Assembly: GCF_003072065.1 (NCBI RefSeq)
Contig: NZ_QCYG01000001.1
Span: 1-64,000, forward strand
Length of the DNA stretch: 64,000 bases
Direction of reading: 5' to 3'
Origin: Thalassorhabdomicrobium marinisediminis
GTDB lineage: Bacteria > Pseudomonadota > Alphaproteobacteria > Rhodobacterales > Rhodobacteraceae
Made by a program: the position numbers and the translations under genes. Position 1 is the stretch's first letter; each line of letters starts with the position of its first letter. The notes below the pieces were generated by a model. That model had not been told where the DNA came from and did not search any database. It was given only the letters and a program-made list of their open reading frames with translations. This document shows positions 1-64,000 of this stretch, one piece after another.

Positions 1-98
1 GCGGGGGCTGAGATCAGCGCCTTCGCGGCCGCGAGGAAACGGTCAAGGATCGCGGGTTTGTTCCAGCGGTCCAGCGCACGGCTGCGCGCCTGTTGGCT
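1..98 (-). pseudogene. Possible C-terminal remnant of a glycosyltransferase
   Basis: Read leftwards from about position 98, one frame is open to the window edge and gives a peptide with the run ARSRALDRWNKPAILDRF. This resembles the C-terminal helix of WcaI-like family-1 glycosyltransferases, which often neighbour fucose-synthase genes. No body of such a gene exists to the right, where the opposite strand encodes the tail of fcl instead. The peptide would therefore be a remnant cut off at about position 90. The identification rests on about 30 residues and is an inference. Confidence 0.3.
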
Positions 99-331
99 GC
101 GGCAAGGATGTCTCGATCCGCGAGCTGGCTGAAATGGTCGCGACGGTGGTGGGCTTTGAGGGCGCGCTGGCCTTCGACACCAGCAAACCCGACGGCGCCC
201 CGCGCAAGCTGATGGACGTGTCCCGCATGACCGATCTGGGCTGGCAAGCCCGCATCGACCTCATCGACGGCATCACCCAAACCTACGACTGGTTCCTCTC
301 ACGCGAAGCCGACACCCTGCGCGAGAGGTAG
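92..331 (+). pseudogene. fcl: GDP-L-fucose synthase, C-terminal fragment
   Basis: The frame ending at the TAG at 329-331 reads VGCGKDVSIRELAEM, then FDTSKPDGAPRKLMDVSR, then LGWQARIDL and a final TYDWFL. This is the typical last quarter of GDP-4-keto-6-deoxymannose epimerase-reductase (GDP-L-fucose synthase), which makes GDP-fucose for surface polysaccharide. Only about 78 residues match; the NADP-binding Rossmann domain and the catalytic Ser-Tyr-Lys are missing. Upstream of about position 92 the same frame stays open to the edge but no longer resembles the family (GPAHGCAP). The gene therefore looks truncated by a rearrangement, or joined wrongly in assembly, rather than merely cut by the window edge. 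Confidence 0.6.
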
Positions 332-399
332 GGCAAGGCGGGGCCGGAGGGTGAGCGCGCTTTCGGGCCCGCACCGTCAAGCGCCGCCCCGTGGCCGGA

Positions 400-954
400 T
401 CAGTCTGCGACGGCCTTCATGAACCGGTCGCGGATCACCACCGGGTCCATCGTGATCACCGGCAGCTTGATGTTGCCGCTGTCGCATTTCACCACGATGA
501 TCGTCATTTTGCCACTGTCAATCGCCGCTTGCAGGGTTTCGCCCGTGTCCTCGCCCCGGCAGGTGATGACGTTTTCGCAGCCGCAGGCCTCGGCCACCTT
601 TTCCAGCCGGGTCTTGCGGCCTGCATAGGTCGGCTGGTCCCCGGTCGAGCCATAGGACCCGTTGTCGATGATCATCAGGATGTAATTGTCGGCCACGTTG
701 TTGGCGATGGTCGACAGCGTTCCCAGATTGGTCAGGACCGAGCCGTCCCCGTCAATCGAGATCACCGTCTTGTCCTGCGCCAGCGCCAGCCCCAGCCCGA
801 TGGAGGACGCGAGCCCCATGGTGCCGAGCATGTAGAAGTTTTTCGCGTTGTCGTCGATCATGTGCAGTTCCTGACTGGGCAGGCCGATGTTGCACACAAC
901 AAGGTGGTCACGCAGGACGGGCGCGATGGCGCGCAGGATTTCGGAACGGATCAT
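400..954 (-). CDS. comE: Sulfopyruvate decarboxylase, beta (TPP-binding) subunit
   Basis: A 184-residue protein with the C-terminal thiamine-diphosphate domain fold. The cofactor and magnesium motif is at residues 69-98: GDG at 69-71, NN at 85-86 and the metal-side asparagine in IIDNGSYG. With comD it would decarboxylate 3-sulfopyruvate to sulfoacetaldehyde in the cytoplasm. The ATG at 954 was chosen because it overlaps the comD stop as ATGA, the usual sign of translational coupling for two subunits of one enzyme. Phosphonopyruvate decarboxylase is the closest alternative, but that enzyme is normally a single chain, whereas this split form and the hpsN neighbour favour sulfopyruvate. It is the last gene of the hpsN-comD-comE operon. 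Confidence 0.85.
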   Translation of the reverse strand: MIRSEILRAIAPVLRDHLVVCNIGLPSQELHMIDDNAKNFYMLGTMGLASSIGLGLALAQDKTVISIDGDGSVLTNLGTLSTIANNVADNYILMIIDNGSYGSTGDQPTYAGRKTRLEKVAEACGCENVITCRGEDTGETLQAAIDSGKMTIIVVKCDSGNIKLPVITMDPVVIRDRFMKAVAD

Positions 955-1457
955 TGGTCGCCGTAGCCTCCCCAGAAGGACGCATCCGTCAGGATCGCCA
1001 CAGGTTTGTTGCACATGAAGGTGTATTTCAGGATCGCGTCGAGCTCATCCGCGTCGGACTGGGTGTGGAAATGATAGGTCGGGATGTTGAGCTGAGCCAA
1101 CAGCGCCTTGGTGTGGACCGCCATCTCGACCTGACAGGCCACGGGCTCACGCAGCTCACCGCGATAGGAAATCAGCATCGGCAGGGGCATCCGGTAATAC
1201 TGGATCAGGGTGGCCAGCGTGTTGATCGTCACGCCGATTGCGGTGTTCTGCATGATGATCGCAGGCCGCTTGCCGCCCATCCAGGCCCCGGCGCACAGCC
1301 CCATGCCTTCGTCTTCCTTGTTTGAGGGGACGTGCAGGATGCCGTCGCGGGCCTCCACTTCCTCGATCACACCTGCGAGTTGCTTGCAGGGGACCGTGGT
1401 GACGAACGAGATGTCGTTGGCCACCAGATCGTCGACGATTTTGCGGTCTATGCTCAA
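951..1457 (-). CDS. comD: Sulfopyruvate decarboxylase, alpha subunit
   Basis: A 168-residue protein matching the N-terminal (pyrimidine-binding) TPP domain. It has VTTVPCKQL near the N terminus, the segment VPSNKEDEG around residues 43-51 holding the conserved glutamate that activates thiamine, and a GVTINTLATL helix. It partners with ComE, which brings the diphosphate-binding half. I start it at a TTG (1457) because a strong AAAGGAG ribosome-binding site lies 8 nt upstream and there is no ATG nearby. It follows hpsN by 48 nt. Substrate assignment rests on the split-subunit architecture and the sulfonate neighbour, not on a unique residue. Confidence 0.85.
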   Translation of the reverse strand: MSIDRKIVDDLVANDISFVTTVPCKQLAGVIEEVEARDGILHVPSNKEDEGMGLCAGAWMGGKRPAIIMQNTAIGVTINTLATLIQYYRMPLPMLISYRGELREPVACQVEMAVHTKALLAQLNIPTYHFHTQSDADELDAILKYTFMCNKPVAILTDASFWGGYGDQ

Positions 1458-1465
1458 GGGGTGCG

Positions 1466-1472
1466 CTCCTTT
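1466..1472 (-). promoter_or_regulatory. Ribosome-binding site deciding the TTG start of comD
   Basis: On the minus strand AAAGGAG is followed by 8 nt and then TTG. This is the only well-placed Shine-Dalgarno sequence near the conserved N terminus of ComD, so it supports the non-ATG start. Confidence 0.65.
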
Positions 1473-1505
1473 GTGGGGCAGGGCTTCGGGGGGACCATCG
1501 GCGGC

Positions 1506-2813
1506 TTACCCCCGGGTCGTCAAATCGAAAGTCTCTTCGGGGAAGTATTTGGCCAGCCGCACATCCGCGGCGCGGGCGTGGCCTTCCATCCCTTCGAGGC
1601 GGGACAGGCGGGCGGTCGCTTCGGCCACCGGGCGCGCGCCGTCGCGCGTGGCTTGTTGCCAGGTGACCAGCTTGGTGAATTTGTGCACCGACAGCCCGCC
1701 GGTGTAGCAGGCCGCGCCCGAGGTGGGCAGCACGTGGTTCGTCCCGGCGGCCTTGTCGCCAAACGCCACTGTCGTCTCCTCGCCCAGAAACAGCGCCCCA
1801 TAGCAGCGCAGCCGGTCAAGCCACCACGGCAAGTCGGCGGCATGAACAGAGAGGTGTTCGGGCGCATAGGCGTCGGAACAGGCGGCCATGTCGGCGCGGT
1901 CGGGGCACAATATCACCTCGGCATAGTCGCGCCAGGCCGCGCGGGCGTTGTCGCGGTTCATCTCGGGCAGGGCGTCGATCAGCACGGGCACCCGGCGCAG
2001 CACCGCCTCGGCCAGCGCGCGGCTGTCGGTCACCAGCCAGACCGGAGAATTATAGCCATGTTCGGCCTGACTGACGAGGTCGGTCGCCACGATCTGCGGG
2101 TCGGCCGTCGCATCGGCGAGGATCAAACTGTCGGTGGGGCCGGCGATCATGTCGATCCCGGTCTGCCCGAACAGGATGCGCTTGGCTTCGGCCACATATT
2201 GATTGCCCGGCCCCACAAGGATGTTGGCAGGCGGCTGGTCGAACAGCCCGTAGGCCAGCGCCGCGATGCCTTGCACCCCGCCCATCGCCAAGATCGTATC
2301 CGCGCCCGCCAGATGCGCCGCATAGAGGATCGCCGGGGCGATGCCGACGCCGGGCCGGGGCGGCGAGGCGACCGAGATATGCCGGCACCCGGCAACCTTG
2401 GCTGTGGTCACGGTCATCAGCGCCGAGGCGACGTGACTGTAGCGCCCGCCGGGCACGTAGCAGCCCGCCGTGTCGATCGGGATCGCCTTTTGTCCGGCGA
2501 TGAAGCCCGGCAGCACCTCATGCTCGAAATCCACAAGCGTCGCCTTCTGCGCCTGTGCGAAGCCCTCGATGTTGCGATGGGCGAAGGCGATGTCGTCTTT
2601 CAATTGCTGCGGCACCTGCGCGCTTGCCGCTTCGATGGCGTCCGCCGTCAGCACCACCGGCCCGTCGTAGCCGTCAAGGCGCGCGGCATATCGCAGGGCC
2701 GCGTCCTCGCGCCCCTTTTCGATCTCGTCCAGCATCGCGCGCACATCAGCTTGCACCTCGGACGCGCCCGAGTGCGAGGTTTTGGGTGCCGACTTGATAT
2801 ATTCCCGGGCCAT
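1506..2813 (-). CDS. hpsN: Sulfopropanediol 3-dehydrogenase (histidinol-dehydrogenase family)
   Basis: A 435-residue member of the histidinol dehydrogenase superfamily of the HpsN type. These enzymes oxidise (R)-2,3-dihydroxypropane-1-sulfonate to (R)-sulfolactate with NAD. Family landmarks are PGGRYSHVASALM, GGVQGIAALAYG, VGPGNQYVAEAKR, AGPTDSLILAD and the zinc-site run SQAEHGYNS, then YAPEHLSVH. It is not in a his operon; its neighbours are the sulfopyruvate decarboxylase subunits and a LacI regulator, which fits DHPS catabolism. The ATG at 2813 (MAREYIKSAP) was preferred over an upstream TTG at 2873, because the extra 20 codons would run through a LacI operator and do not resemble the family. 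No strong ribosome-binding site precedes the ATG. Confidence 0.88.
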   Translation of the reverse strand: MAREYIKSAPKTSHSGASEVQADVRAMLDEIEKGREDAALRYAARLDGYDGPVVLTADAIEAASAQVPQQLKDDIAFAHRNIEGFAQAQKATLVDFEHEVLPGFIAGQKAIPIDTAGCYVPGGRYSHVASALMTVTTAKVAGCRHISVASPPRPGVGIAPAILYAAHLAGADTILAMGGVQGIAALAYGLFDQPPANILVGPGNQYVAEAKRILFGQTGIDMIAGPTDSLILADATADPQIVATDLVSQAEHGYNSPVWLVTDSRALAEAVLRRVPVLIDALPEMNRDNARAAWRDYAEVILCPDRADMAACSDAYAPEHLSVHAADLPWWLDRLRCYGALFLGEETTVAFGDKAAGTNHVLPTSGAACYTGGLSVHKFTKLVTWQQATRDGARPVAEATARLSRLEGMEGHARAADVRLAKYFPEETFDLTTRG

Positions 2814-2845
2814 CTGCTGCGCCTGATCTGACTTGTTGTGGTAAC

Positions 2846-2859
2846 TGTAAGCGCTTACA
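2846..2859. promoter_or_regulatory. LacI-family operator 1 (perfect palindrome)
   Basis: TGTAAGCGCTTACA is a perfect 14-bp palindrome with the central CG and flanking A/T pattern of LacI-family operators. It lies 33 bp upstream of the hpsN start, in the region shared with the divergent lacI-type gene. Confidence 0.75.
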
Positions 2860-2868
2860 TTTGATTTA

Positions 2869-2882
2869 TGCAAGCGCTTTCA
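2869..2882. promoter_or_regulatory. LacI-family operator 2
   Basis: TGCAAGCGCTTTCA is a near-palindrome of the same AAGCGCTT core, centred 23 bp (about two helical turns) from operator 1. The pair could hold two regulator dimers on one DNA face and control both divergent transcripts. Confidence 0.65.
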
Positions 2883-2947
2883 TCTTGCTCTGCGTCGGCA
2901 GCGCGGGGATGCTGGCAGCGGGCAGGGCACAGCGCGAAGGGCACAGA

Positions 2948-3979
2948 ATGGTGGAAGAGACGGCGATTCCCACATTGGCCGATGTTGCGGCGCGGGCCGG
3001 TGTTTCGACCGCCACGGTGTCGCGCGTGCTCAACAGCCCCGACAAGGTCGCCCCCAAGACCCGTGAGAGGGTTGCGCGAGCCGTGGCTGATCTGGGCTAT
3101 TCGCCGAATTTCGGCGCCCGCGTCATGGCGGCGCGACAGACCAAGACCGTCGGCGCGGTGATCCCGACCATGGAAAACGCCATCTTCGCCAAGGGGTTGC
3201 AGGCTTTTCAAGAGGCTTTGCACGAATATGGTTATACCCTGTTGGTGGCCAGCACCGGCTACGATGCCGAGGTCGAGGACGCGCAAATCCGCGCGCTCGT
3301 CGCGCGCGGGGCAGATGCGCTTTTACTGATCGGGCACAGCCGGGGTCGCGGCCTCTACGACTTTCTGGCCCGACAAGAGGTGCCCGCCGTCGTCACCTGG
3401 GCGGTGCGGCCTGACGACGCCGGTGCCGTGCCCTCCATCGGGTTCGACAACCGGCAGGCGATGCGCGAACTGGCCGGGCATGTGATCGGGTTGGGCCACC
3501 GGCACCTTGCTTTGATCTCGGCCGAGATCGCGCAGAACGACCGGGCCGCCGAGCGGCGCGCCGGGGTGCGCGCCGCGTTGGCAGACAAGGGCCTGTCGCC
3601 AGATGCCCTGATCTACGTCGAGACGCCCTACGGCTTTGACGAGGGCTCGGTCGCTTTCGCCCAAGTGATGGCAAAACGCCCACGCCCGACGGCCGTGCTT
3701 TGCGGGAACGATGTGCTGGCCGCCGGCGCGTTGCGGCAGGCGCGGGCGATGGGGCTGGACGTGCCGGGGGAGGTGTCGATCACCGGCTTCGACGACATCG
3801 ACCTTGCGCAGATCCTGCATCCGCCGCTGACAACCGTGCGCGTGCCGCACCGTGACATGGGGCGGCAGGCGGCGCTGGCCCTGATCGGGCACCTCACAGG
3901 GGCCGCGCCGCTGAGTTCGGCGACGCTCGACACGTCAATCGTGCTGCGCGACACGCTGGCCCCGCCCGGCCACACCTAG
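2948..3979 (+). CDS. LacI-family transcriptional regulator of the DHPS locus
   Basis: A 343-residue LacI/GalR regulator. The N-terminal helix-turn-helix is PTLADVAARAGVSTATVSRVLN (about residues 8-29, hinge following), and a periplasmic-binding-protein-like effector domain follows, including ITGFDDIDLAQILHPPLTTV. The ATG at 2948 has a GAAGGG ribosome-binding site 6 nt upstream and gives the expected N-terminal length. It is divergent from hpsN-comDE, and two matching operators lie between them, so it most likely represses that operon and itself and is relieved by DHPS or sulfolactate. The effector is inferred from context only. Confidence 0.88.
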   Translation: MVEETAIPTLADVAARAGVSTATVSRVLNSPDKVAPKTRERVARAVADLGYSPNFGARVMAARQTKTVGAVIPTMENAIFAKGLQAFQEALHEYGYTLLVASTGYDAEVEDAQIRALVARGADALLLIGHSRGRGLYDFLARQEVPAVVTWAVRPDDAGAVPSIGFDNRQAMRELAGHVIGLGHRHLALISAEIAQNDRAAERRAGVRAALADKGLSPDALIYVETPYGFDEGSVAFAQVMAKRPRPTAVLCGNDVLAAGALRQARAMGLDVPGEVSITGFDDIDLAQILHPPLTTVRVPHRDMGRQAALALIGHLTGAAPLSSATLDTSIVLRDTLAPPGHT

Positions 3980-4025
3980 GGCGGTCCGGTGACGGGGCCG
4001 CTCAGCGGCGTAGCGTTCCCCGCCC

Positions 4026-4736
4026 TCAATACAACGCCGACAGCCCCTTGGGTTTGATCGCGGGGAGCACGATCACATCCGAGCCATGCACCGCCCGGTC
4101 GTGCAGATGGATCACGTCCTGATTGAGCATGCGGATACAGCCCGACGACACCGCCTTGCCCAACTCGCGGTAGGACGCATCGCCGTGGATGCGGTAGAGC
4201 GTATCGACCCCGTTCTGGAACAGATAGAGCGCCCGCGCGCCCATGGGGTTGCCGGGGCCCGGATCCATGCCGCCGTTGGCGACCGAGTAGGGGGCGAGCT
4301 CGGGCTGGCGCTCGATCATCGAGGCGGGCACCTTCCAGCGGGGCCACTTGCGGCAGAACTGCAGCCGCGCGGTGCCTTCCCAGTCGAAGCCAGCGGCGCC
4401 TACGCTCACCCCGTAGCGCGTGGCCGTGTCGTCGCTCTCGATGAAATACAACAGCGCCTCATCGGGATCGACCACGATCGTGCCGTAGGCGTGGCCCTTG
4501 TAGGGGTTGTCGACCTCCTGCCGCCAGTATTCCGGCGGTAACACGCCTTCGGGGATGGCGGGCACGGGAAAGGGTTCGTCCGTGATCGCGCCATAGAACG
4601 CGGGCAGGGGCGGGATCGGCGGCGGGGCCGGCGGCGCGGCTGGCACGGGTGCGGGGGCGGCGGTGCGGGTCACCGAGGCACAGGCGGACAGCCCGGCCAT
4701 GGCGCCGGTGGCGACAAAGCTTCGTCGTGTAAGCAT
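4026..4736 (-). CDS. L,D-transpeptidase, YkuD domain, lipoprotein-like
   Basis: A 236-residue exported protein. The N terminus TRRSFVATGAMAGLSAC combines a twin-arginine-like start with a lipobox (LSAC, Cys19), followed by a Pro/Ala-rich spacer. The YkuD catalytic region is IHGDASYRELGKAVSSGCIRM, with the histidine and the nucleophilic cysteine in SSGCIRM. Such enzymes make 3-3 peptidoglycan cross-links or attach proteins to the wall. The ATG at 4736 has AAGGA 9 nt upstream. It converges with the LacI-type gene and is followed upstream by a small exported protein. Confidence 0.88.
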   Translation of the reverse strand: MLTRRSFVATGAMAGLSACASVTRTAAPAPVPAAPPAPPPIPPLPAFYGAITDEPFPVPAIPEGVLPPEYWRQEVDNPYKGHAYGTIVVDPDEALLYFIESDDTATRYGVSVGAAGFDWEGTARLQFCRKWPRWKVPASMIERQPELAPYSVANGGMDPGPGNPMGARALYLFQNGVDTLYRIHGDASYRELGKAVSSGCIRMLNQDVIHLHDRAVHGSDVIVLPAIKPKGLSALY

Positions 4737-4791
4737 TTTGGATTCCTTGGAAAATCTGAACGGTGGGGCGCAGGGTGCGCCGGTGGGCCGG

Positions 4792-5130
4792 TCAGAGTGC
4801 GCGCGGTGGGTCGCGCGGCGGCGTGGGCGTGGTTTCCGTGGCGTGCCAGTCGTCAAACCCCGCCGCATGGGTCGCCGCGTGGCGCGGCCCGGTGGCGCCC
4901 TCAGCAGCCGGAAGCACCCGGTCTGCGCTGCAGGACGCGCCGGGCAAGGTCATCGTGCGGCAGGATTTGCGCAAGGTCACAGCGGCGGGGCGGGGCTCTG
5001 CCGCTGTCCGGTCCGAATGCTCTGCCGGGGTCGCCATCGCGGCGACGGGCGTGCCGGCGTGGGCATAGGCCCCCCAGGGCAGGATCAAAAGGGTCATCAA
5101 GACCGCAAGAACGGACCGCAACGTACACAT
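4792..5130 (-). CDS. Small exported protein of unknown function
   Basis: A 112-residue protein with a clear signal peptide (MCTLRSVLAVLMTLLILPWGAYAHA) and then a short Ala/Thr/Pro-rich chain with two cysteines (SCRTMTLPGASC) and several histidines near the end (RHAATHAAGFDDWH). I do not recognise a family. The start at 5130 was chosen because it begins the hydrophobic signal directly. It lies between the L,D-transpeptidase and the DUF3422 gene on the same strand. The coding call rests on the signal peptide and on the lack of a competing gene in this interval. Confidence 0.5.
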   Translation of the reverse strand: MCTLRSVLAVLMTLLILPWGAYAHAGTPVAAMATPAEHSDRTAAEPRPAAVTLRKSCRTMTLPGASCSADRVLPAAEGATGPRHAATHAAGFDDWHATETTPTPPRDPPRAL

Positions 5131-5221
5131 GGCATGGTATTTGCCCCCTGTGCCGCGGAAGTCCAGACCCGCGCGGGCCACACCCGGTGACATTGGCGTG
5201 AAGCTGCCGCGTCGGGCGCCC

Positions 5222-6505
5222 CTAGCGCGTCAGCCGTTTGCGCACCTGTCTGAGCGTCAGCCAGACCAGCGCCACCACAACGGGCACCACCGCCGCCGTG
5301 AACGCGGCTTTCGGGATACCGGACACCTCACGCAGCGGGGCCAGAACATAGAGCACGAGATTAGCCGCGTAGTAGCTGATCGCCACCACCGACAACCCCT
5401 CGACCGTATGTTGCAAACGCAACTGCAGGTCGGCCCGCCGATCCATGCTTTCCAGCAGGGACTGGTTCTGCGCCGAGCGTTCCACGTCCACCCGCGTGCG
5501 CAACAGGTTGCTGGCCCGCATCGCGCGATTCGACATGCTTTCCAAACGGTTGCGGCTTGACGTTACAGTGCGCATCGCCGGATCGAACCGCCGGGTCATG
5601 AAGTCGCGGAAGGTCTGCATGCCTTCGAAACTGCCCTCGCGCAGGATGGTGATCCGCTGGGACACGATCGCCTCATAGGCCTCGGTCGCCCCAAACCGGA
5701 AGGCCGATTGCGCGACCTCGTTTTCCAGCTCCGCCGAGATCACCAGCAGTTGCTGCAGCAGATCGTCCGGGCGCGCCCCGTCGCGCAGCATGTCCGCCGA
5801 GAGAGAGGCCAGCTTGTCCTCGACCTGTGCCACCCGGGGGGCGAGCGCGCGCACCCGCGCCAGACCGAGCATCGCCATAGACTTGTAGGTCTCGATCTCG
5901 CACAGGCGCTGCACCACCCGACCGATGCGCCGGTCATCGCAGGTGTCACCCGCGAAAACCGCAAAACGCGTGTGGCCGGAGTGATCGATGCGGAAATCGC
6001 CGGCGATCACCAGCTCATCCTCAAGCACGCGGCTGATGGCAAGGCTTTCGGGAACGAACCAATCTTCGGCCCGCGCCAGTATCTCGCCCGTGTCCTGCGT
6101 GCGCTCGATACGGATCACCGCCGAGGTGATGCGCGTGGCCTCACACCCGGCGAGCCAGTCCTTGGGGAAAATGTCAAAGGCGTCATCGGCGAAGGGGCGG
6201 TCCGTGCGGGCGATGTCGAAGATGGTGTAAGTCACGAATTCCGTGTGACTTTCCCACTTCAACATATGTTTGCCGATGGGGCCGGAATAATGCGTAGCCC
6301 CGGCCCGGGGATGCGGCGCGCCGAACCGGTCAAGGAGCCGCAAAAGATCCACCATATCCGCGCCGCGATCGCGTCCGGCGGCGTTGGCGGCGGGCTTCAG
6401 CGCCAAAAACAGGGCCTGTCCGGGGGCGCTGATGGTCGGAAAGGGCCGGGCGTGCAGCTCGTTCGACAGCTCATACCTGAGCGGGTGATCGGCGATTGAA
6501 GACAT
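5222..6505 (-). CDS. DUF3422 family membrane-anchored protein
   Basis: A 427-residue protein starting MSSIADHPLRYELSNELHARPFP, the characteristic N-terminal motif of DUF3422. The middle is long and helical, rich in Arg/Glu/Leu, and the C terminus has two membrane segments (LSVVAISYYAANLVLYVLAPL and AAFTAAVVPVVVALVWLTL). This gives a large cytoplasmic domain tethered by two helices, a layout reminiscent of CorA-like proteins, but no GMN motif is present. No biochemical function is established to my knowledge. It is transcribed away from the creatinase gene. Confidence 0.8.
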   Translation of the reverse strand: MSSIADHPLRYELSNELHARPFPTISAPGQALFLALKPAANAAGRDRGADMVDLLRLLDRFGAPHPRAGATHYSGPIGKHMLKWESHTEFVTYTIFDIARTDRPFADDAFDIFPKDWLAGCEATRITSAVIRIERTQDTGEILARAEDWFVPESLAISRVLEDELVIAGDFRIDHSGHTRFAVFAGDTCDDRRIGRVVQRLCEIETYKSMAMLGLARVRALAPRVAQVEDKLASLSADMLRDGARPDDLLQQLLVISAELENEVAQSAFRFGATEAYEAIVSQRITILREGSFEGMQTFRDFMTRRFDPAMRTVTSSRNRLESMSNRAMRASNLLRTRVDVERSAQNQSLLESMDRRADLQLRLQHTVEGLSVVAISYYAANLVLYVLAPLREVSGIPKAAFTAAVVPVVVALVWLTLRQVRKRLTR

Positions 6506-6866
6506 GGAATCGGCAAGCCTGTGCTGCAGCGGGGTCGCGGAGACGATAGCGACTCGAACCCGTGTGTCAAAGAAAAGATGTGCAAATGCAATGATTTAGC
6601 GGAATACAACGGCATACCGTCCGACCGGTCGCACCGGCGGGCAATTTTTGCAAATGTCGCGTTTGCGACACCGTGATGCCGCGTTCAGGCTTGCCGGCGC
6701 GCGCGCCGTGGGGCATCAGACATGCAGGGATGGCGATGGCGTCGCCTGCACATGTGCATAATCCTGTATCCACCTTCCTGAACGCCGGGACTTTTCTTTG
6801 CTGCCGTTGCAGCCGGGGAAGTTCGCTTCTCCGTTGCATCGGCCCGATGACGAGGGAGCCATTGTC
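6506..6866. promoter_or_regulatory. Divergent intergenic region upstream of creatinase
   Basis: 361 bp without a gene between DUF3422 and creatinase. It holds three symmetric elements: TGTCGC-GTTT-GCGACA at 6655-6670, a TGCAGG/CCTGCA inverted repeat between 6723 and 6750, and the perfect 12-bp palindrome TGCACATGTGCA at 6747-6758. A regulator site is likely. I found no convincing -35/-10 pair and nothing resembling a known guanidine riboswitch. Confidence 0.4.
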
Positions 6867-8069
6867 ATGGATCGTCCAGAGTTTTACCGTTTTCATCAGG
6901 GTGAAAAGACCCTTCCGTTCGCCGCGTCCGAGTATGACGCCCGCCTTGCCAAGTTGCGCAAGGACATGGAGGCCAACGGCGTCGAGGCCTGTGTTTTCAC
7001 CTCGATGCACAACATCGCCTATTATTCCGGCTTTCTGTATTGCAGTTTCGGCCGCCCCTACGGGCTGGTCGTCACGCCGTCCGAAAGCGTCACCATCAGC
7101 GCGGGCATCGACGCGGCGCAGCCGTGGCGGCGGTCGCATCAGGACAACATCACCTACACCGATTGGCAGCGGAACAACTACTGGCGGGCGGTGAAGTCCG
7201 TCACCGGCGAGGGAAAAGTGATCGGCTATGAGGGCGATCATCTGACCTTGGCGCAATCGGGCCTGCTGGACGAGTTCCTGTCCCCGTCCAAGCGCGTGGA
7301 CGTGGCCCCGATGACCATGCGTCAGCGGATGCACAAGTCCGAGGCCGAGATCGCCCTGATCCGCCAGTGTGCACAGGTCGCCGATGTGGGCGGCTATGCG
7401 ATCAAGGACGCGGTCAAGGAAGGCGCGCGCGAGATCGACGTGGCCATGGCCGGCCGTGACGCGATGGAGCTGGAAATCGCCAAGCGATTCCCCGACGCCG
7501 AATACCGCGACACATGGGTCTGGTTCCAATCCGGCATCAACACCGACGGCGCGCACAACCCTGTCACCTCACGCAAGCTGGAGCGGGGCGATATCCTGTC
7601 GCTCAACACTTTCCCCATGATCTCGGGGTATTACACCGCGCTGGAGCGGACCATGTTCGTGGGCGAGGTGGACGACGCCAGCCGCAAGGTCTGGGAAGCC
7701 AACGTCGGCGCCCATGAATACGGCATGTCGCTGCTTAAACCCGGCGTGTCTTGCGCCGAGGTCACGCACAAGATCAACGACTTCTTCGCCGAGCGCGACC
7801 TGCTGCAATACCGCACCTTCGGCTACGGCCACTCGTTCGGCATCCTGTCGCACTACTACGGGCGCGAAGCCGGGTTGGAACTGCGCGAGGATATAGACAC
7901 GGTGCTTGAGCCGGGCATGGTGATCTCGATGGAGCCCATGCTGACCATCCCCGAAGACCAGCCGGGCGCGGGCGGCTACCGTGAGCATGACATCCTGATC
8001 ATCACCGAAGACGGGAACGAGAACATCACCGGCTATCCATATGGACCGGACTTCAACGTCGTAGGGTAA
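6867..8069 (+). CDS. Creatinase (creatine amidinohydrolase)
   Basis: A 400-residue pita-bread (M24) family enzyme that hydrolyses creatine to sarcosine and urea in the cytoplasm. It keeps the creatinase-specific residues rather than the metallopeptidase ligands: SFGRPY near residue 60, WFQSGINTDGAHNPVT with the catalytic histidine, ALERTMF, the long invariant run TFGYGHSFG..LSHYYGREAGLELRED, and ISMEPM. These match the Pseudomonas enzyme nearly residue for residue. The ATG at 6867 follows CGAGGGAG. The gene ends just before an intrinsic terminator, so it may be transcribed alone. Downstream DUF1989, transporter and hydantoinase genes fit creatine and creatinine use. Confidence 0.93.
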   Translation: MDRPEFYRFHQGEKTLPFAASEYDARLAKLRKDMEANGVEACVFTSMHNIAYYSGFLYCSFGRPYGLVVTPSESVTISAGIDAAQPWRRSHQDNITYTDWQRNNYWRAVKSVTGEGKVIGYEGDHLTLAQSGLLDEFLSPSKRVDVAPMTMRQRMHKSEAEIALIRQCAQVADVGGYAIKDAVKEGAREIDVAMAGRDAMELEIAKRFPDAEYRDTWVWFQSGINTDGAHNPVTSRKLERGDILSLNTFPMISGYYTALERTMFVGEVDDASRKVWEANVGAHEYGMSLLKPGVSCAEVTHKINDFFAERDLLQYRTFGYGHSFGILSHYYGREAGLELREDIDTVLEPGMVISMEPMLTIPEDQPGAGGYREHDILIITEDGNENITGYPYGPDFNVVG

Positions 8070-8098
8070 GTCACCGACATAGAACAAAAATCAGAACT

Positions 8099-8128
8099 CG
8101 GGCCGTAGCACTTGCTGCGGCCCGTTTT
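8099..8128 (+). terminator. Intrinsic terminator after creatinase
   Basis: Arms CGGGCCG and CGGCCCG are extended inward by AGC/GCT around a short loop and followed by TTTT. It lies 30 bp after the creatinase stop. Confidence 0.75.
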
Positions 8129-8237
8129 CGTGCCGCCGCTCGGGCATTCCGCTCGTCAAGCACCGGCGGGGGCTTTGCATTCGCGGCGAAATCGGGTTGC
8201 CTGCGCGGGATATTTGCCCCCTGAACCGGAGCCCCCG

Positions 8238-9089
8238 ATGAAACCCCAGTCCCCCGCTTTCCCGGCCCCGCTCGATGCCGACGCCCGCCGCGCGGCGCCC
8301 GCGGTGATTTGCTACCCCACGGAAACCCTGCCGCAGCCGGACCTTGCGGCCCTTGCCCGCAGACGCGAAGGCGCGGTGAACGGGGGCCATGTGATCGTGC
8401 CGCCCCGCGACGCGCGCTGCATCGACGTGCCGGCGGGCAGCTTCTTTCGCATCACCTGTCCCGACGGGCCGCAGGTGGGCGATCTGAACCTCTGGTCGGC
8501 GCAGGACCTGACCGAGCATTTCTATTCCGGCAAGACCCGCGCTCTGCACGGCACCCATCTGTCCACCGGCGACAGGCTGTGGTCGCGGTTTCCCGCTATG
8601 CGCCCCATGGCGACGATCACCCGCGACACGCTGGACTGGTATGGCTGGGATGCGGACGGCGGGTCGGTCCACGACGTGATCGGCACCCGCTGCGATCCCT
8701 ATACCGGGCGGCTCTTGGGCGGGGTCGATTATCACTATTGCTGCCACTCGAACCTGACGCGGGCGCTGGCGGATCACTCGGGCCTGTCGCTGGCCCGCGC
8801 CGAACCGCTGGTGCATGACGTGCTCAACGTCTTCATGTGCACCGGTTTCACCGCCGATACGCACCAGTATTTCATGAAGGCCAGCCCGGTGCGCGCGGGC
8901 GATTATCTTGAGTTCTTCGCCGAGATCGACCTGATCGTGGGTCTGTCCGCCTGTCCGGGCGGCGACTGCGGGGATGAGCACACGTCGGACAAGGCGACCT
9001 GTTCACCGCTGCGGATCGACGTCTTCGAGAGCACAGAATCGCACCAGCCGGTGCCGCAAAATGCCTACGATCGCAGCCACGGACGTTAG
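8238..9089 (+). CDS. DUF1989 family protein, possible guanidino-compound (creatine/creatinine) hydrolase
   Basis: A 283-residue DUF1989 (urea-carboxylase-associated) protein. Conserved family segments are VPAGSFFRITCPDGPQVGDLNLW, THLSTGDRLWSR, DVIGTRCDPY, YHYCCHSNL, DVLNVFMCTGF and GLSACPGGDCGDE, rich in Cys, His and Asp that could bind metal. Known DUF1989 enzymes include the carboxyguanidine deiminase subunits CgdA and CgdB of guanidine degradation. Its place between creatinase and a transporter suggests action on a related guanidino or ureido substrate; this is inference. The ATG at 8238 has GGAG 6 nt upstream. Terminators flank it on both sides, so it is probably its own transcription unit. 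Confidence 0.75.
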   Translation: MKPQSPAFPAPLDADARRAAPAVICYPTETLPQPDLAALARRREGAVNGGHVIVPPRDARCIDVPAGSFFRITCPDGPQVGDLNLWSAQDLTEHFYSGKTRALHGTHLSTGDRLWSRFPAMRPMATITRDTLDWYGWDADGGSVHDVIGTRCDPYTGRLLGGVDYHYCCHSNLTRALADHSGLSLARAEPLVHDVLNVFMCTGFTADTHQYFMKASPVRAGDYLEFFAEIDLIVGLSACPGGDCGDEHTSDKATCSPLRIDVFESTESHQPVPQNAYDRSHGR

Positions 9090-9142
9090 GTAAATTGCGC
9101 CGCGCGCGGGCATTTTCTTGCGCCATCCGCCCTGCGCGGGGC

Positions 9143-9172
9143 GGCGAATTCTGCATACAAATTCGCCTTTTT
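9143..9172 (+). terminator. Intrinsic terminator after the DUF1989 gene
   Basis: Arms GGCGAATT and AATTCGCC with a 9-nt loop, followed directly by TTTTT. It separates the DUF1989 gene from the ABC transporter operon. Confidence 0.8.
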
Positions 9173-9209
9173 AGGGACTATTTACGACATCCTGTTCCGG
9201 AAAACGACG

Positions 9210-9224
9210 ATCTGGCCGCCAGAT
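9210..9224. promoter_or_regulatory. 15-bp inverted repeat upstream of the ABC transporter operon
   Basis: ATCTGGC and GCCAGAT flank a single central base. The site lies about 120 bp before the ATPase start and after the preceding terminator, where an operator for the transporter promoter would be expected. The binding protein is unknown. Confidence 0.35.
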
Positions 9225-9335
9225 GCGGGGAATGAGATCGATTGTCCTGAATCCGGTTTAATTGCTTGCAGTGCGGGGGGGCTATGCGTTTAGATCGCGG
9301 CAAATGCGTGGTTAACCCACCGGAAGCTGACAATA

Positions 9336-9340
9336 GGGAG
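9336..9340 (+). promoter_or_regulatory. Ribosome-binding site deciding the TTG start of the ABC ATPase
   Basis: GGGAG with a 6-nt spacer precedes TTG at 9347, exactly where family similarity begins. It favours the TTG over the ATG 63 bp upstream. Confidence 0.5.
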
Positions 9341-9346
9341 CCTCAT

Positions 9347-10447
9347 TTGGCTGATACACTTCGCGACGATGCCTTCGTCGAATTTGAGCGGGTCCAGAAG
9401 AGCTACGACGGTGAAGTGCTCGTCGTGAAGGACCTTAACCTGACGATGCCGAAGGGCGAATTTCTGACCATGTTGGGGCCGTCGGGGTCGGGCAAGACGA
9501 CCTGTCTGATGATGCTGGCAGGCTTCGAGACGGCGACCCACGGGGACATCCGGCTCGACGGGGTCTCGATCAACAATATCCCGCCGCACAAGCGCGGCAT
9601 CGGCATGGTGTTCCAGAACTATGCGCTGTTTCCCCATATGACGATTGCCGAAAACCTCGCCTTTCCGCTGGAAGTGCGCAAGATCGGCAAGTCCGAGCGG
9701 GAAGAAAAAGTGCGCCGCGCCCTCGACATGGTCGAGATGGGCGATTTCGGCGGGCGGCGTCCGGCGCAGCTTTCCGGCGGTCAACAACAGCGTGTAGCCT
9801 TGGCCCGCGCGCTGGTGTTCGAGCCCGAGTTGGTGCTGATGGATGAACCGCTGGGCGCGCTGGACAAGCAACTGCGCGAGAAGATGCAGTTCGAGATCAC
9901 CGATCTGGCGCACAACCTTGGCATCACCACGGTTTACGTGACCCACGACCAGACAGAAGCGCTGACCATGTCCGACCGCGTGGCCGTGTTCGACGATGGC
10001 CGCATCCAGCAGCTGGCCCCGCCGGATCAGCTTTACGAGCAGCCGCAGAACAGCTTCGTCGCCCAGTTCATCGGTGAGAACAACACCCTTGAGGGTGTTG
10101 TCTCGGAGATCAGCGACACCGCCTGCGTGGTGCGCCTTGACAGCGGGGAAGAGATCGACGCGATCCCGGTCAACGTGTCCAAGGTGGGCGAGCGCACCAA
10201 GGTCTCGATCCGGCCCGAACGGGTCGAGATGGACGCCAGCCGCCTGCAACCGGGGGCCCATACGCTCAAGGCGGAGGTGCTTGAATTCATTTACATGGGC
10301 GACATCTTCCGCACCCGCCTGCGGGTGGCCGGACAGAACGAATTTATCATCAAGACACGCAACGCGCCCGATCAGGTGCGTCTGCAGCCGGGCCAGCAGA
10401 TCGAAATCGGCTGGCTGGCCGAGGATTGTCGCGCGCTGGACGCCTGA
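9347..10447 (+). CDS. ABC transporter ATP-binding protein, spermidine/putrescine (PotA) type
   Basis: A 366-residue importer ATPase. Walker A is GPSGSGKTT (about residues 44-52), the Q-loop is FQNYALFPHMT, the signature LSGGQQQR, Walker B LVLMDEPLGALD, and the switch histidine is in VYVTHDQTEAL; a TOBE domain occupies the last 90 residues. I start it at TTG 9347 (then ADTLRDDAFVEFERVQKSYDG), because GGGAG lies 6 nt before it and the family homology begins there; an upstream ATG at 9284 is the alternative. It heads the operon with the binding protein and two permeases. Substrate is not shown by sequence; context suggests a creatine- or hydantoin-related amine. Confidence 0.88.
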   Translation: MADTLRDDAFVEFERVQKSYDGEVLVVKDLNLTMPKGEFLTMLGPSGSGKTTCLMMLAGFETATHGDIRLDGVSINNIPPHKRGIGMVFQNYALFPHMTIAENLAFPLEVRKIGKSEREEKVRRALDMVEMGDFGGRRPAQLSGGQQQRVALARALVFEPELVLMDEPLGALDKQLREKMQFEITDLAHNLGITTVYVTHDQTEALTMSDRVAVFDDGRIQQLAPPDQLYEQPQNSFVAQFIGENNTLEGVVSEISDTACVVRLDSGEEIDAIPVNVSKVGERTKVSIRPERVEMDASRLQPGAHTLKAEVLEFIYMGDIFRTRLRVAGQNEFIIKTRNAPDQVRLQPGQQIEIGWLAEDCRALDA

Positions 10448-10541
10448 GGGGGCGTCGCGCACGGCAAAAGCTTGGGGGCCCTGATCTCGGAGTGAGCCCC
10501 CGACTGTAACGTGAAAATCCGGGAAACAAGGGAGACTACGA

Positions 10542-11657
10542 ATGAAGCTTACCAAGACACTTCTGGCGACCACGGCCCTGGGCCTGACAGCCGCAGGCGC
10601 CATGGCACAAGAAGAGATGGCGAACGACATGACGCTCGTCAGCTGGGGCGGGGCCTATCAGGCGTCGCAGGTGAACGCCTATGCCGAGCCCTACAAGGAA
10701 AACAATCCCGAAGTGACGATCACCTGGGACGAAAGCTCGAACGAGGCTGTGGCCAAGCTGCGCGCCATGAACGAAGCCGGCTCGATCACCTGGGACGTGG
10801 TGGACGTTGTGGCGTCGGACGCGCTGCGTCTGTGCGACGAAGGTCTGGCGATGGAGATCGACCCGGACGAGATTCTGGCCGCCGCACCTGACGGCACCTC
10901 GGCCGAGGATGACTTCGGCGACCTTCTGGTTGGTGACTGTTTCATCCCTCAGATCGTCTATTCGACCACCTTCGGCTATCGCACGGACATGGTGCCCGAA
11001 GGCGTGGACGCACCCGACGACATCTGTGATGTCTTCGATCTTGAGACCTATCCCGGGATGCGCGCGCTCGAGAAGCGCCCGATCAACAACGTGGAATGGG
11101 CGCTGCTCTGTGACGGTGTAGCCAAGGAAGACGTCTACGACGTTCTGGCCACCGAGGAAGGCCAGCAGCAGGCTCTCGACAAGCTGGCCACGATCAAGGA
11201 CAGCGTGATCTGGTGGTCCGCCGGGGCCGATACGCCGCAGCTTCTGGCCGATGGTGAGGTCTTCATGGGCTCCACCTACAACGGGCGTCTGTTCTCTGCC
11301 ATCGTCGAGCAGGACCAGCCCATCGGCATGATGTGGGACGCCCAGGTGTTCGACCTTGACGGCTGGATCATCCCCGAGGGCCTGCCCGAGGACCGGCTGA
11401 ACCGCGCGCTGGACTTCATCATGTACGCGACAGACACCCAGCGTCTGGCCGATCAGGCGAAATATATCTCCTACGGACCGGCCCGCCTGTCCTCCGCTCC
11501 GCTGGTGGGGCAGCACGCCGAGCTGGGCATCGACATGGCCCCGCACATGCCGACCGACCCGGAGAACGCCAAGAACACGTTCCTGTATAACTACGAGTTC
11601 TGGGCCGACTATCGCGACGACATCGACGCGAAGTTCCAGTCCTGGCTCGCGCAGTAA
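10542..11657 (+). CDS. ABC transporter substrate-binding protein (PotD-like)
   Basis: A 371-residue periplasmic binding protein. The signal peptide MKLTKTLLATTALGLTAAGAMA probably ends at AMA, with QEE as the mature start. The mature part begins MTLVSWGGAYQASQ, typical of the extracellular-solute-binding family 1 / PotD-like group, and includes WDVVDVVASDALRLCDEGL and GSTYNGRLFSAI. A GGGAG ribosome-binding site precedes the ATG. It lies 94 bp after the ATPase, with a weak stem between, and is followed by a strong hairpin, a pattern that often raises binding-protein mRNA relative to the permeases. Confidence 0.9.
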   Translation: MKLTKTLLATTALGLTAAGAMAQEEMANDMTLVSWGGAYQASQVNAYAEPYKENNPEVTITWDESSNEAVAKLRAMNEAGSITWDVVDVVASDALRLCDEGLAMEIDPDEILAAAPDGTSAEDDFGDLLVGDCFIPQIVYSTTFGYRTDMVPEGVDAPDDICDVFDLETYPGMRALEKRPINNVEWALLCDGVAKEDVYDVLATEEGQQQALDKLATIKDSVIWWSAGADTPQLLADGEVFMGSTYNGRLFSAIVEQDQPIGMMWDAQVFDLDGWIIPEGLPEDRLNRALDFIMYATDTQRLADQAKYISYGPARLSSAPLVGQHAELGIDMAPHMPTDPENAKNTFLYNYEFWADYRDDIDAKFQSWLAQ

Positions 11658-11668
11658 GTCAAAGATCA

Positions 11669-11694
11669 GGGAAGGGGCGGTTGCGCCCTTTCCC
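11669..11694 (+). terminator. Intercistronic stem-loop after the binding-protein gene
   Basis: An 11-bp stem (GGGAAGGGGCG with CGCCCTTTCCC, one G-T pair) closes a GTTG loop. No run of T follows at once, so it more likely protects the 3' end of the upstream message or attenuates than fully terminates. Confidence 0.55.
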
Positions 11695-11764
11695 GACCTG
11701 ACATTTGTTTTGACCTTTTTGACGACCTTCAAAGACCAACAAGAAACTGCACGCGGGGAACGAT

Positions 11765-13489
11765 ATGAGTGACACCACAGGGCCAGACCAAATCACCGGC
11801 GCCACTCCGGACAACGCCCTGCGCAATGCCGACCGGGCCGAGGTTCAGGACGGGCCGATGCTCGCCGCGGACGGCCGGCCGCTCAAGGAAAGCCTTGGAC
11901 GGGCGTTGCGGCGTCAGAAGATGCGGGCGCTGTTGCTGGTCGCGCCGCTGCTGCTGTTTGTTCTGCTGACTTTTGTCGTTCCCATCGTCTCCATGCTGTT
12001 CCGCTCGGTCGAGAACCAGATCGTGTCGGACACGCTGCCCGGCACGGTGCAGGCCATGGCCGACTGGGACGCATCAACGGGCGACGTGCCGCCCGAGCCG
12101 GTATTCCAGAACCTGTTTTTCGACCTGTTCGACGCGGCCGAGGCGAAAGAGCACACCAAGCTCGGCACCCGCCTGAATTACGAGAACACCGGCCTCGCGT
12201 CGCTGTTCCGCACCTCGGGGCGGTCGATGGATGACATCGGCGAAATCTTTCAGGACGCCATAGAAGAGGTTGACCCCCGGTTTGAAGAGGGCGCCTTCTG
12301 GTTTGCCATGATGAACGGCGAGGGCAATTCCGCCGTTCTGGCCGACCAGCGCCGCCGGTGGGAGGCTTTGACCGGCGACGACATGGATGGTGACATCGGG
12401 TTCGCGCCCTCTCAGGCCATCGTCGATCTTTTGCCCCAGACCGCGCGCGCCTATACCAGATTTGCGATCTGGACCGCGATCGAGGACGAAGACGTGGTCG
12501 CCGAAGAAGACCCGTGGGAAGCGTTCTATGCCGCCCTTGCCCTTGATCTGCGCGATCCGGCGACGGTCTCTGCCATCGCGGACTATCAGGGCGAGGGGGC
12601 CGATGCCCTGCGTGCGCTGGCCGCCGCGGACCTGCCCGACGTCAGCTTCAAGGACGCCTTCGCCGAGCTGGACGAGGATTGGCTGTCGCCGTCGGTCTGG
12701 GAAACGCTCTCGGTTTACAGCGCCTCCTTCACGCCGGGCTATTTCCTCAATTCCGTTGATCGCGAACTCACGAGCGACGGCGTCTCCCTGCGGCCCGAGA
12801 ACGAGCGGATCTATATCAAACTGTTCGGGCGCACGTTGTGGATGTCGATGATCATCACCTTCAGCTGCATCTTGCTCGGCTATCCGGTGGCCTGGCTGCT
12901 GGCGAACCTGCCGGCGCGGACGGCCAACGTGCTGATGATCCTTGTGCTGCTGCCCTTCTGGACCTCGCTTCTGGTGCGCACCTCGGCGTGGAAAGTGCTT
13001 CTGCAACAGCAGGGCGTCATCAATGAGCTGCTGGTCTGGCTGGGCTTCATCGACAACGCGAACCGGCTGGTGCTGATGAACAACTCGACCGGCACGATCA
13101 TCGCCATGACGCATATCCTGCTGCCGTTCATGATCCTGCCGCTCTATTCGGTGATGAAGACGGTGAACCCGTCCTATCTGCGCGCCGCGAAGTCGCTGGG
13201 CGCAACCAACTGGACCGCGTTCTGGCGGGTCTATTTCCCCCAGTCGGTGCCGGGCATCGGGGCGGGGTCGATCCTCGTCTTCATCCTCGCCATCGGCTAC
13301 TACATCACGCCGGAAATCGTCGGCGGCACCGATGGTGTCTTCATCTCGAACCGGATCGCCTATCACATTTCACGGTCTCTGAACTGGGGCCTTGCCGCGG
13401 CGCTGGGGACGATCCTTCTGGTCGTCGTGCTGATCCTCTACTGGTGCTACGATCAGATCGTAGGCATCGACAACGTCAAGCTGGGGTAA
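11765..13489 (+). CDS. ABC transporter permease 1 (PotB-like) with large periplasmic insertion
   Basis: A 574-residue permease, about twice the usual PotB length. The first membrane helix is at about residues 58-80 (LLLVAPLLLFVLLTFVVPIVSML). A non-membrane segment of about 265 residues follows, acidic and helical, and then five more helices starting near residue 350. The EAA loop that docks on the ATPase is YLRAAKSLGATNWTAFWRVYFPQSVPGI. The extra domain should lie in the periplasm between helices 1 and 2 and could meet the binding protein. It sits directly before permease 2, 4 bp apart. Confidence 0.88.
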   Translation: MSDTTGPDQITGATPDNALRNADRAEVQDGPMLAADGRPLKESLGRALRRQKMRALLLVAPLLLFVLLTFVVPIVSMLFRSVENQIVSDTLPGTVQAMADWDASTGDVPPEPVFQNLFFDLFDAAEAKEHTKLGTRLNYENTGLASLFRTSGRSMDDIGEIFQDAIEEVDPRFEEGAFWFAMMNGEGNSAVLADQRRRWEALTGDDMDGDIGFAPSQAIVDLLPQTARAYTRFAIWTAIEDEDVVAEEDPWEAFYAALALDLRDPATVSAIADYQGEGADALRALAAADLPDVSFKDAFAELDEDWLSPSVWETLSVYSASFTPGYFLNSVDRELTSDGVSLRPENERIYIKLFGRTLWMSMIITFSCILLGYPVAWLLANLPARTANVLMILVLLPFWTSLLVRTSAWKVLLQQQGVINELLVWLGFIDNANRLVLMNNSTGTIIAMTHILLPFMILPLYSVMKTVNPSYLRAAKSLGATNWTAFWRVYFPQSVPGIGAGSILVFILAIGYYITPEIVGGTDGVFISNRIAYHISRSLNWGLAAALGTILLVVVLILYWCYDQIVGIDNVKLG

Positions 13490-13493
13490 GAAT

Positions 13494-14711
13494 ATGTCCA
13501 TCGTTACACCAAACGTCCCGCATCCACCCCTTGCCACCTTCACCATGCCGTTGATGGCGGTGCTGACCGCGATGTTCGGCTTCGTCGGCGGCAACATGGT
13601 CGGCCAGCCCTGGATCGGGGCGCTGATCGGCGCCGTGCTGGGCGCGATCATCGCTTGGGTGATCGACATGATGCCCGCGCAGCGCACGCAGATGCGCTGG
13701 GGGCTGATCATCGTGCTCTTCGTGGCGGGGCTGGTCTTCGGCAATCTGGGCACTGCCATCTCCGGCACGTTGATCGGCGCGGTGCTGGGCTGGGTCGGCT
13801 ACTGGCTCGCCACCGGCGCCTATCGCAAGCGGGTGCCGATCTACTACACCGCCGGGCAAACGCTGTGGCACAACACCTTTTTGTTCATCTGCGGGCTGGT
13901 GTTCTTCTTTCTGATCGCGCCGCTGCTGCCGGTGATCTGGCTCAGCTTCAACGCCGAGAATTTCTTTACCTTCACCCCCGAGATGCTGAACTTTCAGGCC
14001 GAGGGCTACAGCCTGAAGCATTACCGCGATTTCCTCGGCACCGATGAATGGATGGTGCCGCTGAAGAACTCGCTGATTATCGCCCCCATCGCGACGATCA
14101 TCTCGGTTTCATTGGGCACGCTGGCCGCCATTGGTCTGAGTCAAAGCCACGTGCCCGGGCGCCGCGCCATCATGGCGGTGCTGATCTCTCCGATGATCGT
14201 GCCGCTGATCATCTCGGCCACGGGGATGTTCTTTTTCTACGCGCCGCTGGGCAACTGGCTTGAGGCGAACCTCGGCCTGTCGCAGTCCTTTGTTGGCTAC
14301 GTGAAGGTCATTCTGGCCCATGCGGTGCTGGGCATTCCCTTCGTCATCATCACCGTGACGGCGACTCTGGTGGGCTTTGACGACTCGCTGACGCGGGCGG
14401 CGGCTTCCATGGGGTCCTCTCCTGTGCCGACCTTCTTCAAGGTGCAGATGCCGCTGATCCTGCCCGGCGTGATCTCCGGCGGGCTGTTCGCCTTCATCAC
14501 CTCGTTTGACGAAGTCGTCGTGGTGCTTTTCGTCGGCTCCGCCCAGCAGCAGACCCTGCCGTGGCAGATGTTCACCGGCCTGCGCGAACAGATCTCGCCC
14601 ACCATTCTGGCAGCGGCGACGGTGCTGGTGGTGATGTCGATCCTGTTGCTGACCACCGTGGAATTGCTGCGCCGCCGGTCCGAGCGGTTGCGCGGGCTCA
14701 GCCCCTCCTAG
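13494..14711 (+). CDS. ABC transporter permease 2 (PotC-like) with N-terminal membrane extension
   Basis: A 405-residue permease. Residues 1-110 form three extra hydrophobic, Gly-rich helices (for example GALIGAVLGAIIAWVIDMM) not found in ordinary PotC, and the usual six-helix permease follows. Its EAA loop is LTRAAASMGSSPVPTFFKVQMPLILPGV. With permease 1 and the ATPase it completes a type I importer. The gene starts 4 bp after permease 1 and ends 13 bp before the LysR gene. Confidence 0.88.
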   Translation: MSIVTPNVPHPPLATFTMPLMAVLTAMFGFVGGNMVGQPWIGALIGAVLGAIIAWVIDMMPAQRTQMRWGLIIVLFVAGLVFGNLGTAISGTLIGAVLGWVGYWLATGAYRKRVPIYYTAGQTLWHNTFLFICGLVFFFLIAPLLPVIWLSFNAENFFTFTPEMLNFQAEGYSLKHYRDFLGTDEWMVPLKNSLIIAPIATIISVSLGTLAAIGLSQSHVPGRRAIMAVLISPMIVPLIISATGMFFFYAPLGNWLEANLGLSQSFVGYVKVILAHAVLGIPFVIITVTATLVGFDDSLTRAAASMGSSPVPTFFKVQMPLILPGVISGGLFAFITSFDEVVVVLFVGSAQQQTLPWQMFTGLREQISPTILAAATVLVVMSILLLTTVELLRRRSERLRGLSPS

Positions 14712-14724
14712 GTCCTGCGTCCCA

Positions 14725-15642
14725 ATGATCGGCACTGTGCTGACCCTCAAACAACTTGAGGCGCTGGTCTGGGTGGCGGAACTGGGCAGCTTCCGGCGGG
14801 CGGCGCATCATCTGAACACGACGCAGCCCAATATCTCGTCGCGCATCGCGGGGCTTGAGGCGGCGCTGGGCGTCGTGCTGATGCAGCGCGACGCCCGCGC
14901 GATCACGCTGACCGACAAGGGGCGCGACATACTGGCCGCCGCCCATGAGGTGCTGCGCGCCGCCGAGCAGATCGTCGAGATCGCCGAACGGCCCGACCTT
15001 GTCGCCAACCGGCTGCGGCTGGGGGTGACGGAACTGGTCGCCTGCACCTGGCTGCACGCCTATCTGCGGCGGATCAAGGCGGCCTATCCTGCGCTGAACG
15101 TGGAGCTCACCGTCGATGTGTCCCGCGCGCTGGACGCGGAACTGCAGGCCCGGCGGCTTGACCTCGCGATCCAGACCGCTCCCTTTGCCACGCCCGCAAG
15201 CCGGACGATCCCGCTGGGGGACTTCCCCTATATCTGGGTCGCCGCGCCGCAGATTGCCCGGCGTCTGACCGGACGACACAGCGTGGCCGATCTGCTGCCC
15301 CATTCGGTCCTGACCCACGCACGGCACACGCAGGCCTATGTCGAGTTTATCAATTATATCAATGCGCAGGGCCTGTCCGCGTCGCGCGTTGTCTCGTCGA
15401 ATTCGCTGGCCTCCTGCGTGCAGATGGCGGCGGACGGCATGGGCGTGACCCTGCTTCCCGCCAGCCTTGTCTCGCGTGAGTTGGCGCGGGGGGACCTGTC
15501 CCGGATCGACGTGGACTGGCACCCGCCACCGTTGCAATTTGCCGCCCGCTATCAAGCGGAGACCGCCGCGCGCTATCTGGACGTGGTCGCCGATCTCGCG
15601 GTTGAGGCCGTGGCGGAGCAGGGCGGCGATAGATCAGAATAA
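14725..15642 (+). CDS. LysR-family transcriptional regulator
   Basis: A 305-residue LysR regulator. The winged helix-turn-helix is LTLKQLEALVWVAELGSFRRAAHHLNTTQPNIS at the N terminus, and a substrate-binding domain follows. It lies in the same direction between the transporter and the hydantoinase genes, not divergent as LysR genes often are, so it may be part of the transporter transcript. An inverted repeat of LysR-box form overlaps its 3' end in front of hyuA, suggesting it controls hyuAB. The co-inducer is unknown; a hydantoin or creatinine-derived ligand would fit. The start codon has only a weak ribosome-binding site. Confidence 0.88.
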   Translation: MIGTVLTLKQLEALVWVAELGSFRRAAHHLNTTQPNISSRIAGLEAALGVVLMQRDARAITLTDKGRDILAAAHEVLRAAEQIVEIAERPDLVANRLRLGVTELVACTWLHAYLRRIKAAYPALNVELTVDVSRALDAELQARRLDLAIQTAPFATPASRTIPLGDFPYIWVAAPQIARRLTGRHSVADLLPHSVLTHARHTQAYVEFINYINAQGLSASRVVSSNSLASCVQMAADGMGVTLLPASLVSRELARGDLSRIDVDWHPPPLQFAARYQAETAARYLDVVADLAVEAVAEQGGDRSE

Positions 15643-15648
15643 TCTATC
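15628..15648. promoter_or_regulatory. LysR-type box in front of hyuA
   Basis: Arms GATAGAT and ATCTATC are separated by 7 bp and contain the T-N11-A pattern of LysR binding sites. The site overlaps the end of the lysR gene, 79 bp before the hyuA start, in an AT-rich stretch unlike the surrounding DNA. Confidence 0.45.
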
Positions 15649-15726
15649 AACCCGATCCCAATAAATAATTGGCGCTGATGATACCTTTCAGCCAAGCTGC
15701 GCGGGACTGACCAGAAAGGCGCGCCC

Positions 15727-17820
15727 ATGACCGATCCATCCCCACCCAAACAGGCGATCCGACTGGGCGTCGACATCGGCGGCACCTTCACCGACGTGGT
15801 GCTTGAGGTGGGGGCGTCCTCCTATTCCACCAAGGTGCTGACGACCTATGCCGCCCCCGAAAACGCAATTATCGACGGGATGCATCAGGTCTGCGCAAAG
15901 GCCGGGATCGCGCCCGGCGACATTGGCCAGATCATCCACGGCACGACGCTGGCGACCAATGCGCTGATCGAACGGCGCGGCGCGAAGACCGCGCTGATCA
16001 CCACCGAAGGCTTCCGCGACGTGATCGAGATGCGCACGGAATCGCGCTTCGAGCAATACGACCTGAACCTTGAGCTGCCCGAGCCGCTGCTGCCGCGTCA
16101 CATGCGCTACACCGTGCCCGGACGCATCGACGCGAGTGGGGCCGAATTGGTGCCCCTGACCAAGGAGCAGATCGCCCCCGTGGTCGAGGAGATCGCCGCC
16201 GCCGGGTATGACAGCGTGGCCGTGGGGCTGATCCATTCCTACCTCAACCCCGCCCATGAAGAGCGCGTGCGCGAGGTTCTGGCGGAGAAGATGCCCGACG
16301 CCATGGTTTCGATTTCCTCCGAAGTCAGCCCCCAGATGCGCGAATACGAACGTTTCAACACGGTCGTCGCCAATGCCTACATCAAGCCGCTGATGAAATC
16401 CTATCTTGGCCGTCTCAAGGGGCGGCTGGCCGATGAGGGCGTGACCTGCAACGTCTTCCTGATGCACTCGGGCGGGGGCATCATCTCGCTCGAGAATGCC
16501 GCCGATTTCCCCGTGCGGCTGGTGGAATCCGGCCCCGCCGGTGGCGCGGTCTTCGCCGCCCATATCGCCGCGCGGTATGGCTTGGACAAGGTGCTGTCGT
16601 TTGACATGGGTGGCACGACAGCCAAGATTTGCCTGATCAAGAACCAGACGCCGAAAACCAGCCGGGTGTTCGAGGTTGCGCGCACCTACCGGTTCAAGAA
16701 AGGCTCGGGCATGCCGATTTCGATCCCCGTGATCGACATGGTCGAGATCGGGGCCGGGGGCGGATCGCTGGCCCATGTGGACGCAATGCAGCAAATCCGC
16801 GTCGGCCCCGAAAGCGCCGGGTCGGAGCCCGGTCCGGCCTGCTACGGGCGCGGCGGGGAACGTCCGGCGGTGACGGATGCCGATTTGGTGCTGGGCAAGC
16901 TTGATCCGGACAACTTCGCAGGCGGCAGCATCAAGCTGACCCGCAGTAACTCCGAGACCGCGTTGCAAGCGGTGCTGGGCGACCCGTTGGAGATGGACGC
17001 GCAAACCGCCGCGTTCGGTCTGGCCGAGGTGGTGGACGAGAACATGGCCAACGCCGCCCGCGTCCACGCGGTCGAGAACGGCGAGGATCTGTCGGATTAC
17101 ACGATGATTGCCTTCGGCGGGGCTGCCCCGCTGCACGCCGGACGTCTTTGCGAAAAGCTGGGCATCGATCGCTGCCTTGTGCCTCCCGGCGCCGGCGTCG
17201 GCTCGGCCATTGGGTTCCTGCGCGCGCCGTTTTCCTTTGAGGCCAACCGCTCGATCTACATGACGCTGGACGCCTTCGACGCCGGTGCGATCAAGACGCT
17301 TCTGTCGGAACTGCAACAAGAGGCCACGGCTTTCGTGCGCAATTGCGACGCCCACAGCGACATCCTGTCGGAGTTCAAGGTCTATATGCGCTACAAAGGG
17401 CAGGGGTGGGAGATCCCGATCACCCTGAGCGAAGCGCAGGCCATGGCCCCCGATGCCGCGACCTTCCAGAGGCTGTTCGAGGCGGAATACGCCAAGCTTT
17501 TCAGCCGCACGGTCGAAGGTCTGGACGTCGAGATCACCGTCTGGTCGGTCAATGCCACAACCCCGCCCGCGGCCGTCGATCCGGTGGCGGAGGCCGAGCA
17601 GCACCGCTCTGCGACCCGACACGCCACCCGCGCGCTTTACGATCCGGCCCAAGCCGAAGCGGTCGAGGCCGCCGTGGTGCGCCGCGACGGGATGGACGCC
17701 GGACATCACATCGCGGGCCCTGCCATCATGACCGAGGACGAAACCACCATCATCGTGCCCACAAGCCGCACCGCCCTGCGCCAGCCCGACGGCTGCATCG
17801 ACCTGCGCGTGAAAGGATAA
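15727..17820 (+). CDS. hyuA: ATP-dependent hydantoinase/oxoprolinase, subunit A
   Basis: A 697-residue member of the hydantoinase A / N-methylhydantoinase A family. The actin-like ATP-binding start is RLGVDIGGTFTDVVLE, and further conserved parts are IIHGTTLATNALIERRGAKTALITTEGFRD, SFDMGGTTAKICLI, and EIGAGGGSLAHVD with SEPGPACYGRGG. With HyuB these enzymes open 5-membered imide rings such as N-methylhydantoin or 5-oxoproline using ATP. Opening N-methylhydantoin gives N-carbamoylsarcosine, a known step of creatinine breakdown, which would fit the creatinase upstream. The exact substrate cannot be read from the sequence. It is separated from hyuB by 3 bp. Confidence 0.9.
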   Translation: MTDPSPPKQAIRLGVDIGGTFTDVVLEVGASSYSTKVLTTYAAPENAIIDGMHQVCAKAGIAPGDIGQIIHGTTLATNALIERRGAKTALITTEGFRDVIEMRTESRFEQYDLNLELPEPLLPRHMRYTVPGRIDASGAELVPLTKEQIAPVVEEIAAAGYDSVAVGLIHSYLNPAHEERVREVLAEKMPDAMVSISSEVSPQMREYERFNTVVANAYIKPLMKSYLGRLKGRLADEGVTCNVFLMHSGGGIISLENAADFPVRLVESGPAGGAVFAAHIAARYGLDKVLSFDMGGTTAKICLIKNQTPKTSRVFEVARTYRFKKGSGMPISIPVIDMVEIGAGGGSLAHVDAMQQIRVGPESAGSEPGPACYGRGGERPAVTDADLVLGKLDPDNFAGGSIKLTRSNSETALQAVLGDPLEMDAQTAAFGLAEVVDENMANAARVHAVENGEDLSDYTMIAFGGAAPLHAGRLCEKLGIDRCLVPPGAGVGSAIGFLRAPFSFEANRSIYMTLDAFDAGAIKTLLSELQQEATAFVRNCDAHSDILSEFKVYMRYKGQGWEIPITLSEAQAMAPDAATFQRLFEAEYAKLFSRTVEGLDVEITVWSVNATTPPAAVDPVAEAEQHRSATRHATRALYDPAQAEAVEAAVVRRDGMDAGHHIAGPAIMTEDETTIIVPTSRTALRQPDGCIDLRVKG

Positions 17821-17823
17821 CCC

Positions 17824-19530
17824 ATGCCCCAGCCTTCAAACGTCGCCTATCAAGTCATGTGGAACCGGCTCATTTCGGTCGTTGAGGAACAGGCGCAAGC
17901 GCTGGTCCGCACCGCATTCTCCACCTCGGTGCGCGAGGCGGGGGATCTTTCGGCGGGGGTCTATGACATTGACGGGCAAATGCTCGCTCAAGCGGTCACC
18001 GGCACGCCGGGGCACGTCAACGCCATGGCCGACGCGGTGGCCCATTTCATCCGCCGTATCGGCCGCGAGAATATCTTCGAGGGTGACATCTACATCACCA
18101 ACGACCCGTGGGAAGGCACCGGCCACCTGCACGACATCACCATGGTCACGCCGTCCTTCCACAAAGGCGCGCACGTGGGCTTTTTCGCCTGCACCGCGCA
18201 TATCGTCGACATCGGCGGGCGGGGGTTCGGCGCGGATGCGGCGAGCGTCTATGAAGAGGGGCTTTATATCCCCATCATGAAGTTCGCCGACCGCGGTGCG
18301 GTGGATCAGACCCTTCTGCGGATCGTGCGCGGCAACGTGCGTGAGCCCGACCAGCTTGTGGGCGACCTTTATGCGCTGGCCACCTGCAACGACATCGGCC
18401 ACCGCCGACTGATCGAGATGATGGAGGAGTTCGGGCTGGACGACCTTGCGGGCATCTCCGACTTCATCCTGACCCATTCGCGCCGTGCCACGCTCGAGCG
18501 GATCGCCGCCCTGCCGCAGACCAGCGCCGAGGGGGAATTGACCATCGACGGGTTCGACACGCCGATCACGCTAAGGGTGCGCGTCTCGGTCGAGAAGGAC
18601 CGGATCCTGTCGGATTTCGCCGGCACCTCGGGGGTGGACAAAAAGGGCATCAACTGCCCGCTGGTCTATACCAAGGCCTATGCCTGCTATGCGCTCAAGG
18701 TGGCCATCACGCCGGAAATTCCCAACAACGCCGCCAGCCTTGCCCCGTTCGAGATCGCCGCGCCAGAGAACACAATCGTCAACGCGAAGCATCCGGCCCC
18801 CGTGGCCTTGCGCCATATTATCGGGCATTTCGTCCCCGACGCGGTGTTCAACGCCTTCGACCAGATCGTGCCGGGTCTGGTCCCGGCCGAGGGGGCGGGC
18901 TGTCTGTGCAACTTTCAGGTCAGCCTGCGGCCCCGCAGCGATGCACCGGCGCCCGCAGATGCGCGCCGGTCCGAGGTGCTGACCTTCAACTCCGGCGGCT
19001 CCGGCGCGCGGCCTGCCTTTGACGGGCTCAACGCCACGGCGTTTCCGTCGGGCGTGATGACCATGCCGGTCGAGGCCACGGAGCACGCGGGCCCCGTCAT
19101 CATCTGGCGCAAAGAGCTGCGCCCGGACAGCGGCGGGGCGGGCAAGCAGCGGGGCGGACTGGGGCAATGCATGGAGGTCGGCGCGCGTGCGGGGCATGAG
19201 TTCGACATTCAGGCCATGTTCGACCGTGTGGATCATCCCGCCAAGGGCCGCCGGGACGGTGCGGCGGGCGCGCCCACCACCATCGCGCAGGACGACGGCA
19301 CGCCCATGCGCGGCAAGGGCAAACAGTTCGTGCCCCACGGGCGTCGCGTGATGATGGCGTTTCCGGGCGGCGGCGGCTACGGCGCGCCACAGGACCGCCC
19401 GCGCGATCTGGTGAAACGTGACCTGTTGCACGGCTATATCTCGGCCGAGACCGCCGCCCAAGTTTACGGGTTGGCCGAGGCGGAAATCGCCGAGGTGGAG
19501 GCGTTGCGCGCCCGTGGCGGCACGCTTTAG
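17824..19530 (+). CDS. hyuB: ATP-dependent hydantoinase/oxoprolinase, subunit B
   Basis: A 568-residue HyuB family protein, partner of HyuA. Conserved runs include REAGDLSAGVYDIDGQMLAQAVTGTPGHV, IYITNDPWEGTGHLHDITMVTP, GFGADAASVYEEGLYIP and the glycine-rich end MMAFPGGGGYGAP. An AAAGGA site inside the end of hyuA precedes the ATG. It ends the rightward series and converges with the alpha-glucosidase gene, 11 bp apart, without an obvious hairpin between them. Confidence 0.9.
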   Translation: MPQPSNVAYQVMWNRLISVVEEQAQALVRTAFSTSVREAGDLSAGVYDIDGQMLAQAVTGTPGHVNAMADAVAHFIRRIGRENIFEGDIYITNDPWEGTGHLHDITMVTPSFHKGAHVGFFACTAHIVDIGGRGFGADAASVYEEGLYIPIMKFADRGAVDQTLLRIVRGNVREPDQLVGDLYALATCNDIGHRRLIEMMEEFGLDDLAGISDFILTHSRRATLERIAALPQTSAEGELTIDGFDTPITLRVRVSVEKDRILSDFAGTSGVDKKGINCPLVYTKAYACYALKVAITPEIPNNAASLAPFEIAAPENTIVNAKHPAPVALRHIIGHFVPDAVFNAFDQIVPGLVPAEGAGCLCNFQVSLRPRSDAPAPADARRSEVLTFNSGGSGARPAFDGLNATAFPSGVMTMPVEATEHAGPVIIWRKELRPDSGGAGKQRGGLGQCMEVGARAGHEFDIQAMFDRVDHPAKGRRDGAAGAPTTIAQDDGTPMRGKGKQFVPHGRRVMMAFPGGGGYGAPQDRPRDLVKRDLLHGYISAETAAQVYGLAEAEIAEVEALRARGGTL

Positions 19531-19541
19531 CCCGGGTCCGC

Positions 19542-21161
19542 TCAGGGCGTCGTCAGTGCAATGTCGCCGTCGTGACCGAGGTAGGCGAAGCCGTTGCCCT
19601 GCAACACCAGCCGCTCGCCCTCCAACGTGGCGCGGCCCCCCAAGGTCAATCCGGCCGCGCCTGACACCACCACCTCCTGCGGTGTTTTGGACAGGTTGAA
19701 TACGAAGGTGAGCCGCTCATCCGGGGCGCTGCGCGTAAAGGCCAGCAGGGGTTCGGGCAGGTCGATGAAGGTCGTTTTGCCGCGCGACATGGCGGGGGAG
19801 GCTTTGCGCCGTGCGATCATGTCCTTGTAGAAAGCCATCACGCCCTCGGGCCCCTGTTGATCCACCGCCCGTGCCGCCTGTGGCGGTTTGACCGGCAGCC
19901 ACGGGGTGCCGCTGGAGAACCCCGCGTTGGGCGCGTCCTTTTCCCAGGCCATCGGCGTGCGGCACCCGTCGCGGCCCTTCACCGCGGGCCAGAACCGCAG
20001 GGCGGGGGGATCGGTCAACTCGTGATACTCCAACTCGGTCTCGGTCTGGCCCAGCTCTTCACCCTGATAGATGCCGATCGTGCCCTCGAACGCCATGAGC
20101 ATGGCGCAAGTGAGCCGCGCCATGGCATCCTCCGAGACTGCATGCTCGGCCCAGCGGCTGACCTGACGGGGCACGTCGTGGTTGGAGAAAGACCAATAGG
20201 GGTGCCCCTCGGGCGCGCCGGTCTGGAACCCTTCGATGCAGCTGCGGAAATGCGCGGCGGTGAACTCGGGCCCCAGCATCGCGAAACTGTAAGCCATGTG
20301 CAGGCGGCTGCGCCCCTCGGTATAGCGGCCCATGATCTCGATCGACCTTGGCCCCTTCTCGCCGACTTCGCCCACCATCATGATATCGTCATAGCGGTCG
20401 GTCAGCGCGCGCAGCTTTTCCAGAAAGCCGAGGTTTTCGGGCTGCGTTTTGTTGTGGATGTTGTCCTGCATGTCATAGAGCTCGGTTGCCATGACATGGG
20501 GCTGCGCCGGCGCGGGCGGGTTCGAGCGCAGCGATGGGTCGTGGAAGTAGTAGTTCACGGTATCCAGACGGAAACCGTCCAACCCACGGTCCAGCCAGAA
20601 TTTGCAGGTCTCCAGAACAGCCTCAACCACCTGCGGGTTGTGGAAATTCAGATCGGGCTGCGACGTCAGGAAATTGTGCAGGTAATACTGCCCGCGCCGG
20701 GGCTCGAACTCCCACGCCGGGCCGCCGAAATGGCTGTGCCAGTTGTTGGGCGGCGCCCCGTCGGGCAGGGGATCGGCCCAGACATACCAATCGGCCTTGT
20801 CGTTGCTGCGGTCGGTGCGGGATTGCTTGAACCACGGATGCTGGTCCGAGGTGTGTGACAGGACCTGATCGACGATGACCTTCAACCCAAGCCCGTGGGC
20901 GGTTTGCAGCAGGCTGTCAAAATCCTCAAGCGTGCCGAACAGCGGATCGACGGCGCAATAATCGGAAACGTCGTAGCCCATGTCCTTTTGCGGCGACTGG
21001 AAGATCGGCGACAGCCAGACGCAATCGGCCCCCAGATCGGCGATATGGGGCAGGCGGCGGGTGATGCCGCGCAGATCGCCGACCCCGTCGCCGTCATCAT
21101 CCTGATAGGATCGCGGATAAACCTGATAGACCACGGCGCTGCGCCACCATTCCTGCGACAT
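19542..21161 (-). CDS. Alpha-glucosidase, glycoside hydrolase family 13
   Basis: A 539-residue cytoplasmic GH13 enzyme with a (beta/alpha)8 barrel, probably acting on short alpha-glucosides. Region I is DQVLSHTSDQHPWF, region II DGFRLDTVNYY with the aspartate nucleophile, region III VGEVGE with the acid glutamate, and region IV FSNHDVPR. The C terminus is a small beta domain. The ATG at 21161 has AAGGGGG upstream and skips a 19-residue extension without homology. It stands alone here, with no agl transport genes, but a LacI-type operator lies in its promoter. Confidence 0.9.
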   Translation of the reverse strand: MSQEWWRSAVVYQVYPRSYQDDDGDGVGDLRGITRRLPHIADLGADCVWLSPIFQSPQKDMGYDVSDYCAVDPLFGTLEDFDSLLQTAHGLGLKVIVDQVLSHTSDQHPWFKQSRTDRSNDKADWYVWADPLPDGAPPNNWHSHFGGPAWEFEPRRGQYYLHNFLTSQPDLNFHNPQVVEAVLETCKFWLDRGLDGFRLDTVNYYFHDPSLRSNPPAPAQPHVMATELYDMQDNIHNKTQPENLGFLEKLRALTDRYDDIMMVGEVGEKGPRSIEIMGRYTEGRSRLHMAYSFAMLGPEFTAAHFRSCIEGFQTGAPEGHPYWSFSNHDVPRQVSRWAEHAVSEDAMARLTCAMLMAFEGTIGIYQGEELGQTETELEYHELTDPPALRFWPAVKGRDGCRTPMAWEKDAPNAGFSSGTPWLPVKPPQAARAVDQQGPEGVMAFYKDMIARRKASPAMSRGKTTFIDLPEPLLAFTRSAPDERLTFVFNLSKTPQEVVVSGAAGLTLGGRATLEGERLVLQGNGFAYLGHDGDIALTTP

Positions 21162-21191
21162 GACAGTCCCCCTTCGAAGCCATTTGCCCCA

Positions 21192-21205
21192 TGTTAGCGC
21201 TAAAT
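21192..21205. promoter_or_regulatory. LacI-family operator upstream of the alpha-glucosidase gene
   Basis: TGTTAGCGCTAAAT contains the perfect palindrome TTAGCGCTAA with the GCGC centre of LacI-type sites. It lies 30 bp before the start codon. An AglR-like sugar repressor would fit; none is encoded next to it. Confidence 0.5.
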
Positions 21206-21258
21206 TGCGGCGCGACAATCGGGGGCAGCATCATTCCGCAAGCGCCGCCCGACCCGCG

Positions 21259-24200
21259 TTACAGTTTTTCATAGGCGCCGACGATCTTGGTCACCTCGCC
21301 CGTGCGGTCGGTGACGGCGATGGCGTAGCTGCGGACCCGCACCTCCTTTCCGTCGGCCCGGATCAGCCGCGCCTCGAACCGGAACTCGCCACCGGGCTTC
21401 ATCGCCTTGGCGACCTTCTCGCTGATCATGGGAAGATCGTCGGGGTGATAGAAGTTGATGGCGGTGTCGTAATCCGGAGGGCCCGCGCTTTCGGGAATGC
21501 CGTGGATGTCGAAGACCTTCGAGGACCAGAAGATCGTCTTGTTCACGGGGTCAAGCTCCCAATAGCCGAAGCCCGCCAGTTCCTGCAGGTGGCGGAACCG
21601 CTCGATGGTGGCCTTGGTGTGGCCGGTGGCGGTCACGATCTCGGTGACATCCATGGCCATGGTATAGACTGTGGGCTCTTGCGTCACCGGATCGATGTAG
21701 CGGTGCCGTTCGATCGCAAGATAGGACGGATCTTCGTGGTCACTGTCGCGGAACAGGACCGTCTCGGGCGTGGTCTGATCCTCACCGGCAAGCACCTTTG
21801 CATCGTTCTGGCGCACGCTGTCCGCCGCCTCGGGCGGGATAAGGTCGAACAGGTTTTCGCCCACGGCGTCATCCCGGCTGAGACCAAGGACATTGGCCGA
21901 GGCTTCCGAAATCCGCAGGATCGTACCGTCCTGCGCGCGGTTGAACAGGTGGATGCGGGTGTTGCTGAGGATCATCTCCATTTCCAGCGCAAGCCCGGGG
22001 AACTGGGTGACGACCAATGTCAGCCCCAGCGTCTTGCCGAAATCGTCGAAATAGGGCGCGCAGCTCATCTTGATCTGGGTGCCGTGCGAGGAAAACTCCT
22101 GCTCGACCGGCTTGCCCGCCTGCAAGGCGTCGCTGCACAGCGCCGCAAGACTGGGGTAGCCTTCGGGCACGCTGACCTGGCTGATGTGCACCTGATTGAT
22201 GGGGCGCGGGATTGTAAAGACCTCACAAGCGGCATCGGTGGCCTGGGTGATCTGCAAGGCGCTGTCGGTGACAAGAATGGCCAGCGGCGTGTTGTGCAGG
22301 ATCGACGTCAACTCACCCGTGCGCCCCGTGAGGGTCGAGGCGGTCATCTGCAGCTCTTCATTGACGGTGATCAGTTCCTCGTTGCTGGACTGCAGCTCTT
22401 CGTTTGAGGTTTCGAGCATCTCGTTCGTGGCTTCGAGTTCCTCATTGGTGGACTGCATCTCCTCGTTGACGGACTGCAATTCCTCGTTGGTGGCCTCAAG
22501 CTCTTCGATGGTTTGCTGCAGCGCCTCACGGGTGACGGCGACCTCGGCCTCAAGTTCGAAGATCCGGCTTTCGGCGACGGCGCGACCGGTGCCGTCCCCC
22601 GTAACATCCCCCGCGCTATCCCCTGAGCCGTCACGGACTTTTGCGGCGCTCTCGACGGTATTGAACACCACCAAAGCGAGCTGTTCGTTGATCGCTTCGG
22701 CCACCACAGGATAGACGACAAGACGCAGATTCGCACCGTTCGGCCCCATGCCGCGCTGCGCGATCCCGCTGCGCCGTTCGCGGTTGCGCAGCGCGATCAT
22801 CACAAGGCTGCGCGCCTCTTCGCGCAAGGGGCTGCGCAGAAGGTCGATGTGCATCCGCAAGCGGCTGTTCTCGGTCACTTCGATAAAGGCGCTGATGGAG
22901 CCGTTGACCTGCAGGATGGTGCCCTCAGCGGTGACCAGAAAGGAATTCTCGCCCAAGGACTGCATCAGGGCGTTGAACATCTTGCGATCGTTCGACTCCG
23001 TATCGGCACGGGGGGCACGCCGGATCTCCGGCGGGGTCACCGGCCGCACCGCGGGCATGGCATAATCCGCGGCCGCCCCCCGCGCGATTTGGCGTCGGCG
23101 AAAGATATGCGGGGTGCTGCTGTCCTTGGCGAAAAGCTCCTCGGACCCGCTGATGGTCTCGGAGGTGCCCAGAAACAGCAGCGCATCAGGCGTCATGGCA
23201 TAGTGAAACCGCGACATCACCTTTTTCTGCAGGGCTTTGCCGAAATAGATCAGCACGTTGCGGCAGCACAGCAGGTGGATGCGCTGAAACGGCGGATCCT
23301 GGCACAGGTTGTGTTTCGAGAACAGGATCGCGCTGCGCAGATGATTGATGACCCGCACGCCGTCCGCATCGGGCACCAGATATTTCTTGGCCAGCGCCTC
23401 GGGGATGTTTGCCAGCGCACCGGAGGTGTAGATGCCGCGCTGGGCGATGGCCAGCGCGTTGGTGTCGATGTCGGTGGCGAAGATCTGCACCTTGTCCTTG
23501 AAATCGCTGGTCGGGCCGCCGAGGGCCTCGGCCAGCAACATGGCGATGGAATACGCCTCTTCCCCGGTTGCGCAGCCCGCGACCCAGACCCGCAAGGGCC
23601 CGCCGTCAGCGGCCGTGATCACTTCGGGGAGCAACCGTTCGAGGTGGCCGAACTCGGACCCGTCGCGAAAGAACCGGGTGACCGAGATCAACAGGTCCTT
23701 GAAGAGCGTATCAAGCTCCGCAGGGCGGGTGCGCAGAACGCGGGTATAGGCGTGAAGATCGTCCACGCCGAGGGCGGTCATACGCCGCTCGATCCGGCGC
23801 TGAACCGTGGATTGTTTGTATTCGCGGAAATCCACGCGGGTGCGGGCCAGCAACATCTGCAACACATCTGCAAACGGCGGCTCGCCCAGCGTATCGGTCC
23901 TGAAGCCCGAAAAATCGTGGTTCGCGGCGAGAATTTTTTGCAGATGCGTGCCAATTTCCGCAGGGGCAAGCACCAGATCGACGCAGCCGGTCTGGATCGC
24001 GGACTGCGGCATGCCGTCATACTTGGCGGAGTCGCGGTCCTGCGCGATGGTGATTCCCCCCGCTTCACGGATCGCCTGAACGCCGTAGGCCCCGTCCGAT
24101 CCGGTGCCTGACAGGATGATGGCCACCGTGTTTGCCCCCCGTTCGGCGGCCAGAGTAAGCAGGAAGCGATCTACCGACGGTTTAGGCGTGGACAGCGTGT

Positions 24201-24543
24201 CGCTGGGCGGTTTGAGCCGCAGACGCCCGCCTTCGACGACCACATCGGCCTTGGGCGGGGTGATGTAGATCACATTGACCACATCGGCCTTGGGCGGGGT
24301 GATGTAGATCACATTGGCGCGGGGGATGACTCCGTCGGTAATATCCTCGACCAACAGGTCGGTTTCCCGTGCAACCAGTTGAGACATAATGCTTTTGTGA
24401 TGGGGCGACATATGTTGCACCACGACGAAACAAATCGGCGATGTCGCCGGAAGGGACGAGACGAATTCGCGGATTGCTTCAAGCCCGCCGGCCGAGGATC
24501 CGATGGCGACGATTGTCAGGTCTGTGTCGACCTCATCTTTCAT
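21259..24543 (-). CDS. CheB-CheR-PAS hybrid chemotaxis/signalling protein
   Basis: A 1094-residue cytoplasmic fusion. Residues about 1-190 are a CheB methylesterase with the triad serine in IGSSAGGLEA, the histidine in VVQHMSPHH and the aspartate in SGTGSDGAYG. A CheR methyltransferase follows (VWVAGCATGEEAYSIAMLL for SAM binding, LLCCRNVLIYF). Next come PAS-like segments around a long coiled coil of about 70 residues built on ELxxxNEELxSxNEE repeats, and a C-terminal PAS/PAC pair. There is no receiver or kinase domain. The CheB part carries a 39-bp tandem duplication giving two copies of NVIYITPPKADVV. An unrecognised gene is divergent to it. Confidence 0.9.
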   Translation of the reverse strand: MKDEVDTDLTIVAIGSSAGGLEAIREFVSSLPATSPICFVVVQHMSPHHKSIMSQLVARETDLLVEDITDGVIPRANVIYITPPKADVVNVIYITPPKADVVVEGGRLRLKPPSDTLSTPKPSVDRFLLTLAAERGANTVAIILSGTGSDGAYGVQAIREAGGITIAQDRDSAKYDGMPQSAIQTGCVDLVLAPAEIGTHLQKILAANHDFSGFRTDTLGEPPFADVLQMLLARTRVDFREYKQSTVQRRIERRMTALGVDDLHAYTRVLRTRPAELDTLFKDLLISVTRFFRDGSEFGHLERLLPEVITAADGGPLRVWVAGCATGEEAYSIAMLLAEALGGPTSDFKDKVQIFATDIDTNALAIAQRGIYTSGALANIPEALAKKYLVPDADGVRVINHLRSAILFSKHNLCQDPPFQRIHLLCCRNVLIYFGKALQKKVMSRFHYAMTPDALLFLGTSETISGSEELFAKDSSTPHIFRRRQIARGAAADYAMPAVRPVTPPEIRRAPRADTESNDRKMFNALMQSLGENSFLVTAEGTILQVNGSISAFIEVTENSRLRMHIDLLRSPLREEARSLVMIALRNRERRSGIAQRGMGPNGANLRLVVYPVVAEAINEQLALVVFNTVESAAKVRDGSGDSAGDVTGDGTGRAVAESRIFELEAEVAVTREALQQTIEELEATNEELQSVNEEMQSTNEELEATNEMLETSNEELQSSNEELITVNEELQMTASTLTGRTGELTSILHNTPLAILVTDSALQITQATDAACEVFTIPRPINQVHISQVSVPEGYPSLAALCSDALQAGKPVEQEFSSHGTQIKMSCAPYFDDFGKTLGLTLVVTQFPGLALEMEMILSNTRIHLFNRAQDGTILRISEASANVLGLSRDDAVGENLFDLIPPEAADSVRQNDAKVLAGEDQTTPETVLFRDSDHEDPSYLAIERHRYIDPVTQEPTVYTMAMDVTEIVTATGHTKATIERFRHLQELAGFGYWELDPVNKTIFWSSKVFDIHGIPESAGPPDYDTAINFYHPDDLPMISEKVAKAMKPGGEFRFEARLIRADGKEVRVRSYAIAVTDRTGEVTKIVGAYEKL
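24239..24316. repeat. Perfect 39-bp tandem duplication inside the CheB domain
   Basis: Two identical 39-bp units, 24239-24277 and 24278-24316, lie head to tail. They keep the frame and insert a second copy of the 13-residue strand NVIYITPPKADVV. A single copy gives the normal family sequence, so the second looks recent. Confidence 0.95.
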
Positions 24544-24818
24544 ATCCGTTTCCCACATGCGTTACACAACCATGACGATAGCCTAGAAGCCGGCCGCCGC
24601 CGGTTGCAAGTCCCCCGGCATAGGGCTCCGCCCCCTTGCGATATTTGATCTGGCGCAATGATGCGGTGTGCAGGGTCGCGGGAAATCACGAAAATTGTCT
24701 TAAAATCCGGCGCGCACCGCCCTAAAAATTTTCTGGAAATCCGCGCGGTTTTTTTAAGATTTTGTTCAGACCTGTTTCTTAGGACTTCTGGCAACACCAA
24801 GCGCAAAGGACCGGCTTC
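24544..24818. promoter_or_regulatory. Divergent promoter region with a possible Crp/Fnr-family box
   Basis: 275 bp between the CheB-CheR gene and the divergent unknown gene; the half near the latter is AT-rich. TTGATCTGGCGCAA at 24645-24658 resembles a Crp/Fnr-type site with a perfect left half and a 3/5 right half. I see no clear terminator or -10/-35 pair. Confidence 0.3.
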
Positions 24819-25496
24819 ATGCAAATGCTCGCTTTCGAAGATGATACCGCCCACCAGACCGGCAGCCACCGGTTCGTGGTCAACCTGAAAGTGCCCAAGA
24901 ACGGCTCGGTCCAGGTCCGCTCGTGCGAGGTGATTGGCGGGCAATACCGCAACCGGTTCACCTTTCCTTCGCAGGTGACCATCGCCGATGTGTTCGAAGA
25001 CCAACTCGCCCAGGGGGTGATGAAATGTCTGTCGTCCCTGTCCCGCACGACCGAGGTTGTCTCTCTCCCGACCCTGTCGATCGAGATGCCGGGCCTGACC
25101 CTTGCCAAGGCGCACCTGATCGCCAATCTGTCGGACAGCGGAGAGTTGAGCATCATCCTGCGTTTCAAGATGATCCTTGGCAATATCTCGCGCGCATTCC
25201 TTCCCGCGCTGGGGATCGAGGATTCGGTGACTGACCACGCCTCGCATATGTCGGCGCTGGTTCTGACCGATATCGTGATGCCGCTGCTCGACATGTGCAC
25301 GCTGGCCGAAGCTGACACCATCGCCAAGTCCGACGCGGTCGACCGCTTTATCGAGACCCTGTCGGACCGGTCGCGGGACGTGCGGTTTCAGGCCGAGCTG
25401 ATCAAACGTTTCGTCAATTCCGCCTCGGCCCCGGCGGCGGAAAAGCGCAAGCTGTCGACCGCCCAGCCCGTGCCCCGGCTCACCGGGTCCGACTAG
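24819..25496 (+). CDS. Protein of unknown function
   Basis: A 225-residue protein without signal peptide or membrane helix, so probably cytoplasmic. I do not recognise a family. The first 100 residues are mixed strand-like (RFVVNLKVPKNGSVQVRSCEVI), the middle is helical (LTDIVMPLLDMCTLAEADTIAK), and the last 30 are a charged Ala/Lys tail. An AAAGGA site precedes the ATG at 24819. It is divergent from the CheB-CheR hybrid, with a shared promoter region, so a signalling link is possible but unproven. Confidence 0.7.
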   Translation: MQMLAFEDDTAHQTGSHRFVVNLKVPKNGSVQVRSCEVIGGQYRNRFTFPSQVTIADVFEDQLAQGVMKCLSSLSRTTEVVSLPTLSIEMPGLTLAKAHLIANLSDSGELSIILRFKMILGNISRAFLPALGIEDSVTDHASHMSALVLTDIVMPLLDMCTLAEADTIAKSDAVDRFIETLSDRSRDVRFQAELIKRFVNSASAPAAEKRKLSTAQPVPRLTGSD

Positions 25497-25522
25497 GCTT
25501 CGATCTGGACCTTTGAGAAAAA

Positions 25523-25549
25523 CTCCTGTCTGCTGCCGCAAAACAGGAG
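25523..25549 (+). promoter_or_regulatory. Hairpin covering the ribosome-binding site of adenine deaminase
   Basis: CTCCTGT and ACAGGAG form a 7-bp stem around a 13-nt loop. The right arm is itself the Shine-Dalgarno sequence of the adenine deaminase gene (AGGAG, then 8 nt to ATG). The left arm mimics the anti-Shine-Dalgarno. It could lower or switch translation; alternatively it is a weak terminator for the upstream gene. Confidence 0.5.
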
Positions 25550-25556
25550 ATTTTCC

Positions 25557-27263
25557 ATGCCCCAGACCGCACCGCTTGCCGACCGTATCGCTCAGGGCCG
25601 CGGCGACGCGCCCGCCGACGTCGTGCTGCGCGGCGGGCGGGTGTTCGACGTCATCACCGGCGCGCTGCTTGAGGGGGACGTCGCGCTGTGCGGGGATCGG
25701 ATCGTCGGCACCTGCGAGACCTATGAAGGGCGCGAGGTTGTCGATGTCACCGGCCTGACGCTCGTGCCTGGGTTCATCGACACCCATCTGCACATCGAAA
25801 GCAGCCTTGTCACACCCTTCGAATTCGACCGTCTGGTCACGCCGCTGGGGGTGACGACCGCCATCTGCGACCCCCATGAGATCGCCAACGTGCTGGGCGT
25901 GCCGGGCATTCAGTATTTTCTCGATGCGGCACTGGAAACCGTGCTCGACATCCGCGTGAACCTCAGCTCCTGCGTGCCCTCGACGACCATGGAAACCGCC
26001 GGCGCGCAGATCGAGGCAGAGGACCTTGCGCCGCTGCGCGACCATCCAAAGGTGATCGGGCTGGCGGAGGTGATGAACTATCCCGGCGTGATCCACCGCG
26101 ACCCGGGCCTGCTTGCCAAGCTGCAGGCCTTTGAGGGCGGGCATATCGACGGCCACGCGCCGATGCTCTCAGGGCGGGACCTCAACGCTTATATCGCCGC
26201 CGGTATCCGCACCGAGCATGAGGCGACCACCGCCGAAGAAGCGCGCGAGAAGCTGCAAAAGGGCCTGCGGGTGCTGATCCGCGAGGGCTCGGTGTCCAAG
26301 GACCTCGACGCGCTCCTGCCGCTGCTGGATGAACGCACGGCGAGCTACATGTGTTTTTGCACCGACGACCGCAACCCCCTCGACATCGGTGAGCATGGCC
26401 ACCTCGATTACCTGATCCGCACGGCGATTGCGCGCGGCGTGTCACCGGTGGCGGCCTATCGCGCGGCTTCGCTTTCGGCGGCGGAAGCCTTCGGCCTGAA
26501 GGACCGAGGAATGATTGCACCGGGGCAGCGCGCGGACATCGTGGCGCTGGGCTCGCTTGAGGCCTGCGATGCGCAGCTGACCTTTTGCGGCGGGGTGCAA
26601 GCGGCGGAAGCCGCGTTCAAGGCGCGCAAGATCACTCCGGTGATCGGTCGCAACTCCGTGCAAGCGCCCAGCGTGACGGCCAGCGATTTCCGCACCGCCT
26701 CGAACCGGGCCGAGACGGACGTGATCGGCGTCCTGCCGGGCAAGATCATCACCGAGCACCTGCGCGAGGAAATCACCCCGGACGCGGGCGACAAACGGCC
26801 CGACACCGCGCGCGATCTGGTAAAGATCGCCGTGGTCGAACGGCACGGCCGCAACGGCAACATCGCCACCGGCTTCGTCAAGGGCTTCGGGCTGGGGCGC
26901 GGGGCGATCGCTTCGACCGTTTGTCACGATCACCACAACATCGCCTGCGTGGGCGCGGATTACGACGACATGGCGCTGGCCTGTAACCGGATGACAAAGC
27001 TTGAGGGTGGCTTCGTGGTGGTCGAGGGTGGGGAGATCCTGGCCGAACTGGCACTGCCGGTCGCAGGTCTGATGAGCCTTGAGAGCTTCGAGACGGTGCG
27101 GCACCGGCTGGAAGAGCTGCGCAGCGCCGCCCGCAGCCTTGGCGTCACGCTGGAAGAGCCCTTTCTGCAGCTTGCCTTCCTCGCCCTGCCGGTCATTCCG
27201 ATGCTCAAGATCACCGACCGGGGCATGGTGGACGTGGCCAAGTTCGAGATCATCGCCAGTTAG
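25557..27263 (+). CDS. ade: Adenine deaminase
   Basis: A 568-residue amidohydrolase converting adenine to hypoxanthine and ammonia in purine salvage. The metal site begins with the family pattern DTHLHIESS at about residues 75-83, and further family runs are [48 protein letters not shown] and [12 protein letters not shown]. Length matches the bacterial Ade family. It is a single gene on the plus strand, convergent with the kinase gene after it. Its ribosome-binding site lies in a hairpin. Confidence 0.93.
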
Positions 27264-27265
27264 CC

Positions 27266-27931
27266 TTAGGCGGGTCGCGCGTTGTCCTCGGTCACTGTCC
27301 CGTCGGGCGACAGGGCAAGCGTCGGCGGCAGGGCGTGATCCTGCACCGTGCGGGCATTGGGGATGTCGTTGTTGACCGCGCGGCGGGTCGCGGCGGCGGA
27401 GCTGAACCCCCGCGCCAGCCAGCGCTGGATCAGCCGGGCGCGCAGGTCTTCAAGGGGCACATCCAGACGAACCGAGAGCGCCCAGAGCGGCGCGAGGTTG
27501 AACCAAGGCGCATCGTCCAGCAGAAGGTAATTGCCCTCAACAATCACGACTTCCGCCCCGGCCGGGATGATCCGCGCGCCCGCGATGGCAATGTCGCGGC
27601 CCCGGTCAAACACCGGCACGGCGACGTCCACACGTTCTTTCAGCCGTCGCACCAGATGCACGAAGCCCGCACCGTCGAAGGTATGCGGCGCGCCCTTGCG
27701 GCCCAGATCGCCGCGGGCGGTCAACACCTCATTGTCGAGATGGAACCCGTCCTGCGGCACGATGGCCGTCTCGCATTTCTGGGCGTTCAGACGTCGGGCG
27801 AGTTCCTCGGCGAGCGTGGATTTGCCGCTGCCCGGCGGGCCCGCGATGGCGACCAGACAACGCGACGGACCGGCCCGCAGAGGCTGGATACGGTCGGACA
27901 ATATATTCACCTGACGGGTCAGATCAATCAT
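27266..27931 (-). CDS. P-loop nucleoside/nucleotide kinase family protein
   Basis: A 221-residue kinase of the uridine kinase / pantothenate kinase / phosphoribulokinase superfamily. Walker A is AIAGPPGSGKSTLAEEL (about residues 29-45), followed by IVPQDGFHLDN, DRGRDIAIAGARI and the Walker-B-like VVIVEGNYLLLDD. Family members phosphorylate sugars, nucleosides or pantothenate; this subgroup (YfdG/FrcK-like) has no firm substrate. The ATG at 27931 has a perfect AAAGGAG 6 nt upstream. It follows the AlkD-like gene on the same strand and ends 2 bp from the end of the adenine deaminase gene. Confidence 0.8.
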   Translation of the reverse strand: MIDLTRQVNILSDRIQPLRAGPSRCLVAIAGPPGSGKSTLAEELARRLNAQKCETAIVPQDGFHLDNEVLTARGDLGRKGAPHTFDGAGFVHLVRRLKERVDVAVPVFDRGRDIAIAGARIIPAGAEVVIVEGNYLLLDDAPWFNLAPLWALSVRLDVPLEDLRARLIQRWLARGFSSAAATRRAVNNDIPNARTVQDHALPPTLALSPDGTVTEDNARPA

Positions 27932-27987
27932 CGGCGGCTCCTTTGGAACCGGATGTACCAAGGCAGTCGGGCAGGGCAAGCCACCCG

Positions 27988-28670
27988 TCAGGCCGGTGGC
28001 AGTTTCCGGCTTGCGTCCTTGCGGGCCGAGGGTTTCATCGCGTCACCGTGGTCGGCCAGAAACTTGCGCACCCGTGGGGCATCGTGCCGCCCAAGCTCGC
28101 GCAGCCACCACGACACCGCTTTCTGGATGAACCAGGCCGGGTCGCGGGTGTAGTCCGCAGCCCAGCCGAGAATACGTTCACGCGCTTGCAGTTCGTCCGG
28201 GCCGGGGTTGTTCATCTTGGTCCAAGGCAGGGTCATGACCAGCGCGGCCCGCTTGGTCCACAAGTGGTCGGACCGCGTCCAGCCTTCAACCTCGTCGAGC
28301 CGTGCAGGCTCAGCCAGAAGCCGCCGTCCGCCCGCGCTGCTGACGTGGTCGGCAATCGCCCAGCCGTCAAACTGCGGCACCCAGGAGGCGATCAGCCGCC
28401 ACGCCGCGTCGTCGGGCTTGATCCGCGCCTGCACCAGCAATTTCGCGGCGGCGATGCGGCATTCATGGATGTTGCTGTCCCAAAGCTCCGACGCGAGGGT
28501 GAGGCGCTCGTCCAGCGTCACCTCGGCCCGCCATGCCTTGGCCGCCGCGTCGATCACCGGATTGGCGACGCCGAAATAGGGGCGGTCCACCTTGTGATAC
28601 TTGCGCATCTCGGCCGCTTTCTGCGCATCACCCTGCATTTGCAGGGTGGCGACGGCGTCCTCAAGCGGGA

Positions 28671-28674
<4 letters not shown>
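27988..28674 (-). CDS. DNA alkylation repair protein, AlkD-like
   Basis: A 228-residue, all-helical protein of the AlkD/AlkC HEAT-repeat glycosylase group. Recognisable segments are YFGVANPVIDAAAKAW, ELWDSNIHECRIAAAKLL, WTRSDHLWTKRAALVMTLPW and WFIQKAVSWWLRELGR, with many tryptophans as expected. Such proteins remove positively charged alkylated bases. It starts within the glmS stop (ATGA overlap), so it is likely translated with glmS as the next gene of a leftward operon glmU-glmS-this gene. Confidence 0.82.
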
Positions 28675-30488
<1,814 letters not shown>

Positions 30489-30490
30489 TT

Positions 30491-31843
30491 TCAGGTCTCC
30501 TTCGTTGCTCTGGCCCGTTTGGCCTTTAACTTTTCGAACATCCGCCGGGCAAATCCCGCCTTGTTCTCTTGCCGGGCCCGGGCCACGGCCATATCGCCTT
30601 CGGGCACATCGCGGGTGACGATGGTTCCGGTGGCGGTCATGCTTTCGTCGCCCAACGTGACCGGAGCCACCAGCATGGTGTTCGAGCCCACGAAAACGTC
30701 GCGGCCGATGGTCGTTCTGTGCTTGAACACGCCGTCATAGTTGCAGGTGATCGTGCCCGCGCCGATGTTGCTGCGCGCGCCCACCTGGGCATCGCCGATA
30801 TAACTGAGGTGGTTGACCTTGGCGCCGGTGTCCAGCACCGCGTTCTTCACCTCTACGAAGTTGCCGATCTTCACGTCCTCGGCCAGTTCGGTGCCCGGAC
30901 GCAGCCGCGCATAGGGGCCAACCACGCCCCCGCGTGAGACGTGGCACCCTTCGAGGTGGCTGAAGGCGCGGATCTGTGCGCCGTTCTCGATGGTCACGCC
31001 GGGCGCAAAGACGACGTTCGGCTCGATCACCGTGTCGGCGCCGATGAAGGTGTCGTGGCTGAAATAGACCGTCTCGGGGGCGTGCAGGGTCACGCCATTG
31101 GCCATGGCCTCAGCGCGGGCGCGCGCCTGAAAGGTGGCCTCGGCGGTAGCAAGCTCGGCACGCGAATTGATGCCCATGGTCTCGGCCTCGTCACAGCGCA
31201 CGACGGTGGCGCTGAGCCCCTTGCCGCGTGCGATCCCGACGATGTCGGTGAGGTAGTATTCCCCGGCGGCGTTGTCGTTGCCCACCGCGTCCAGAAGGTC
31301 GAACAGCACGTCGGCCTTGGCGCAGATCACGCCGGAATTGCAAAGGGGTATCGCCCGTTCCTGCGCGTCCGCGTCCTTGAACTCGACGATCTTCTGCAGC
31401 GCGTCCCCTTCGACGACCAGACGGCCATAGCGGCCCGGGTCTGCGGCCTCGAACCCCAGAACGACGATGTCATGGGCCGCGCGGGCATCGATCATCGCTT
31501 CGAGCGTTTCGGGGCGGATGAAGGGCGTGTCGCCGTAAAGCACGATGGCATCCCCGTCGAAGCCCGACAGCGCGTCTTTGGCTTGCAAGACCGCATGGCC
31601 GGTGCCCAATTGCTCAGCTTGCAAGACCACTTCGACCGCGTCGGACCAACCCCGCGCCGCAGCCTCGACCAGATCGGCGCCGTGGCCGGTGACGACCACG
31701 GTTTTTTCGGGCTCCAGCGCGGCGGCCGAGCGCATCGCGTGGATCAGCAGCGGCGCGCCCGCCACGTGGTGCAGCACCTTGGGCAGGTCGGACTGCATGC
31801 GCGTGCCCTTGCCCGCGGCCAGAATGATCAATGAGGTTGCCAT
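30491..31843 (-). CDS. glmU: Bifunctional UDP-N-acetylglucosamine pyrophosphorylase / glucosamine-1-phosphate acetyltransferase
   Basis: A 450-residue two-domain enzyme. The N-terminal nucleotidyltransferase has LAAGKGTRMQSDLPKVLH, with GTGHAVLQAKDAL and VLYGDTPFI. The C-terminal left-handed beta-helix acetyltransferase has GPYARLRPGTELAEDVKIGNFVEVKN and GAGTITCNYDG. It makes UDP-GlcNAc for peptidoglycan and lipopolysaccharide. It is the first gene of the leftward glmU-glmS operon and is divergent from the phosphatase gene. Confidence 0.97.
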   Translation of the reverse strand: MATSLIILAAGKGTRMQSDLPKVLHHVAGAPLLIHAMRSAAALEPEKTVVVTGHGADLVEAAARGWSDAVEVVLQAEQLGTGHAVLQAKDALSGFDGDAIVLYGDTPFIRPETLEAMIDARAAHDIVVLGFEAADPGRYGRLVVEGDALQKIVEFKDADAQERAIPLCNSGVICAKADVLFDLLDAVGNDNAAGEYYLTDIVGIARGKGLSATVVRCDEAETMGINSRAELATAEATFQARARAEAMANGVTLHAPETVYFSHDTFIGADTVIEPNVVFAPGVTIENGAQIRAFSHLEGCHVSRGGVVGPYARLRPGTELAEDVKIGNFVEVKNAVLDTGAKVNHLSYIGDAQVGARSNIGAGTITCNYDGVFKHRTTIGRDVFVGSNTMLVAPVTLGDESMTATGTIVTRDVPEGDMAVARARQENKAGFARRMFEKLKAKRARATKET

Positions 31844-31971
31844 TATGCCCTGTCTCTTGCTTTTGCCCGTTCCAAGGCCACATGCCCCAAGTCGACCCCG
31901 GGGCGCAAGACATCAGGGGTTCACTTCCCGTGTCGCTGGGTTACAGACGGGCAAGCAATCGGAGATTTGGC

Positions 31972-32634
31972 GTGAAAACTGTTATTTTTGATCTGGATGG
32001 CACCTTGGCCGACACGTCCGGCGATTTGATCGCGGCGGCGAATTCCTGCTTCCGCTCCTTGGGGTTGGGCGATGTGCTGGACCCCGCCACCGATGCGGGC
32101 ACTGCCCTGCGCGGCGGGCGGGCGATGCTCAAGCTGGGGTTTTCGCGGGTCGACGGGTTTGGTGAGGATGAGATCGACCGCCAATACCAGCCCTTGCTGG
32201 ACGCCTATGCGCGCGAGATTGACACCCACACGGTGCTTTATCCCCGCGCGATGGACGCGGTCGAGGCCCTGCGCTCGGCCGGATACGGCGTGGGCATCGC
32301 CACCAACAAGCCCGAGGCGCTGGCCCATGACCTGATGACCCGTCTGGGCGTGCGGGATGCTTTCGCGTCCTTGGTGGGGGCAGACACGTTGACCGTGAAA
32401 AAGCCCGATCCCGAACATCTGTTCGAGGCCGTGCGCCGGGCGGGGGGCGATCCGGCGCTGACCTGTCTGGTGGGCGACAGCGACACCGACCGCAACACCG
32501 CGCGGGCGGCGGGGGTGCCCTCGATTCTGGTGACGTTCGGCCCCTCGGGTGAGGATATGGCCGCGCTTGAGCCCGAAGGCCTGCTGGATCACTACGACGA
32601 TCTGCCCGCACTGGTGGACCGTTTGCTCGCCTGA
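31972..32634 (+). CDS. gph: HAD-family hydrolase, phosphoglycolate phosphatase-like
   Basis: A 220-residue haloacid dehalogenase enzyme. Motif I is VIFDLDGTLADTSGD with the aspartate nucleophile, motif II IATNKPE, motif III lysine in TVKKPDPEH and motif IV VGDSDTDRNTA. It probably removes 2-phosphoglycolate made in DNA repair or oxygenase side reactions. The GTG at 31972 is preferred because GGAG lies 7 nt upstream and the protein then starts VKTVIFDLDG as the family does; the open frame extends further upstream without homology. Confidence 0.85.
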   Translation: MKTVIFDLDGTLADTSGDLIAAANSCFRSLGLGDVLDPATDAGTALRGGRAMLKLGFSRVDGFGEDEIDRQYQPLLDAYAREIDTHTVLYPRAMDAVEALRSAGYGVGIATNKPEALAHDLMTRLGVRDAFASLVGADTLTVKKPDPEHLFEAVRRAGGDPALTCLVGDSDTDRNTARAAGVPSILVTFGPSGEDMAALEPEGLLDHYDDLPALVDRLLA

Positions 32635-32691
32635 GCGTGCTGCGGCGGGAAAACCGTTGACGCGGGCGCCACGACCCCCGCAGATGGGGCC

Positions 32692-33894
32692 ATGAGCAAG
32701 ACATTCACCGGCCGTTTCACCCAACAGGAACCGATCCCGCAGGCGGGCATCGACGCCGCCCTGCGCGTCATGCAGCACGGGCGCCTGCACCGCTACAACG
32801 TGATCGAGGGCGAAATCGCCGAGACCGCGCGGCTGGAAGAGGAGTTCGCCGCGCAAACCGGGGCGGCCTTTTGTCTGGCCGTGGCCTCGGGGGGCTATGC
32901 GCTGACCACCGCGCTGCGGGCCTGCGGCATCGGCCACGGCGACCGGGTGCTGACAAATGCCTTCACGCTGGCCCCCGTGCCCGGCGCCATCGCCGCCGTG
33001 GGCGCCACGCCGGTTTTCGTGGGCGTGACCGAAGACCTCGTGATCGATCTGGCGGACCTTGAGCGCAAGCTGGGGCAGGCGCGGGTGCTGCTGCTGTCGC
33101 ATATGCGCGGACATATCTGCGACATGCAGGCGCTGATGGCTCTGTGTGATCGCGCAGGCGTCACAGTGATCGAGGATTGCGCCCACACTATGGGGGCGGA
33201 CTGGAACGGCACGCCGTCGGGGCGCTGGGGGCGCTTTGGCTGCTATTCGACGCAGACCTACAAACACGTCAATTCCGGCGAAGGGGGATTGCTCATCTCC
33301 GACGATGCGGAGGGCATGGCCCGGGCGATCATGCTGTCGGGCAGCTACATGTTGTTCGACCGCCACCGCGCGGCCCCGCCGCCGGAGACCTTCGCGCAAA
33401 TCAAATACGACACCCCCAATATCTCGGGCCGGATGGACAATCTGCGCGCGGCGATCCTGCGGCCGCAACTGGCGGACCTGCCGCGCCAATGCGGCCGGTG
33501 GAACGTGCTTTATCGCACCGTGGCCGAAGGGCTGGAGGGCGCGGCGGGGCTGACCCTGCCGCATCGACCCGCCGCCGAAGGCTATGTCGCCTCGTCGATC
33601 CAGTTCCTGTTGCTCGACTGGCCCCCCGCGGCGGTGCAACAGGTGCTGAGCCGCTGTGCCGCCCGCGGCGTTGAGTTGAAATGGTTCGGCGGGGCAGAGC
33701 CGTCGGGCTTCACCTCGCGCTACGATTCTTGGCGCTATGCGCAAGCCGATGCCATGCCCGACACGGACCGCATTCTGGCCGGGATCATCGACATGCGCCT
33801 GCCGCTGAGCTTCAGCCGTGACGACTGCGCCCTGATCGCCAGCATCATCCGCGACGAGGTGGAGCAGGCTTTTGCCGAACACAACGTGCCCTGA
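32692..33894 (+). CDS. DegT/DnrJ/EryC1/StrS family aminotransferase
   Basis: A 400-residue PLP enzyme of the sugar-aminotransferase family. Visible are ASGGYALTTALRACGIGHGDRV (cofactor phosphate side), VIEDCAHTMGADWNG with the PLP-contacting aspartate, and the Schiff-base lysine in YSTQTYKHVNSGEGG. Relatives transaminate keto-sugars for surface polysaccharides or act in secondary metabolism; no sugar genes surround it, so the substrate is open. It follows the phosphatase gene by 57 bp. Confidence 0.85.
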   Translation: MSKTFTGRFTQQEPIPQAGIDAALRVMQHGRLHRYNVIEGEIAETARLEEEFAAQTGAAFCLAVASGGYALTTALRACGIGHGDRVLTNAFTLAPVPGAIAAVGATPVFVGVTEDLVIDLADLERKLGQARVLLLSHMRGHICDMQALMALCDRAGVTVIEDCAHTMGADWNGTPSGRWGRFGCYSTQTYKHVNSGEGGLLISDDAEGMARAIMLSGSYMLFDRHRAAPPPETFAQIKYDTPNISGRMDNLRAAILRPQLADLPRQCGRWNVLYRTVAEGLEGAAGLTLPHRPAAEGYVASSIQFLLLDWPPAAVQQVLSRCAARGVELKWFGGAEPSGFTSRYDSWRYAQADAMPDTDRILAGIIDMRLPLSFSRDDCALIASIIRDEVEQAFAEHNVP

Positions 33895-33944
33895 CCGGAC
33901 CGCCGGCGGGGCAACTTAATCGTTGCGCGGCGCCCCGAACCCTT

Positions 33945-33966
33945 TTATTGAACACTTGTTCAATAA
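33945..33966. promoter_or_regulatory. 22-bp palindromic operator upstream of the leucine degradation genes
   Basis: TTATTGAACA and TGTTCAATAA are perfect inverse complements around a central CT. The site lies 16 bp before the isovaleryl-CoA dehydrogenase start. The symmetric TGAAC/GTTCA core looks like a TetR-family operator; no such regulator is encoded in the window. Confidence 0.75.
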
Positions 33967-33981
33967 TGCAGGAGAGCCCGG

Positions 33982-35142
33982 ATGTTCACAGCCTCGATGA
34001 CCTTCGATCTGGGCGATGAGGTGAATGCCCTGCGCGATATGGTTCACGCCTGGGCGCAAGAGCGTGTCGCGCCCCTGGCCGGTGAGATCGACCGCAAGAA
34101 CGAGTTTCCCTCGGACCTTTGGCGCGAGATGGGCGATCTGGGCCTGCTCGGCATCACCGTGGATGAGGCTTACGGCGGCGCGGGCATGTCCTATCTGGCG
34201 CACACGGTCGCGGTTGAGGAAATCGCCCGCGCCTCCGCCTCGGTCGCGCTATCCTACGGCGCCCATTCCAACCTTTGCGTCAACCAGATCAAGCTGAATG
34301 GCAATGAGGCCCAGAAAGCGAAATACCTGCCCGAACTGGTCTCCGGCGCCCATGTGGGCGCGCTGGCCATGTCCGAGGCGGGGGCCGGCTCGGACGTAGT
34401 GTCGATGACGCTCGCGGCGGAAAAGCGCAACGATCACTACCGCCTGAACGGCACCAAATACTGGATCACCAACGGGCCGGACGCCGACACGCTGGTGGTC
34501 TATGCCAAGACGGACAAGGCCGCGGGCTCAAAGGGGATTACCGCCTTCCTGATCGAGAAATCCATGACCGGATTTTCCACCTCGCCGCATTTCGACAAAC
34601 TGGGGATGCGCGGCTCGAACACGGCGGAGCTGGTGTTCGACAACGTCGAAGTGCCCTTCGAGAACGTGCTGGGGGAAGAGGGGCGCGGCGTCGCCGTGCT
34701 GATGTCCGGGCTGGATTACGAACGGGTGGTGCTGGCGGGGATCGGCCTTGGGATCATGGCCGCCTGCCTTGATACGATCATGCCTTACCTGAGCCAGCGC
34801 AAGCAGTTCGGCCAGCCGATCGGGAGCTTCCAACTCATGCAGGGGAAGATCGCGGATATGTACACGGCGCTGAACTCGGCGCGGGCCTATGTCTATGAGG
34901 TGGCGAAAGCCTGTGATCGCGGCACGGTCACCCGGCAGGATGCGGCGGCCTGCTGCCTTTATGCGTCAGAGCAGGCGATGGTGCAGGCGCATCAGGCGGT
35001 GCAGGCCATGGGCGGCGCAGGCTTCATGGCCGACGCGCCCACCGCCCGTCTGTTCCGCGATGCCAAGCTGATGGAGATCGGCGCGGGCACCTCGGAAATC
35101 CGCCGGATGCTGATCGGGCGCGAGATGATGGCCGCCATGTAA
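33982..35142 (+). CDS. ivd: Isovaleryl-CoA dehydrogenase
   Basis: A 386-residue acyl-CoA dehydrogenase oxidising isovaleryl-CoA to 3-methylcrotonyl-CoA with FAD and electron-transfer flavoprotein. Motifs include [47 protein letters not shown], the isovaleryl-type glutamate in [22 protein letters not shown] and the end [17 protein letters not shown]. The identity is supported by the downstream methylcrotonyl-CoA carboxylase, HMG-CoA lyase and methylglutaconyl-CoA hydratase genes. An AGGAGAG site precedes the ATG and the 22-bp palindrome lies just upstream. Confidence 0.93.
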
Positions 35143-35207
35143 ATCGGGCGCCGTCGCGCTAGGTGGTCGGCCAGACCCCCGCTCGACACAGCCGGAAAGG
35201 ACAGAGC

Positions 35208-35918
35208 ATGAGTGATTTCACAGGATTGAACGCCCTCTTCATCAACACCTCGCTGAAGAAGAAATCGAGCGAGAGCCACACCAAGCTTTTGCTGAACGCC
35301 TCGGCCAATATCATGGCGGATCAGGGGGTTGCGGTCGAGATGGTGCATATGCTCGACCATGAGGTGCCCCCCGGCGTCTATCCGGACATGACCGAGCAGG
35401 GCTGGGCGCGCGACGATTGGCCAATGCTTTGGGACAAGGTCAAGGCGGCGAACATCCTTGTCATCGGCACGCCGCTTTGGCTGGGCGAGGAATCCTCGGT
35501 CTGTCGCGGGCTGATCGAGCGGCTCTACGGCATGTCCGGTGAGACGAATGACAAGTGCCAGTCGATTTATTACGGCAAGACAGGTGGTTGCGTGATCACC
35601 GGGAACGAGGACGGGATCAAGCACACCGCAATGACCCTCCAGTATGCGCTGTCCCATCTGGGCTATACCGTGCCGCCGCAGGCCGATTGCGGCTGGATCG
35701 GTGAGGCGGGGCCGGGTCCCTCCTATGGCGATGAGCTCGACGACGGAAGCAAGGCCGGGTTCGACAACGATTTCACCAAGCGCAACATGACGATCATGAC
35801 GTGGAACCTGATGCATATGGCGCATCTGCTGCGCGACGGCCTGCCGAACAAGGGCAACGACCGCCGTGCCCTCGACGGGATCGACATCAATCACGACAAC
35901 CCCGAATACCGGAGCTGA
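35208..35918 (+). CDS. Flavodoxin-like NAD(P)H-dependent FMN reductase family protein
   Basis: A 236-residue protein with a flavodoxin-like fold. Segments are NALFINTSLKKKSSESHTKLLL (phosphate-binding loop), ILVIGTPLWLGEESSVCRGLIERLYG and GGCVITGNEDGIKHTAMTLQYALSHLGYTVPP. Such proteins reduce FMN or quinones, or act as WrbA-like oxidoreductases. The ATG at 35208 is preceded by AAAGGACAG. It is the second gene in the leucine-degradation series; no known role in that pathway. Confidence 0.75.
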   Translation: MSDFTGLNALFINTSLKKKSSESHTKLLLNASANIMADQGVAVEMVHMLDHEVPPGVYPDMTEQGWARDDWPMLWDKVKAANILVIGTPLWLGEESSVCRGLIERLYGMSGETNDKCQSIYYGKTGGCVITGNEDGIKHTAMTLQYALSHLGYTVPPQADCGWIGEAGPGPSYGDELDDGSKAGFDNDFTKRNMTIMTWNLMHMAHLLRDGLPNKGNDRRALDGIDINHDNPEYRS

Positions 35919-35921
35919 CCC

Positions 35922-36476
35922 ATGCGTCTTGCTTGTCTTTTGCTCACCGTGCTGGCTGCGCCGGTGTCCGCGCAGGATCATACGCCGGACGATCCTGCGC
36001 ACGACGGGCATTCCCATAACGCGCCCCTGCCAGACCCGGGCGCGCTGGACTATGACGCAGGCGTTCTGCACGCCTGTTTGGCCGAGGCGCGTGGCTACGG
36101 CGAAAAGCACCAGTGCATCGGGATTGGCGCTGCCGCCTGCATGGAGGCCGGGGCCGGATCGTCGAACGCGGGCATCAGCTTTTGTTTCGCCGCCGAATGG
36201 GAAGATTGGGACGCGCGGCTCAACACCGCCTATGGGACCTTGCTCGACCAACAGGCAGAGCTTGCAGCGGACAACGCTGCGTTCAACGCGCGGATTCCGG
36301 ACGCGGTCGAGAGCTTGCGGACCATGCAGCGCCACTGGATCGCGTTCCGCGATGCCGCCTGCGAATGGGAAGCGGTGCAATGGGGCGGCGGCACCGGCGC
36401 GGGTCCGGCCTCGGGCGCCTGCCTGATGGGGCTGACCGCACAGCAGACCCTGTTTCTTGAGGAGCGTGTCAAATGA
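35922..36476 (+). CDS. Exported DUF1311 / LprI-like protein
   Basis: A 184-residue secreted protein with signal peptide MRLACLLLTVLAAPVSAQ and a His/Asp-rich mature start (DHTPDDPAHDGHSHN) that may bind metal. The core has the spaced cysteines and the end WDARLNTAYGTLL, then MQRHWIAFRDAACEWEAVQW, typical of the DUF1311 family that includes the lysozyme inhibitor LprI. It starts 3 bp after the flavodoxin-like gene. Its stop TGA is overlapped by the ATG of a 33-codon ORF. Confidence 0.8.
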   Translation: MRLACLLLTVLAAPVSAQDHTPDDPAHDGHSHNAPLPDPGALDYDAGVLHACLAEARGYGEKHQCIGIGAAACMEAGAGSSNAGISFCFAAEWEDWDARLNTAYGTLLDQQAELAADNAAFNARIPDAVESLRTMQRHWIAFRDAACEWEAVQWGGGTGAGPASGACLMGLTAQQTLFLEERVK

Positions 36477-36574
36477 TCCAGGCCGCAGACTCCCCGATGT
36501 TCGCGCCTTTCGCCGCGATTGCCGGTCCAGTCGAACGCCCCGTTTCCCGTAGATGTGCGGAGCGGAGGACATGA
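36473..36574 (+). CDS. Possible 33-residue peptide ORF coupled to its neighbours
   Basis: The ATG at 36473 overlaps the stop of the LprI-like gene (ATGA), and its own TGA at 36572-36574 overlaps the mccB ATG (ATGA again). GAGGAG lies 8 nt before the start. The 33-residue peptide begins [18 protein letters not shown] and ends with an Arg-rich tail ([10 protein letters not shown]). It would couple translation of the upstream gene to mccB. No homologue is known to me; it could be a leader, a real small protein, or chance. Confidence 0.4.
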
Positions 36575-38130
36575 CGACCCCGACCCACGAAGAGGCGCTG
36601 GCCCTTGTGCGTGATGCCGCGACCCTTGCCGCCGCTGGCGGAGGGGAGCGCGCGCGCAAACGGCATCAGGATCGCGGCAAGATGCTGCCCCGCGACCGGG
36701 TGGCAGCGGTGCTCGATCCCGGCGCGCCCTTTCTTGAGATCGGCGCGACGGCAGGGCACGGCATGTATGACGGCGCGGCCCCCTGCGGCGGTGTGATCGC
36801 GGGGATCGGGCGTGTTCACGGACGGCAGGTCATGGTGGTCTGCAATGATGCGACCGTGAAGGGCGGGACCTATTACCCGATCACGGTGAAAAAGCATCTG
36901 CGGGCGCAGGAAATCGCCGAACACTGCCGCTTGCCCTGCGTCTATCTGGTGGACAGCGGCGGGGCGAACCTGCCCAATCAGGACGAAGTGTTCCCGGACC
37001 GCGATCACTTCGGCCGCATCTTCTACAATCAGGCGCGCATGTCGGCGGCCGGCATCCCTCAGATCGCCGCCGTTCTGGGCTCCTGCACCGCGGGCGGCGC
37101 CTATGTGCCCGCCATGGCGGATGTGTCGATCATTGTGAAAGACCAGGGTACGATCTTTCTGGCCGGCCCGCCGCTGGTCAAGGCCGCCACCGGAGAGGTG
37201 GTGAGCGCCGAGGATCTGGGCGGCGGCGATGTCCACACCCGCCTGTCCGGGGTGGCGGACTATCTGGCCGAGGACGACGCCCACGCGCTCGCCCTTGTCC
37301 GGCAAGCTGTCCAAAACGCACACGCAGACAGCCCGCAGCCGCTAAAACCCGTTGATTTCGACGCGCCCCTCAAGTCGCAAGAGGACTTTTTCAACCTTGT
37401 CCCGTCCGACCTGAAAACCCCGTTCGACATCCGCGAAGTGATCACCCGCATCGTCGACGGATCGCGCTTTGACGAGTTCAAGGCCCGCTTCGGAGAGACG
37501 CTGGTCACAGGTTTCGCCCAGATCGAGGGCATGCGCTGCGGGATCGTCGCTAACAACGGGGTCTTGTTCTCGGAGGCCGCGCAGAAGGGCGCGCATTTCA
37601 TCGAGCTGTGCTCGCAACGCAAAATCCCGCTTATCTTCTTGCAGAACATCACCGGCTTCATGGTCGGGCAGAAATACGAAAACGAAGGCATCGCGCGGCA
37701 CGGGGCGAAGATGGTCACGGCGGTGGCCACGACCTCGGTGCCCAAGATCACCCTGATCATCGGCGGCAGCTTCGGCGCGGGCAATTACGGCATGTCGGGC
37801 CGGGCCTACAGTCCGAATTTCGTCTGGACTTGGCCCACATCGCGCACGGCGGTCATGGGCGGGGAACAGGCGGCGGGGGTTCTGGCGACCGTCAAGCGCG
37901 ACGCGATGGAACGGGCGGGCCAGGACTGGCTGGAAGAGGAAGAAACCGCCTATAAACAGCCTATTATCGATCAATTCGAAGAACAGTCTCACGCGCTTTA
38001 TGCCTCGGCCCGCCTGTGGGACGACGGCGTGATCGACCCGCGCGACAGCCGCACGGTGCTCGCCCTGTCGTTGCGCGCCGCGCTCAATGCCCCGATCGAG
38101 GACACGCGGTTCGGCGTGTTCCGCATGTAG
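36571..38130 (+). CDS. mccB: 3-methylcrotonyl-CoA carboxylase, carboxyltransferase (beta) subunit
   Basis: A 519-residue carboxyltransferase that moves CO2 from biotin to 3-methylcrotonyl-CoA. Marked segments are [92 protein letters not shown] and [16 protein letters not shown]. The ATG at 36571 has GGAGGA just upstream and is preferred over the ATG at 36553. The N terminus is slightly shorter than in many homologues. It works with MccA, encoded after one small membrane-protein gene. Confidence 0.93.
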
Positions 38131-38138
38131 GAAATCCA

Positions 38139-38603
38139 ATGCCCGACAAACCCACCAAACCCGACTTCTACTCCGGCGTGCCTTGGGTCTATGTGACCGT
38201 CGAACAGGCGCACGCGCACCCCAAGGGGCGTCTGAACCTGCTGTTGTGGCTGATCGCGGCCTATTTCGTCGCCACGGGCCTGCTGAAATTCGCCCTTGCG
38301 TGGCAGTATGGCGCGGGTCTTGGCGTGTCGTTGTTGAGCAGCATCTGGCCCTTTCTGACCGGCATCGGACTGGCCCTGCGGGTGCCGTGGTCGGTGGTCA
38401 TGGCGGCGGTCTCAACGGGGCTTACGGCCTTTGCGCTGGTGCGCGGGTTGGGCACGGGGGACTCGCTTTTGACGCTGGTCGAGATGCTCGTGAACGTGGG
38501 CATCCTGTTCTACCTTCTCGACGGTGACCGGCCGAACCTGATCTACCGCCATCGCTACCGCAAATATTCCGCCGCTCCACCGCCCGCTGACGAAACCGCT
38601 TAA
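38139..38603 (+). CDS. Small inner-membrane protein of unknown function
   Basis: A 154-residue protein with about four hydrophobic helices (LLLWLIAAYFVATGLLKFAL, GVSLLSSIWPFLTGIGLAL, VVMAAVSTGLTAFALV and LLTLVEMLVNVGILFYLLDG) and a basic, Pro-rich C terminus (RHRYRKYSAAPPPA). I do not recognise a family. It sits 8 bp after mccB and 23 bp before mccA, so it is co-transcribed with the carboxylase subunits. A role in transport or membrane tethering would be speculation. Confidence 0.75.
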   Translation: MPDKPTKPDFYSGVPWVYVTVEQAHAHPKGRLNLLLWLIAAYFVATGLLKFALAWQYGAGLGVSLLSSIWPFLTGIGLALRVPWSVVMAAVSTGLTAFALVRGLGTGDSLLTLVEMLVNVGILFYLLDGDRPNLIYRHRYRKYSAAPPPADETA

Positions 38604-38626
38604 GCCCGAGACAGAGGGGATTTGCC

Positions 38627-40558
38627 ATGATATCCAAGCTCTTGATCGCCAATCGGGGTGAGATTGCCTGCCGGATCATCGAAAGTGCGCGGGCGCGGGG
38701 GATCGCCACCGTCGCGGTCTATTCCGACGCCGATGCGCAGGCGCGGCACGTGCGGCTTGCGGATCAGGCGGTGCGCATTGGCGGCGCGGCCCCCTCGGAC
38801 AGTTACCTGCGCGGCGACCGGATCATCGACGCCGCCCGGGCCACGGGGGCCGAGGCGATCCACCCCGGCTATGGTTTCCTGTCGGAAAACCCCGACTTCG
38901 TAGAGGCGGTGGCGCAGGCGGGGCTGATCTTCGTCGGCCCAAGTGCGCAGGCGATCCGCGCCATGGGTCTCAAGGATCGGGCCAAGGCGCTGATGGTCAA
39001 GGCGGGTGTGCCCGTGGTACCCGGCTATCACGGGGCCGATCAGGACGACGCCCGCTTGCGGGCGGAGGCGGACAAGATCGGCTATCCGGTGTTGATCAAG
39101 GCCGTCGCGGGGGGCGGCGGCAAGGGGATGCGACTGGCCGAAGCGGCGGAAGACTTCGACGAGGCGCTGGCCTCGGCGCGGGCCGAAGCGCAGGCCGCCT
39201 TTGGCAACAGCGACGTGCTGATCGAGAAATTCATCACCGCCCCGCGCCATATCGAGGTGCAGATCTTCGGTGACGGTGCGAACGCCCTGCATCTGTTCGA
39301 GCGGGACTGTTCTTTGCAGCGGCGTCACCAGAAGGTCATTGAGGAAGCGCCCGCTCCGGGCATGACGCCCGAGGTCCGCGCGGCCATGGGCGCGGCTGCG
39401 GTCAAGGCCGCGAAGGCCATCGGCTACAGCGGGGCGGGCACGGTGGAGTTCATCGTTGACGGCTCGGGCCCGCTGCGCAGCGACGGTTTCTGGTTCATGG
39501 AAATGAACACCCGGTTGCAGGTCGAGCACCCGGTGACCGAGGCGATCACGGGCGTCGATCTGGTGGACTGGCAGTTGCGTGTCGCCAGCGGTGCCCCTTT
39601 GCCCGCCACGCAGGAGGAGCTGACCATCCACGGCCATGCCTTCGAAGCGCGCCTCTATGCAGAGGATGCAGCGAACGGTTTCCTGCCCGCCATCGGCACC
39701 CTGTCGCACCTTGCGTTTCCGCCCTCCGTGCGCGCGGACACGGGGGTTGCGGCGGGCGACAGCATCACGCCGCATTACGATCCGATGGTCGCCAAGCTGA
39801 TCACCCACGGGCCGGACCGCGCCACCGCGTTAAAAGCTCTGCGCGACGGGTTGGCCGCGACCGAGGTGGCGGGCACCACGACGAACATCGGCTTCCTATC
39901 GGCTCTTGCGGCCGATCCGGACTTCGCGCAGGGCGGCGTCGACACGGGCCTGATCGCCCGCAAGATCGACAGCCTGACCGCCGCGCCGGACCCCCGCCCA
40001 CAGGACATGGCGCAGGCGGCTCTGATGCTCAGTGGGCTGGGGGACCGGCAGGACCCGCACAGCGGCTTCACTCTGCACACGCCCCTGCGCTGGCGGGTTG
40101 AGGTCGGGGGGCAGGGCGTCACGCTCACCCCGCGCGGGCCGGATGAGGTGATCTGCACGGTGGGCGAGGCTGCGGTCTCGGCGCAGCGGCTGGGCGGGGT
40201 CTGGCGGTTCGACGGGCAGGCCCCGCGGCCCTGTCACATCCACGGGCGCGCCATCACGTTGTTCGGCGCGGCCCCCCTGACGCTTGGGATGGCGGACCCG
40301 TTGGACCGGGCCAGCACGCAGGCCGCCGGCGATGCCGTCCTGTCGCCCATGCCCGGCCTGTTGCGCGATGTGGCCGTGGCGGTGGGGGACACCGTGGCCG
40401 AAGACGACCGGCTCGCGGTTCTTGAAGCGATGAAGATGGAGCATGTGCTGCGCGCGCCGCGCGATGGAACGGTGGCGCAGATCGCCCATGAGGCGGGGGA
40501 ACAGGTACAGGCGGGGGTCGTGCTGATCGCGCTGGACGCGCAGGATGGGGACGCCTGA
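38627..40558 (+). CDS. mccA: 3-methylcrotonyl-CoA carboxylase, biotin-containing (alpha) subunit
   Basis: A 643-residue biotin-dependent carboxylase subunit. The biotin carboxylase domain starts KLLIANRGEIACRII, includes the ATP-grasp glycine loop AVAGGGGKGMRLAEA, RDCSLQRRHQKVIEEAPAPG and EMNTRLQVEHPVTE. The C terminus is a biotinyl domain with the modified lysine in LEAMKMEHVLRAP. Biotin ligase is encoded about 20 kb downstream. The stop overlaps the next start (TGATG), showing translational coupling with the lyase gene. Confidence 0.94.
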   Translation: MISKLLIANRGEIACRIIESARARGIATVAVYSDADAQARHVRLADQAVRIGGAAPSDSYLRGDRIIDAARATGAEAIHPGYGFLSENPDFVEAVAQAGLIFVGPSAQAIRAMGLKDRAKALMVKAGVPVVPGYHGADQDDARLRAEADKIGYPVLIKAVAGGGGKGMRLAEAAEDFDEALASARAEAQAAFGNSDVLIEKFITAPRHIEVQIFGDGANALHLFERDCSLQRRHQKVIEEAPAPGMTPEVRAAMGAAAVKAAKAIGYSGAGTVEFIVDGSGPLRSDGFWFMEMNTRLQVEHPVTEAITGVDLVDWQLRVASGAPLPATQEELTIHGHAFEARLYAEDAANGFLPAIGTLSHLAFPPSVRADTGVAAGDSITPHYDPMVAKLITHGPDRATALKALRDGLAATEVAGTTTNIGFLSALAADPDFAQGGVDTGLIARKIDSLTAAPDPRPQDMAQAALMLSGLGDRQDPHSGFTLHTPLRWRVEVGGQGVTLTPRGPDEVICTVGEAAVSAQRLGGVWRFDGQAPRPCHIHGRAITLFGAAPLTLGMADPLDRASTQAAGDAVLSPMPGLLRDVAVAVGDTVAEDDRLAVLEAMKMEHVLRAPRDGTVAQIAHEAGEQVQAGVVLIALDAQDGDA

Positions 40559-41418
40559 TGCCCGCCGTTCGCCTCTTTGAAGTCGGCCCCCGCGACGGCT
40601 TGCAGAATGAGCCGCGCCAGATCCCGGTGGCAGAGAAGATCGCGCTTGTGGATCTGCTGTCGCGCTCGGGCCTGACCCATATCGAATGCGCAAGCTTCGT
40701 GTCACCCCGATGGGTGCCGCAGATGGCGGGCAGCGGCGAGGTTCTGCGCGGCATCACGCGGGCCGAGGGCGTGTCCTATGCGGCGCTCACCCCCAACCTG
40801 CGCGGCTTCGAGGAGGCACAGGCCGCCCGCGCAGACGAGGTTGCGGTCTTTGCCGCCGCCTCCGAGGGGTTCAGCCGCGCCAACATCAACGCCAACATTG
40901 CGGAAAGTTTCGAGCGTTTCGCCCCGATCCTTGCCGAGGCGAAAAAGGCGGGCATTTCGGTGCGCAGCTACGTGTCTTGCGTGATCGAATGCCCCTACGA
41001 CGGGCCGATTGATCCTGCGCAGGTGGCGGGTGTTGTTGAGAAATTACTCGATCTGGGCTGCTATGAAGTCAGCCTTGGCGACACCATCGGCGCGGGCACG
41101 CCAGACACCGTGCGTGCCTTACTGGAACGGGTTCTGACGGTTGCCGCCCCGTCGCAACTGGCGGGACATTTCCACGACACCAATGGCCGCGCCTTAGACA
41201 ATATCGACGTGGCGCTCGATCTTGGGCTGCGCCGTTTCGACACTGCGGTGGGGGGCTTGGGCGGCTGCCCCTACGCGCCCGGTGCCTCGGGCAACGTCGC
41301 GACCGAAGCCGTCGCGCGCCACCTGACCCGCAAGGGGCACGCCCACGGGCTGGATCTTGCCGTGATCGATGCCGCCGCAGAGATGGCCCGCGCCATGAGA
41401 GGAGACGCAGATGTTTGA
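40558..41418 (+). CDS. mvaB: Hydroxymethylglutaryl-CoA lyase
   Basis: A 286-residue TIM-barrel lyase splitting HMG-CoA to acetyl-CoA and acetoacetate, the last step of leucine degradation. Motifs are EVGPRDGLQNEPRQIP at the N terminus, HIECASFVSPRWVPQMA, the metal-binding HFHDTNGRALDNI, and the active-site cysteine loop GGLGGCPYAPGASGNVATE. It overlaps mccA by one base and the following hydratase gene by 8 bp. Confidence 0.94.
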   Translation: MPAVRLFEVGPRDGLQNEPRQIPVAEKIALVDLLSRSGLTHIECASFVSPRWVPQMAGSGEVLRGITRAEGVSYAALTPNLRGFEEAQAARADEVAVFAAASEGFSRANINANIAESFERFAPILAEAKKAGISVRSYVSCVIECPYDGPIDPAQVAGVVEKLLDLGCYEVSLGDTIGAGTPDTVRALLERVLTVAAPSQLAGHFHDTNGRALDNIDVALDLGLRRFDTAVGGLGGCPYAPGASGNVATEAVARHLTRKGHAHGLDLAVIDAAAEMARAMRGDADV

Positions 41419-42196
41419 GACGCTCACCCTGACGACCGAGGCCCGCGGCGTGGCGCGCTTGGAACTGGCTCGGCCCGAAAAACACAACGCCCTGTCCGGC
41501 CAGATGATCGAGGAGCTGACCCAAGCCGCCGCCCGGATCGACGCCGACCCCGCCATCCGCGTGTTGATTTTGGCGGCGCAAGGGCGCAGCTTCTGCGCGG
41601 GCGGGGATCTGGGGTGGATGCAGGCGCAGATGGAAGCGACGGCGCAGGCCCGCGCGCGTGAGGCACGCAAGCTGGCCGACATGCTGGGCGCGATCAACCG
41701 TCTGGGCAAACCGGTCATTGCCCGCATTCAGGGCAATACCTTTGGCGGCGGCGTGGGGCTGGCCTGCGTCTGTGACAAGGTCTTCGCGGTGCCACAGGCG
41801 ACCTTCGGGCTGACGGAAACAAAGCTCGGCCTGATCCCCGCGACCATCGGGCCCTATGTGCTGGCGCGCATGGGCGGCGGGGCCGCGCGCAGCGTGTTCA
41901 TGTCCAGTCGCCCGTTTTACGCCGAAACCGCCAAACGTCTTGGCGTGGTGAGTGAGGTTGTCGGCCCGCAAGCGCTTGACGATGCGGTCAATTCCGAAGC
42001 CGAAGCCTATCTGCACTGCGCTCCGGCGGCTGTGGCCGAAGCCAAGGCGATGGCGTTGCAATTGGGGGGCGCACCGACGCAAGAGACCGTCGATGCCTCG
42101 ATCGCGGCACTTGTGCAGCGCTGGGAACACCCCGAGGCGACGCAAGGCATCGCGGCCTTCTTCGCCAAGACCCCGCCACCTTGGCGCGCAGGCTAG
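41411..42196 (+). CDS. liuC: Methylglutaconyl-CoA hydratase (enoyl-CoA hydratase family)
   Basis: A 261-residue crotonase-fold enzyme. The oxyanion-hole segment is GRSFCAGGDLGWMQAQM and the second is GNTFGGGVGLACVCDKVFA, followed by FGLTETKLGLIPATIGPYVLARMG with the catalytic glutamate region. In this setting it hydrates 3-methylglutaconyl-CoA to HMG-CoA, between the carboxylase and the lyase. The family is broad, so the specific reaction comes from the operon. It ends the leucine set; 138 bp separate it from nuoA. Confidence 0.88.
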   Translation: MFETLTLTTEARGVARLELARPEKHNALSGQMIEELTQAAARIDADPAIRVLILAAQGRSFCAGGDLGWMQAQMEATAQARAREARKLADMLGAINRLGKPVIARIQGNTFGGGVGLACVCDKVFAVPQATFGLTETKLGLIPATIGPYVLARMGGGAARSVFMSSRPFYAETAKRLGVVSEVVGPQALDDAVNSEAEAYLHCAPAAVAEAKAMALQLGGAPTQETVDASIAALVQRWEHPEATQGIAAFFAKTPPPWRAG

Positions 42197-42251
42197 GGCG
42201 AAAATCGATCTTGCCCGAGCGATTCACGCCGCATTGTGACCATGCGGGCCG

Positions 42252-42280
42252 TTGACCCCCCCAAGGGGGCGCGGTAAACG
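42252..42280 (+). promoter_or_regulatory. Possible promoter of the nuo operon
   Basis: TTGACC at 42252 is a good -35 element; 17 bp later TAAACG is a weak -10. The spacer carries a CCCCC/GGGGG inverted repeat. It lies 55 bp before nuoA in the only sizeable gap there. Confidence 0.3.
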
Positions 42281-42334
42281 CGAGGGCAGCCAAGGGGCGC
42301 ACCGTCGTGCGCCCGCGTGACCGGAGTTTCGCTC

Positions 42335-42700
42335 ATGGAAGAATATCTCAGGGATTACCTGCCAATCGTCATCTTTCTGGGGCTTGCGATCGTGCTCGGG
42401 CTGATCCTGATCCTTGCCGCCGTGGTGCTTGCGGTGCGCAATCCCGATCCGGAAAAGGTCTCGGCCTATGAATGCGGGTTCAACGCCTTTGACGATGCGC
42501 GGATGAAATTCGACGTGCGGTTCTATCTGGTGGCGATCCTGTTCATCATCTTCGATCTTGAAATCGCCTTCCTGTTCCCATGGGCCGTGGCCTTTGGCGG
42601 TCTGTCGATGGCGGCCTTCTGGTCAATGATGGTCTTTCTGGCCGTGCTCACCGTGGGCTTCGCCTACGAATGGAAAAAAGGAGCCCTGGAATGGGAGTAG
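42335..42700 (+). CDS. nuoA: NADH-quinone oxidoreductase subunit A
   Basis: A 121-residue, three-helix membrane subunit of complex I. Family runs are [45 protein letters not shown], including the quinone-loop cysteine and the acidic residues of helix 2. The ATG at 42335 ([10 protein letters not shown]) follows GGAG by 9 nt; a GTG 18 bp upstream is less likely. It heads the operon and overlaps nuoB by 10 bp. Confidence 0.96.
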
Positions 42701-43224
42701 CCACAGGTCCCAACACCGCCGGAGCCGATCCGGAATACGCCACCCAGACGCTCAACAAAGAGCTGACGGACAAGGGGTTTCTGGTCACCTCCTCGGCTGA
42801 CTTGATCAACTGGGCGCGCACGGGCAGCTTGCACTGGATGACCTTCGGTCTGGCCTGCTGCGCGGTTGAGATGATGCACACCTCGATGCCGCGCTATGAC
42901 GCCGAGCGCTTCGGCATCGCGCCGCGCGCCTCTCCGCGCCAGTCCGACGTGATGATCGTGGCCGGCACGCTGACCAACAAGATGGCGCCCGCGCTGCGCA
43001 AGGTCTATGACCAGATGCCCGAGCCGCGTTATGTGATCTCGATGGGGTCCTGCGCCAACGGCGGCGGCTATTACCACTATTCCTACAGCGTCGTGCGCGG
43101 CTGCGACCGGATCGTGCCCGTGGATATCTACGTGCCCGGATGCCCCCCCACGGCCGAGGCGCTGCTTTATGGTATCTTGCAGCTGCAACGCAAAATCCGC
43201 CGCACCGGGACGATTGTCCGCTAA
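42691..43224 (+). CDS. nuoB: NADH-quinone oxidoreductase subunit B
   Basis: A 177-residue peripheral subunit binding the terminal iron-sulfur cluster N2. The cluster ligands are the tandem cysteines in [11 protein letters not shown], the cysteine in [13 protein letters not shown] and that in [14 protein letters not shown]. The ATG at 42691 overlaps the end of nuoA, with AAAAGGAG before it; the open frame continues upstream inside nuoA without homology. Confidence 0.96.
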
Positions 43225-43245
43225 GCCCATCCGAAGGGAATTCCA

Positions 43246-43881
43246 ATGTCTGACGAGCTCAAAGAACTCGGTCATCATATCGAACTCAAGCGCCCCGATT
43301 CCGTGCTGTCGTGGGATGTCACCGGCGGTGAGCTGACGGTGAATGTCGCGCCGTCGCATATCGCGGGGCTGGTGGAGTTTCTGCGCAGCGACAGCTCGTG
43401 CAGCTTTTCGACGCTGATCGACATCACGGCGGTGGATTATCCCGGGCGGGCCAAGCGGTTCGACGTGGTCTATCACTTCCTGTCGATGTACCAGAACCAC
43501 CGCATCCGCTTGCGTCTTCAGGTGCGCGAGGATGAGATGGTGCCCTCGATCATTGAGGTGCACCCCAGCGCCAACTGGTTCGAGCGTGAAGTCTTCGACA
43601 TGTTCGGCATCATCTTCCGCGGCCACCCGGACCTGCGCCGCATCCTCACCGACTACGGCTTCCGCGGCTATCCTTTGCGCAAGGATTTCCCGACCACGGG
43701 CTACACCGAGGTGCGTTATGACGAAGTGCAAAAGCGCGTCGTTTATGAGCCGGTGAAGCTGGTGCAGGAATACCGCCAGTTCGACTTCATGTCACCGTGG
43801 GAAGGGGCGGAATACATCCTGCCCGGTGACGACAAGGTGGCACCCGACAGCCATGTCTCCAAGAAGGAGGGCGCGAAATGA
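43246..43881 (+). CDS. nuoC: NADH-quinone oxidoreductase subunit C
   Basis: A 211-residue subunit of the 30-kDa family in the connecting arm of complex I. The signature is ERKVFD-like, here [38 protein letters not shown]. The C-terminal tail is Lys-rich. NuoC and NuoD are separate genes here, as in alphaproteobacteria and mitochondria, rather than fused. Its stop overlaps the nuoD start as ATGA. Confidence 0.96.
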
Positions 43882-45104
43882 TGGACGGCACGAAGAACTT
43901 CGACGACGCGCTGACCGGCGAGCAGAAGATCCGCAACTTCAACATCAACTTCGGCCCGCAACACCCCGCGGCGCACGGGGTTTTGCGTCTGGTGCTTGAG
44001 CTCGACGGCGAGATTGTGGAGCGTTGCGATCCGCACATCGGCCTGCTGCACCGCGGCACCGAGAAGCTGATGGAAAGCCGCACTTATCTGCAGAACCTGC
44101 CATATTTCGACCGGCTCGACTACGTGGCGCCGATGAACCAGGAACATGCCTGGTGTCTGGCGATCGAGAAGCTGACCGGCACCAAGGTGCCGCGCCGTGC
44201 CTCGCTGATCCGCGTGCTCTATTCCGAGATCGGCCGCATCCTGAACCACCTGATGAACGTCACGACCCAGGCGATGGACGTGGGCGCGCTGACGCCGCCG
44301 GTCTGGGGCTTTGAAGAGCGTGAGCAGCTCATGGTGTTCTACGAACGCGCCTGCGGTGCGCGTCTGCACGCGGCCTATTTCCGCCCCGGCGGGGTGCATC
44401 AGGACCTGCCGCCGGAGCTTCTGACCGACATCGAAGCCTGGGCCGACCAGTTCATGGCCAACTTCATGGTCGATCTCGACGGGCTGCTGACCGAAAACCG
44501 CATCTTCAAGCAGCGCAACGTCGATATCGGCGTAGTGACCGAGAAAGACATTCAGGATTGGGGCTTCTCGGGCGTCATGGTGCGCGGATCGGGCTTTGCC
44601 TGGGACCTGCGCCGCAGCCAGCCTTACGAATGCTACGATGAGTTCGACTTCAAGATTCCCGTGGGCAAGAACGGCGATTGCTACGATCGCTACCTCGTCC
44701 GCATGGAAGAAATGCGCCAGTCTGTATCGATCATCCGGCAGGCCATCTCCAAGCTGCGTGAGCCCGAAGGGCAGGGCGACATCATGGCCCGTGGCAAGAT
44801 GACTCCGCCCACGCGCGGTGAGATGAAGACCTCGATGGAGGCTTTGATCCATCACTTCAAACTCTACACCGAGGGCTTCCACGTGCCTGCCGGTGAGGTC
44901 TATGCCGCCGTCGAAGCGCCGAAGGGCGAGTTCGGCGTTTATCTCGTGGCCGATGGCACCAACAAACCTTACCGCGCCAAGCTGCGCGCGCCGGGCTACC
45001 TGCACCTGCAGGCGATGGACCACATCGCGTCCAAGCACCAGCTAGCGGACGTGGCGGCGATCATCGGCACCATGGACATCGTCTTCGGGGAGATTGACCG
45101 ATGA
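43878..45104 (+). CDS. nuoD: NADH-quinone oxidoreductase subunit D
   Basis: A 408-residue 49-kDa subunit that forms much of the quinone-binding cavity. Landmarks are [22 protein letters not shown] with the quinone-site histidine, [26 protein letters not shown], and the end DIVFGEIDR. It may start at ATG 43878 or the ATG three bases later. Its stop overlaps the next small gene as ATGA. Confidence 0.97.
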
Positions 45105-45361
45105 TCGGCCGTCTGACCCTTGCGGCGCTGTGTCTTGCCACGCCCGCCCTCGCGCAAAGCGCGGATGAGGTGACAGCCATGACCATGGCCATCGAAGCGG
45201 CAGGTTGCTCGGTGACCGCCGACAACGGCGACGCGGTGCTTGCGGCCTCGGGTCTGGACGAAGAGCAGACCATGGCCGTGATCGCTGCCCTGTATGAAGA
45301 CGGTCTCGTCGCGCTTGAGGCGGATGGCTCCATGTCCCTGTCGTCCGAGGCCTGTTCATGA
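45101..45361 (+). CDS. Small exported two-cysteine protein in the nuo operon
   Basis: An 86-residue protein with signal peptide [19 protein letters not shown] and a 67-residue mature part with two cysteines ([11 protein letters not shown] and the final EACS). It resembles the next gene product over its mature length: AGC near the start, then AASGLD against AATGFD, and L.S..C at the end. The genes thus look like tandem duplicates. No known domain. It overlaps both nuoD and the next gene by ATGA and so must be co-translated with complex I genes. Confidence 0.75.
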
Positions 45362-45660
45362 AACCTGCCGTCGCCCTGCTGGCTGCCTTGACCCTGACCG
45401 CTTGCGGCGCGGGGCTGGACGGCGTGCCGGGGCAGACCCTGCCCGACGGCGTGACCGAACAGGATGTTGCCCTGTTCAAGACAGCCGCCACGCAGGCGGG
45501 CTGCGTCATCGGGCCGGCGCAGGCCGATCAGGTGCGCGCGGCCACCGGTTTCGACACGGCGAAACTGTCCATCATCACCCAATATTTGACGCTCGCCGGT
45601 GAAAGCACACCCACCGACAGCGGTTTCCGACTGACTTCAGGATCCTGTGCCAATGCTTAG
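45358..45660 (+). CDS. Small lipoprotein in the nuo operon
   Basis: A 100-residue protein with a lipobox (LTLTACGAG, Cys16) and a mature part homologous to the preceding gene product, with cysteines in TQAGCVIGP and GSCANA. It would be lipid-anchored where its paralogue is soluble in the periplasm. No known family beyond this resemblance. It overlaps the preceding gene by ATGA and nuoE by 8 bp. Confidence 0.75.
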
Positions 45661-46948
45661 ACGTCTCCACCTCGACCAGCCTGACAGCTTTGAGTTCACA
45701 CCAGACAATCTGGCGTGGGCGAAGGGCCAGATCACCAAATACCCCGAGGGGCGGCAGGCCAGCGCGGTCATCGCCCTTTTGTGGCGCGCGCAAGAGCAAG
45801 AGGGGTGGCTGACCCGTCCGGCCATCGAATACGTGTCCGATATGCTGGACATGGCCTATATGCGGGCGCTGGAAGTCGCGTCCTTCTACTTCATGTTCCA
45901 GCTGCATCCCGTTGGGTCTGTTGCCAATATCCAAATTTGCGGCACCACCTCCTGCATGATTTGCGGGGCCGAGGATCTGATGGCGGTCTGCCGTGAGAAG
46001 ATCGCCCCCAACCCCCATGAGCTTTCGCCCGATGGCCGTTTTTCATGGGAAGAAGTGGAATGTCTGGGCGCCTGTTCCAATGCCCCCATGGCGCAGATCG
46101 GCAAGGATTATTACGAGGATCTGACCGCTGAGAAGATGGGTGAGCTGATCGATGCCTTGGCCGCTGGTGAGGTTCCTCTGCCCGGCCCGCAGAACGGCCG
46201 CTACGCGTCGGAACCGCTCAAGGGTCTGACAACGTTGACGGATTTCGACAGCGGCCAGCAGCAATACAACGCGTCGGTGCAACGCGCCCATGACATCGGC
46301 GACACGATCAAGCGGATCGATGGCACCGAGGTGCCGCTGCTCACCCCGTGGCACCGCCCCGAAGGCGTGGCCGGGGCCAAGCCTGAGCGCGACGACCTGA
46401 TGCCCCCCGAAGGGCCCGACGGCAAACAGGGCGGGCGTACGGCGGCAGAAGAAGAGGCCCCGCGCGACGTGGGTGTCTCTTCCGAGCGGTCCGGCGAAGT
46501 GCGCGGCGAAGCCCCCGAGGTCGAGCCCAAGGGCCACCCCGAGGTCGGCAGCGTGGCCGATGAGCCTGCTGGCACGCCCGCGCCCGAACCCCGCGCCCAC
46601 GCGCCCGCCGGTGCGGCGTCCGACCGTCCGGCCCCCGGCCTGACCCCGGACCCGTCCCGCCCCGCCGCCGCCAACGTAAAGGCCCCGGCGATGGTGCCCG
46701 AGGCCAAGCCGCACACGTTGGACGCGCCGCGCCCCGAAGGGGCCGACGATCTCAAGCGGATTTCCGGCGTCGGGCCGAAGCTGGAACAGGCGCTCAACGA
46801 TTTGGGTTTCTATCACTTCGACCAGATTGCGAACTGGTCCGAGGCCGAGGTGGAATGGGTCGACAGCCGCCTGACCTTCAAGGGGCGGATTCGCCGCGAC
46901 AACTGGATCGGTCAGGCCCGCACCTTCGCGGACGAAGCCAAGGGCTGA
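45653..46948 (+). CDS. nuoE: NADH-quinone oxidoreductase subunit E with C-terminal helix-hairpin-helix extension
   Basis: A 431-residue protein. Residues about 1-180 are the 24-kDa [2Fe-2S] (N1a) subunit, with ligands in [10 protein letters not shown] and [10 protein letters not shown] Pro/Ala/Glu-rich linker covers about 220-355, and the end is a helix-hairpin-helix-like domain ([33 protein letters not shown]). Ordinary NuoE is about half as long. The tail type is seen in other Rhodobacterales as far as I know; its purpose is unclear. The ATG at 45653 follows AGGAT. A strong terminator lies 30 bp after the stop. Confidence 0.93.
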
Positions 46949-46977
46949 CCACCGCCACCCCGCCAAACCTTCATGCC

Positions 46978-47010
46978 GCCGCCCGAATGCCACATTCGGG
47001 CGGCGTTCTT
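46978..47010 (+). terminator. Intrinsic terminator after nuoE
   Basis: GCCGCCCGAATG and CATTCGGGCGGC form a perfect 12-bp stem with a 3-nt loop, followed by GTTCTTCT. It lies inside the nuo cluster and should reduce read-through from nuoA-E to nuoF-N. Confidence 0.8.
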
Positions 47011-47103
47011 CTGTGCGCCCTTATCAGAACCGACCCGCGCCGCTAGACTTCCCCTCGTGTCCACGACCCGCCGCAGAGCGGGCGATGGCCGACAGGGAAA
47101 AGG

Positions 47104-47445
47104 ATGGATATGGCCAAGTTGTCTTCGAAAGGCTCCGGCGCGGGGCTGGCGGCTGCTGTCGCGGGTTTGCTCGCCTTCATGGTATTTTACGGATTGTTCA
47201 GCTTTGGCCTTGTGGGGGCCGTCCTGATCGGCCTGCTGGTCGCGGTCATCGTCTGGATCGTGCTCTGGCTGGGCTGGGGCGAGGGGCGCCCGGAGGAGGG
47301 GCGCAGCACAGCCGCCCGCGCCGCACCCGCCGATCCGGTGGAAGAGATGAACACCGGCACCACCACCGGCGCAGAGTTCATCGAGGACGCGCCCGAGGCC
47401 GACGAAACACGACCTCAAGACCCCCCGCAGGGCCGTCCGCGCTGA
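47104..47445 (+). CDS. Small membrane protein between nuoE and nuoF
   Basis: A 113-residue protein with two close hydrophobic helices (AGLAAAVAGLLAFMVFYGLFSF and GAVLIGLLVAVIVWIVLWLGW) and an acidic, Pro-rich cytoplasmic-looking tail (DAPEADETRPQDPP). The start may be 47104 or the ATG two codons later. No family recognised. It follows the terminator after nuoE and precedes the DUF5337 gene, so it may begin a second transcription unit. Confidence 0.7.
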   Translation: MDMAKLSSKGSGAGLAAAVAGLLAFMVFYGLFSFGLVGAVLIGLLVAVIVWIVLWLGWGEGRPEEGRSTAARAAPADPVEEMNTGTTTGAEFIEDAPEADETRPQDPPQGRPR

Positions 47446-47547
47446 TCTTGCCCTTGGTGTTGCTTCGACGGCGCCAACCGGTCCGGCCCGCGCCAAATCC
47501 GCCCCGGGGGGCTTTTCTTTTGCGCGGCCAACGGGCAGAACGGCCCC

Positions 47548-47766
47548 ATGAGCACACCGGACGACCAGAAGGCTGCAGCACAGGGCCGCCAGATCGCGAT
47601 TGTCATCGCGCTCGCGGGGCTATTGGCGATCTTCGCACCCGCGATAACGCGCCTGATCGGTGCCAGCCCCCGGGTTGAAATGCTCTTCTATCTGATCTCG
47701 CTTGCTGCGTTCATTTGGTCACTGGTGGTGACGTGGAACCTGTGGCAAAAGACCAAAGATAAATGA
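47548..47766 (+). CDS. DUF5337 family small membrane protein
   Basis: A 72-residue protein with two membrane helices (IAIVIALAGLLAIFAPAI and MLFYLISLAAFIWSLVVTW) after a charged N terminus and a Lys-rich end (KTKDK). It resembles DUF5337 proteins found in Rhodobacterales complex I clusters. It lies 42 bp before nuoF. The function is unknown; a link to complex I assembly is inferred from position only. Confidence 0.75.
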   Translation: MSTPDDQKAAAQGRQIAIVIALAGLLAIFAPAITRLIGASPRVEMLFYLISLAAFIWSLVVTWNLWQKTKDK

Positions 47767-47808
47767 GACCTTCGCCAAATCGCGGCGAAGATGACGAGGA
47801 AACGTTCC

Positions 47809-49092
47809 ATGCTTGCTGATAAAGACCGTATTTTCACCAACCTCTACGGAATGCACGACCGCACGCTGAAGGGCGCGCAGGCGCGCGGGCATTGGGACGG
47901 GACCGCCGGGATCATCGCCAAGGGGCGCGACTGGATCATCGACCAGATGAAGGCCAGCGGTCTGCGCGGACGCGGCGGTGCAGGCTTCCCCACCGGGTTG
48001 AAATGGTCCTTCATGCCCAAGGAAAGCGACGGGCGTCCGGCCTATCTAGTGGTCAACGCCGACGAATCCGAGCCGGGCACCTGCAAGGACCGCGAGATCA
48101 TGCGCCACGATCCGCATACGCTGATCGAAGGCTGCTTGATCGCGTCGTTCGCTATGAACGCCAACGCCTGCTACATCTACATCCGCGGCGAGTATATTCG
48201 CGAGCGTGAGGCGCTGCAGGCCGCGATCGACGAAGCCTATGATGCCGGTCTGGTTGGCCCCAATGCCGCCAAATCCGGCTGGGATTTCGACATCTACGTC
48301 AGCCACGGCGCGGGCGCTTACATCTGCGGCGAAGAGACCGCGTTGCTGGAATCGTTGGAAGGCAAGAAGGGCATGCCCCGCATGAAGCCACCGTTCCCTG
48401 CGGGGGCCGGTCTTTACGGTTGCCCGACCACGGTGAACAACGTGGAATCGATTGCCGTGGTGCCGACGATCCTGCGCCGCGGGCCTGAGTGGTTCTCGAG
48501 CTTCGGGCGGCCCAACAACGCGGGCACCAAAATTTTCGCGATCTCCGGTCACGTCAACAACCCCTGCGTGGTCGAGGAATCGATGTCGATTCCTTTTGAA
48601 GAGCTGATCGAGAAGCACTGCGGCGGCATCCGGGGCGGGTGGGACAACCTCAAGGCGGTGATTCCCGGCGGCTCCTCCGTGCCGCTGGTGCGCGGCGAGA
48701 ACATGCGCGACGCGGTGATGGATTTCGACGCGCTCAAGGAAAAGGGGTCCAGCCTTGGCACGGCGGCGGTGATCGTGATGGATCAGTCGACCGACATCAT
48801 CAAGGCGATCTGGCGGTTGGCGGCGTTTTACAAGCACGAAAGCTGCGGCCAGTGCACCCCCTGTCGCGAAGGCACCGGCTGGATGATGCGGGTGATGGAG
48901 CGGCTGGTGCGCGGGGATGCGGACCCGGCCGAGATCGACATGCTGCTGGACGTGACCAAACAGGTCGAAGGCCACACGATCTGCGCCTTGGGCGACGCCG
49001 CCGCCTGGCCGATCCAGGGCTTGATCAAGAACTTCCGCGACGAGATCGAGGATCGCATCGCCCACAAGCGCAAGCCCGTCGCGGCCGAGTAG
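47809..49092 (+). CDS. nuoF: NADH-quinone oxidoreductase subunit F
   Basis: A 427-residue 51-kDa subunit that binds NADH, FMN and cluster N3. The NADH site is [16 protein letters not shown], the FMN region includes [19 protein letters not shown] and [19 protein letters not shown], and the cluster ligands are in [12 protein letters not shown] plus the cysteine in [13 protein letters not shown]. The ATG at 47809 (MLADKDRIF) has GAGGAAA upstream and is preferred over the ATG at 47791. A terminator follows the gene. Confidence 0.97.
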
Positions 49093-49124
49093 GGCGCAGG
49101 CCCCGATCCGATTGAGTTAAATAG

Positions 49125-49160
49125 ACCGCGGCCCCGTTGATCGGGGGCGCGGTTTTTCTT
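49125..49160 (+). terminator. Intrinsic terminator after nuoF
   Basis: ACCGCGGCCCCG pairs with CGGGGGCGCGGT (one G-G mismatch) around TTGAT, followed by TTTTCTTT. This is a second strong terminator inside the nuo cluster. Confidence 0.8.
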
Positions 49161-49309
49161 TGTCGCGCGCGGGCGCCCCCCCGTGCTTTGCAAAAACCCG
49201 CCGGAGGGGCCGTATTTGCGGGGCTGCTATTGAATAGCACCCCCTGCTGCCACAGGTCTTGCCCCAGCGCCGCTGTGTCTGCGGCAGGAATGATCTGGAG
49301 TTGTAGTTT

Positions 49310-49708
49310 ATGAAATCCCTGAACCTGATGGCCGGAGCAGCCGCCCTTGCCTTCACCCTGAGCGGCGCGGCCTCCGCCAACCCCGCCAACGTCGAGCGCG
49401 TCACCGAAGGGCTGATCGCCGCCGGCATGGCGATTGAGCTGGGCGACAAATGCGACGGCGTCTCGGTGCGGCTGATCCGGGGGTACAGCTTCCTTAACAG
49501 TTTGAAATCGCACCTTGAAAGTCTGGGCTATTCGGATGACGAAATCGACGCCTATATCGACAACAAGGCCGAGAAGGAACGCCTGATCGAGATCGCCTAT
49601 GGTCGGCTGGCCGCCCTTGGCGTGGATGCCTCGAACCCGTCGAGCTATTGCGCGGTGGCGCAGGATCAGATGGCGCAGGGCACCCAGGTGGGCCGCTTGC
49701 TGCGCTAG
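49310..49708 (+). CDS. DUF5333 family exported protein
   Basis: A 132-residue protein with signal peptide MKSLNLMAGAAALAFTLSGAASA and a helical mature part holding two cysteines (GDKCDGVSVRLIRGYSFLN and SSYCAVAQDQM). It matches the DUF5333 type known from Rhodobacterales nuo clusters. It lies between two intrinsic terminators, after nuoF and before nuoG, and so may be its own transcription unit. The two cysteines could form a disulfide in the periplasm. Confidence 0.78.
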   Translation: MKSLNLMAGAAALAFTLSGAASANPANVERVTEGLIAAGMAIELGDKCDGVSVRLIRGYSFLNSLKSHLESLGYSDDEIDAYIDNKAEKERLIEIAYGRLAALGVDASNPSSYCAVAQDQMAQGTQVGRLLR

Positions 49709-49732
49709 CGCGTCGCCACCACACACATCGCG

Positions 49733-49767
49733 AACGGGCCGGTTTCATCGCCGGCCCGTTTTGCATT
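49733..49767 (+). terminator. Intrinsic terminator after the DUF5333 gene
   Basis: AACGGGCCGG and CCGGCCCGTT form a 10-bp stem with an 8-nt loop, followed by TTGCATTT. It is the third terminator within the nuo cluster, 142 bp before nuoG. Confidence 0.75.
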
Positions 49768-49909
49768 TCTTCCGGGTTTTTTGCGCGTCGAAACATGGGC
49801 ATTCGCACTGGCAAACCGTGGCGCGGCACGGTAGAACCGCAGCCAAACCGGGCCTCGCCTAGCGGGGCGCTTCGGCGGCACTGCAATACGGGAACAGGGA
49901 ACACGCCCC

Positions 49910-51937
49910 ATGTCGGATTCAAATCCCGATCTGCGCAAGATCATCATCGACGACCAAGAGGTCGAGGTTCCGGGCGCGATGACGCTCATCCAGGCCTGCG
50001 AAGAGGTCGGGATCGAAATCCCGCGTTTCTGTTATCATGAGCGTTTGTCCATCGCGGGCAACTGCCGGATGTGTCTTGTGGAAGTGGTTGGCGGCCCGCC
50101 CAAGCCCGCGGCCTCTTGCGCGATGCAGGTGCGCGATCTGCGCCCCGGCCCCGAGGGGCAGGCCCCCGTGGTCAAGACCAATTCTCCCATGGTCAAGAAG
50201 GCCCGCGAAGGGGTGATGGAATTCCTTCTCATCAACCACCCGCTGGATTGCCCGATCTGCGATCAGGGCGGCGAATGCGACCTGCAGGATCAGGCGATGG
50301 CCTACGGCGTGGACTTCTCGCGCTTCCGTGAGCCCAAGCGCGCCGCCACCGATCTCGACCTTGGCCCGCTGGTCGAAACCCACATGACGCGCTGCATTTC
50401 CTGCACCCGTTGCGTGCGCTTCACGACCGAGGTCGCGGGCATCACCCAGATGGGCCAGACCGGCCGGGGTGAGGATTCCGAGATCACCAGCTATCTGGGC
50501 GAAACGCTCGACAGCAATATGCAGGGCAACATCATTGACCTGTGCCCCGTGGGTGCGCTGGTCTCCAAGCCCTATGCCTTCACCGCCCGCCCGTGGGAGC
50601 TGACCAAGACCGAATCCATCGACGTGATGGACGCTCTGGGGGCCAATATCCGCGTGGACACCAAGGGCCGCGAAGTGATGCGCTTCCTGCCGCGCAACCA
50701 TGACGGCGTGAACGAGGAATGGATTCACGACAAGACGCGCTTCGTCTGGGACGGGCTGCGCCGCCAGCGTCTGGATACGCCCTACATCCGTGAGAACGGC
50801 AAGCTGCGCAAAGCGGATTGGGGCGAAGCCCTGAGCGCGGCAGCCGCCGCGATGTCCGGCAAGAAGGTCGTCGGTCTGGTGGGCGATCTGGTCAACACCG
50901 AAGCCGCCTTCAGCCTGAAGACGCTGGTCGAAGGGCAGGGCGGTGTCGTGGAATGCCGCGCGGACAATGCCAAACTGCCCGCCGGCAACCGCTCGGGCTA
51001 TGTGGGCACTGCGAAGATCGAGGATCTGGACACCGCCGAGATGATCCTGCTGATCGGCACCAACCCCGAGCTGGAAAGCCCGGTCCTGAACGCCCGGATT
51101 CGCAAAGCCTGGCTGCGCGGCGCCAAGGTGGCCGTGATCGGCGAAGCGCCCGATTTGACCTACGATTATGAGCATCTGGGCACCGACCGTGAGGCTTTGT
51201 CGAAGCTGGCTGCGATGGATCACAGCGACAAGGCGGACAAGCGCGGCGTGATGATCGTCGGCATGGGGGCCCTGACCGAAGCGGATGGCGCAGCCGTGTT
51301 GGGCACCGCCATGCAGATGGCCGAGGCCGGATCGTCCAGGTTCATGGTGCTGCACACCGCCGCGGGCCGTGTGGGCGCGATGGACGTCGGCGCCACGAAC
51401 GACGCAGGCATGAAAGCCGTCGAGGACGCCGAAGTGGTCTTCAACCTTGGCGCCGACGAGATCGAGATTGCCGAAGGCCCCTTCGTGATCTATCAGGGCA
51501 GCCACGGCGACCGGGGTGCGCACCGCGCGGACATCATCCTGCCCGCCGCCGCCTATACCGAGGAAAACGGCCTGTTCGTGAACACCGAAGGCCGCCCGCA
51601 ACTGGCCATGCGCGCCAGCTTTGCGCCCGGTGACGCGAAAGAGAACTGGGCAATCCTGCGGGCCCTGTCCGCCGAGCTGGGCGCGCAGCTTCCGTGGGAC
51701 AGCCTTGCGCAGCTGCGTCAGGCGCTCGTGGCCGAAGTGCCGCATCTGGCGCAAATCGATGAGGTGCCCGAGAACGACTGGCAGCCGGTGGATCAGGGTG
51801 ATCTGGGGCAGGCCACATTCCGCACCGCGATCAAGGATTTCTACCTGACGAACCCGATCGCGCGGGCCAGCCAGCTTATGGCAGAGCTGAGCGCCAACGC
51901 CAAGAAACGCGGCGAAGCTGCCCTTGCGGCGGAATAA
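49910..51937 (+). CDS. nuoG: NADH-quinone oxidoreductase subunit G
   Basis: A 675-residue 75-kDa subunit. The N-terminal [2Fe-2S] N1b ligands are in [20 protein letters not shown] and CAMQV. The His-Cys cluster N5 is at [18 protein letters not shown], and N4 ligands are in [10 protein letters not shown] and CPVGAL. The extra N7 cluster cysteines of some bacterial NuoG proteins are not seen. The molybdopterin-like C-terminal half is degenerate, as usual. Length matches the alphaproteobacterial and mitochondrial type, not the 900-residue enterobacterial one. Confidence 0.97.
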
Positions 51938-51942
51938 CAAGG

Positions 51943-52320
51943 GTGCGGTCTGCCGTCATAGCAACGCTGGCCCTTGCCGCCTGCGGGACGGCGCAGCCTT
52001 CCGATTCGGGGGCGCTGCGCTATGACGGGATCGACACCCGCCTGTTGGACGGTGATCTGGTGAATTTTCACGTAACACTTGCGAACGCGGCCGACGGTGA
52101 GGCGGTGACCGACTATGCCGAATGCGCCGCCGCGCAATATGCGCTGATCCGGGGCTATGGATTTGCGCGCCACGTGCGCACGCAAGTCAAGGAAGAGGGT
52201 GGCATTTGGACGGGGGATGCTGTTTACACCATCTCGCCCGCCCTGCCGCGCGGGACAAGAACGATAGACGCGGAAGTGACGGTCGCAGACTGCGCCCGTC
52301 GCGCGATACCGACGGTCTGA
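51943..52320 (+). CDS. Small lipoprotein between nuoG and nuoH
   Basis: A 125-residue protein starting at a GTG, with a lipobox ([10 protein letters not shown]) and a mature part of strand-like segments with two cysteines ([10 protein letters not shown] and TVADCARR). A gap of 5 bp after nuoG and 10 bp before nuoH places it firmly in the operon. No family recognised. It is the fourth small exported protein of this cluster, and each mature part has a cysteine pair. Confidence 0.7.
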
Positions 52321-52330
52321 GGGAAGAACT

Positions 52331-53446
52331 ATGGTCGAATTTTTCACCACCACAAATTTGGGGATCGTTCTGATGATCCTCGGGCAATGTCTGTTGGTTC
52401 TGGTTCCGCTTCTGGTGGCGCTGGCCTTCCTGATGTATGCCGACCGCAAGGTCTGGGCCGCGGTGCAGATGCGTAAGGGGCCGAACGTGGTTGGCGTCTT
52501 CGGCTTGCTGCAAAGTTTCGCCGACTTCATCAAATACATCGTGAAAGAGGTCGTGGTGCCCGCCGGCGCCGACAAGGTCGTCTTCTTCCTCGCGCCGATG
52601 ATCACCTTCGTGCTTGCGGTGATCGCCTGGGCGGTGATCCCGTTCAACGATGGCTGGGTGCTGGCCAATATCAACGTGGCGATCCTTTATGTTTTCGCGG
52701 TCTCCTCGCTTGAGGTTTACGGCGTGATCATGGGCGGCTGGGCCTCGAACTCGAAATACCCGTTCCTGGGCTCGCTCCGCTCGGCCGCGCAGATGATCTC
52801 ATACGAGGTGTCGCTGGGTCTGATCATCATCGGTGTCATCATCTCGACCGGCTCGATGAACTTCAGCGCCATCGTTGCCGCGCAAGAAGGCGATCTGGGC
52901 CTGTTGCACTGGTATTTCATCCCGCATTTCCCGATGCTTTTCCTGTTCTTCATCAGCGCCCTGGCTGAAACCAACCGCCCGCCGTTTGACCTGCCGGAAG
53001 CGGAATCCGAACTCGTCGCCGGCTATCAGGTGGAATACTCCTCGACCCCGTTCCTGTTGTTCATGATCGGTGAGTTGATGGCCGTGGTGCTGATGTGCGC
53101 ACTGGTGTCGCTGCTTTTCCTCGGCGGCTGGCTGAGCCCGGTGGGCTTCCTGCCCGACGGCTTCTTCTGGCTGTTCCTGAAGATGCTGTTCTGCTTCTTC
53201 ATCTTCGCGATGGTCAAGGCGATCACGCCGCGCTTCCGCTATGACCAGCTGATGCGTCTGGGCTGGAAAGTCTTCCTGCCGATGTCGCTGGCCTGGGTCG
53301 TGCTGGTCTCGTTCCTGGCGAAGTTCGAAGTGCTCGACGGGTTCTGGGCCCGCTGGCACGACGAAGAGGCCGCGATCGTGTTGATCGACACCGATGCGGA
53401 CCGCGAAATCGAAGCGATCGTCGTCGATCCCGAAGTGGAGAATTGA
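52331..53446 (+). CDS. nuoH: NADH-quinone oxidoreductase subunit H
   Basis: A 371-residue, eight-helix membrane subunit lining the quinone channel. Motifs are [33 protein letters not shown] and [26 protein letters not shown]. The last 30 residues ([30 protein letters not shown]) are an acidic extension beyond the usual length of about 345. nuoI starts 1 bp after the stop. Confidence 0.97.
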
Positions 53447-53447
53447 G

Positions 53448-53942
53448 ATGAGCCAAATGGATTACACCCGCGCCGCGAAGTACTTCCTGCTGACGGACAT
53501 CTGGAAGGGGTTCGGTCTGGGGCTGAAGTATTTCTTCGCCCCCAAGCGCACCGTGAACTATCCCCACGAGAAGGGGCCTCTGAGCCCGCGGTTCCGCGGT
53601 GAGCATGCGCTGCGCCGCTATCCCAACGGCGAGGAACGCTGTATCGCCTGCAAACTGTGCGAGGCCGTGTGCCCCGCGCAGGCGATCACCATCGATGCCG
53701 AGCCGCGGATTGATGGCTCTCGCCGGACCACGCGCTATGACATCGACATGACGAAATGCATCTATTGCGGCTTCTGTCAGGAAGCCTGCCCGGTGGATGC
53801 CATCGTTGAAGGGCCGAACTTCGAATTCTCGACCGAGACCCGGGAAGAGCTCTACTACGATAAGGAAAAGCTCCTCGATAACGGCGACCGCTGGGAAGCC
53901 GAGATTGCCCGCAACCTCGAACTGGACGCGCCCTACCGATGA
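53448..53942 (+). CDS. nuoI: NADH-quinone oxidoreductase subunit I
   Basis: A 164-residue ferredoxin-like subunit with clusters N6a and N6b, ligands [12 protein letters not shown] and [12 protein letters not shown]. The N-terminal amphipathic helix ([21 protein letters not shown]) is typical. The ATG at 53448 comes directly after nuoH. Its stop overlaps the following gene as ATGA. Confidence 0.97.
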
Positions 53943-54349
53943 GCGACAAGACCAACCCTTTCGACGCCTGGATGAAGGCCAGCCAGGACTGGGCCAAGGG
54001 CGTGAGTCCCGAGTTTGCCGAGGTCATGGCGAAGTCCATGCAAGGGGTCGAGGACCTCATGCCGACGATGCCGAAAGAGATGATGGAAGCGTTCATGGGC
54101 AAGGGGATGAACCCCGAGGCGCTGGACGCGAAAACCAAGCTGCTGCTGACCCTGCAAGGGCTGACCATTCAGGGGGCCTTTGCCGAGCCGCAGATCAAAC
54201 TGACCGTGCGCCACGCGCTTGAAGCCGGGGCCTCGGCGCAGGAAGTGACCGAAACGATCGCGCTGGCCGGCCTGTTCGGCGGCGCGCCCTCCATGGCCAA
54301 GGCGCTTGAGCTGGCGCAGCAGGTCATCAAGAAGGACGACAAGACATGA
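53939..54349 (+). CDS. Carboxymuconolactone decarboxylase-like (AhpD-fold) protein in the nuo operon
   Basis: A 136-residue helical protein. The middle and end ([56 protein letters not shown]) match the carboxymuconolactone decarboxylase / AhpD fold. There is no cysteine at all, so the CxxC redox site of AhpD is absent. It overlaps both nuoI and nuoJ by ATGA, giving strict co-translation. A scaffold or small-molecule-binding role in complex I biogenesis is possible but unproven. Confidence 0.78.
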
Positions 54350-54951
54350 CACCAGCCGTGATTGCCTTTTACGCATTCGCCCTTACCACCATCGGCGGCG
54401 GGTTGATGACCGTGGTCAGCCGCAACCCGGTGCATTCGGTGCTCTGGCTGATCCTTGCCTTCCTGTCGTCGGCGGGTCTGTTCGTGCTGCTGGGGGCGGA
54501 ATTCGTCGCCATGTTGCTGATCATTGTCTATGTCGGCGCGGTCGCGGTGCTGTTCCTCTTCGTGGTGATGATGCTGGATGTGGACTTTGCCGAGCTGAAG
54601 GCGGAAATGGCCCGCTACATGCCGCTGGCCCTGCTGATCGGGATCGTGCTGCTGATGCAATTGGCGCTGGCTTTCGGCGTCTGGGGCTATTCCGACGGGG
54701 TCGAGGCGCGGTTGGCGCAGCCGATCCTTGAGGTCGAGAACACCAAGCAGCTTGGCCTGCTTCTTTATGATCGCTATTTCCTGCTGTTCCAGCTTGCCGG
54801 TCTGGTCCTGCTGGTGGCGATGATCGGGGCGATCGTGCTGACGCTGCGCCACCGCACGGACGTCAAGCGGCAGGACATCATCGGCCAGATGATGCGCGAC
54901 CCGGCCAAGCAGATGGAACTCAAAGACGTGAAACCGGGGCAGGGGCTGTAA
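54346..54951 (+). CDS. nuoJ: NADH-quinone oxidoreductase subunit J
   Basis: A 201-residue membrane subunit with five hydrophobic helices. It includes [52 protein letters not shown], the conserved stretch with the flexible helix 3. The C-terminal tail ([28 protein letters not shown]) is typical. nuoK follows after 2 bp. Confidence 0.96.
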
Positions 54952-54953
54952 CC

Positions 54954-55259
54954 ATGATCGGACTTGAACATTATCTGACGGTCGCCGCGGCCCTTTTCGT
55001 CATCGGCATCTTCGGCCTGTTTCTGAACCGCAAGAACGTCATCATCCTGTTGATGAGCATCGAGCTGATGCTGCTGGCGGTGAACATCAACTTCGTCGCG
55101 TTCTCCAGCTATCTGGGTGACCTTGTGGGGCAGGTGTTCACCCTGTTCGTGCTCACGGTCGCCGCGGCCGAGGCGGCCATCGGGCTTGCGATCCTCGTGT
55201 GTTTCTTCCGCAACCGCGGCACGATTGATGTCGAAGACGTCAACGTGATGAAGGGGTAA
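54954..55259 (+). CDS. nuoK: NADH-quinone oxidoreductase subunit K
   Basis: A 101-residue, three-helix subunit with the two buried glutamates used in proton transfer, in [20 protein letters not shown] and [19 protein letters not shown]. Length and sequence match the family. nuoL begins 4 bp after the stop. Confidence 0.97.
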
Positions 55260-55263
55260 GACA

Positions 55264-57450
55264 ATGGAACAGATCATCCTTTTCGCACCTCTCGTTGGTG
55301 CCGTGCTGGGCGGTTTTGGCTGGAAGGTCATGGGCGAAGCTGCGGCGCAATGGCTGACCACGGGGCTGTTGTTCCTTGCCGCGATCCTGTCGTGGGTCGT
55401 GTTGCTGACCTTCGATCCGGCAGCACATGAGAACGGCTATTATACGGCCGAGATCTTCCGCTTCATCCAGTCCGGCACGCTCGACACCTCATGGGCGATC
55501 CGCGTGGACCGGCTGACCGCGATCATGCTGGTGGTGATCACCTCGGTCTCGGCCTTGGTGCACCTCTATTCCTTCGGCTACATGGCCCATGACGAGAACT
55601 TCCCGAAAACGCCCTACAAGGCGCGGTTCTTCGCTTATTTGTCGTTCTTCACCTTCGCCATGTTGATGCTGGTGACCGCCGACAACCTGTTGCAGCTGTT
55701 CTTCGGCTGGGAAGGGGTGGGCGTGGCCTCGTATCTCTTGATCGGCTTTTACTACAAGAAACCCAGCGCCAACGCTGCGGCGATCAAAGCCTTTGTGGTC
55801 AACCGTGTGGGCGACTTCGGCTTCCTGCTGGGGATCTTCGCGATCTATCTGACCTTCGACAGCATCCAGTTTGCCGACATCTTCGCCGCCGTGCCCGAGA
55901 TCTCAGGCGACACGATGACCTTCCTGTGGCGCGACTGGTCCACGGTTGAGGTGATCGCCGTGCTGCTGTTCATCGGCGCCATGGGCAAATCGGCGCAGCT
56001 GTTCCTGCACACATGGCTTCCCGACGCGATGGAAGGCCCGACCCCGGTGTCGGCGCTGATCCACGCGGCGACCATGGTCACGGCGGGCGTCTTCCTTGTC
56101 TGCCGCATGTCGCCGATCATGGAATTCGCACCCCATGCGACCGATTTCATCGTCTTCCTGGGCGCGACGACCGCTTTCGTGGCCGCGACCATCGGGCTGG
56201 TGCAGAACGACATCAAACGGGTGATCGCCTATTCGACCATGTCGCAGCTGGGCTATATGTTCGTGGCGGCCGGGCTGGGCGCCTATTCCGTGGCGATGTT
56301 CCACCTGTTCACACACGCCTTCTTCAAGGCGATGTTGTTCCTTGGCGCCGGTTCGGTGATCCACGGGATGCACCACGAGCAGGACATGCGGAACTATGGC
56401 GGGCTGCGGCACAAGCTGCCCAAGACGTTCTGGGCGATGATGATCGGCACGCTGGCCATCACCGGCGTCGGCATCCCGCTGCTTTATGTGGGCTTCCCCG
56501 TGGGCTTCGCCGGCTTCGTGTCGAAAGACGCGATCATTGAGAGCGCCTATGCCGGAACCGCAGGCGGCTATGCCTTCTGGATGCTGGTCATCGCGGCGCT
56601 GTTCACCAGCTTCTACAGCTGGCGCCTGATGTTCCTGACCTTTTACGGCACGCCACGCGGTGACAAGCACACCCATGAACACGCCCACGAAAGCCCGGCG
56701 ATCATGCTGGCCCCCCTTGCGATCCTTGCGGTGGGCGCGATCTTCGCAGGCATGGTGTTCTACAAGCCGTTCTTCGGTAACGCCAAATACGTTGGCCAGT
56801 ATTTCGGAGTGCCCTATGCCGAACAGGGCCACGACGCGGGCGAAGCCGCCACCGATCATGCCGAGGGCGCGGATACCGCCGATGTGGTGATCGATGCCGA
56901 GGACTTGGCGGACGGGGACGGCACGGCCGAGGATGCCGTGGTGCAGGGCGAGGATCATTCGACCGCGGCCACGCACTACGCCTTCGACGGCGCGCCGGGT
57001 GAGGGGGCGATCTATGTGGCCCATGATAACACCACGCTGGACGACGCGCATGAAGTGCCAATCTGGGTCAAACTCGCGCCCTTCATCGCCATGCTGCTGG
57101 GCTTCGGGACGGCTTATGTCTTCTATATCCGCAAGCCGGACCTGCCGCGGACGTTGGCGACCCATCAGGCCCCGGTCTACAACTTCCTGCTCAACAAGTG
57201 GTATTTCGACGAGCTTTACGACGTTGTCTTCGTCCGGCCTGCCAAGCGGCTTGGCAAGTTCCTGTGGCGCAGGGGCGACGGCGCGGTGATCGACGGCACC
57301 ATCAACGGGGTCGCCATGGGCATCATCCCCACGCTGACCCGGTTCGCAGGGCGCGCGCAGTCTGGCTACGTCTTCACCTATGCCTTTGCGATGGTCATCG
57401 GGATCGTGGTGATCCTGACCTACTTCTCGATCACCGGAGGGTATGAATAA
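55264..57450 (+). CDS. nuoL: NADH-quinone oxidoreductase subunit L
   Basis: A 728-residue antiporter-like proton-pumping subunit with a long lateral helix at the C terminus. Motifs include [23 protein letters not shown], the pump lysine region [37 protein letters not shown] and [19 protein letters not shown]. Residues about 515-600 form an acidic, His-containing hydrophilic insert (from about [13 protein letters not shown] to DDAHEVP) longer than in many homologues. Its TAA shares a base with the nuoM ATG. Confidence 0.97.
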
Positions 57451-58991
57451 TGGACAACCTTCTTTCCATCACGACGTTCATCCCCGCGATTGCGGCGGCG
57501 ATCCTTGCACTGTTCCTGCGCGGCGACGATGAGGCGGCACAGCGCAACGCCAAGTGGCTGGCCATGGCCGCCACGGTGATGACCTTCGTCGTCTCGCTGT
57601 TCATCCTCACGGGGTTCGATGCCAACGATACCGGGTTCCAATTTGTCGAGGATCGTGACTGGATCATGGGCTTCAACTACAAGATGGGCGTGGACGGGAT
57701 TTCCGTGCTCTTCGTCATGTTGACGACCTTCCTGATGCCGCTGGTCATTGCGTCCTGCTGGACGGTGACGACGCGGGTCAAGGAATACATGATCGCCTTC
57801 CTGCTTCTGGAAACGCTGATGTTGGGCGTCTTCATGGCGCTGGATATGGTGCTCTTCTACCTCTTCTTCGAGGCAGGACTGATCCCGATGTTCCTGATCA
57901 TCGGCATCTGGGGCGGCAAGGACCGGATCTACGCCAGCTTCAAGTTCTTCCTTTATACCTTCCTCGGCTCGGTGCTGATGCTGGTCGCCATGGTCGGCAT
58001 GTATGCCGCCGCCGGGACGACCGACATTCCGACGCTGATGACCTTCGACTTCGGCACCGACGGCTTCAGCCTCTTCGGCATGCAGATCGTCGGCGGGGCG
58101 CAAACGCTGCTCTGGCTGGCCTTCTTCGCGTCTTTCGCGGTCAAGATGCCCATGTGGCCGGTCCACACCTGGTTGCCCGATGCCCACGTGCAAGCGCCCA
58201 CGGCAGGCTCGGTCGTGCTGGCCGCGATCCTGTTGAAGATGGGCGGCTACGGCTTCTTGCGCTTCTCGCTGCCGATGTTCCCCGTGGGGTCCGAGGTTAT
58301 GGCGCCGCTGGTGTTGTGGCTCTCGGCCATTGCCATCGTCTATACCTCGCTGGTGGCGCTGGTGCAGAAGGACATGAAGAAGCTCATCGCCTATTCGTCG
58401 GTCGCGCACATGGGCTTCGTCACCATGGGGATCTTCACCTTCAACCAGCAGGGGCTGGATGGGGCGATTTTCCAGATGCTCAGCCACGGCTTCATCTCGG
58501 GCGCGTTGTTCCTGTGCGTCGGCGTGATCTACGACCGGATGCACACGCGCGAGATTGACGCCTATGGCGGTCTGGTGAACCGGATGCCCGCCTATGCGCT
58601 GATCTTCATGTTCTTCACCATGGCGAACGTCGGCCTGCCGGGCACCTCGGGCTTTGTCGGTGAATTCCTGACGCTGCTCGCGGTCTTCCAGGTCAACACC
58701 TGGGTGGCGGTTGTCGCCACCACGGGCGTCATCTTCTCGGCTGCCTATGCCCTTTGGCTCTACCGCCGGGTCGTCATGGGGGACCTTATCAAGGAAAGCC
58801 TCAAGTCGATCACCGACATGACCCCGCGCGAGCGTCTGATCTTCGCGCCGCTGGTCGCCATGACCCTTCTGCTGGGGGTCTATCCCAGCCTTGTCACCGA
58901 TCTCATCGGGCCGTCGGTCGCCGTTTTGGTCGATCAGGTCGAAACCGCTCAGGCGGCTTACGAAGCCGCCACCCAAATGGCCCAGAACTAA
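57450..58991 (+). CDS. nuoM: NADH-quinone oxidoreductase subunit M
   Basis: A 513-residue antiporter-like subunit. Motifs are [86 protein letters not shown] and [21 protein letters not shown], including the key glutamate of helix 5 and the pump lysines. Length is as expected. nuoN follows after 12 bp. Confidence 0.97.
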
Positions 58992-59003
58992 GGAAACGAC
59001 GTG

Positions 59004-60443
59004 ATGTTGTCCCAAGACCTGAACACCATCCTGCCGGAAATCATCCTGTCGCTGTTCGCGATGGGGGCGTTGCTGGGCGCAGTCTATACGGTGAAGGACA
59101 AGGCGGCGCCGCTGCTGGTCTGGATCACCTCGGCGCTGTTTGTCGCCATGGCGTTCTGGATCGCCACCACCGGTGAGGGTGTCACTTACGCCTTTTATGG
59201 CATGTTCATCGACGACGCGTTCAGCCGGTTCTCGAAGGTGGCCATCCTGCTGGCAGCGGCAGCAATTCTGGTGATGAGCCAGGATTACATGGTCAAACGC
59301 AATCTGCTGCGATTCGAATATCCCTTGCTGATCGCACTTTCAGTGGTCGGCATGATGATGATGGTTTCGGCGGGCGACCTGATGGCGCTTTACATGGGGC
59401 TGGAACTGCAGTCGCTGGCGCTTTACGTCGTGGCGTCCCTGCGCCGTGACAGCGTGAAATCCACCGAAGCGGGTCTGAAATATTTCGTCCTTGGCGCGCT
59501 GTCGTCCGGCCTTCTGCTCTATGGTGTGTCGCTGACCTACGGCTTTGCGGGCACGACGCTTTTTGCCGGCGTGATCGAGGCGACGCAGGGCGGGGCCTCG
59601 CTCGGGCTGATCTTCGGTCTGGTCTTCATGTCCGCCGGTTTCGCCTTCAAGGTCTCGGCCGCGCCCTTCCACATGTGGACGCCGGACGTCTACGAAGGCT
59701 CGCCCACGCCGGTCACCGCCTTTTTCGCCACCGCGCCGAAGATCGCCGCCATGGGGCTGTTCGCTCGGGTCATGCATGACGCCTTCGGCAACGCCATTTC
59801 CGATTGGCAGCAGATCGTCGCCTTCCTGTCGGTCGCGTCGATGTTCGTGGGGGCTGTGGCCGCGATCGGCCAGCGGGACATCAAACGCCTGATGGCCTAT
59901 TCCTCGATCAGCCACATGGGCTTTGCGCTTATGGGTCTGGCGGCGGGAACTGCCTTCGGTGTGCAGGCCATGCTGGTCTATATCGCGATCTATGTCGTCA
60001 TGAACGTCGGCACCTTCGCCTTCATCCTGTCGATGGAGCGTGATGGCCGCCCGGTCACCGACATCGCCTCGCTCAACATGTATTCCAAGCGCGAGCCCTT
60101 GCGCGCGCTGGCGATGCTAATCCTGCTGTTCTCCATGGCTGGCGTGCCGCCGATGCTGGGCTTCTTCGGCAAGTTCTACGTGCTGCAGGCGGCCTATACC
60201 GCTGACATGATCTGGCTCGCCGTGGCCGGTGTGGTGGCCTCCGTGATCTCGGCCTTTTATTACCTGCGGATCGTCTATTACATGTATTTCGGGTCCGAGC
60301 GGGACGACACGCTCGACACCAACGGCTCGGCGGTGCTGTGGGGCTTCCTCGTGGCTTCGGCTGCGGTGATGGTGATTGGCGTCGTCAACCTGTTCGGGAT
60401 CGAACCCCTGGCCGCTGCGGCCTCGGTTGCTCTTGTCAACTAG
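59004..60443 (+). CDS. nuoN: NADH-quinone oxidoreductase subunit N
   Basis: A 479-residue antiporter-like subunit, the last of complex I. Motifs are [87 protein letters not shown] and [24 protein letters not shown] 59004 was chosen; a GTG directly before it is also possible, with AAGGAAA upstream. The end overlaps the birA reading frame. Confidence 0.97.
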
Positions 60444-61191
60444 GAGCGCAGACTGGCCGCAGGGCTATGGGCATCAGCCGTTCGGTGAAGTCACCTCGAC
60501 CCTTGATCTGGCGCGGGCGCATGCGGGCCATCTGACCGGCCCGCTCTGGATCACGGCGACGGCGCAGACCGCATCGCGGGGGCGGCGGGGCCGGCCCTGG
60601 GTCGCGCCGGTCGGCAATTTCTACGGCACGCTTGTGTTGCCCTGCACCGATCCCGCGCAGGCGGCGCTGCGCAGTTTCGTCGCGGCGCTGGCCCTGCGCG
60701 ATGCGCTGCGTGCGGTCATGGGGCAGGGGCCGGACCTTGCGTTGAAATGGCCCAACGATGTGCTGTTGAACAAGGGCAAGGTCGCCGGCATCCTGCTGGA
60801 AAGCCTGACCGATGGGGGCCGGATGTCCGGGATTGCCATCGGCATCGGCGTCAATCTGGTCGCCGCCCCGGCGCTGGATCAGGTTGAACTGGGCGCGACC
60901 TATCCCGTCTCGGTCAAGGGCGAGAGCGGCGCGGATGTCACGCCCGAGGCTTTTCTGGCCGAACTCGCCCCGGCCTTTGCCCGCTACGAGGCGCAGCTCA
61001 CCACGCAGGGTTTCGTCCCGATCCGCGCCGCCTGGCTCGACGCCGCCGCCCGCCTGGGCGAGACGGTGACCGCGCGCCTTCCGCAGGAGGACGTGACAGG
61101 GCGCTTTGAAACCATCGACGAAACCGGATACCTGATCCTGCAAACGGCCCAAGGCCTGCGCCGCATCGCGGCGGCGGATGTTTATTTCTAA
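60433..61191 (+). CDS. birA: Biotin--[acetyl-CoA-carboxylase] ligase
   Basis: A protein of about 252 residues that attaches biotin to carboxylase lysines, such as that of MccA and acetyl-CoA carboxylase. Motifs are [42 protein letters not shown] and GIGVNLV. There is no N-terminal DNA-binding domain, so it is not a repressor. The start is uncertain: homology begins at about [20 protein letters not shown], but no ATG or GTG is in frame nearby; I give TTG 60433. A TAGGAG site at 60441 lies further in and would fit a start near 60451, which is GAC here. It overlaps the end of nuoN. Confidence 0.9.
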
Positions 61192-61202
61192 GGGGAGGCG
61201 TC

Positions 61203-61976
61203 ATGCTTCTGTGTATCGACTGCGGCAACACCAACACTGTCTTCTCGCTTTGGGACGGCAGTGAATTCCTGTGTACGTTCCGCGCCGCGACAGAATGGCA
61301 GCGCACGGCGGATCAGTATTTCGTCTGGTGGTCGACCCTGCTCAAGCATCACAAGATCAAGGCCGACGTCTCTGAAGTGATCATCTCCTCCACCGTGCCG
61401 CGCGTCGTGTTCAACCTGCGGGTCATGACCGACCGCTATTTCGGCACGCGCCCCTATGTGGTGGGCAAGCCCGACTGCCTGTTACCCACATCCCCCCGTG
61501 TGGATGAGGGCACGACCGTGGGGCCGGACCGGCTGGTGAACACCGCCGGCGCCTTCGACCGGCACGGGGGCGATCTGATCATCGTGGATTTCGGCACCGC
61601 CACCACGTTTGACGTGGTCGCCAGCGACGGCGCCTATATCGGCGGCGTGATCGCGCCCGGTGTGAACCTCAGCCTTGAGGCGCTGCATCAGGCGGCGGCG
61701 GCGTTGCCCCATGTGGACATCTCCAAGCCGCAGACCGTGATTGGCACGAACACGGTCCACTGCATGCAATCGGGCGTGTTCTGGGGCTATGTGGGCCTTG
61801 TGAATGGCCTGTGCGAGCGGATCAAGGAAGAATACGACCGCCCTATGAAGGTTCTGGGCACCGGCGGGTTGGCGCCATTGTTTTCAAGCGGTTACGCGCT
61901 TTTTGATACCATCGAAGATGACCTGACAATGCACGGGCTGACCGTGATTCACCGATATAACAAGGACAACGAATAA
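61203..61976 (+). CDS. coaX: Type III pantothenate kinase
   Basis: A 257-residue kinase for the first step of coenzyme A synthesis. The ASKHA-fold phosphate loop is LLCIDCGNTNTVFSLWDG, with further segments VGPDRLVNTAGAFDRHGGDLIIVDFGTATTFDVV and GGVIAPGVNLSLEALHQAAAALP, and the final ATP site region VLGTGGLAPLFSSG. It starts 11 bp after birA with AGGGGAG upstream and is followed closely by rnj. Confidence 0.95.
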   Translation: MLLCIDCGNTNTVFSLWDGSEFLCTFRAATEWQRTADQYFVWWSTLLKHHKIKADVSEVIISSTVPRVVFNLRVMTDRYFGTRPYVVGKPDCLLPTSPRVDEGTTVGPDRLVNTAGAFDRHGGDLIIVDFGTATTFDVVASDGAYIGGVIAPGVNLSLEALHQAAAALPHVDISKPQTVIGTNTVHCMQSGVFWGYVGLVNGLCERIKEEYDRPMKVLGTGGLAPLFSSGYALFDTIEDDLTMHGLTVIHRYNKDNE

Positions 61977-61980
61977 TATT

Positions 61981-63651
61981 ATGAGCGAAGCAAGATTGAT
62001 CTATCTGCCCCTGGGCGGGGCCGGTGAAATTGGCATGAACTGCTATGTCTACGGCTACGGCCCCGCCGAGGATGAGCGTTTGATCGTCGTCGATCTGGGC
62101 GTGGCCTTCCCCGACATGGACAGCTCTCCGGGGGTCGATCTGATCTTCGCAGATGTGTCCTGGCTGGAAGCGCGCAAGGACCGGATTGAGGCAATTTTCA
62201 TCACCCACGCCCACGAAGACCACGTCGGCGCGGTCGGCCATCTTTATGAGCGTTTGGGCGGCGTGCCGATCTATGCGCGCGCCTTCACCGCCGAGATCGC
62301 GCGGCGCAAGATGCAAGAGCACGGCTATTCCGACACAACGGTGAAGACCGTTGGCAAATGGCCCGACACCGTCACCGCCGGGCCGTTCACGGTCGGCTTC
62401 GTGCCGGTCAGCCACTCGATCCCCGAAAGCTCGGGGCTGGTGATCGACAGCAAGGGCGGGCGCGTCCTGCACACGGGCGATTTCAAGATCGACGTGAACC
62501 CCGGAGTGGGCGAGCCGTTCGACCACGATCTGTGGAGATCGCTGGGCAAGGACGGCGTGACCGCGCTGGTCTGCGACTCGACGAATGTGTTCTCCAAAGC
62601 CGAAGGGCGCAGCGAATCCACCGTCGGGCCGGAGATCGAGAAGTTCCTGCAGACCGCAAGCGGCATGGTCGCGGCGACGACCTTCGCGTCGAACATCAGC
62701 CGTGTGCGGACCATCGCACAGGCGGCCGAGCGGGCCGGGCGCTCTGTCTGCCTTCTGGGCCGGTCCATGCGCCGCATGGTCGAAGTGGCAACCGAAGTCG
62801 GCATTCTGGACGATTTTCCCGGGACGATCTCGCCTGATGACGTGCCCGGGATGCCGCGCGAGAATGTCCTGCTGCTCGTCACCGGCAGTCAGGGCGAACG
62901 CCGGGCGGCCTCGGCGCAGCTGGCGAACGGAAAATACATGGGGATCAAGATGAAGGAGGGGGACACCTTCCTGTTCTCGTCAAAAACCATTCCCGGCAAC
63001 GAACGCGGCGTGATCCACATCATGAACCAGTTCAGCGAGCTGGGCGTCGATGTGGTGGACGACTCCGATGGGCTCTATCACGTTTCTGGCCACGCGAATC
63101 GGCCGGACCTTGACGTGATGCGCGACCTTGTGAAGCCGCAGACCCTGATCCCCATGCACGGCGAGCACCGGCACCTGCGCGAGCATGTGAAGATCTCCGA
63201 GGCGGCCGGCGTGCAGGGGGTTCTGGCGGTCAACGGGATGATGATCGACCTGTCCGGCAACCAGCCCACGGTCGCGGAATACATCGAGACCGGGCGCACC
63301 TATCTCGATGGGTCGGTGAAGATCGGCCAGCTCGACGGCATCGTGCGTGACCGGTTGCGCATGGCGCGCAACGGCCATGTGATCGTGACGCTGATCATTG
63401 ATGAAGACGGCGACCCCCTCGGCGATCCATGGTGTGAGCTGATGGGCCTGCCGGAGACCGGACGCAACAATGTGCCGCTGGTCGATGTGCTGGAAGAGGA
63501 TCTGAGCCAGTTCCTCAACCGCGCCAACGACAAGACGATTGCCGACGATAGCAAGCTTGAAAAAGAGCTGCGCACCATCGCGCGCAAGTCGGCACAGGCC
63601 GAGATCGGCAAAAAGCCGGAAGTGACGGTGGTGATTTCCCGTCTGGCCTGA
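61981..63651 (+). CDS. rnj: Ribonuclease J
   Basis: A 556-residue metallo-beta-lactamase / beta-CASP nuclease with 5'-exo- and endonuclease activity in RNA processing and decay. The metal motif is FITHAHEDHVGAVGHLY, followed by the beta-CASP part (CDSTNVFSKAEGRSESTVGPEIEKFL, ITGSQGE-like VTGSQGERRAASAQLANG), HVSGHANRPDLDVM and PMHGEHRHLREH. It starts 4 bp after coaX and ends before a strong terminator. Confidence 0.95.
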   Translation: MSEARLIYLPLGGAGEIGMNCYVYGYGPAEDERLIVVDLGVAFPDMDSSPGVDLIFADVSWLEARKDRIEAIFITHAHEDHVGAVGHLYERLGGVPIYARAFTAEIARRKMQEHGYSDTTVKTVGKWPDTVTAGPFTVGFVPVSHSIPESSGLVIDSKGGRVLHTGDFKIDVNPGVGEPFDHDLWRSLGKDGVTALVCDSTNVFSKAEGRSESTVGPEIEKFLQTASGMVAATTFASNISRVRTIAQAAERAGRSVCLLGRSMRRMVEVATEVGILDDFPGTISPDDVPGMPRENVLLLVTGSQGERRAASAQLANGKYMGIKMKEGDTFLFSSKTIPGNERGVIHIMNQFSELGVDVVDDSDGLYHVSGHANRPDLDVMRDLVKPQTLIPMHGEHRHLREHVKISEAAGVQGVLAVNGMMIDLSGNQPTVAEYIETGRTYLDGSVKIGQLDGIVRDRLRMARNGHVIVTLIIDEDGDPLGDPWCELMGLPETGRNNVPLVDVLEEDLSQFLNRANDKTIADDSKLEKELRTIARKSAQAEIGKKPEVTVVISRLA

Positions 63652-63676
63652 CGCGCCAGACAGGACACGCGCAGCA

Positions 63677-63706
63677 AAAAGGGGCCCCGGTTGGGGCCCC
63701 TTTCTT
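63677..63706. terminator. Bidirectional intrinsic terminator after rnj
   Basis: AAAGGGGCCCC and GGGGCCCCTTT form an 11-bp stem around GGTT, followed by CTT. The flanking A and T runs let it act in both directions, serving rnj and the convergent leftward gene. Confidence 0.8.
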
Positions 63707-63721
63707 ACGTCTTCGCAGGAC

Positions 63722-64000
63722 TTAGCTGCTTTGACGTTCTTCAAAACTTTTCAGAATGAACTCGGGGGCGTGATCCCCCATGCCCACCACCGGAGCCCCG
63801 TGGTCGCCGCCGCGGTCACCGTTGCGGCCACGATTGCGCCCGCCGCGGGATTTCTTCGGCTGGGCCTCTTTCGTGGGCTCTGGCTTGCTTTTGCCTTCGC
63901 TCGGGGTGGCCTCGGCCTTGGACGCGGGGGCCGTGCCGGTGTCCTGCGGGGCGGGGACGTCCTGTGGGTTGGCGGCGTCCTGCGGGGCGGGGGCGTCCTG
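63722..64000 (-). CDS. C-terminal part of a leftward gene, possibly a DEAD-box RNA helicase
   Basis: The frame is open from the window edge to a TAA at 63722-63724. It shows an Ala/Pro/Gln/Asp-rich tail with repeats of PAPQD, then a basic RNA-binding-like stretch (KKSRGGRNRGRNGDRGGDHG) and the end VVGMGDHAPEFILKSFEERQSS. Such basic, Gly/Arg-rich tails with a terminal GDH.P.F motif occur in some RhlE-like DEAD-box helicases, but no catalytic domain lies in the window. The body of the gene is beyond the right edge. Confidence 0.4.
   Translation of the reverse strand, partial: QDAPAPQDAANPQDVPAPQDTGTAPASKAEATPSEGKSKPEPTKEAQPKKSRGGRNRGRNGDRGGDHGAPVVGMGDHAPEFILKSFEERQSS

Follow-up and report, generated by a model that had tools for sequence, protein, structure and literature searches.

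Two enzymes built on the DUF1989 domain (PF09347) have been characterised: carboxyguanidine deiminase (PMC12186494, PMC11410670) and the TMAO demethylase Tdm (PMC12560246). The first, CgdAB, is defined in the available text of PMC11410670 by the clade that CgdA and CgdB form on the PF09347 tree. Its members, UAAP1 and UAAP2, are encoded as a two-gene pair beside a carboxylase. Tdm joins DUF1989 and GcvT domains, and the available text of its report describes three cysteines, C263, C279 and C343, as the ligands of a zinc site (PMC12560246). A further subfamily is represented by SPO0365 of Ruegeria pomeroyi, solved as 3di4; the literature that we found on DUF1989, as far as its available text extends, assigns this type no function. 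The SPO0365 orthologue group is one of those listed as unique to roseobacters making sulfur-containing aminolipids (PMC8319176, Table 2), and according to the same text it was another gene, salA, that proved responsible for those lipids. Also solved is TM1040_0329 (3oru and 3siy), a DUF1989 protein whose structure title names no function.

Here we describe a DUF1989 gene in a 64,000-nucleotide stretch of the Thalassorhabdomicrobium marinisediminis genome (the window). A first-pass annotation had reported a lone, Cys/His-rich DUF1989 protein beside a creatinase and had proposed that it deiminates creatine or creatinine, or handles the urea released. Much of that description survives, namely the family, the single copy, the missing carboxylase, the hairpins and a creatinase that recurs in a few relatives; the proposed role in creatine or urea metabolism finds little support, as the enzyme occurs widely and does not depend on creatinase.

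A single-copy DUF1989 gene between a creatinase and a Pot-type transporter

The open reading frame at 8238–9089 on the forward strand begins with ATG and encodes 283 residues, at exactly the coordinates first reported. Its product scores 161.9 bits against PF09347 (cut-off 27), which places it in the family and is its sole Pfam match. With 10 Cys and 13 His among its 283 residues, it is indeed rich in both. It is also the only PF09347 match in the entire source genome (3.43 Mb, 35 contigs), so there is no gene for a paired second DUF1989 subunit. The features of the locus, all on the forward strand, are as follows.

6867..8069, + strand: creatinase (creatine amidinohydrolase, M24 family), 400 aa, upstream of DUF1989
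8099..8124, + strand: terminator-like hairpin, 11-bp stem followed by TTTT, between creatinase and DUF1989
8238..9089, + strand: SPO0365-type DUF1989 protein, 283 aa, with conserved H145, D146, C152, C169, N172 and C239
9095..9109, + strand: weaker terminator-like hairpin, 6-bp stem, just 3′ of DUF1989
9266..10447, + strand: PotA-like ABC transporter ATPase (TIGR01187, 385 bits; cut-off 355.6)
10542..11657, + strand: PotD/SBP_bac_8-type solute-binding protein
11765..13489, + strand: PotB-like ABC permease (below the PotB cut-off)
13494..14711, + strand: PotC-like ABC permease (below the PotC cut-off)
14725..15642, + strand: LysR regulator
15727..17820, + strand: HyuA, hydantoinase/oxoprolinase A
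17824..19530, + strand: HyuB, hydantoinase/oxoprolinase B

The product of 6867–8069 aligns over its entire length with creatinases of known structure (1chm, E 7e-152; 7yto, 7e-151; 1kp0, 8e-144) and by this measure is a genuine creatinase, so the reported adjacency stands. The terminators ascribed to the DUF1989 gene were likewise recovered on both sides of it as consensus matches; by such matches only, 12 terminator-like sites occur in 6500–15800, compared with 5.6 ± 2.4 in shuffled sequence. The hairpin at 8099–8124, lying between the two genes, speaks against co-transcription of creatinase and DUF1989.

Directly downstream of DUF1989 and on the same strand lies a Pot-type ABC transporter (9266–14711) that was absent from the first-pass annotation. 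Judged from its sequence, the PotA-like gene probably starts at the TTG at 9347. The ligand of the binding protein is not fixed by its solved relatives, which include 8jv1 (titled spermidine/putrescine-binding), a GABA sensor, and agropine and other types; a literature search on structures 8jv1–8jv4 found no relevant paper. The LysR gene is probably the regulator of a separate HyuAB cassette, and HyuA and HyuB are probably neighbours of the DUF1989 system rather than part of it.

Elsewhere in the source genome, the urea/guanidine carboxylase model TIGR02712 found only partial matches and none over its cut-off, as the first pass had supposed for the locus; the genes that usually accompany carboxyguanidine deiminase are absent from this genome. 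Neither creatininase (PF02633) nor TMAO demethylase (NF053776, E ≤ 1e-100) had a match. One urease alpha gene is present, which the earlier annotation had not listed; it gives the urea that creatinase releases an ordinary route.

Subfamily placement and conserved motif

The best solved relative of the window protein is SPO0365 (3di4; phmmer E 9e-129 over residues 6–283), with 3oru and 3siy far behind as sequence matches (E 1e-8). A structure model of the window protein, built from 40 related sequences (pLDDT 86, pTM 0.87), matched 3di4 with a Foldseek TM of 0.90 at 66% identity over near full length and a VIA Z of 36.2, compared with 20.6 and 20.5 for 3siy and 3oru and with 5.7 or less for the next rows. 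TM1040_0329 thus has the same DUF1989 fold, but it is shorter and only about 25–28% identical to the window protein. Foldseek gave no significant fold match outside DUF1989, all five chains at E ≤ 0.001 belonging to that family.

In a family tree of 29 rows, from which one mis-cut Tdm row was left out, the window protein groups with sequences of the SPO0365-like and Klebsiella/Azospirillum types (100/100). The three UAAP1 and three UAAP2 rows, chosen from records with an adjoining carboxylase gene and taken as CgdA/B, form a clade (99/96) that excludes it, and the Tdm domains form a clade of their own (100/100). A tree constrained to put the window protein among UAAP1 and UAAP2 was rejected by the AU test (p 5.4e-5). 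The protein also carries the CCHSN and ACPGGDC motifs, as read from alignments, that mark the SPO0365 type. On sequence and tree placement, it is an orthologue of the SPO0365 subfamily, and it adds one more orthologue to that already known group.

Six residues, H145, D146, C152, C169, N172 and C239, are common to the window protein, the UAAP2 rows and the correctly cut Tdm rows; the three cysteines and the H145–D146 pair are present in 3/3 UAAP2 and 5/5 correctly cut Tdm rows. Because C152, C169 and C239 align with the conserved cysteines of Tdm and UAAP2, they are putative metal ligands, and we infer by analogy that they would hold either Zn or Fe. In other respects the window protein differs from Tdm: it has no GcvT domain, scores 20.1 bits against NF053776 (cut-off 1100) and belongs to a separate clade. 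With CgdAB it shares the PF09347 domain and, in UAAP2, the equivalents of H145, D146, C152, C169 and C239. By contrast, UAAP1 has lost C152 and C169, whereas the window protein is single and retains them all. The window protein thus differs from CgdAB in its clade, in lacking a paired gene and in lacking a carboxylase partner over cut-off, in agreement with the view that it is not of the CgdA/CgdB type.

Distribution and co-occurrence with creatinase

A strong DUF1989 orthologue, defined by a best E of 1e-60 or better, is present in 202 of 295 genomes of the family Rhodobacteraceae (218 had any match at 1e-3, and 16 weak ones were set aside), and a creatinase (E ≤ 1e-100) in 199. Both genes occur in 166 of these genomes, DUF1989 without creatinase in 36 of the 202, and creatinase without DUF1989 in 33. 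The resulting odds ratio is 8.4 (p 6e-15, uncorrected for shared descent). Odds ratios are also high for DUF1989 with the transporter's binding protein (8.2) and for creatinase with the transporter (4.9), so that shared lineage may explain much of the association between DUF1989 and creatinase. For DUF1989 and HyuA the corresponding value is 1.4 (p 0.27).

A second set comprised 285 genomes that belong to the class but not to the family. Of these, 22 have DUF1989 (E ≤ 1e-40), 28 have creatinase (E ≤ 1e-100) and 3 have both, with 2.2 expected, which is no association. The co-occurrence across genomes that a creatinase partnership had led one to look for is thus at chance level outside the family and imperfect within it.

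Two genomic contexts, with creatinase in few

Our neighbourhood sample, drawn from the 20 and the 80 loci of highest score with flanks of at most about 10 kb, leans to near relatives of the window, and islands are therefore over-represented in it. Among the 20 best-scoring family loci (L062–L081, ∼9.5 kb on each side), creatinase was close in two, L063 and L067; of 18 loci retrieved for their creatinase, a set that leaves out the DUF1989 contig L097 and the filler L099, none had DUF1989 within ∼9 kb. In the best 80 of 578 relatives (L195–L274), the neighbours were DeoD in 44, SdhA in 39, PotA in 8, SBP in 7, a diaminopropionate-lyase-like gene in 6, an EutA-like gene in 5 and creatinase in 4, two of these four (L197 and L217) being genomes G294 and G197 again.

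The 126 distinct DUF1989 sequences placed on a tree divide into 56 sdh/deoD, 19 island and 51 other rows (some on short contigs), a row counting as island when one or more Pot-transporter or island-enzyme genes lie no further than 12 kb from DUF1989. Leaving out Shinella, a branch of support 79 (not starred) parts the 18 island rows from the 56 sdh/deoD rows. Some near kin of SPO0365 itself (L223, L230 and L233) have the gene near sdhA and deoD, unlike the uptake island of the window; other Ruegeria loci show an island (L200) or neither context (L209, L244). Creatinase of at least 50% identity lies within 12 kb in 6/19 island, 0/56 sdh/deoD and 1/51 other rows, and four changes are needed to account for it among the island rows. 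In G141 it stands in the same island ∼14 kb from DUF1989, outside the 12-kb count. The reported creatinase link is thus no one-off, since it recurs in relatives, but it is confined almost wholly to islands. Taken with the 3 coincidences versus 2.2 expected outside the family, these counts indicate an enzyme independent of creatine metabolism, and the adjacency with creatinase is a local, lineage-bound arrangement.

The starred set of five rows that includes the window shows this most directly. The Pot transporter is on the same strand as DUF1989 in all five, and creatinase is present in three, on either side. Gene order is creatinase–DUF1989–Pot transporter in the window, DUF1989–Pot transporter–creatinase in L063 and L198, DUF1989–Pot transporter in L196, and DUF1989–(M20 and M24 on the other strand)–Pot transporter in L195. 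The steady pair in this set is DUF1989 and the transporter, while creatinase comes, goes and switches side. In G197, DUF1989, a lyase-like gene, M24, an EutA-like gene, PotA, SBP, two permeases and creatinase form nine genes on one strand. Transporter and creatinase start ∼4 kb apart in G210 and G055, with DUF1989 elsewhere, and where the same transporter occurs without DUF1989, a DoeA-like M24 gene is found in 13/17 loci.

Outside the family, 20 of the 22 loci were compared (L167–L186), and no partner was common to more than two unrelated loci: a ComM-like Mg-chelatase protein, an ABC ATPase-like protein (labelled from sequence) and a third cluster were each shared by two, no cluster by three, and creatinase occurred in one (L177). 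Seven plasmid loci carry SPO0365- or K-type genes. In two of them an amino-acid/Ehu-type ABC transporter precedes the DUF1989 gene on its strand, immediately in Bradyrhizobium and with GntR interposed in Klebsiella. A third, from Shinella, has M24 and M20, and in the remaining four neither a transporter nor a hydrolase gene adjoins DUF1989.

Two further arrangements were seen. A recurring trio of EutA-like racemase, M24 hydrolase and diaminopropionate ammonia-lyase-like genes stands by SPO0365-type DUF1989 and a Pot-type transporter in L126 (5833–16082), L225, L235 and L081. On the Klebsiella plasmid (L190, 6810–10726), the amino-acid-type ABC transporter, GntR and K-type DUF1989 genes are compact, with a pxpA-labelled gene a few kilobases off.

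Proposed role and its alternatives

We propose, with a probability of about 0.5, that the window protein is a stand-alone SPO0365-type DUF1989 enzyme for the hydrolysis of a C–N bond in a small solute of the amidine, guanidine or ureido type, encoded in the island lineage beside a Pot transporter. In many Rhodobacteraceae its gene stands alone, close to deoD and the genes for succinate dehydrogenase. In the lineage of the source genome it lies by a Pot-type transporter in a solute-uptake island with a variable set of other members: creatinase, DoeA-like M24 hydrolase, ArgE-like M20, EutA-like and diaminopropionate-lyase-like proteins. With a metal presumably held by the Cys triad, as in TMAO demethylase, it would act without a second DUF1989 subunit, and in the island lineage the island transporter would supply its substrate. 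Creatinase would then be one partner among several alternatives in the use of such solutes, and not of necessity its metabolic neighbour. The proposal of C–N hydrolysis draws on the chemistry of carboxyguanidine deiminase and TMAO demethylase and on the transporter or hydrolase neighbours in 3/7 plasmid loci. Given that no partner recurs in more than two unrelated loci outside the family and that 4/7 plasmid loci are bare, the idea of an imported solute rests on a minority of loci. A bolder form of the proposal, which we hold to be rather unlikely, makes this a third catalytic kind within DUF1989: a stand-alone, metal-dependent deiminase or hydrolase of a free amidine or guanidine solute, drafted into a modular island of a marine lineage. 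Its substrate would be ectoine-, creatinine- or guanidino-acid-like, and creatinase, DoeA-like hydrolase and HyuAB would be interchangeable partners around one Pot-type transporter.

The alternative that we take most seriously, while still doubting it, is that of a housekeeping or metabolite-repair enzyme that removes an endogenous by-product, the island being merely a new address whose neighbours carry no functional information. The 53–70% identity of DUF1989 across many alphaproteobacterial families is consistent with this, as are its position, mostly as a lone gene near sdhA/deoD or among unrelated genes, and, outside the family, its independence of both creatinase and DoeA; its patchy presence (22/285 non-family genomes) and its pairing with transporters in several lineages argue against an essential role of this kind. 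Chemistry on an N-oxygenated amine, such as cleavage of an N-oxide or N-hydroxyguanidine, appears improbable. The same motif occurs in the Tdm rows, the substrate of Tdm is an N-oxide (PMC12560246), and DUF1989 paralogues lie directly beside gntA/YcgG-type N-hydroxylase genes. However, both the gnt-linked rows and Tdm fall into clades separate from the window protein, and no N-hydroxylase label was seen beside the seven annotated SPO0365/K-type loci. As for a solo CgdAB acting on carboxyguanidine or in a urea pathway, the shared Pfam family and a Cys triad of the kind kept in UAAP2 are outweighed by the AU test, by scores of 35.7 for TIGR03424 (cut-off 284.7) and 24.8 for TIGR03425 (cut-off 205.95), and by the missing carboxylase partner, which together leave it scarcely credible. 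Nor did anything point to handling of released urea, a reading that was rejected: a urease gene is present, and no match to urea carboxylase exceeds its cut-off.

That the protein deiminates creatine or creatinine, or works together with creatinase, we consider quite improbable, and likewise the bold form of this reading, a creatinine deiminase feeding the ATP-dependent hydantoinase HyuAB (15727–19530). DUF1989 does include a deiminase clade, the source genome has no creatininase match, and the creatinase-bearing island rows include single-strand clusters in G294 and G197. HyuAB, moreover, falls within the fetched DUF1989 stretch in the window, L081, L225 (Planktomarina) and L235. Nevertheless, creatinase is all but confined to island rows and coexists with DUF1989 at chance level outside the family, a hairpin parts the two genes, and no pointer to either substrate was found. 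Coupling to HyuAB was rejected: none of 12 other HyuA loci (L297–L308) has DUF1989, 7/12 have their own LysR and 10/12 a FAD-dependent oxidoreductase (PF01266), and the association with HyuA across the family is slight. An ectoine-pathway enzyme was also considered, on account of DoeA-like M24, M20 and EutA/B/C-like neighbours, and was not upheld. Outside the family, DoeA (TIGR02993, E ≤ 1e-60) occurs in 5/22 DUF1989-positive and 9/58 DUF1989-negative genomes, no clear difference. Of the five M24 proteins scored, that of L065 exceeds the ectoine hydrolase threshold (621.6; cut-off 613), and the other four do not reach it (568.7, 576.3 and 606.3, with 444.4 for the one in Shinella). On these grounds, naming either creatine or ectoine as the substrate is not warranted.

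The proposed C–N hydrolase would be best approached through the solute of the transporter: since creatinase is lineage-bound and the Pot transporter steadier, assays are redirected from creatine to what the transporter carries. A solved close orthologue and presence in about two-thirds of the family genomes make this subfamily a tractable gap in bacterial nitrogen metabolism.

Other gene clusters

Across 16 loci with a HyuA–HyuB pair (the window, L297–L308, L081, L225 and L235), a LysR gene is present in 8 and a cluster of FAD-dependent oxidoreductases (DAO, one member scanned) in 13, the window being without it; HyuA and HyuB scores lie far below the caprolactamase cut-offs.

On Comamonadaceae plasmids, DUF1989 paralogues labelled "urea carboxylase-associated family" lie directly 3′ of gntA or YqcI/YcgG N-hydroxylase genes (L288, 5274–6576; L278, 5280–6585), and the same gntA/YcgG–DUF1989 adjacency appears by label in Sphingomonas (hit H40). 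N-hydroxylase and DUF1989 paralogue possibly form a two-gene N-hydroxylation pathway. Members of another DUF1989 clade are accompanied by amidase and polysaccharide-deacetylase-like genes, or by M20 and cupin genes (L194, 3729–6591; L279, 5896–10301; L277, 4625–7221). ABC transporter genes occur in all three stretches, directly upstream in L194 and L277, and these clusters look like ureide or cyclic-amide catabolism.
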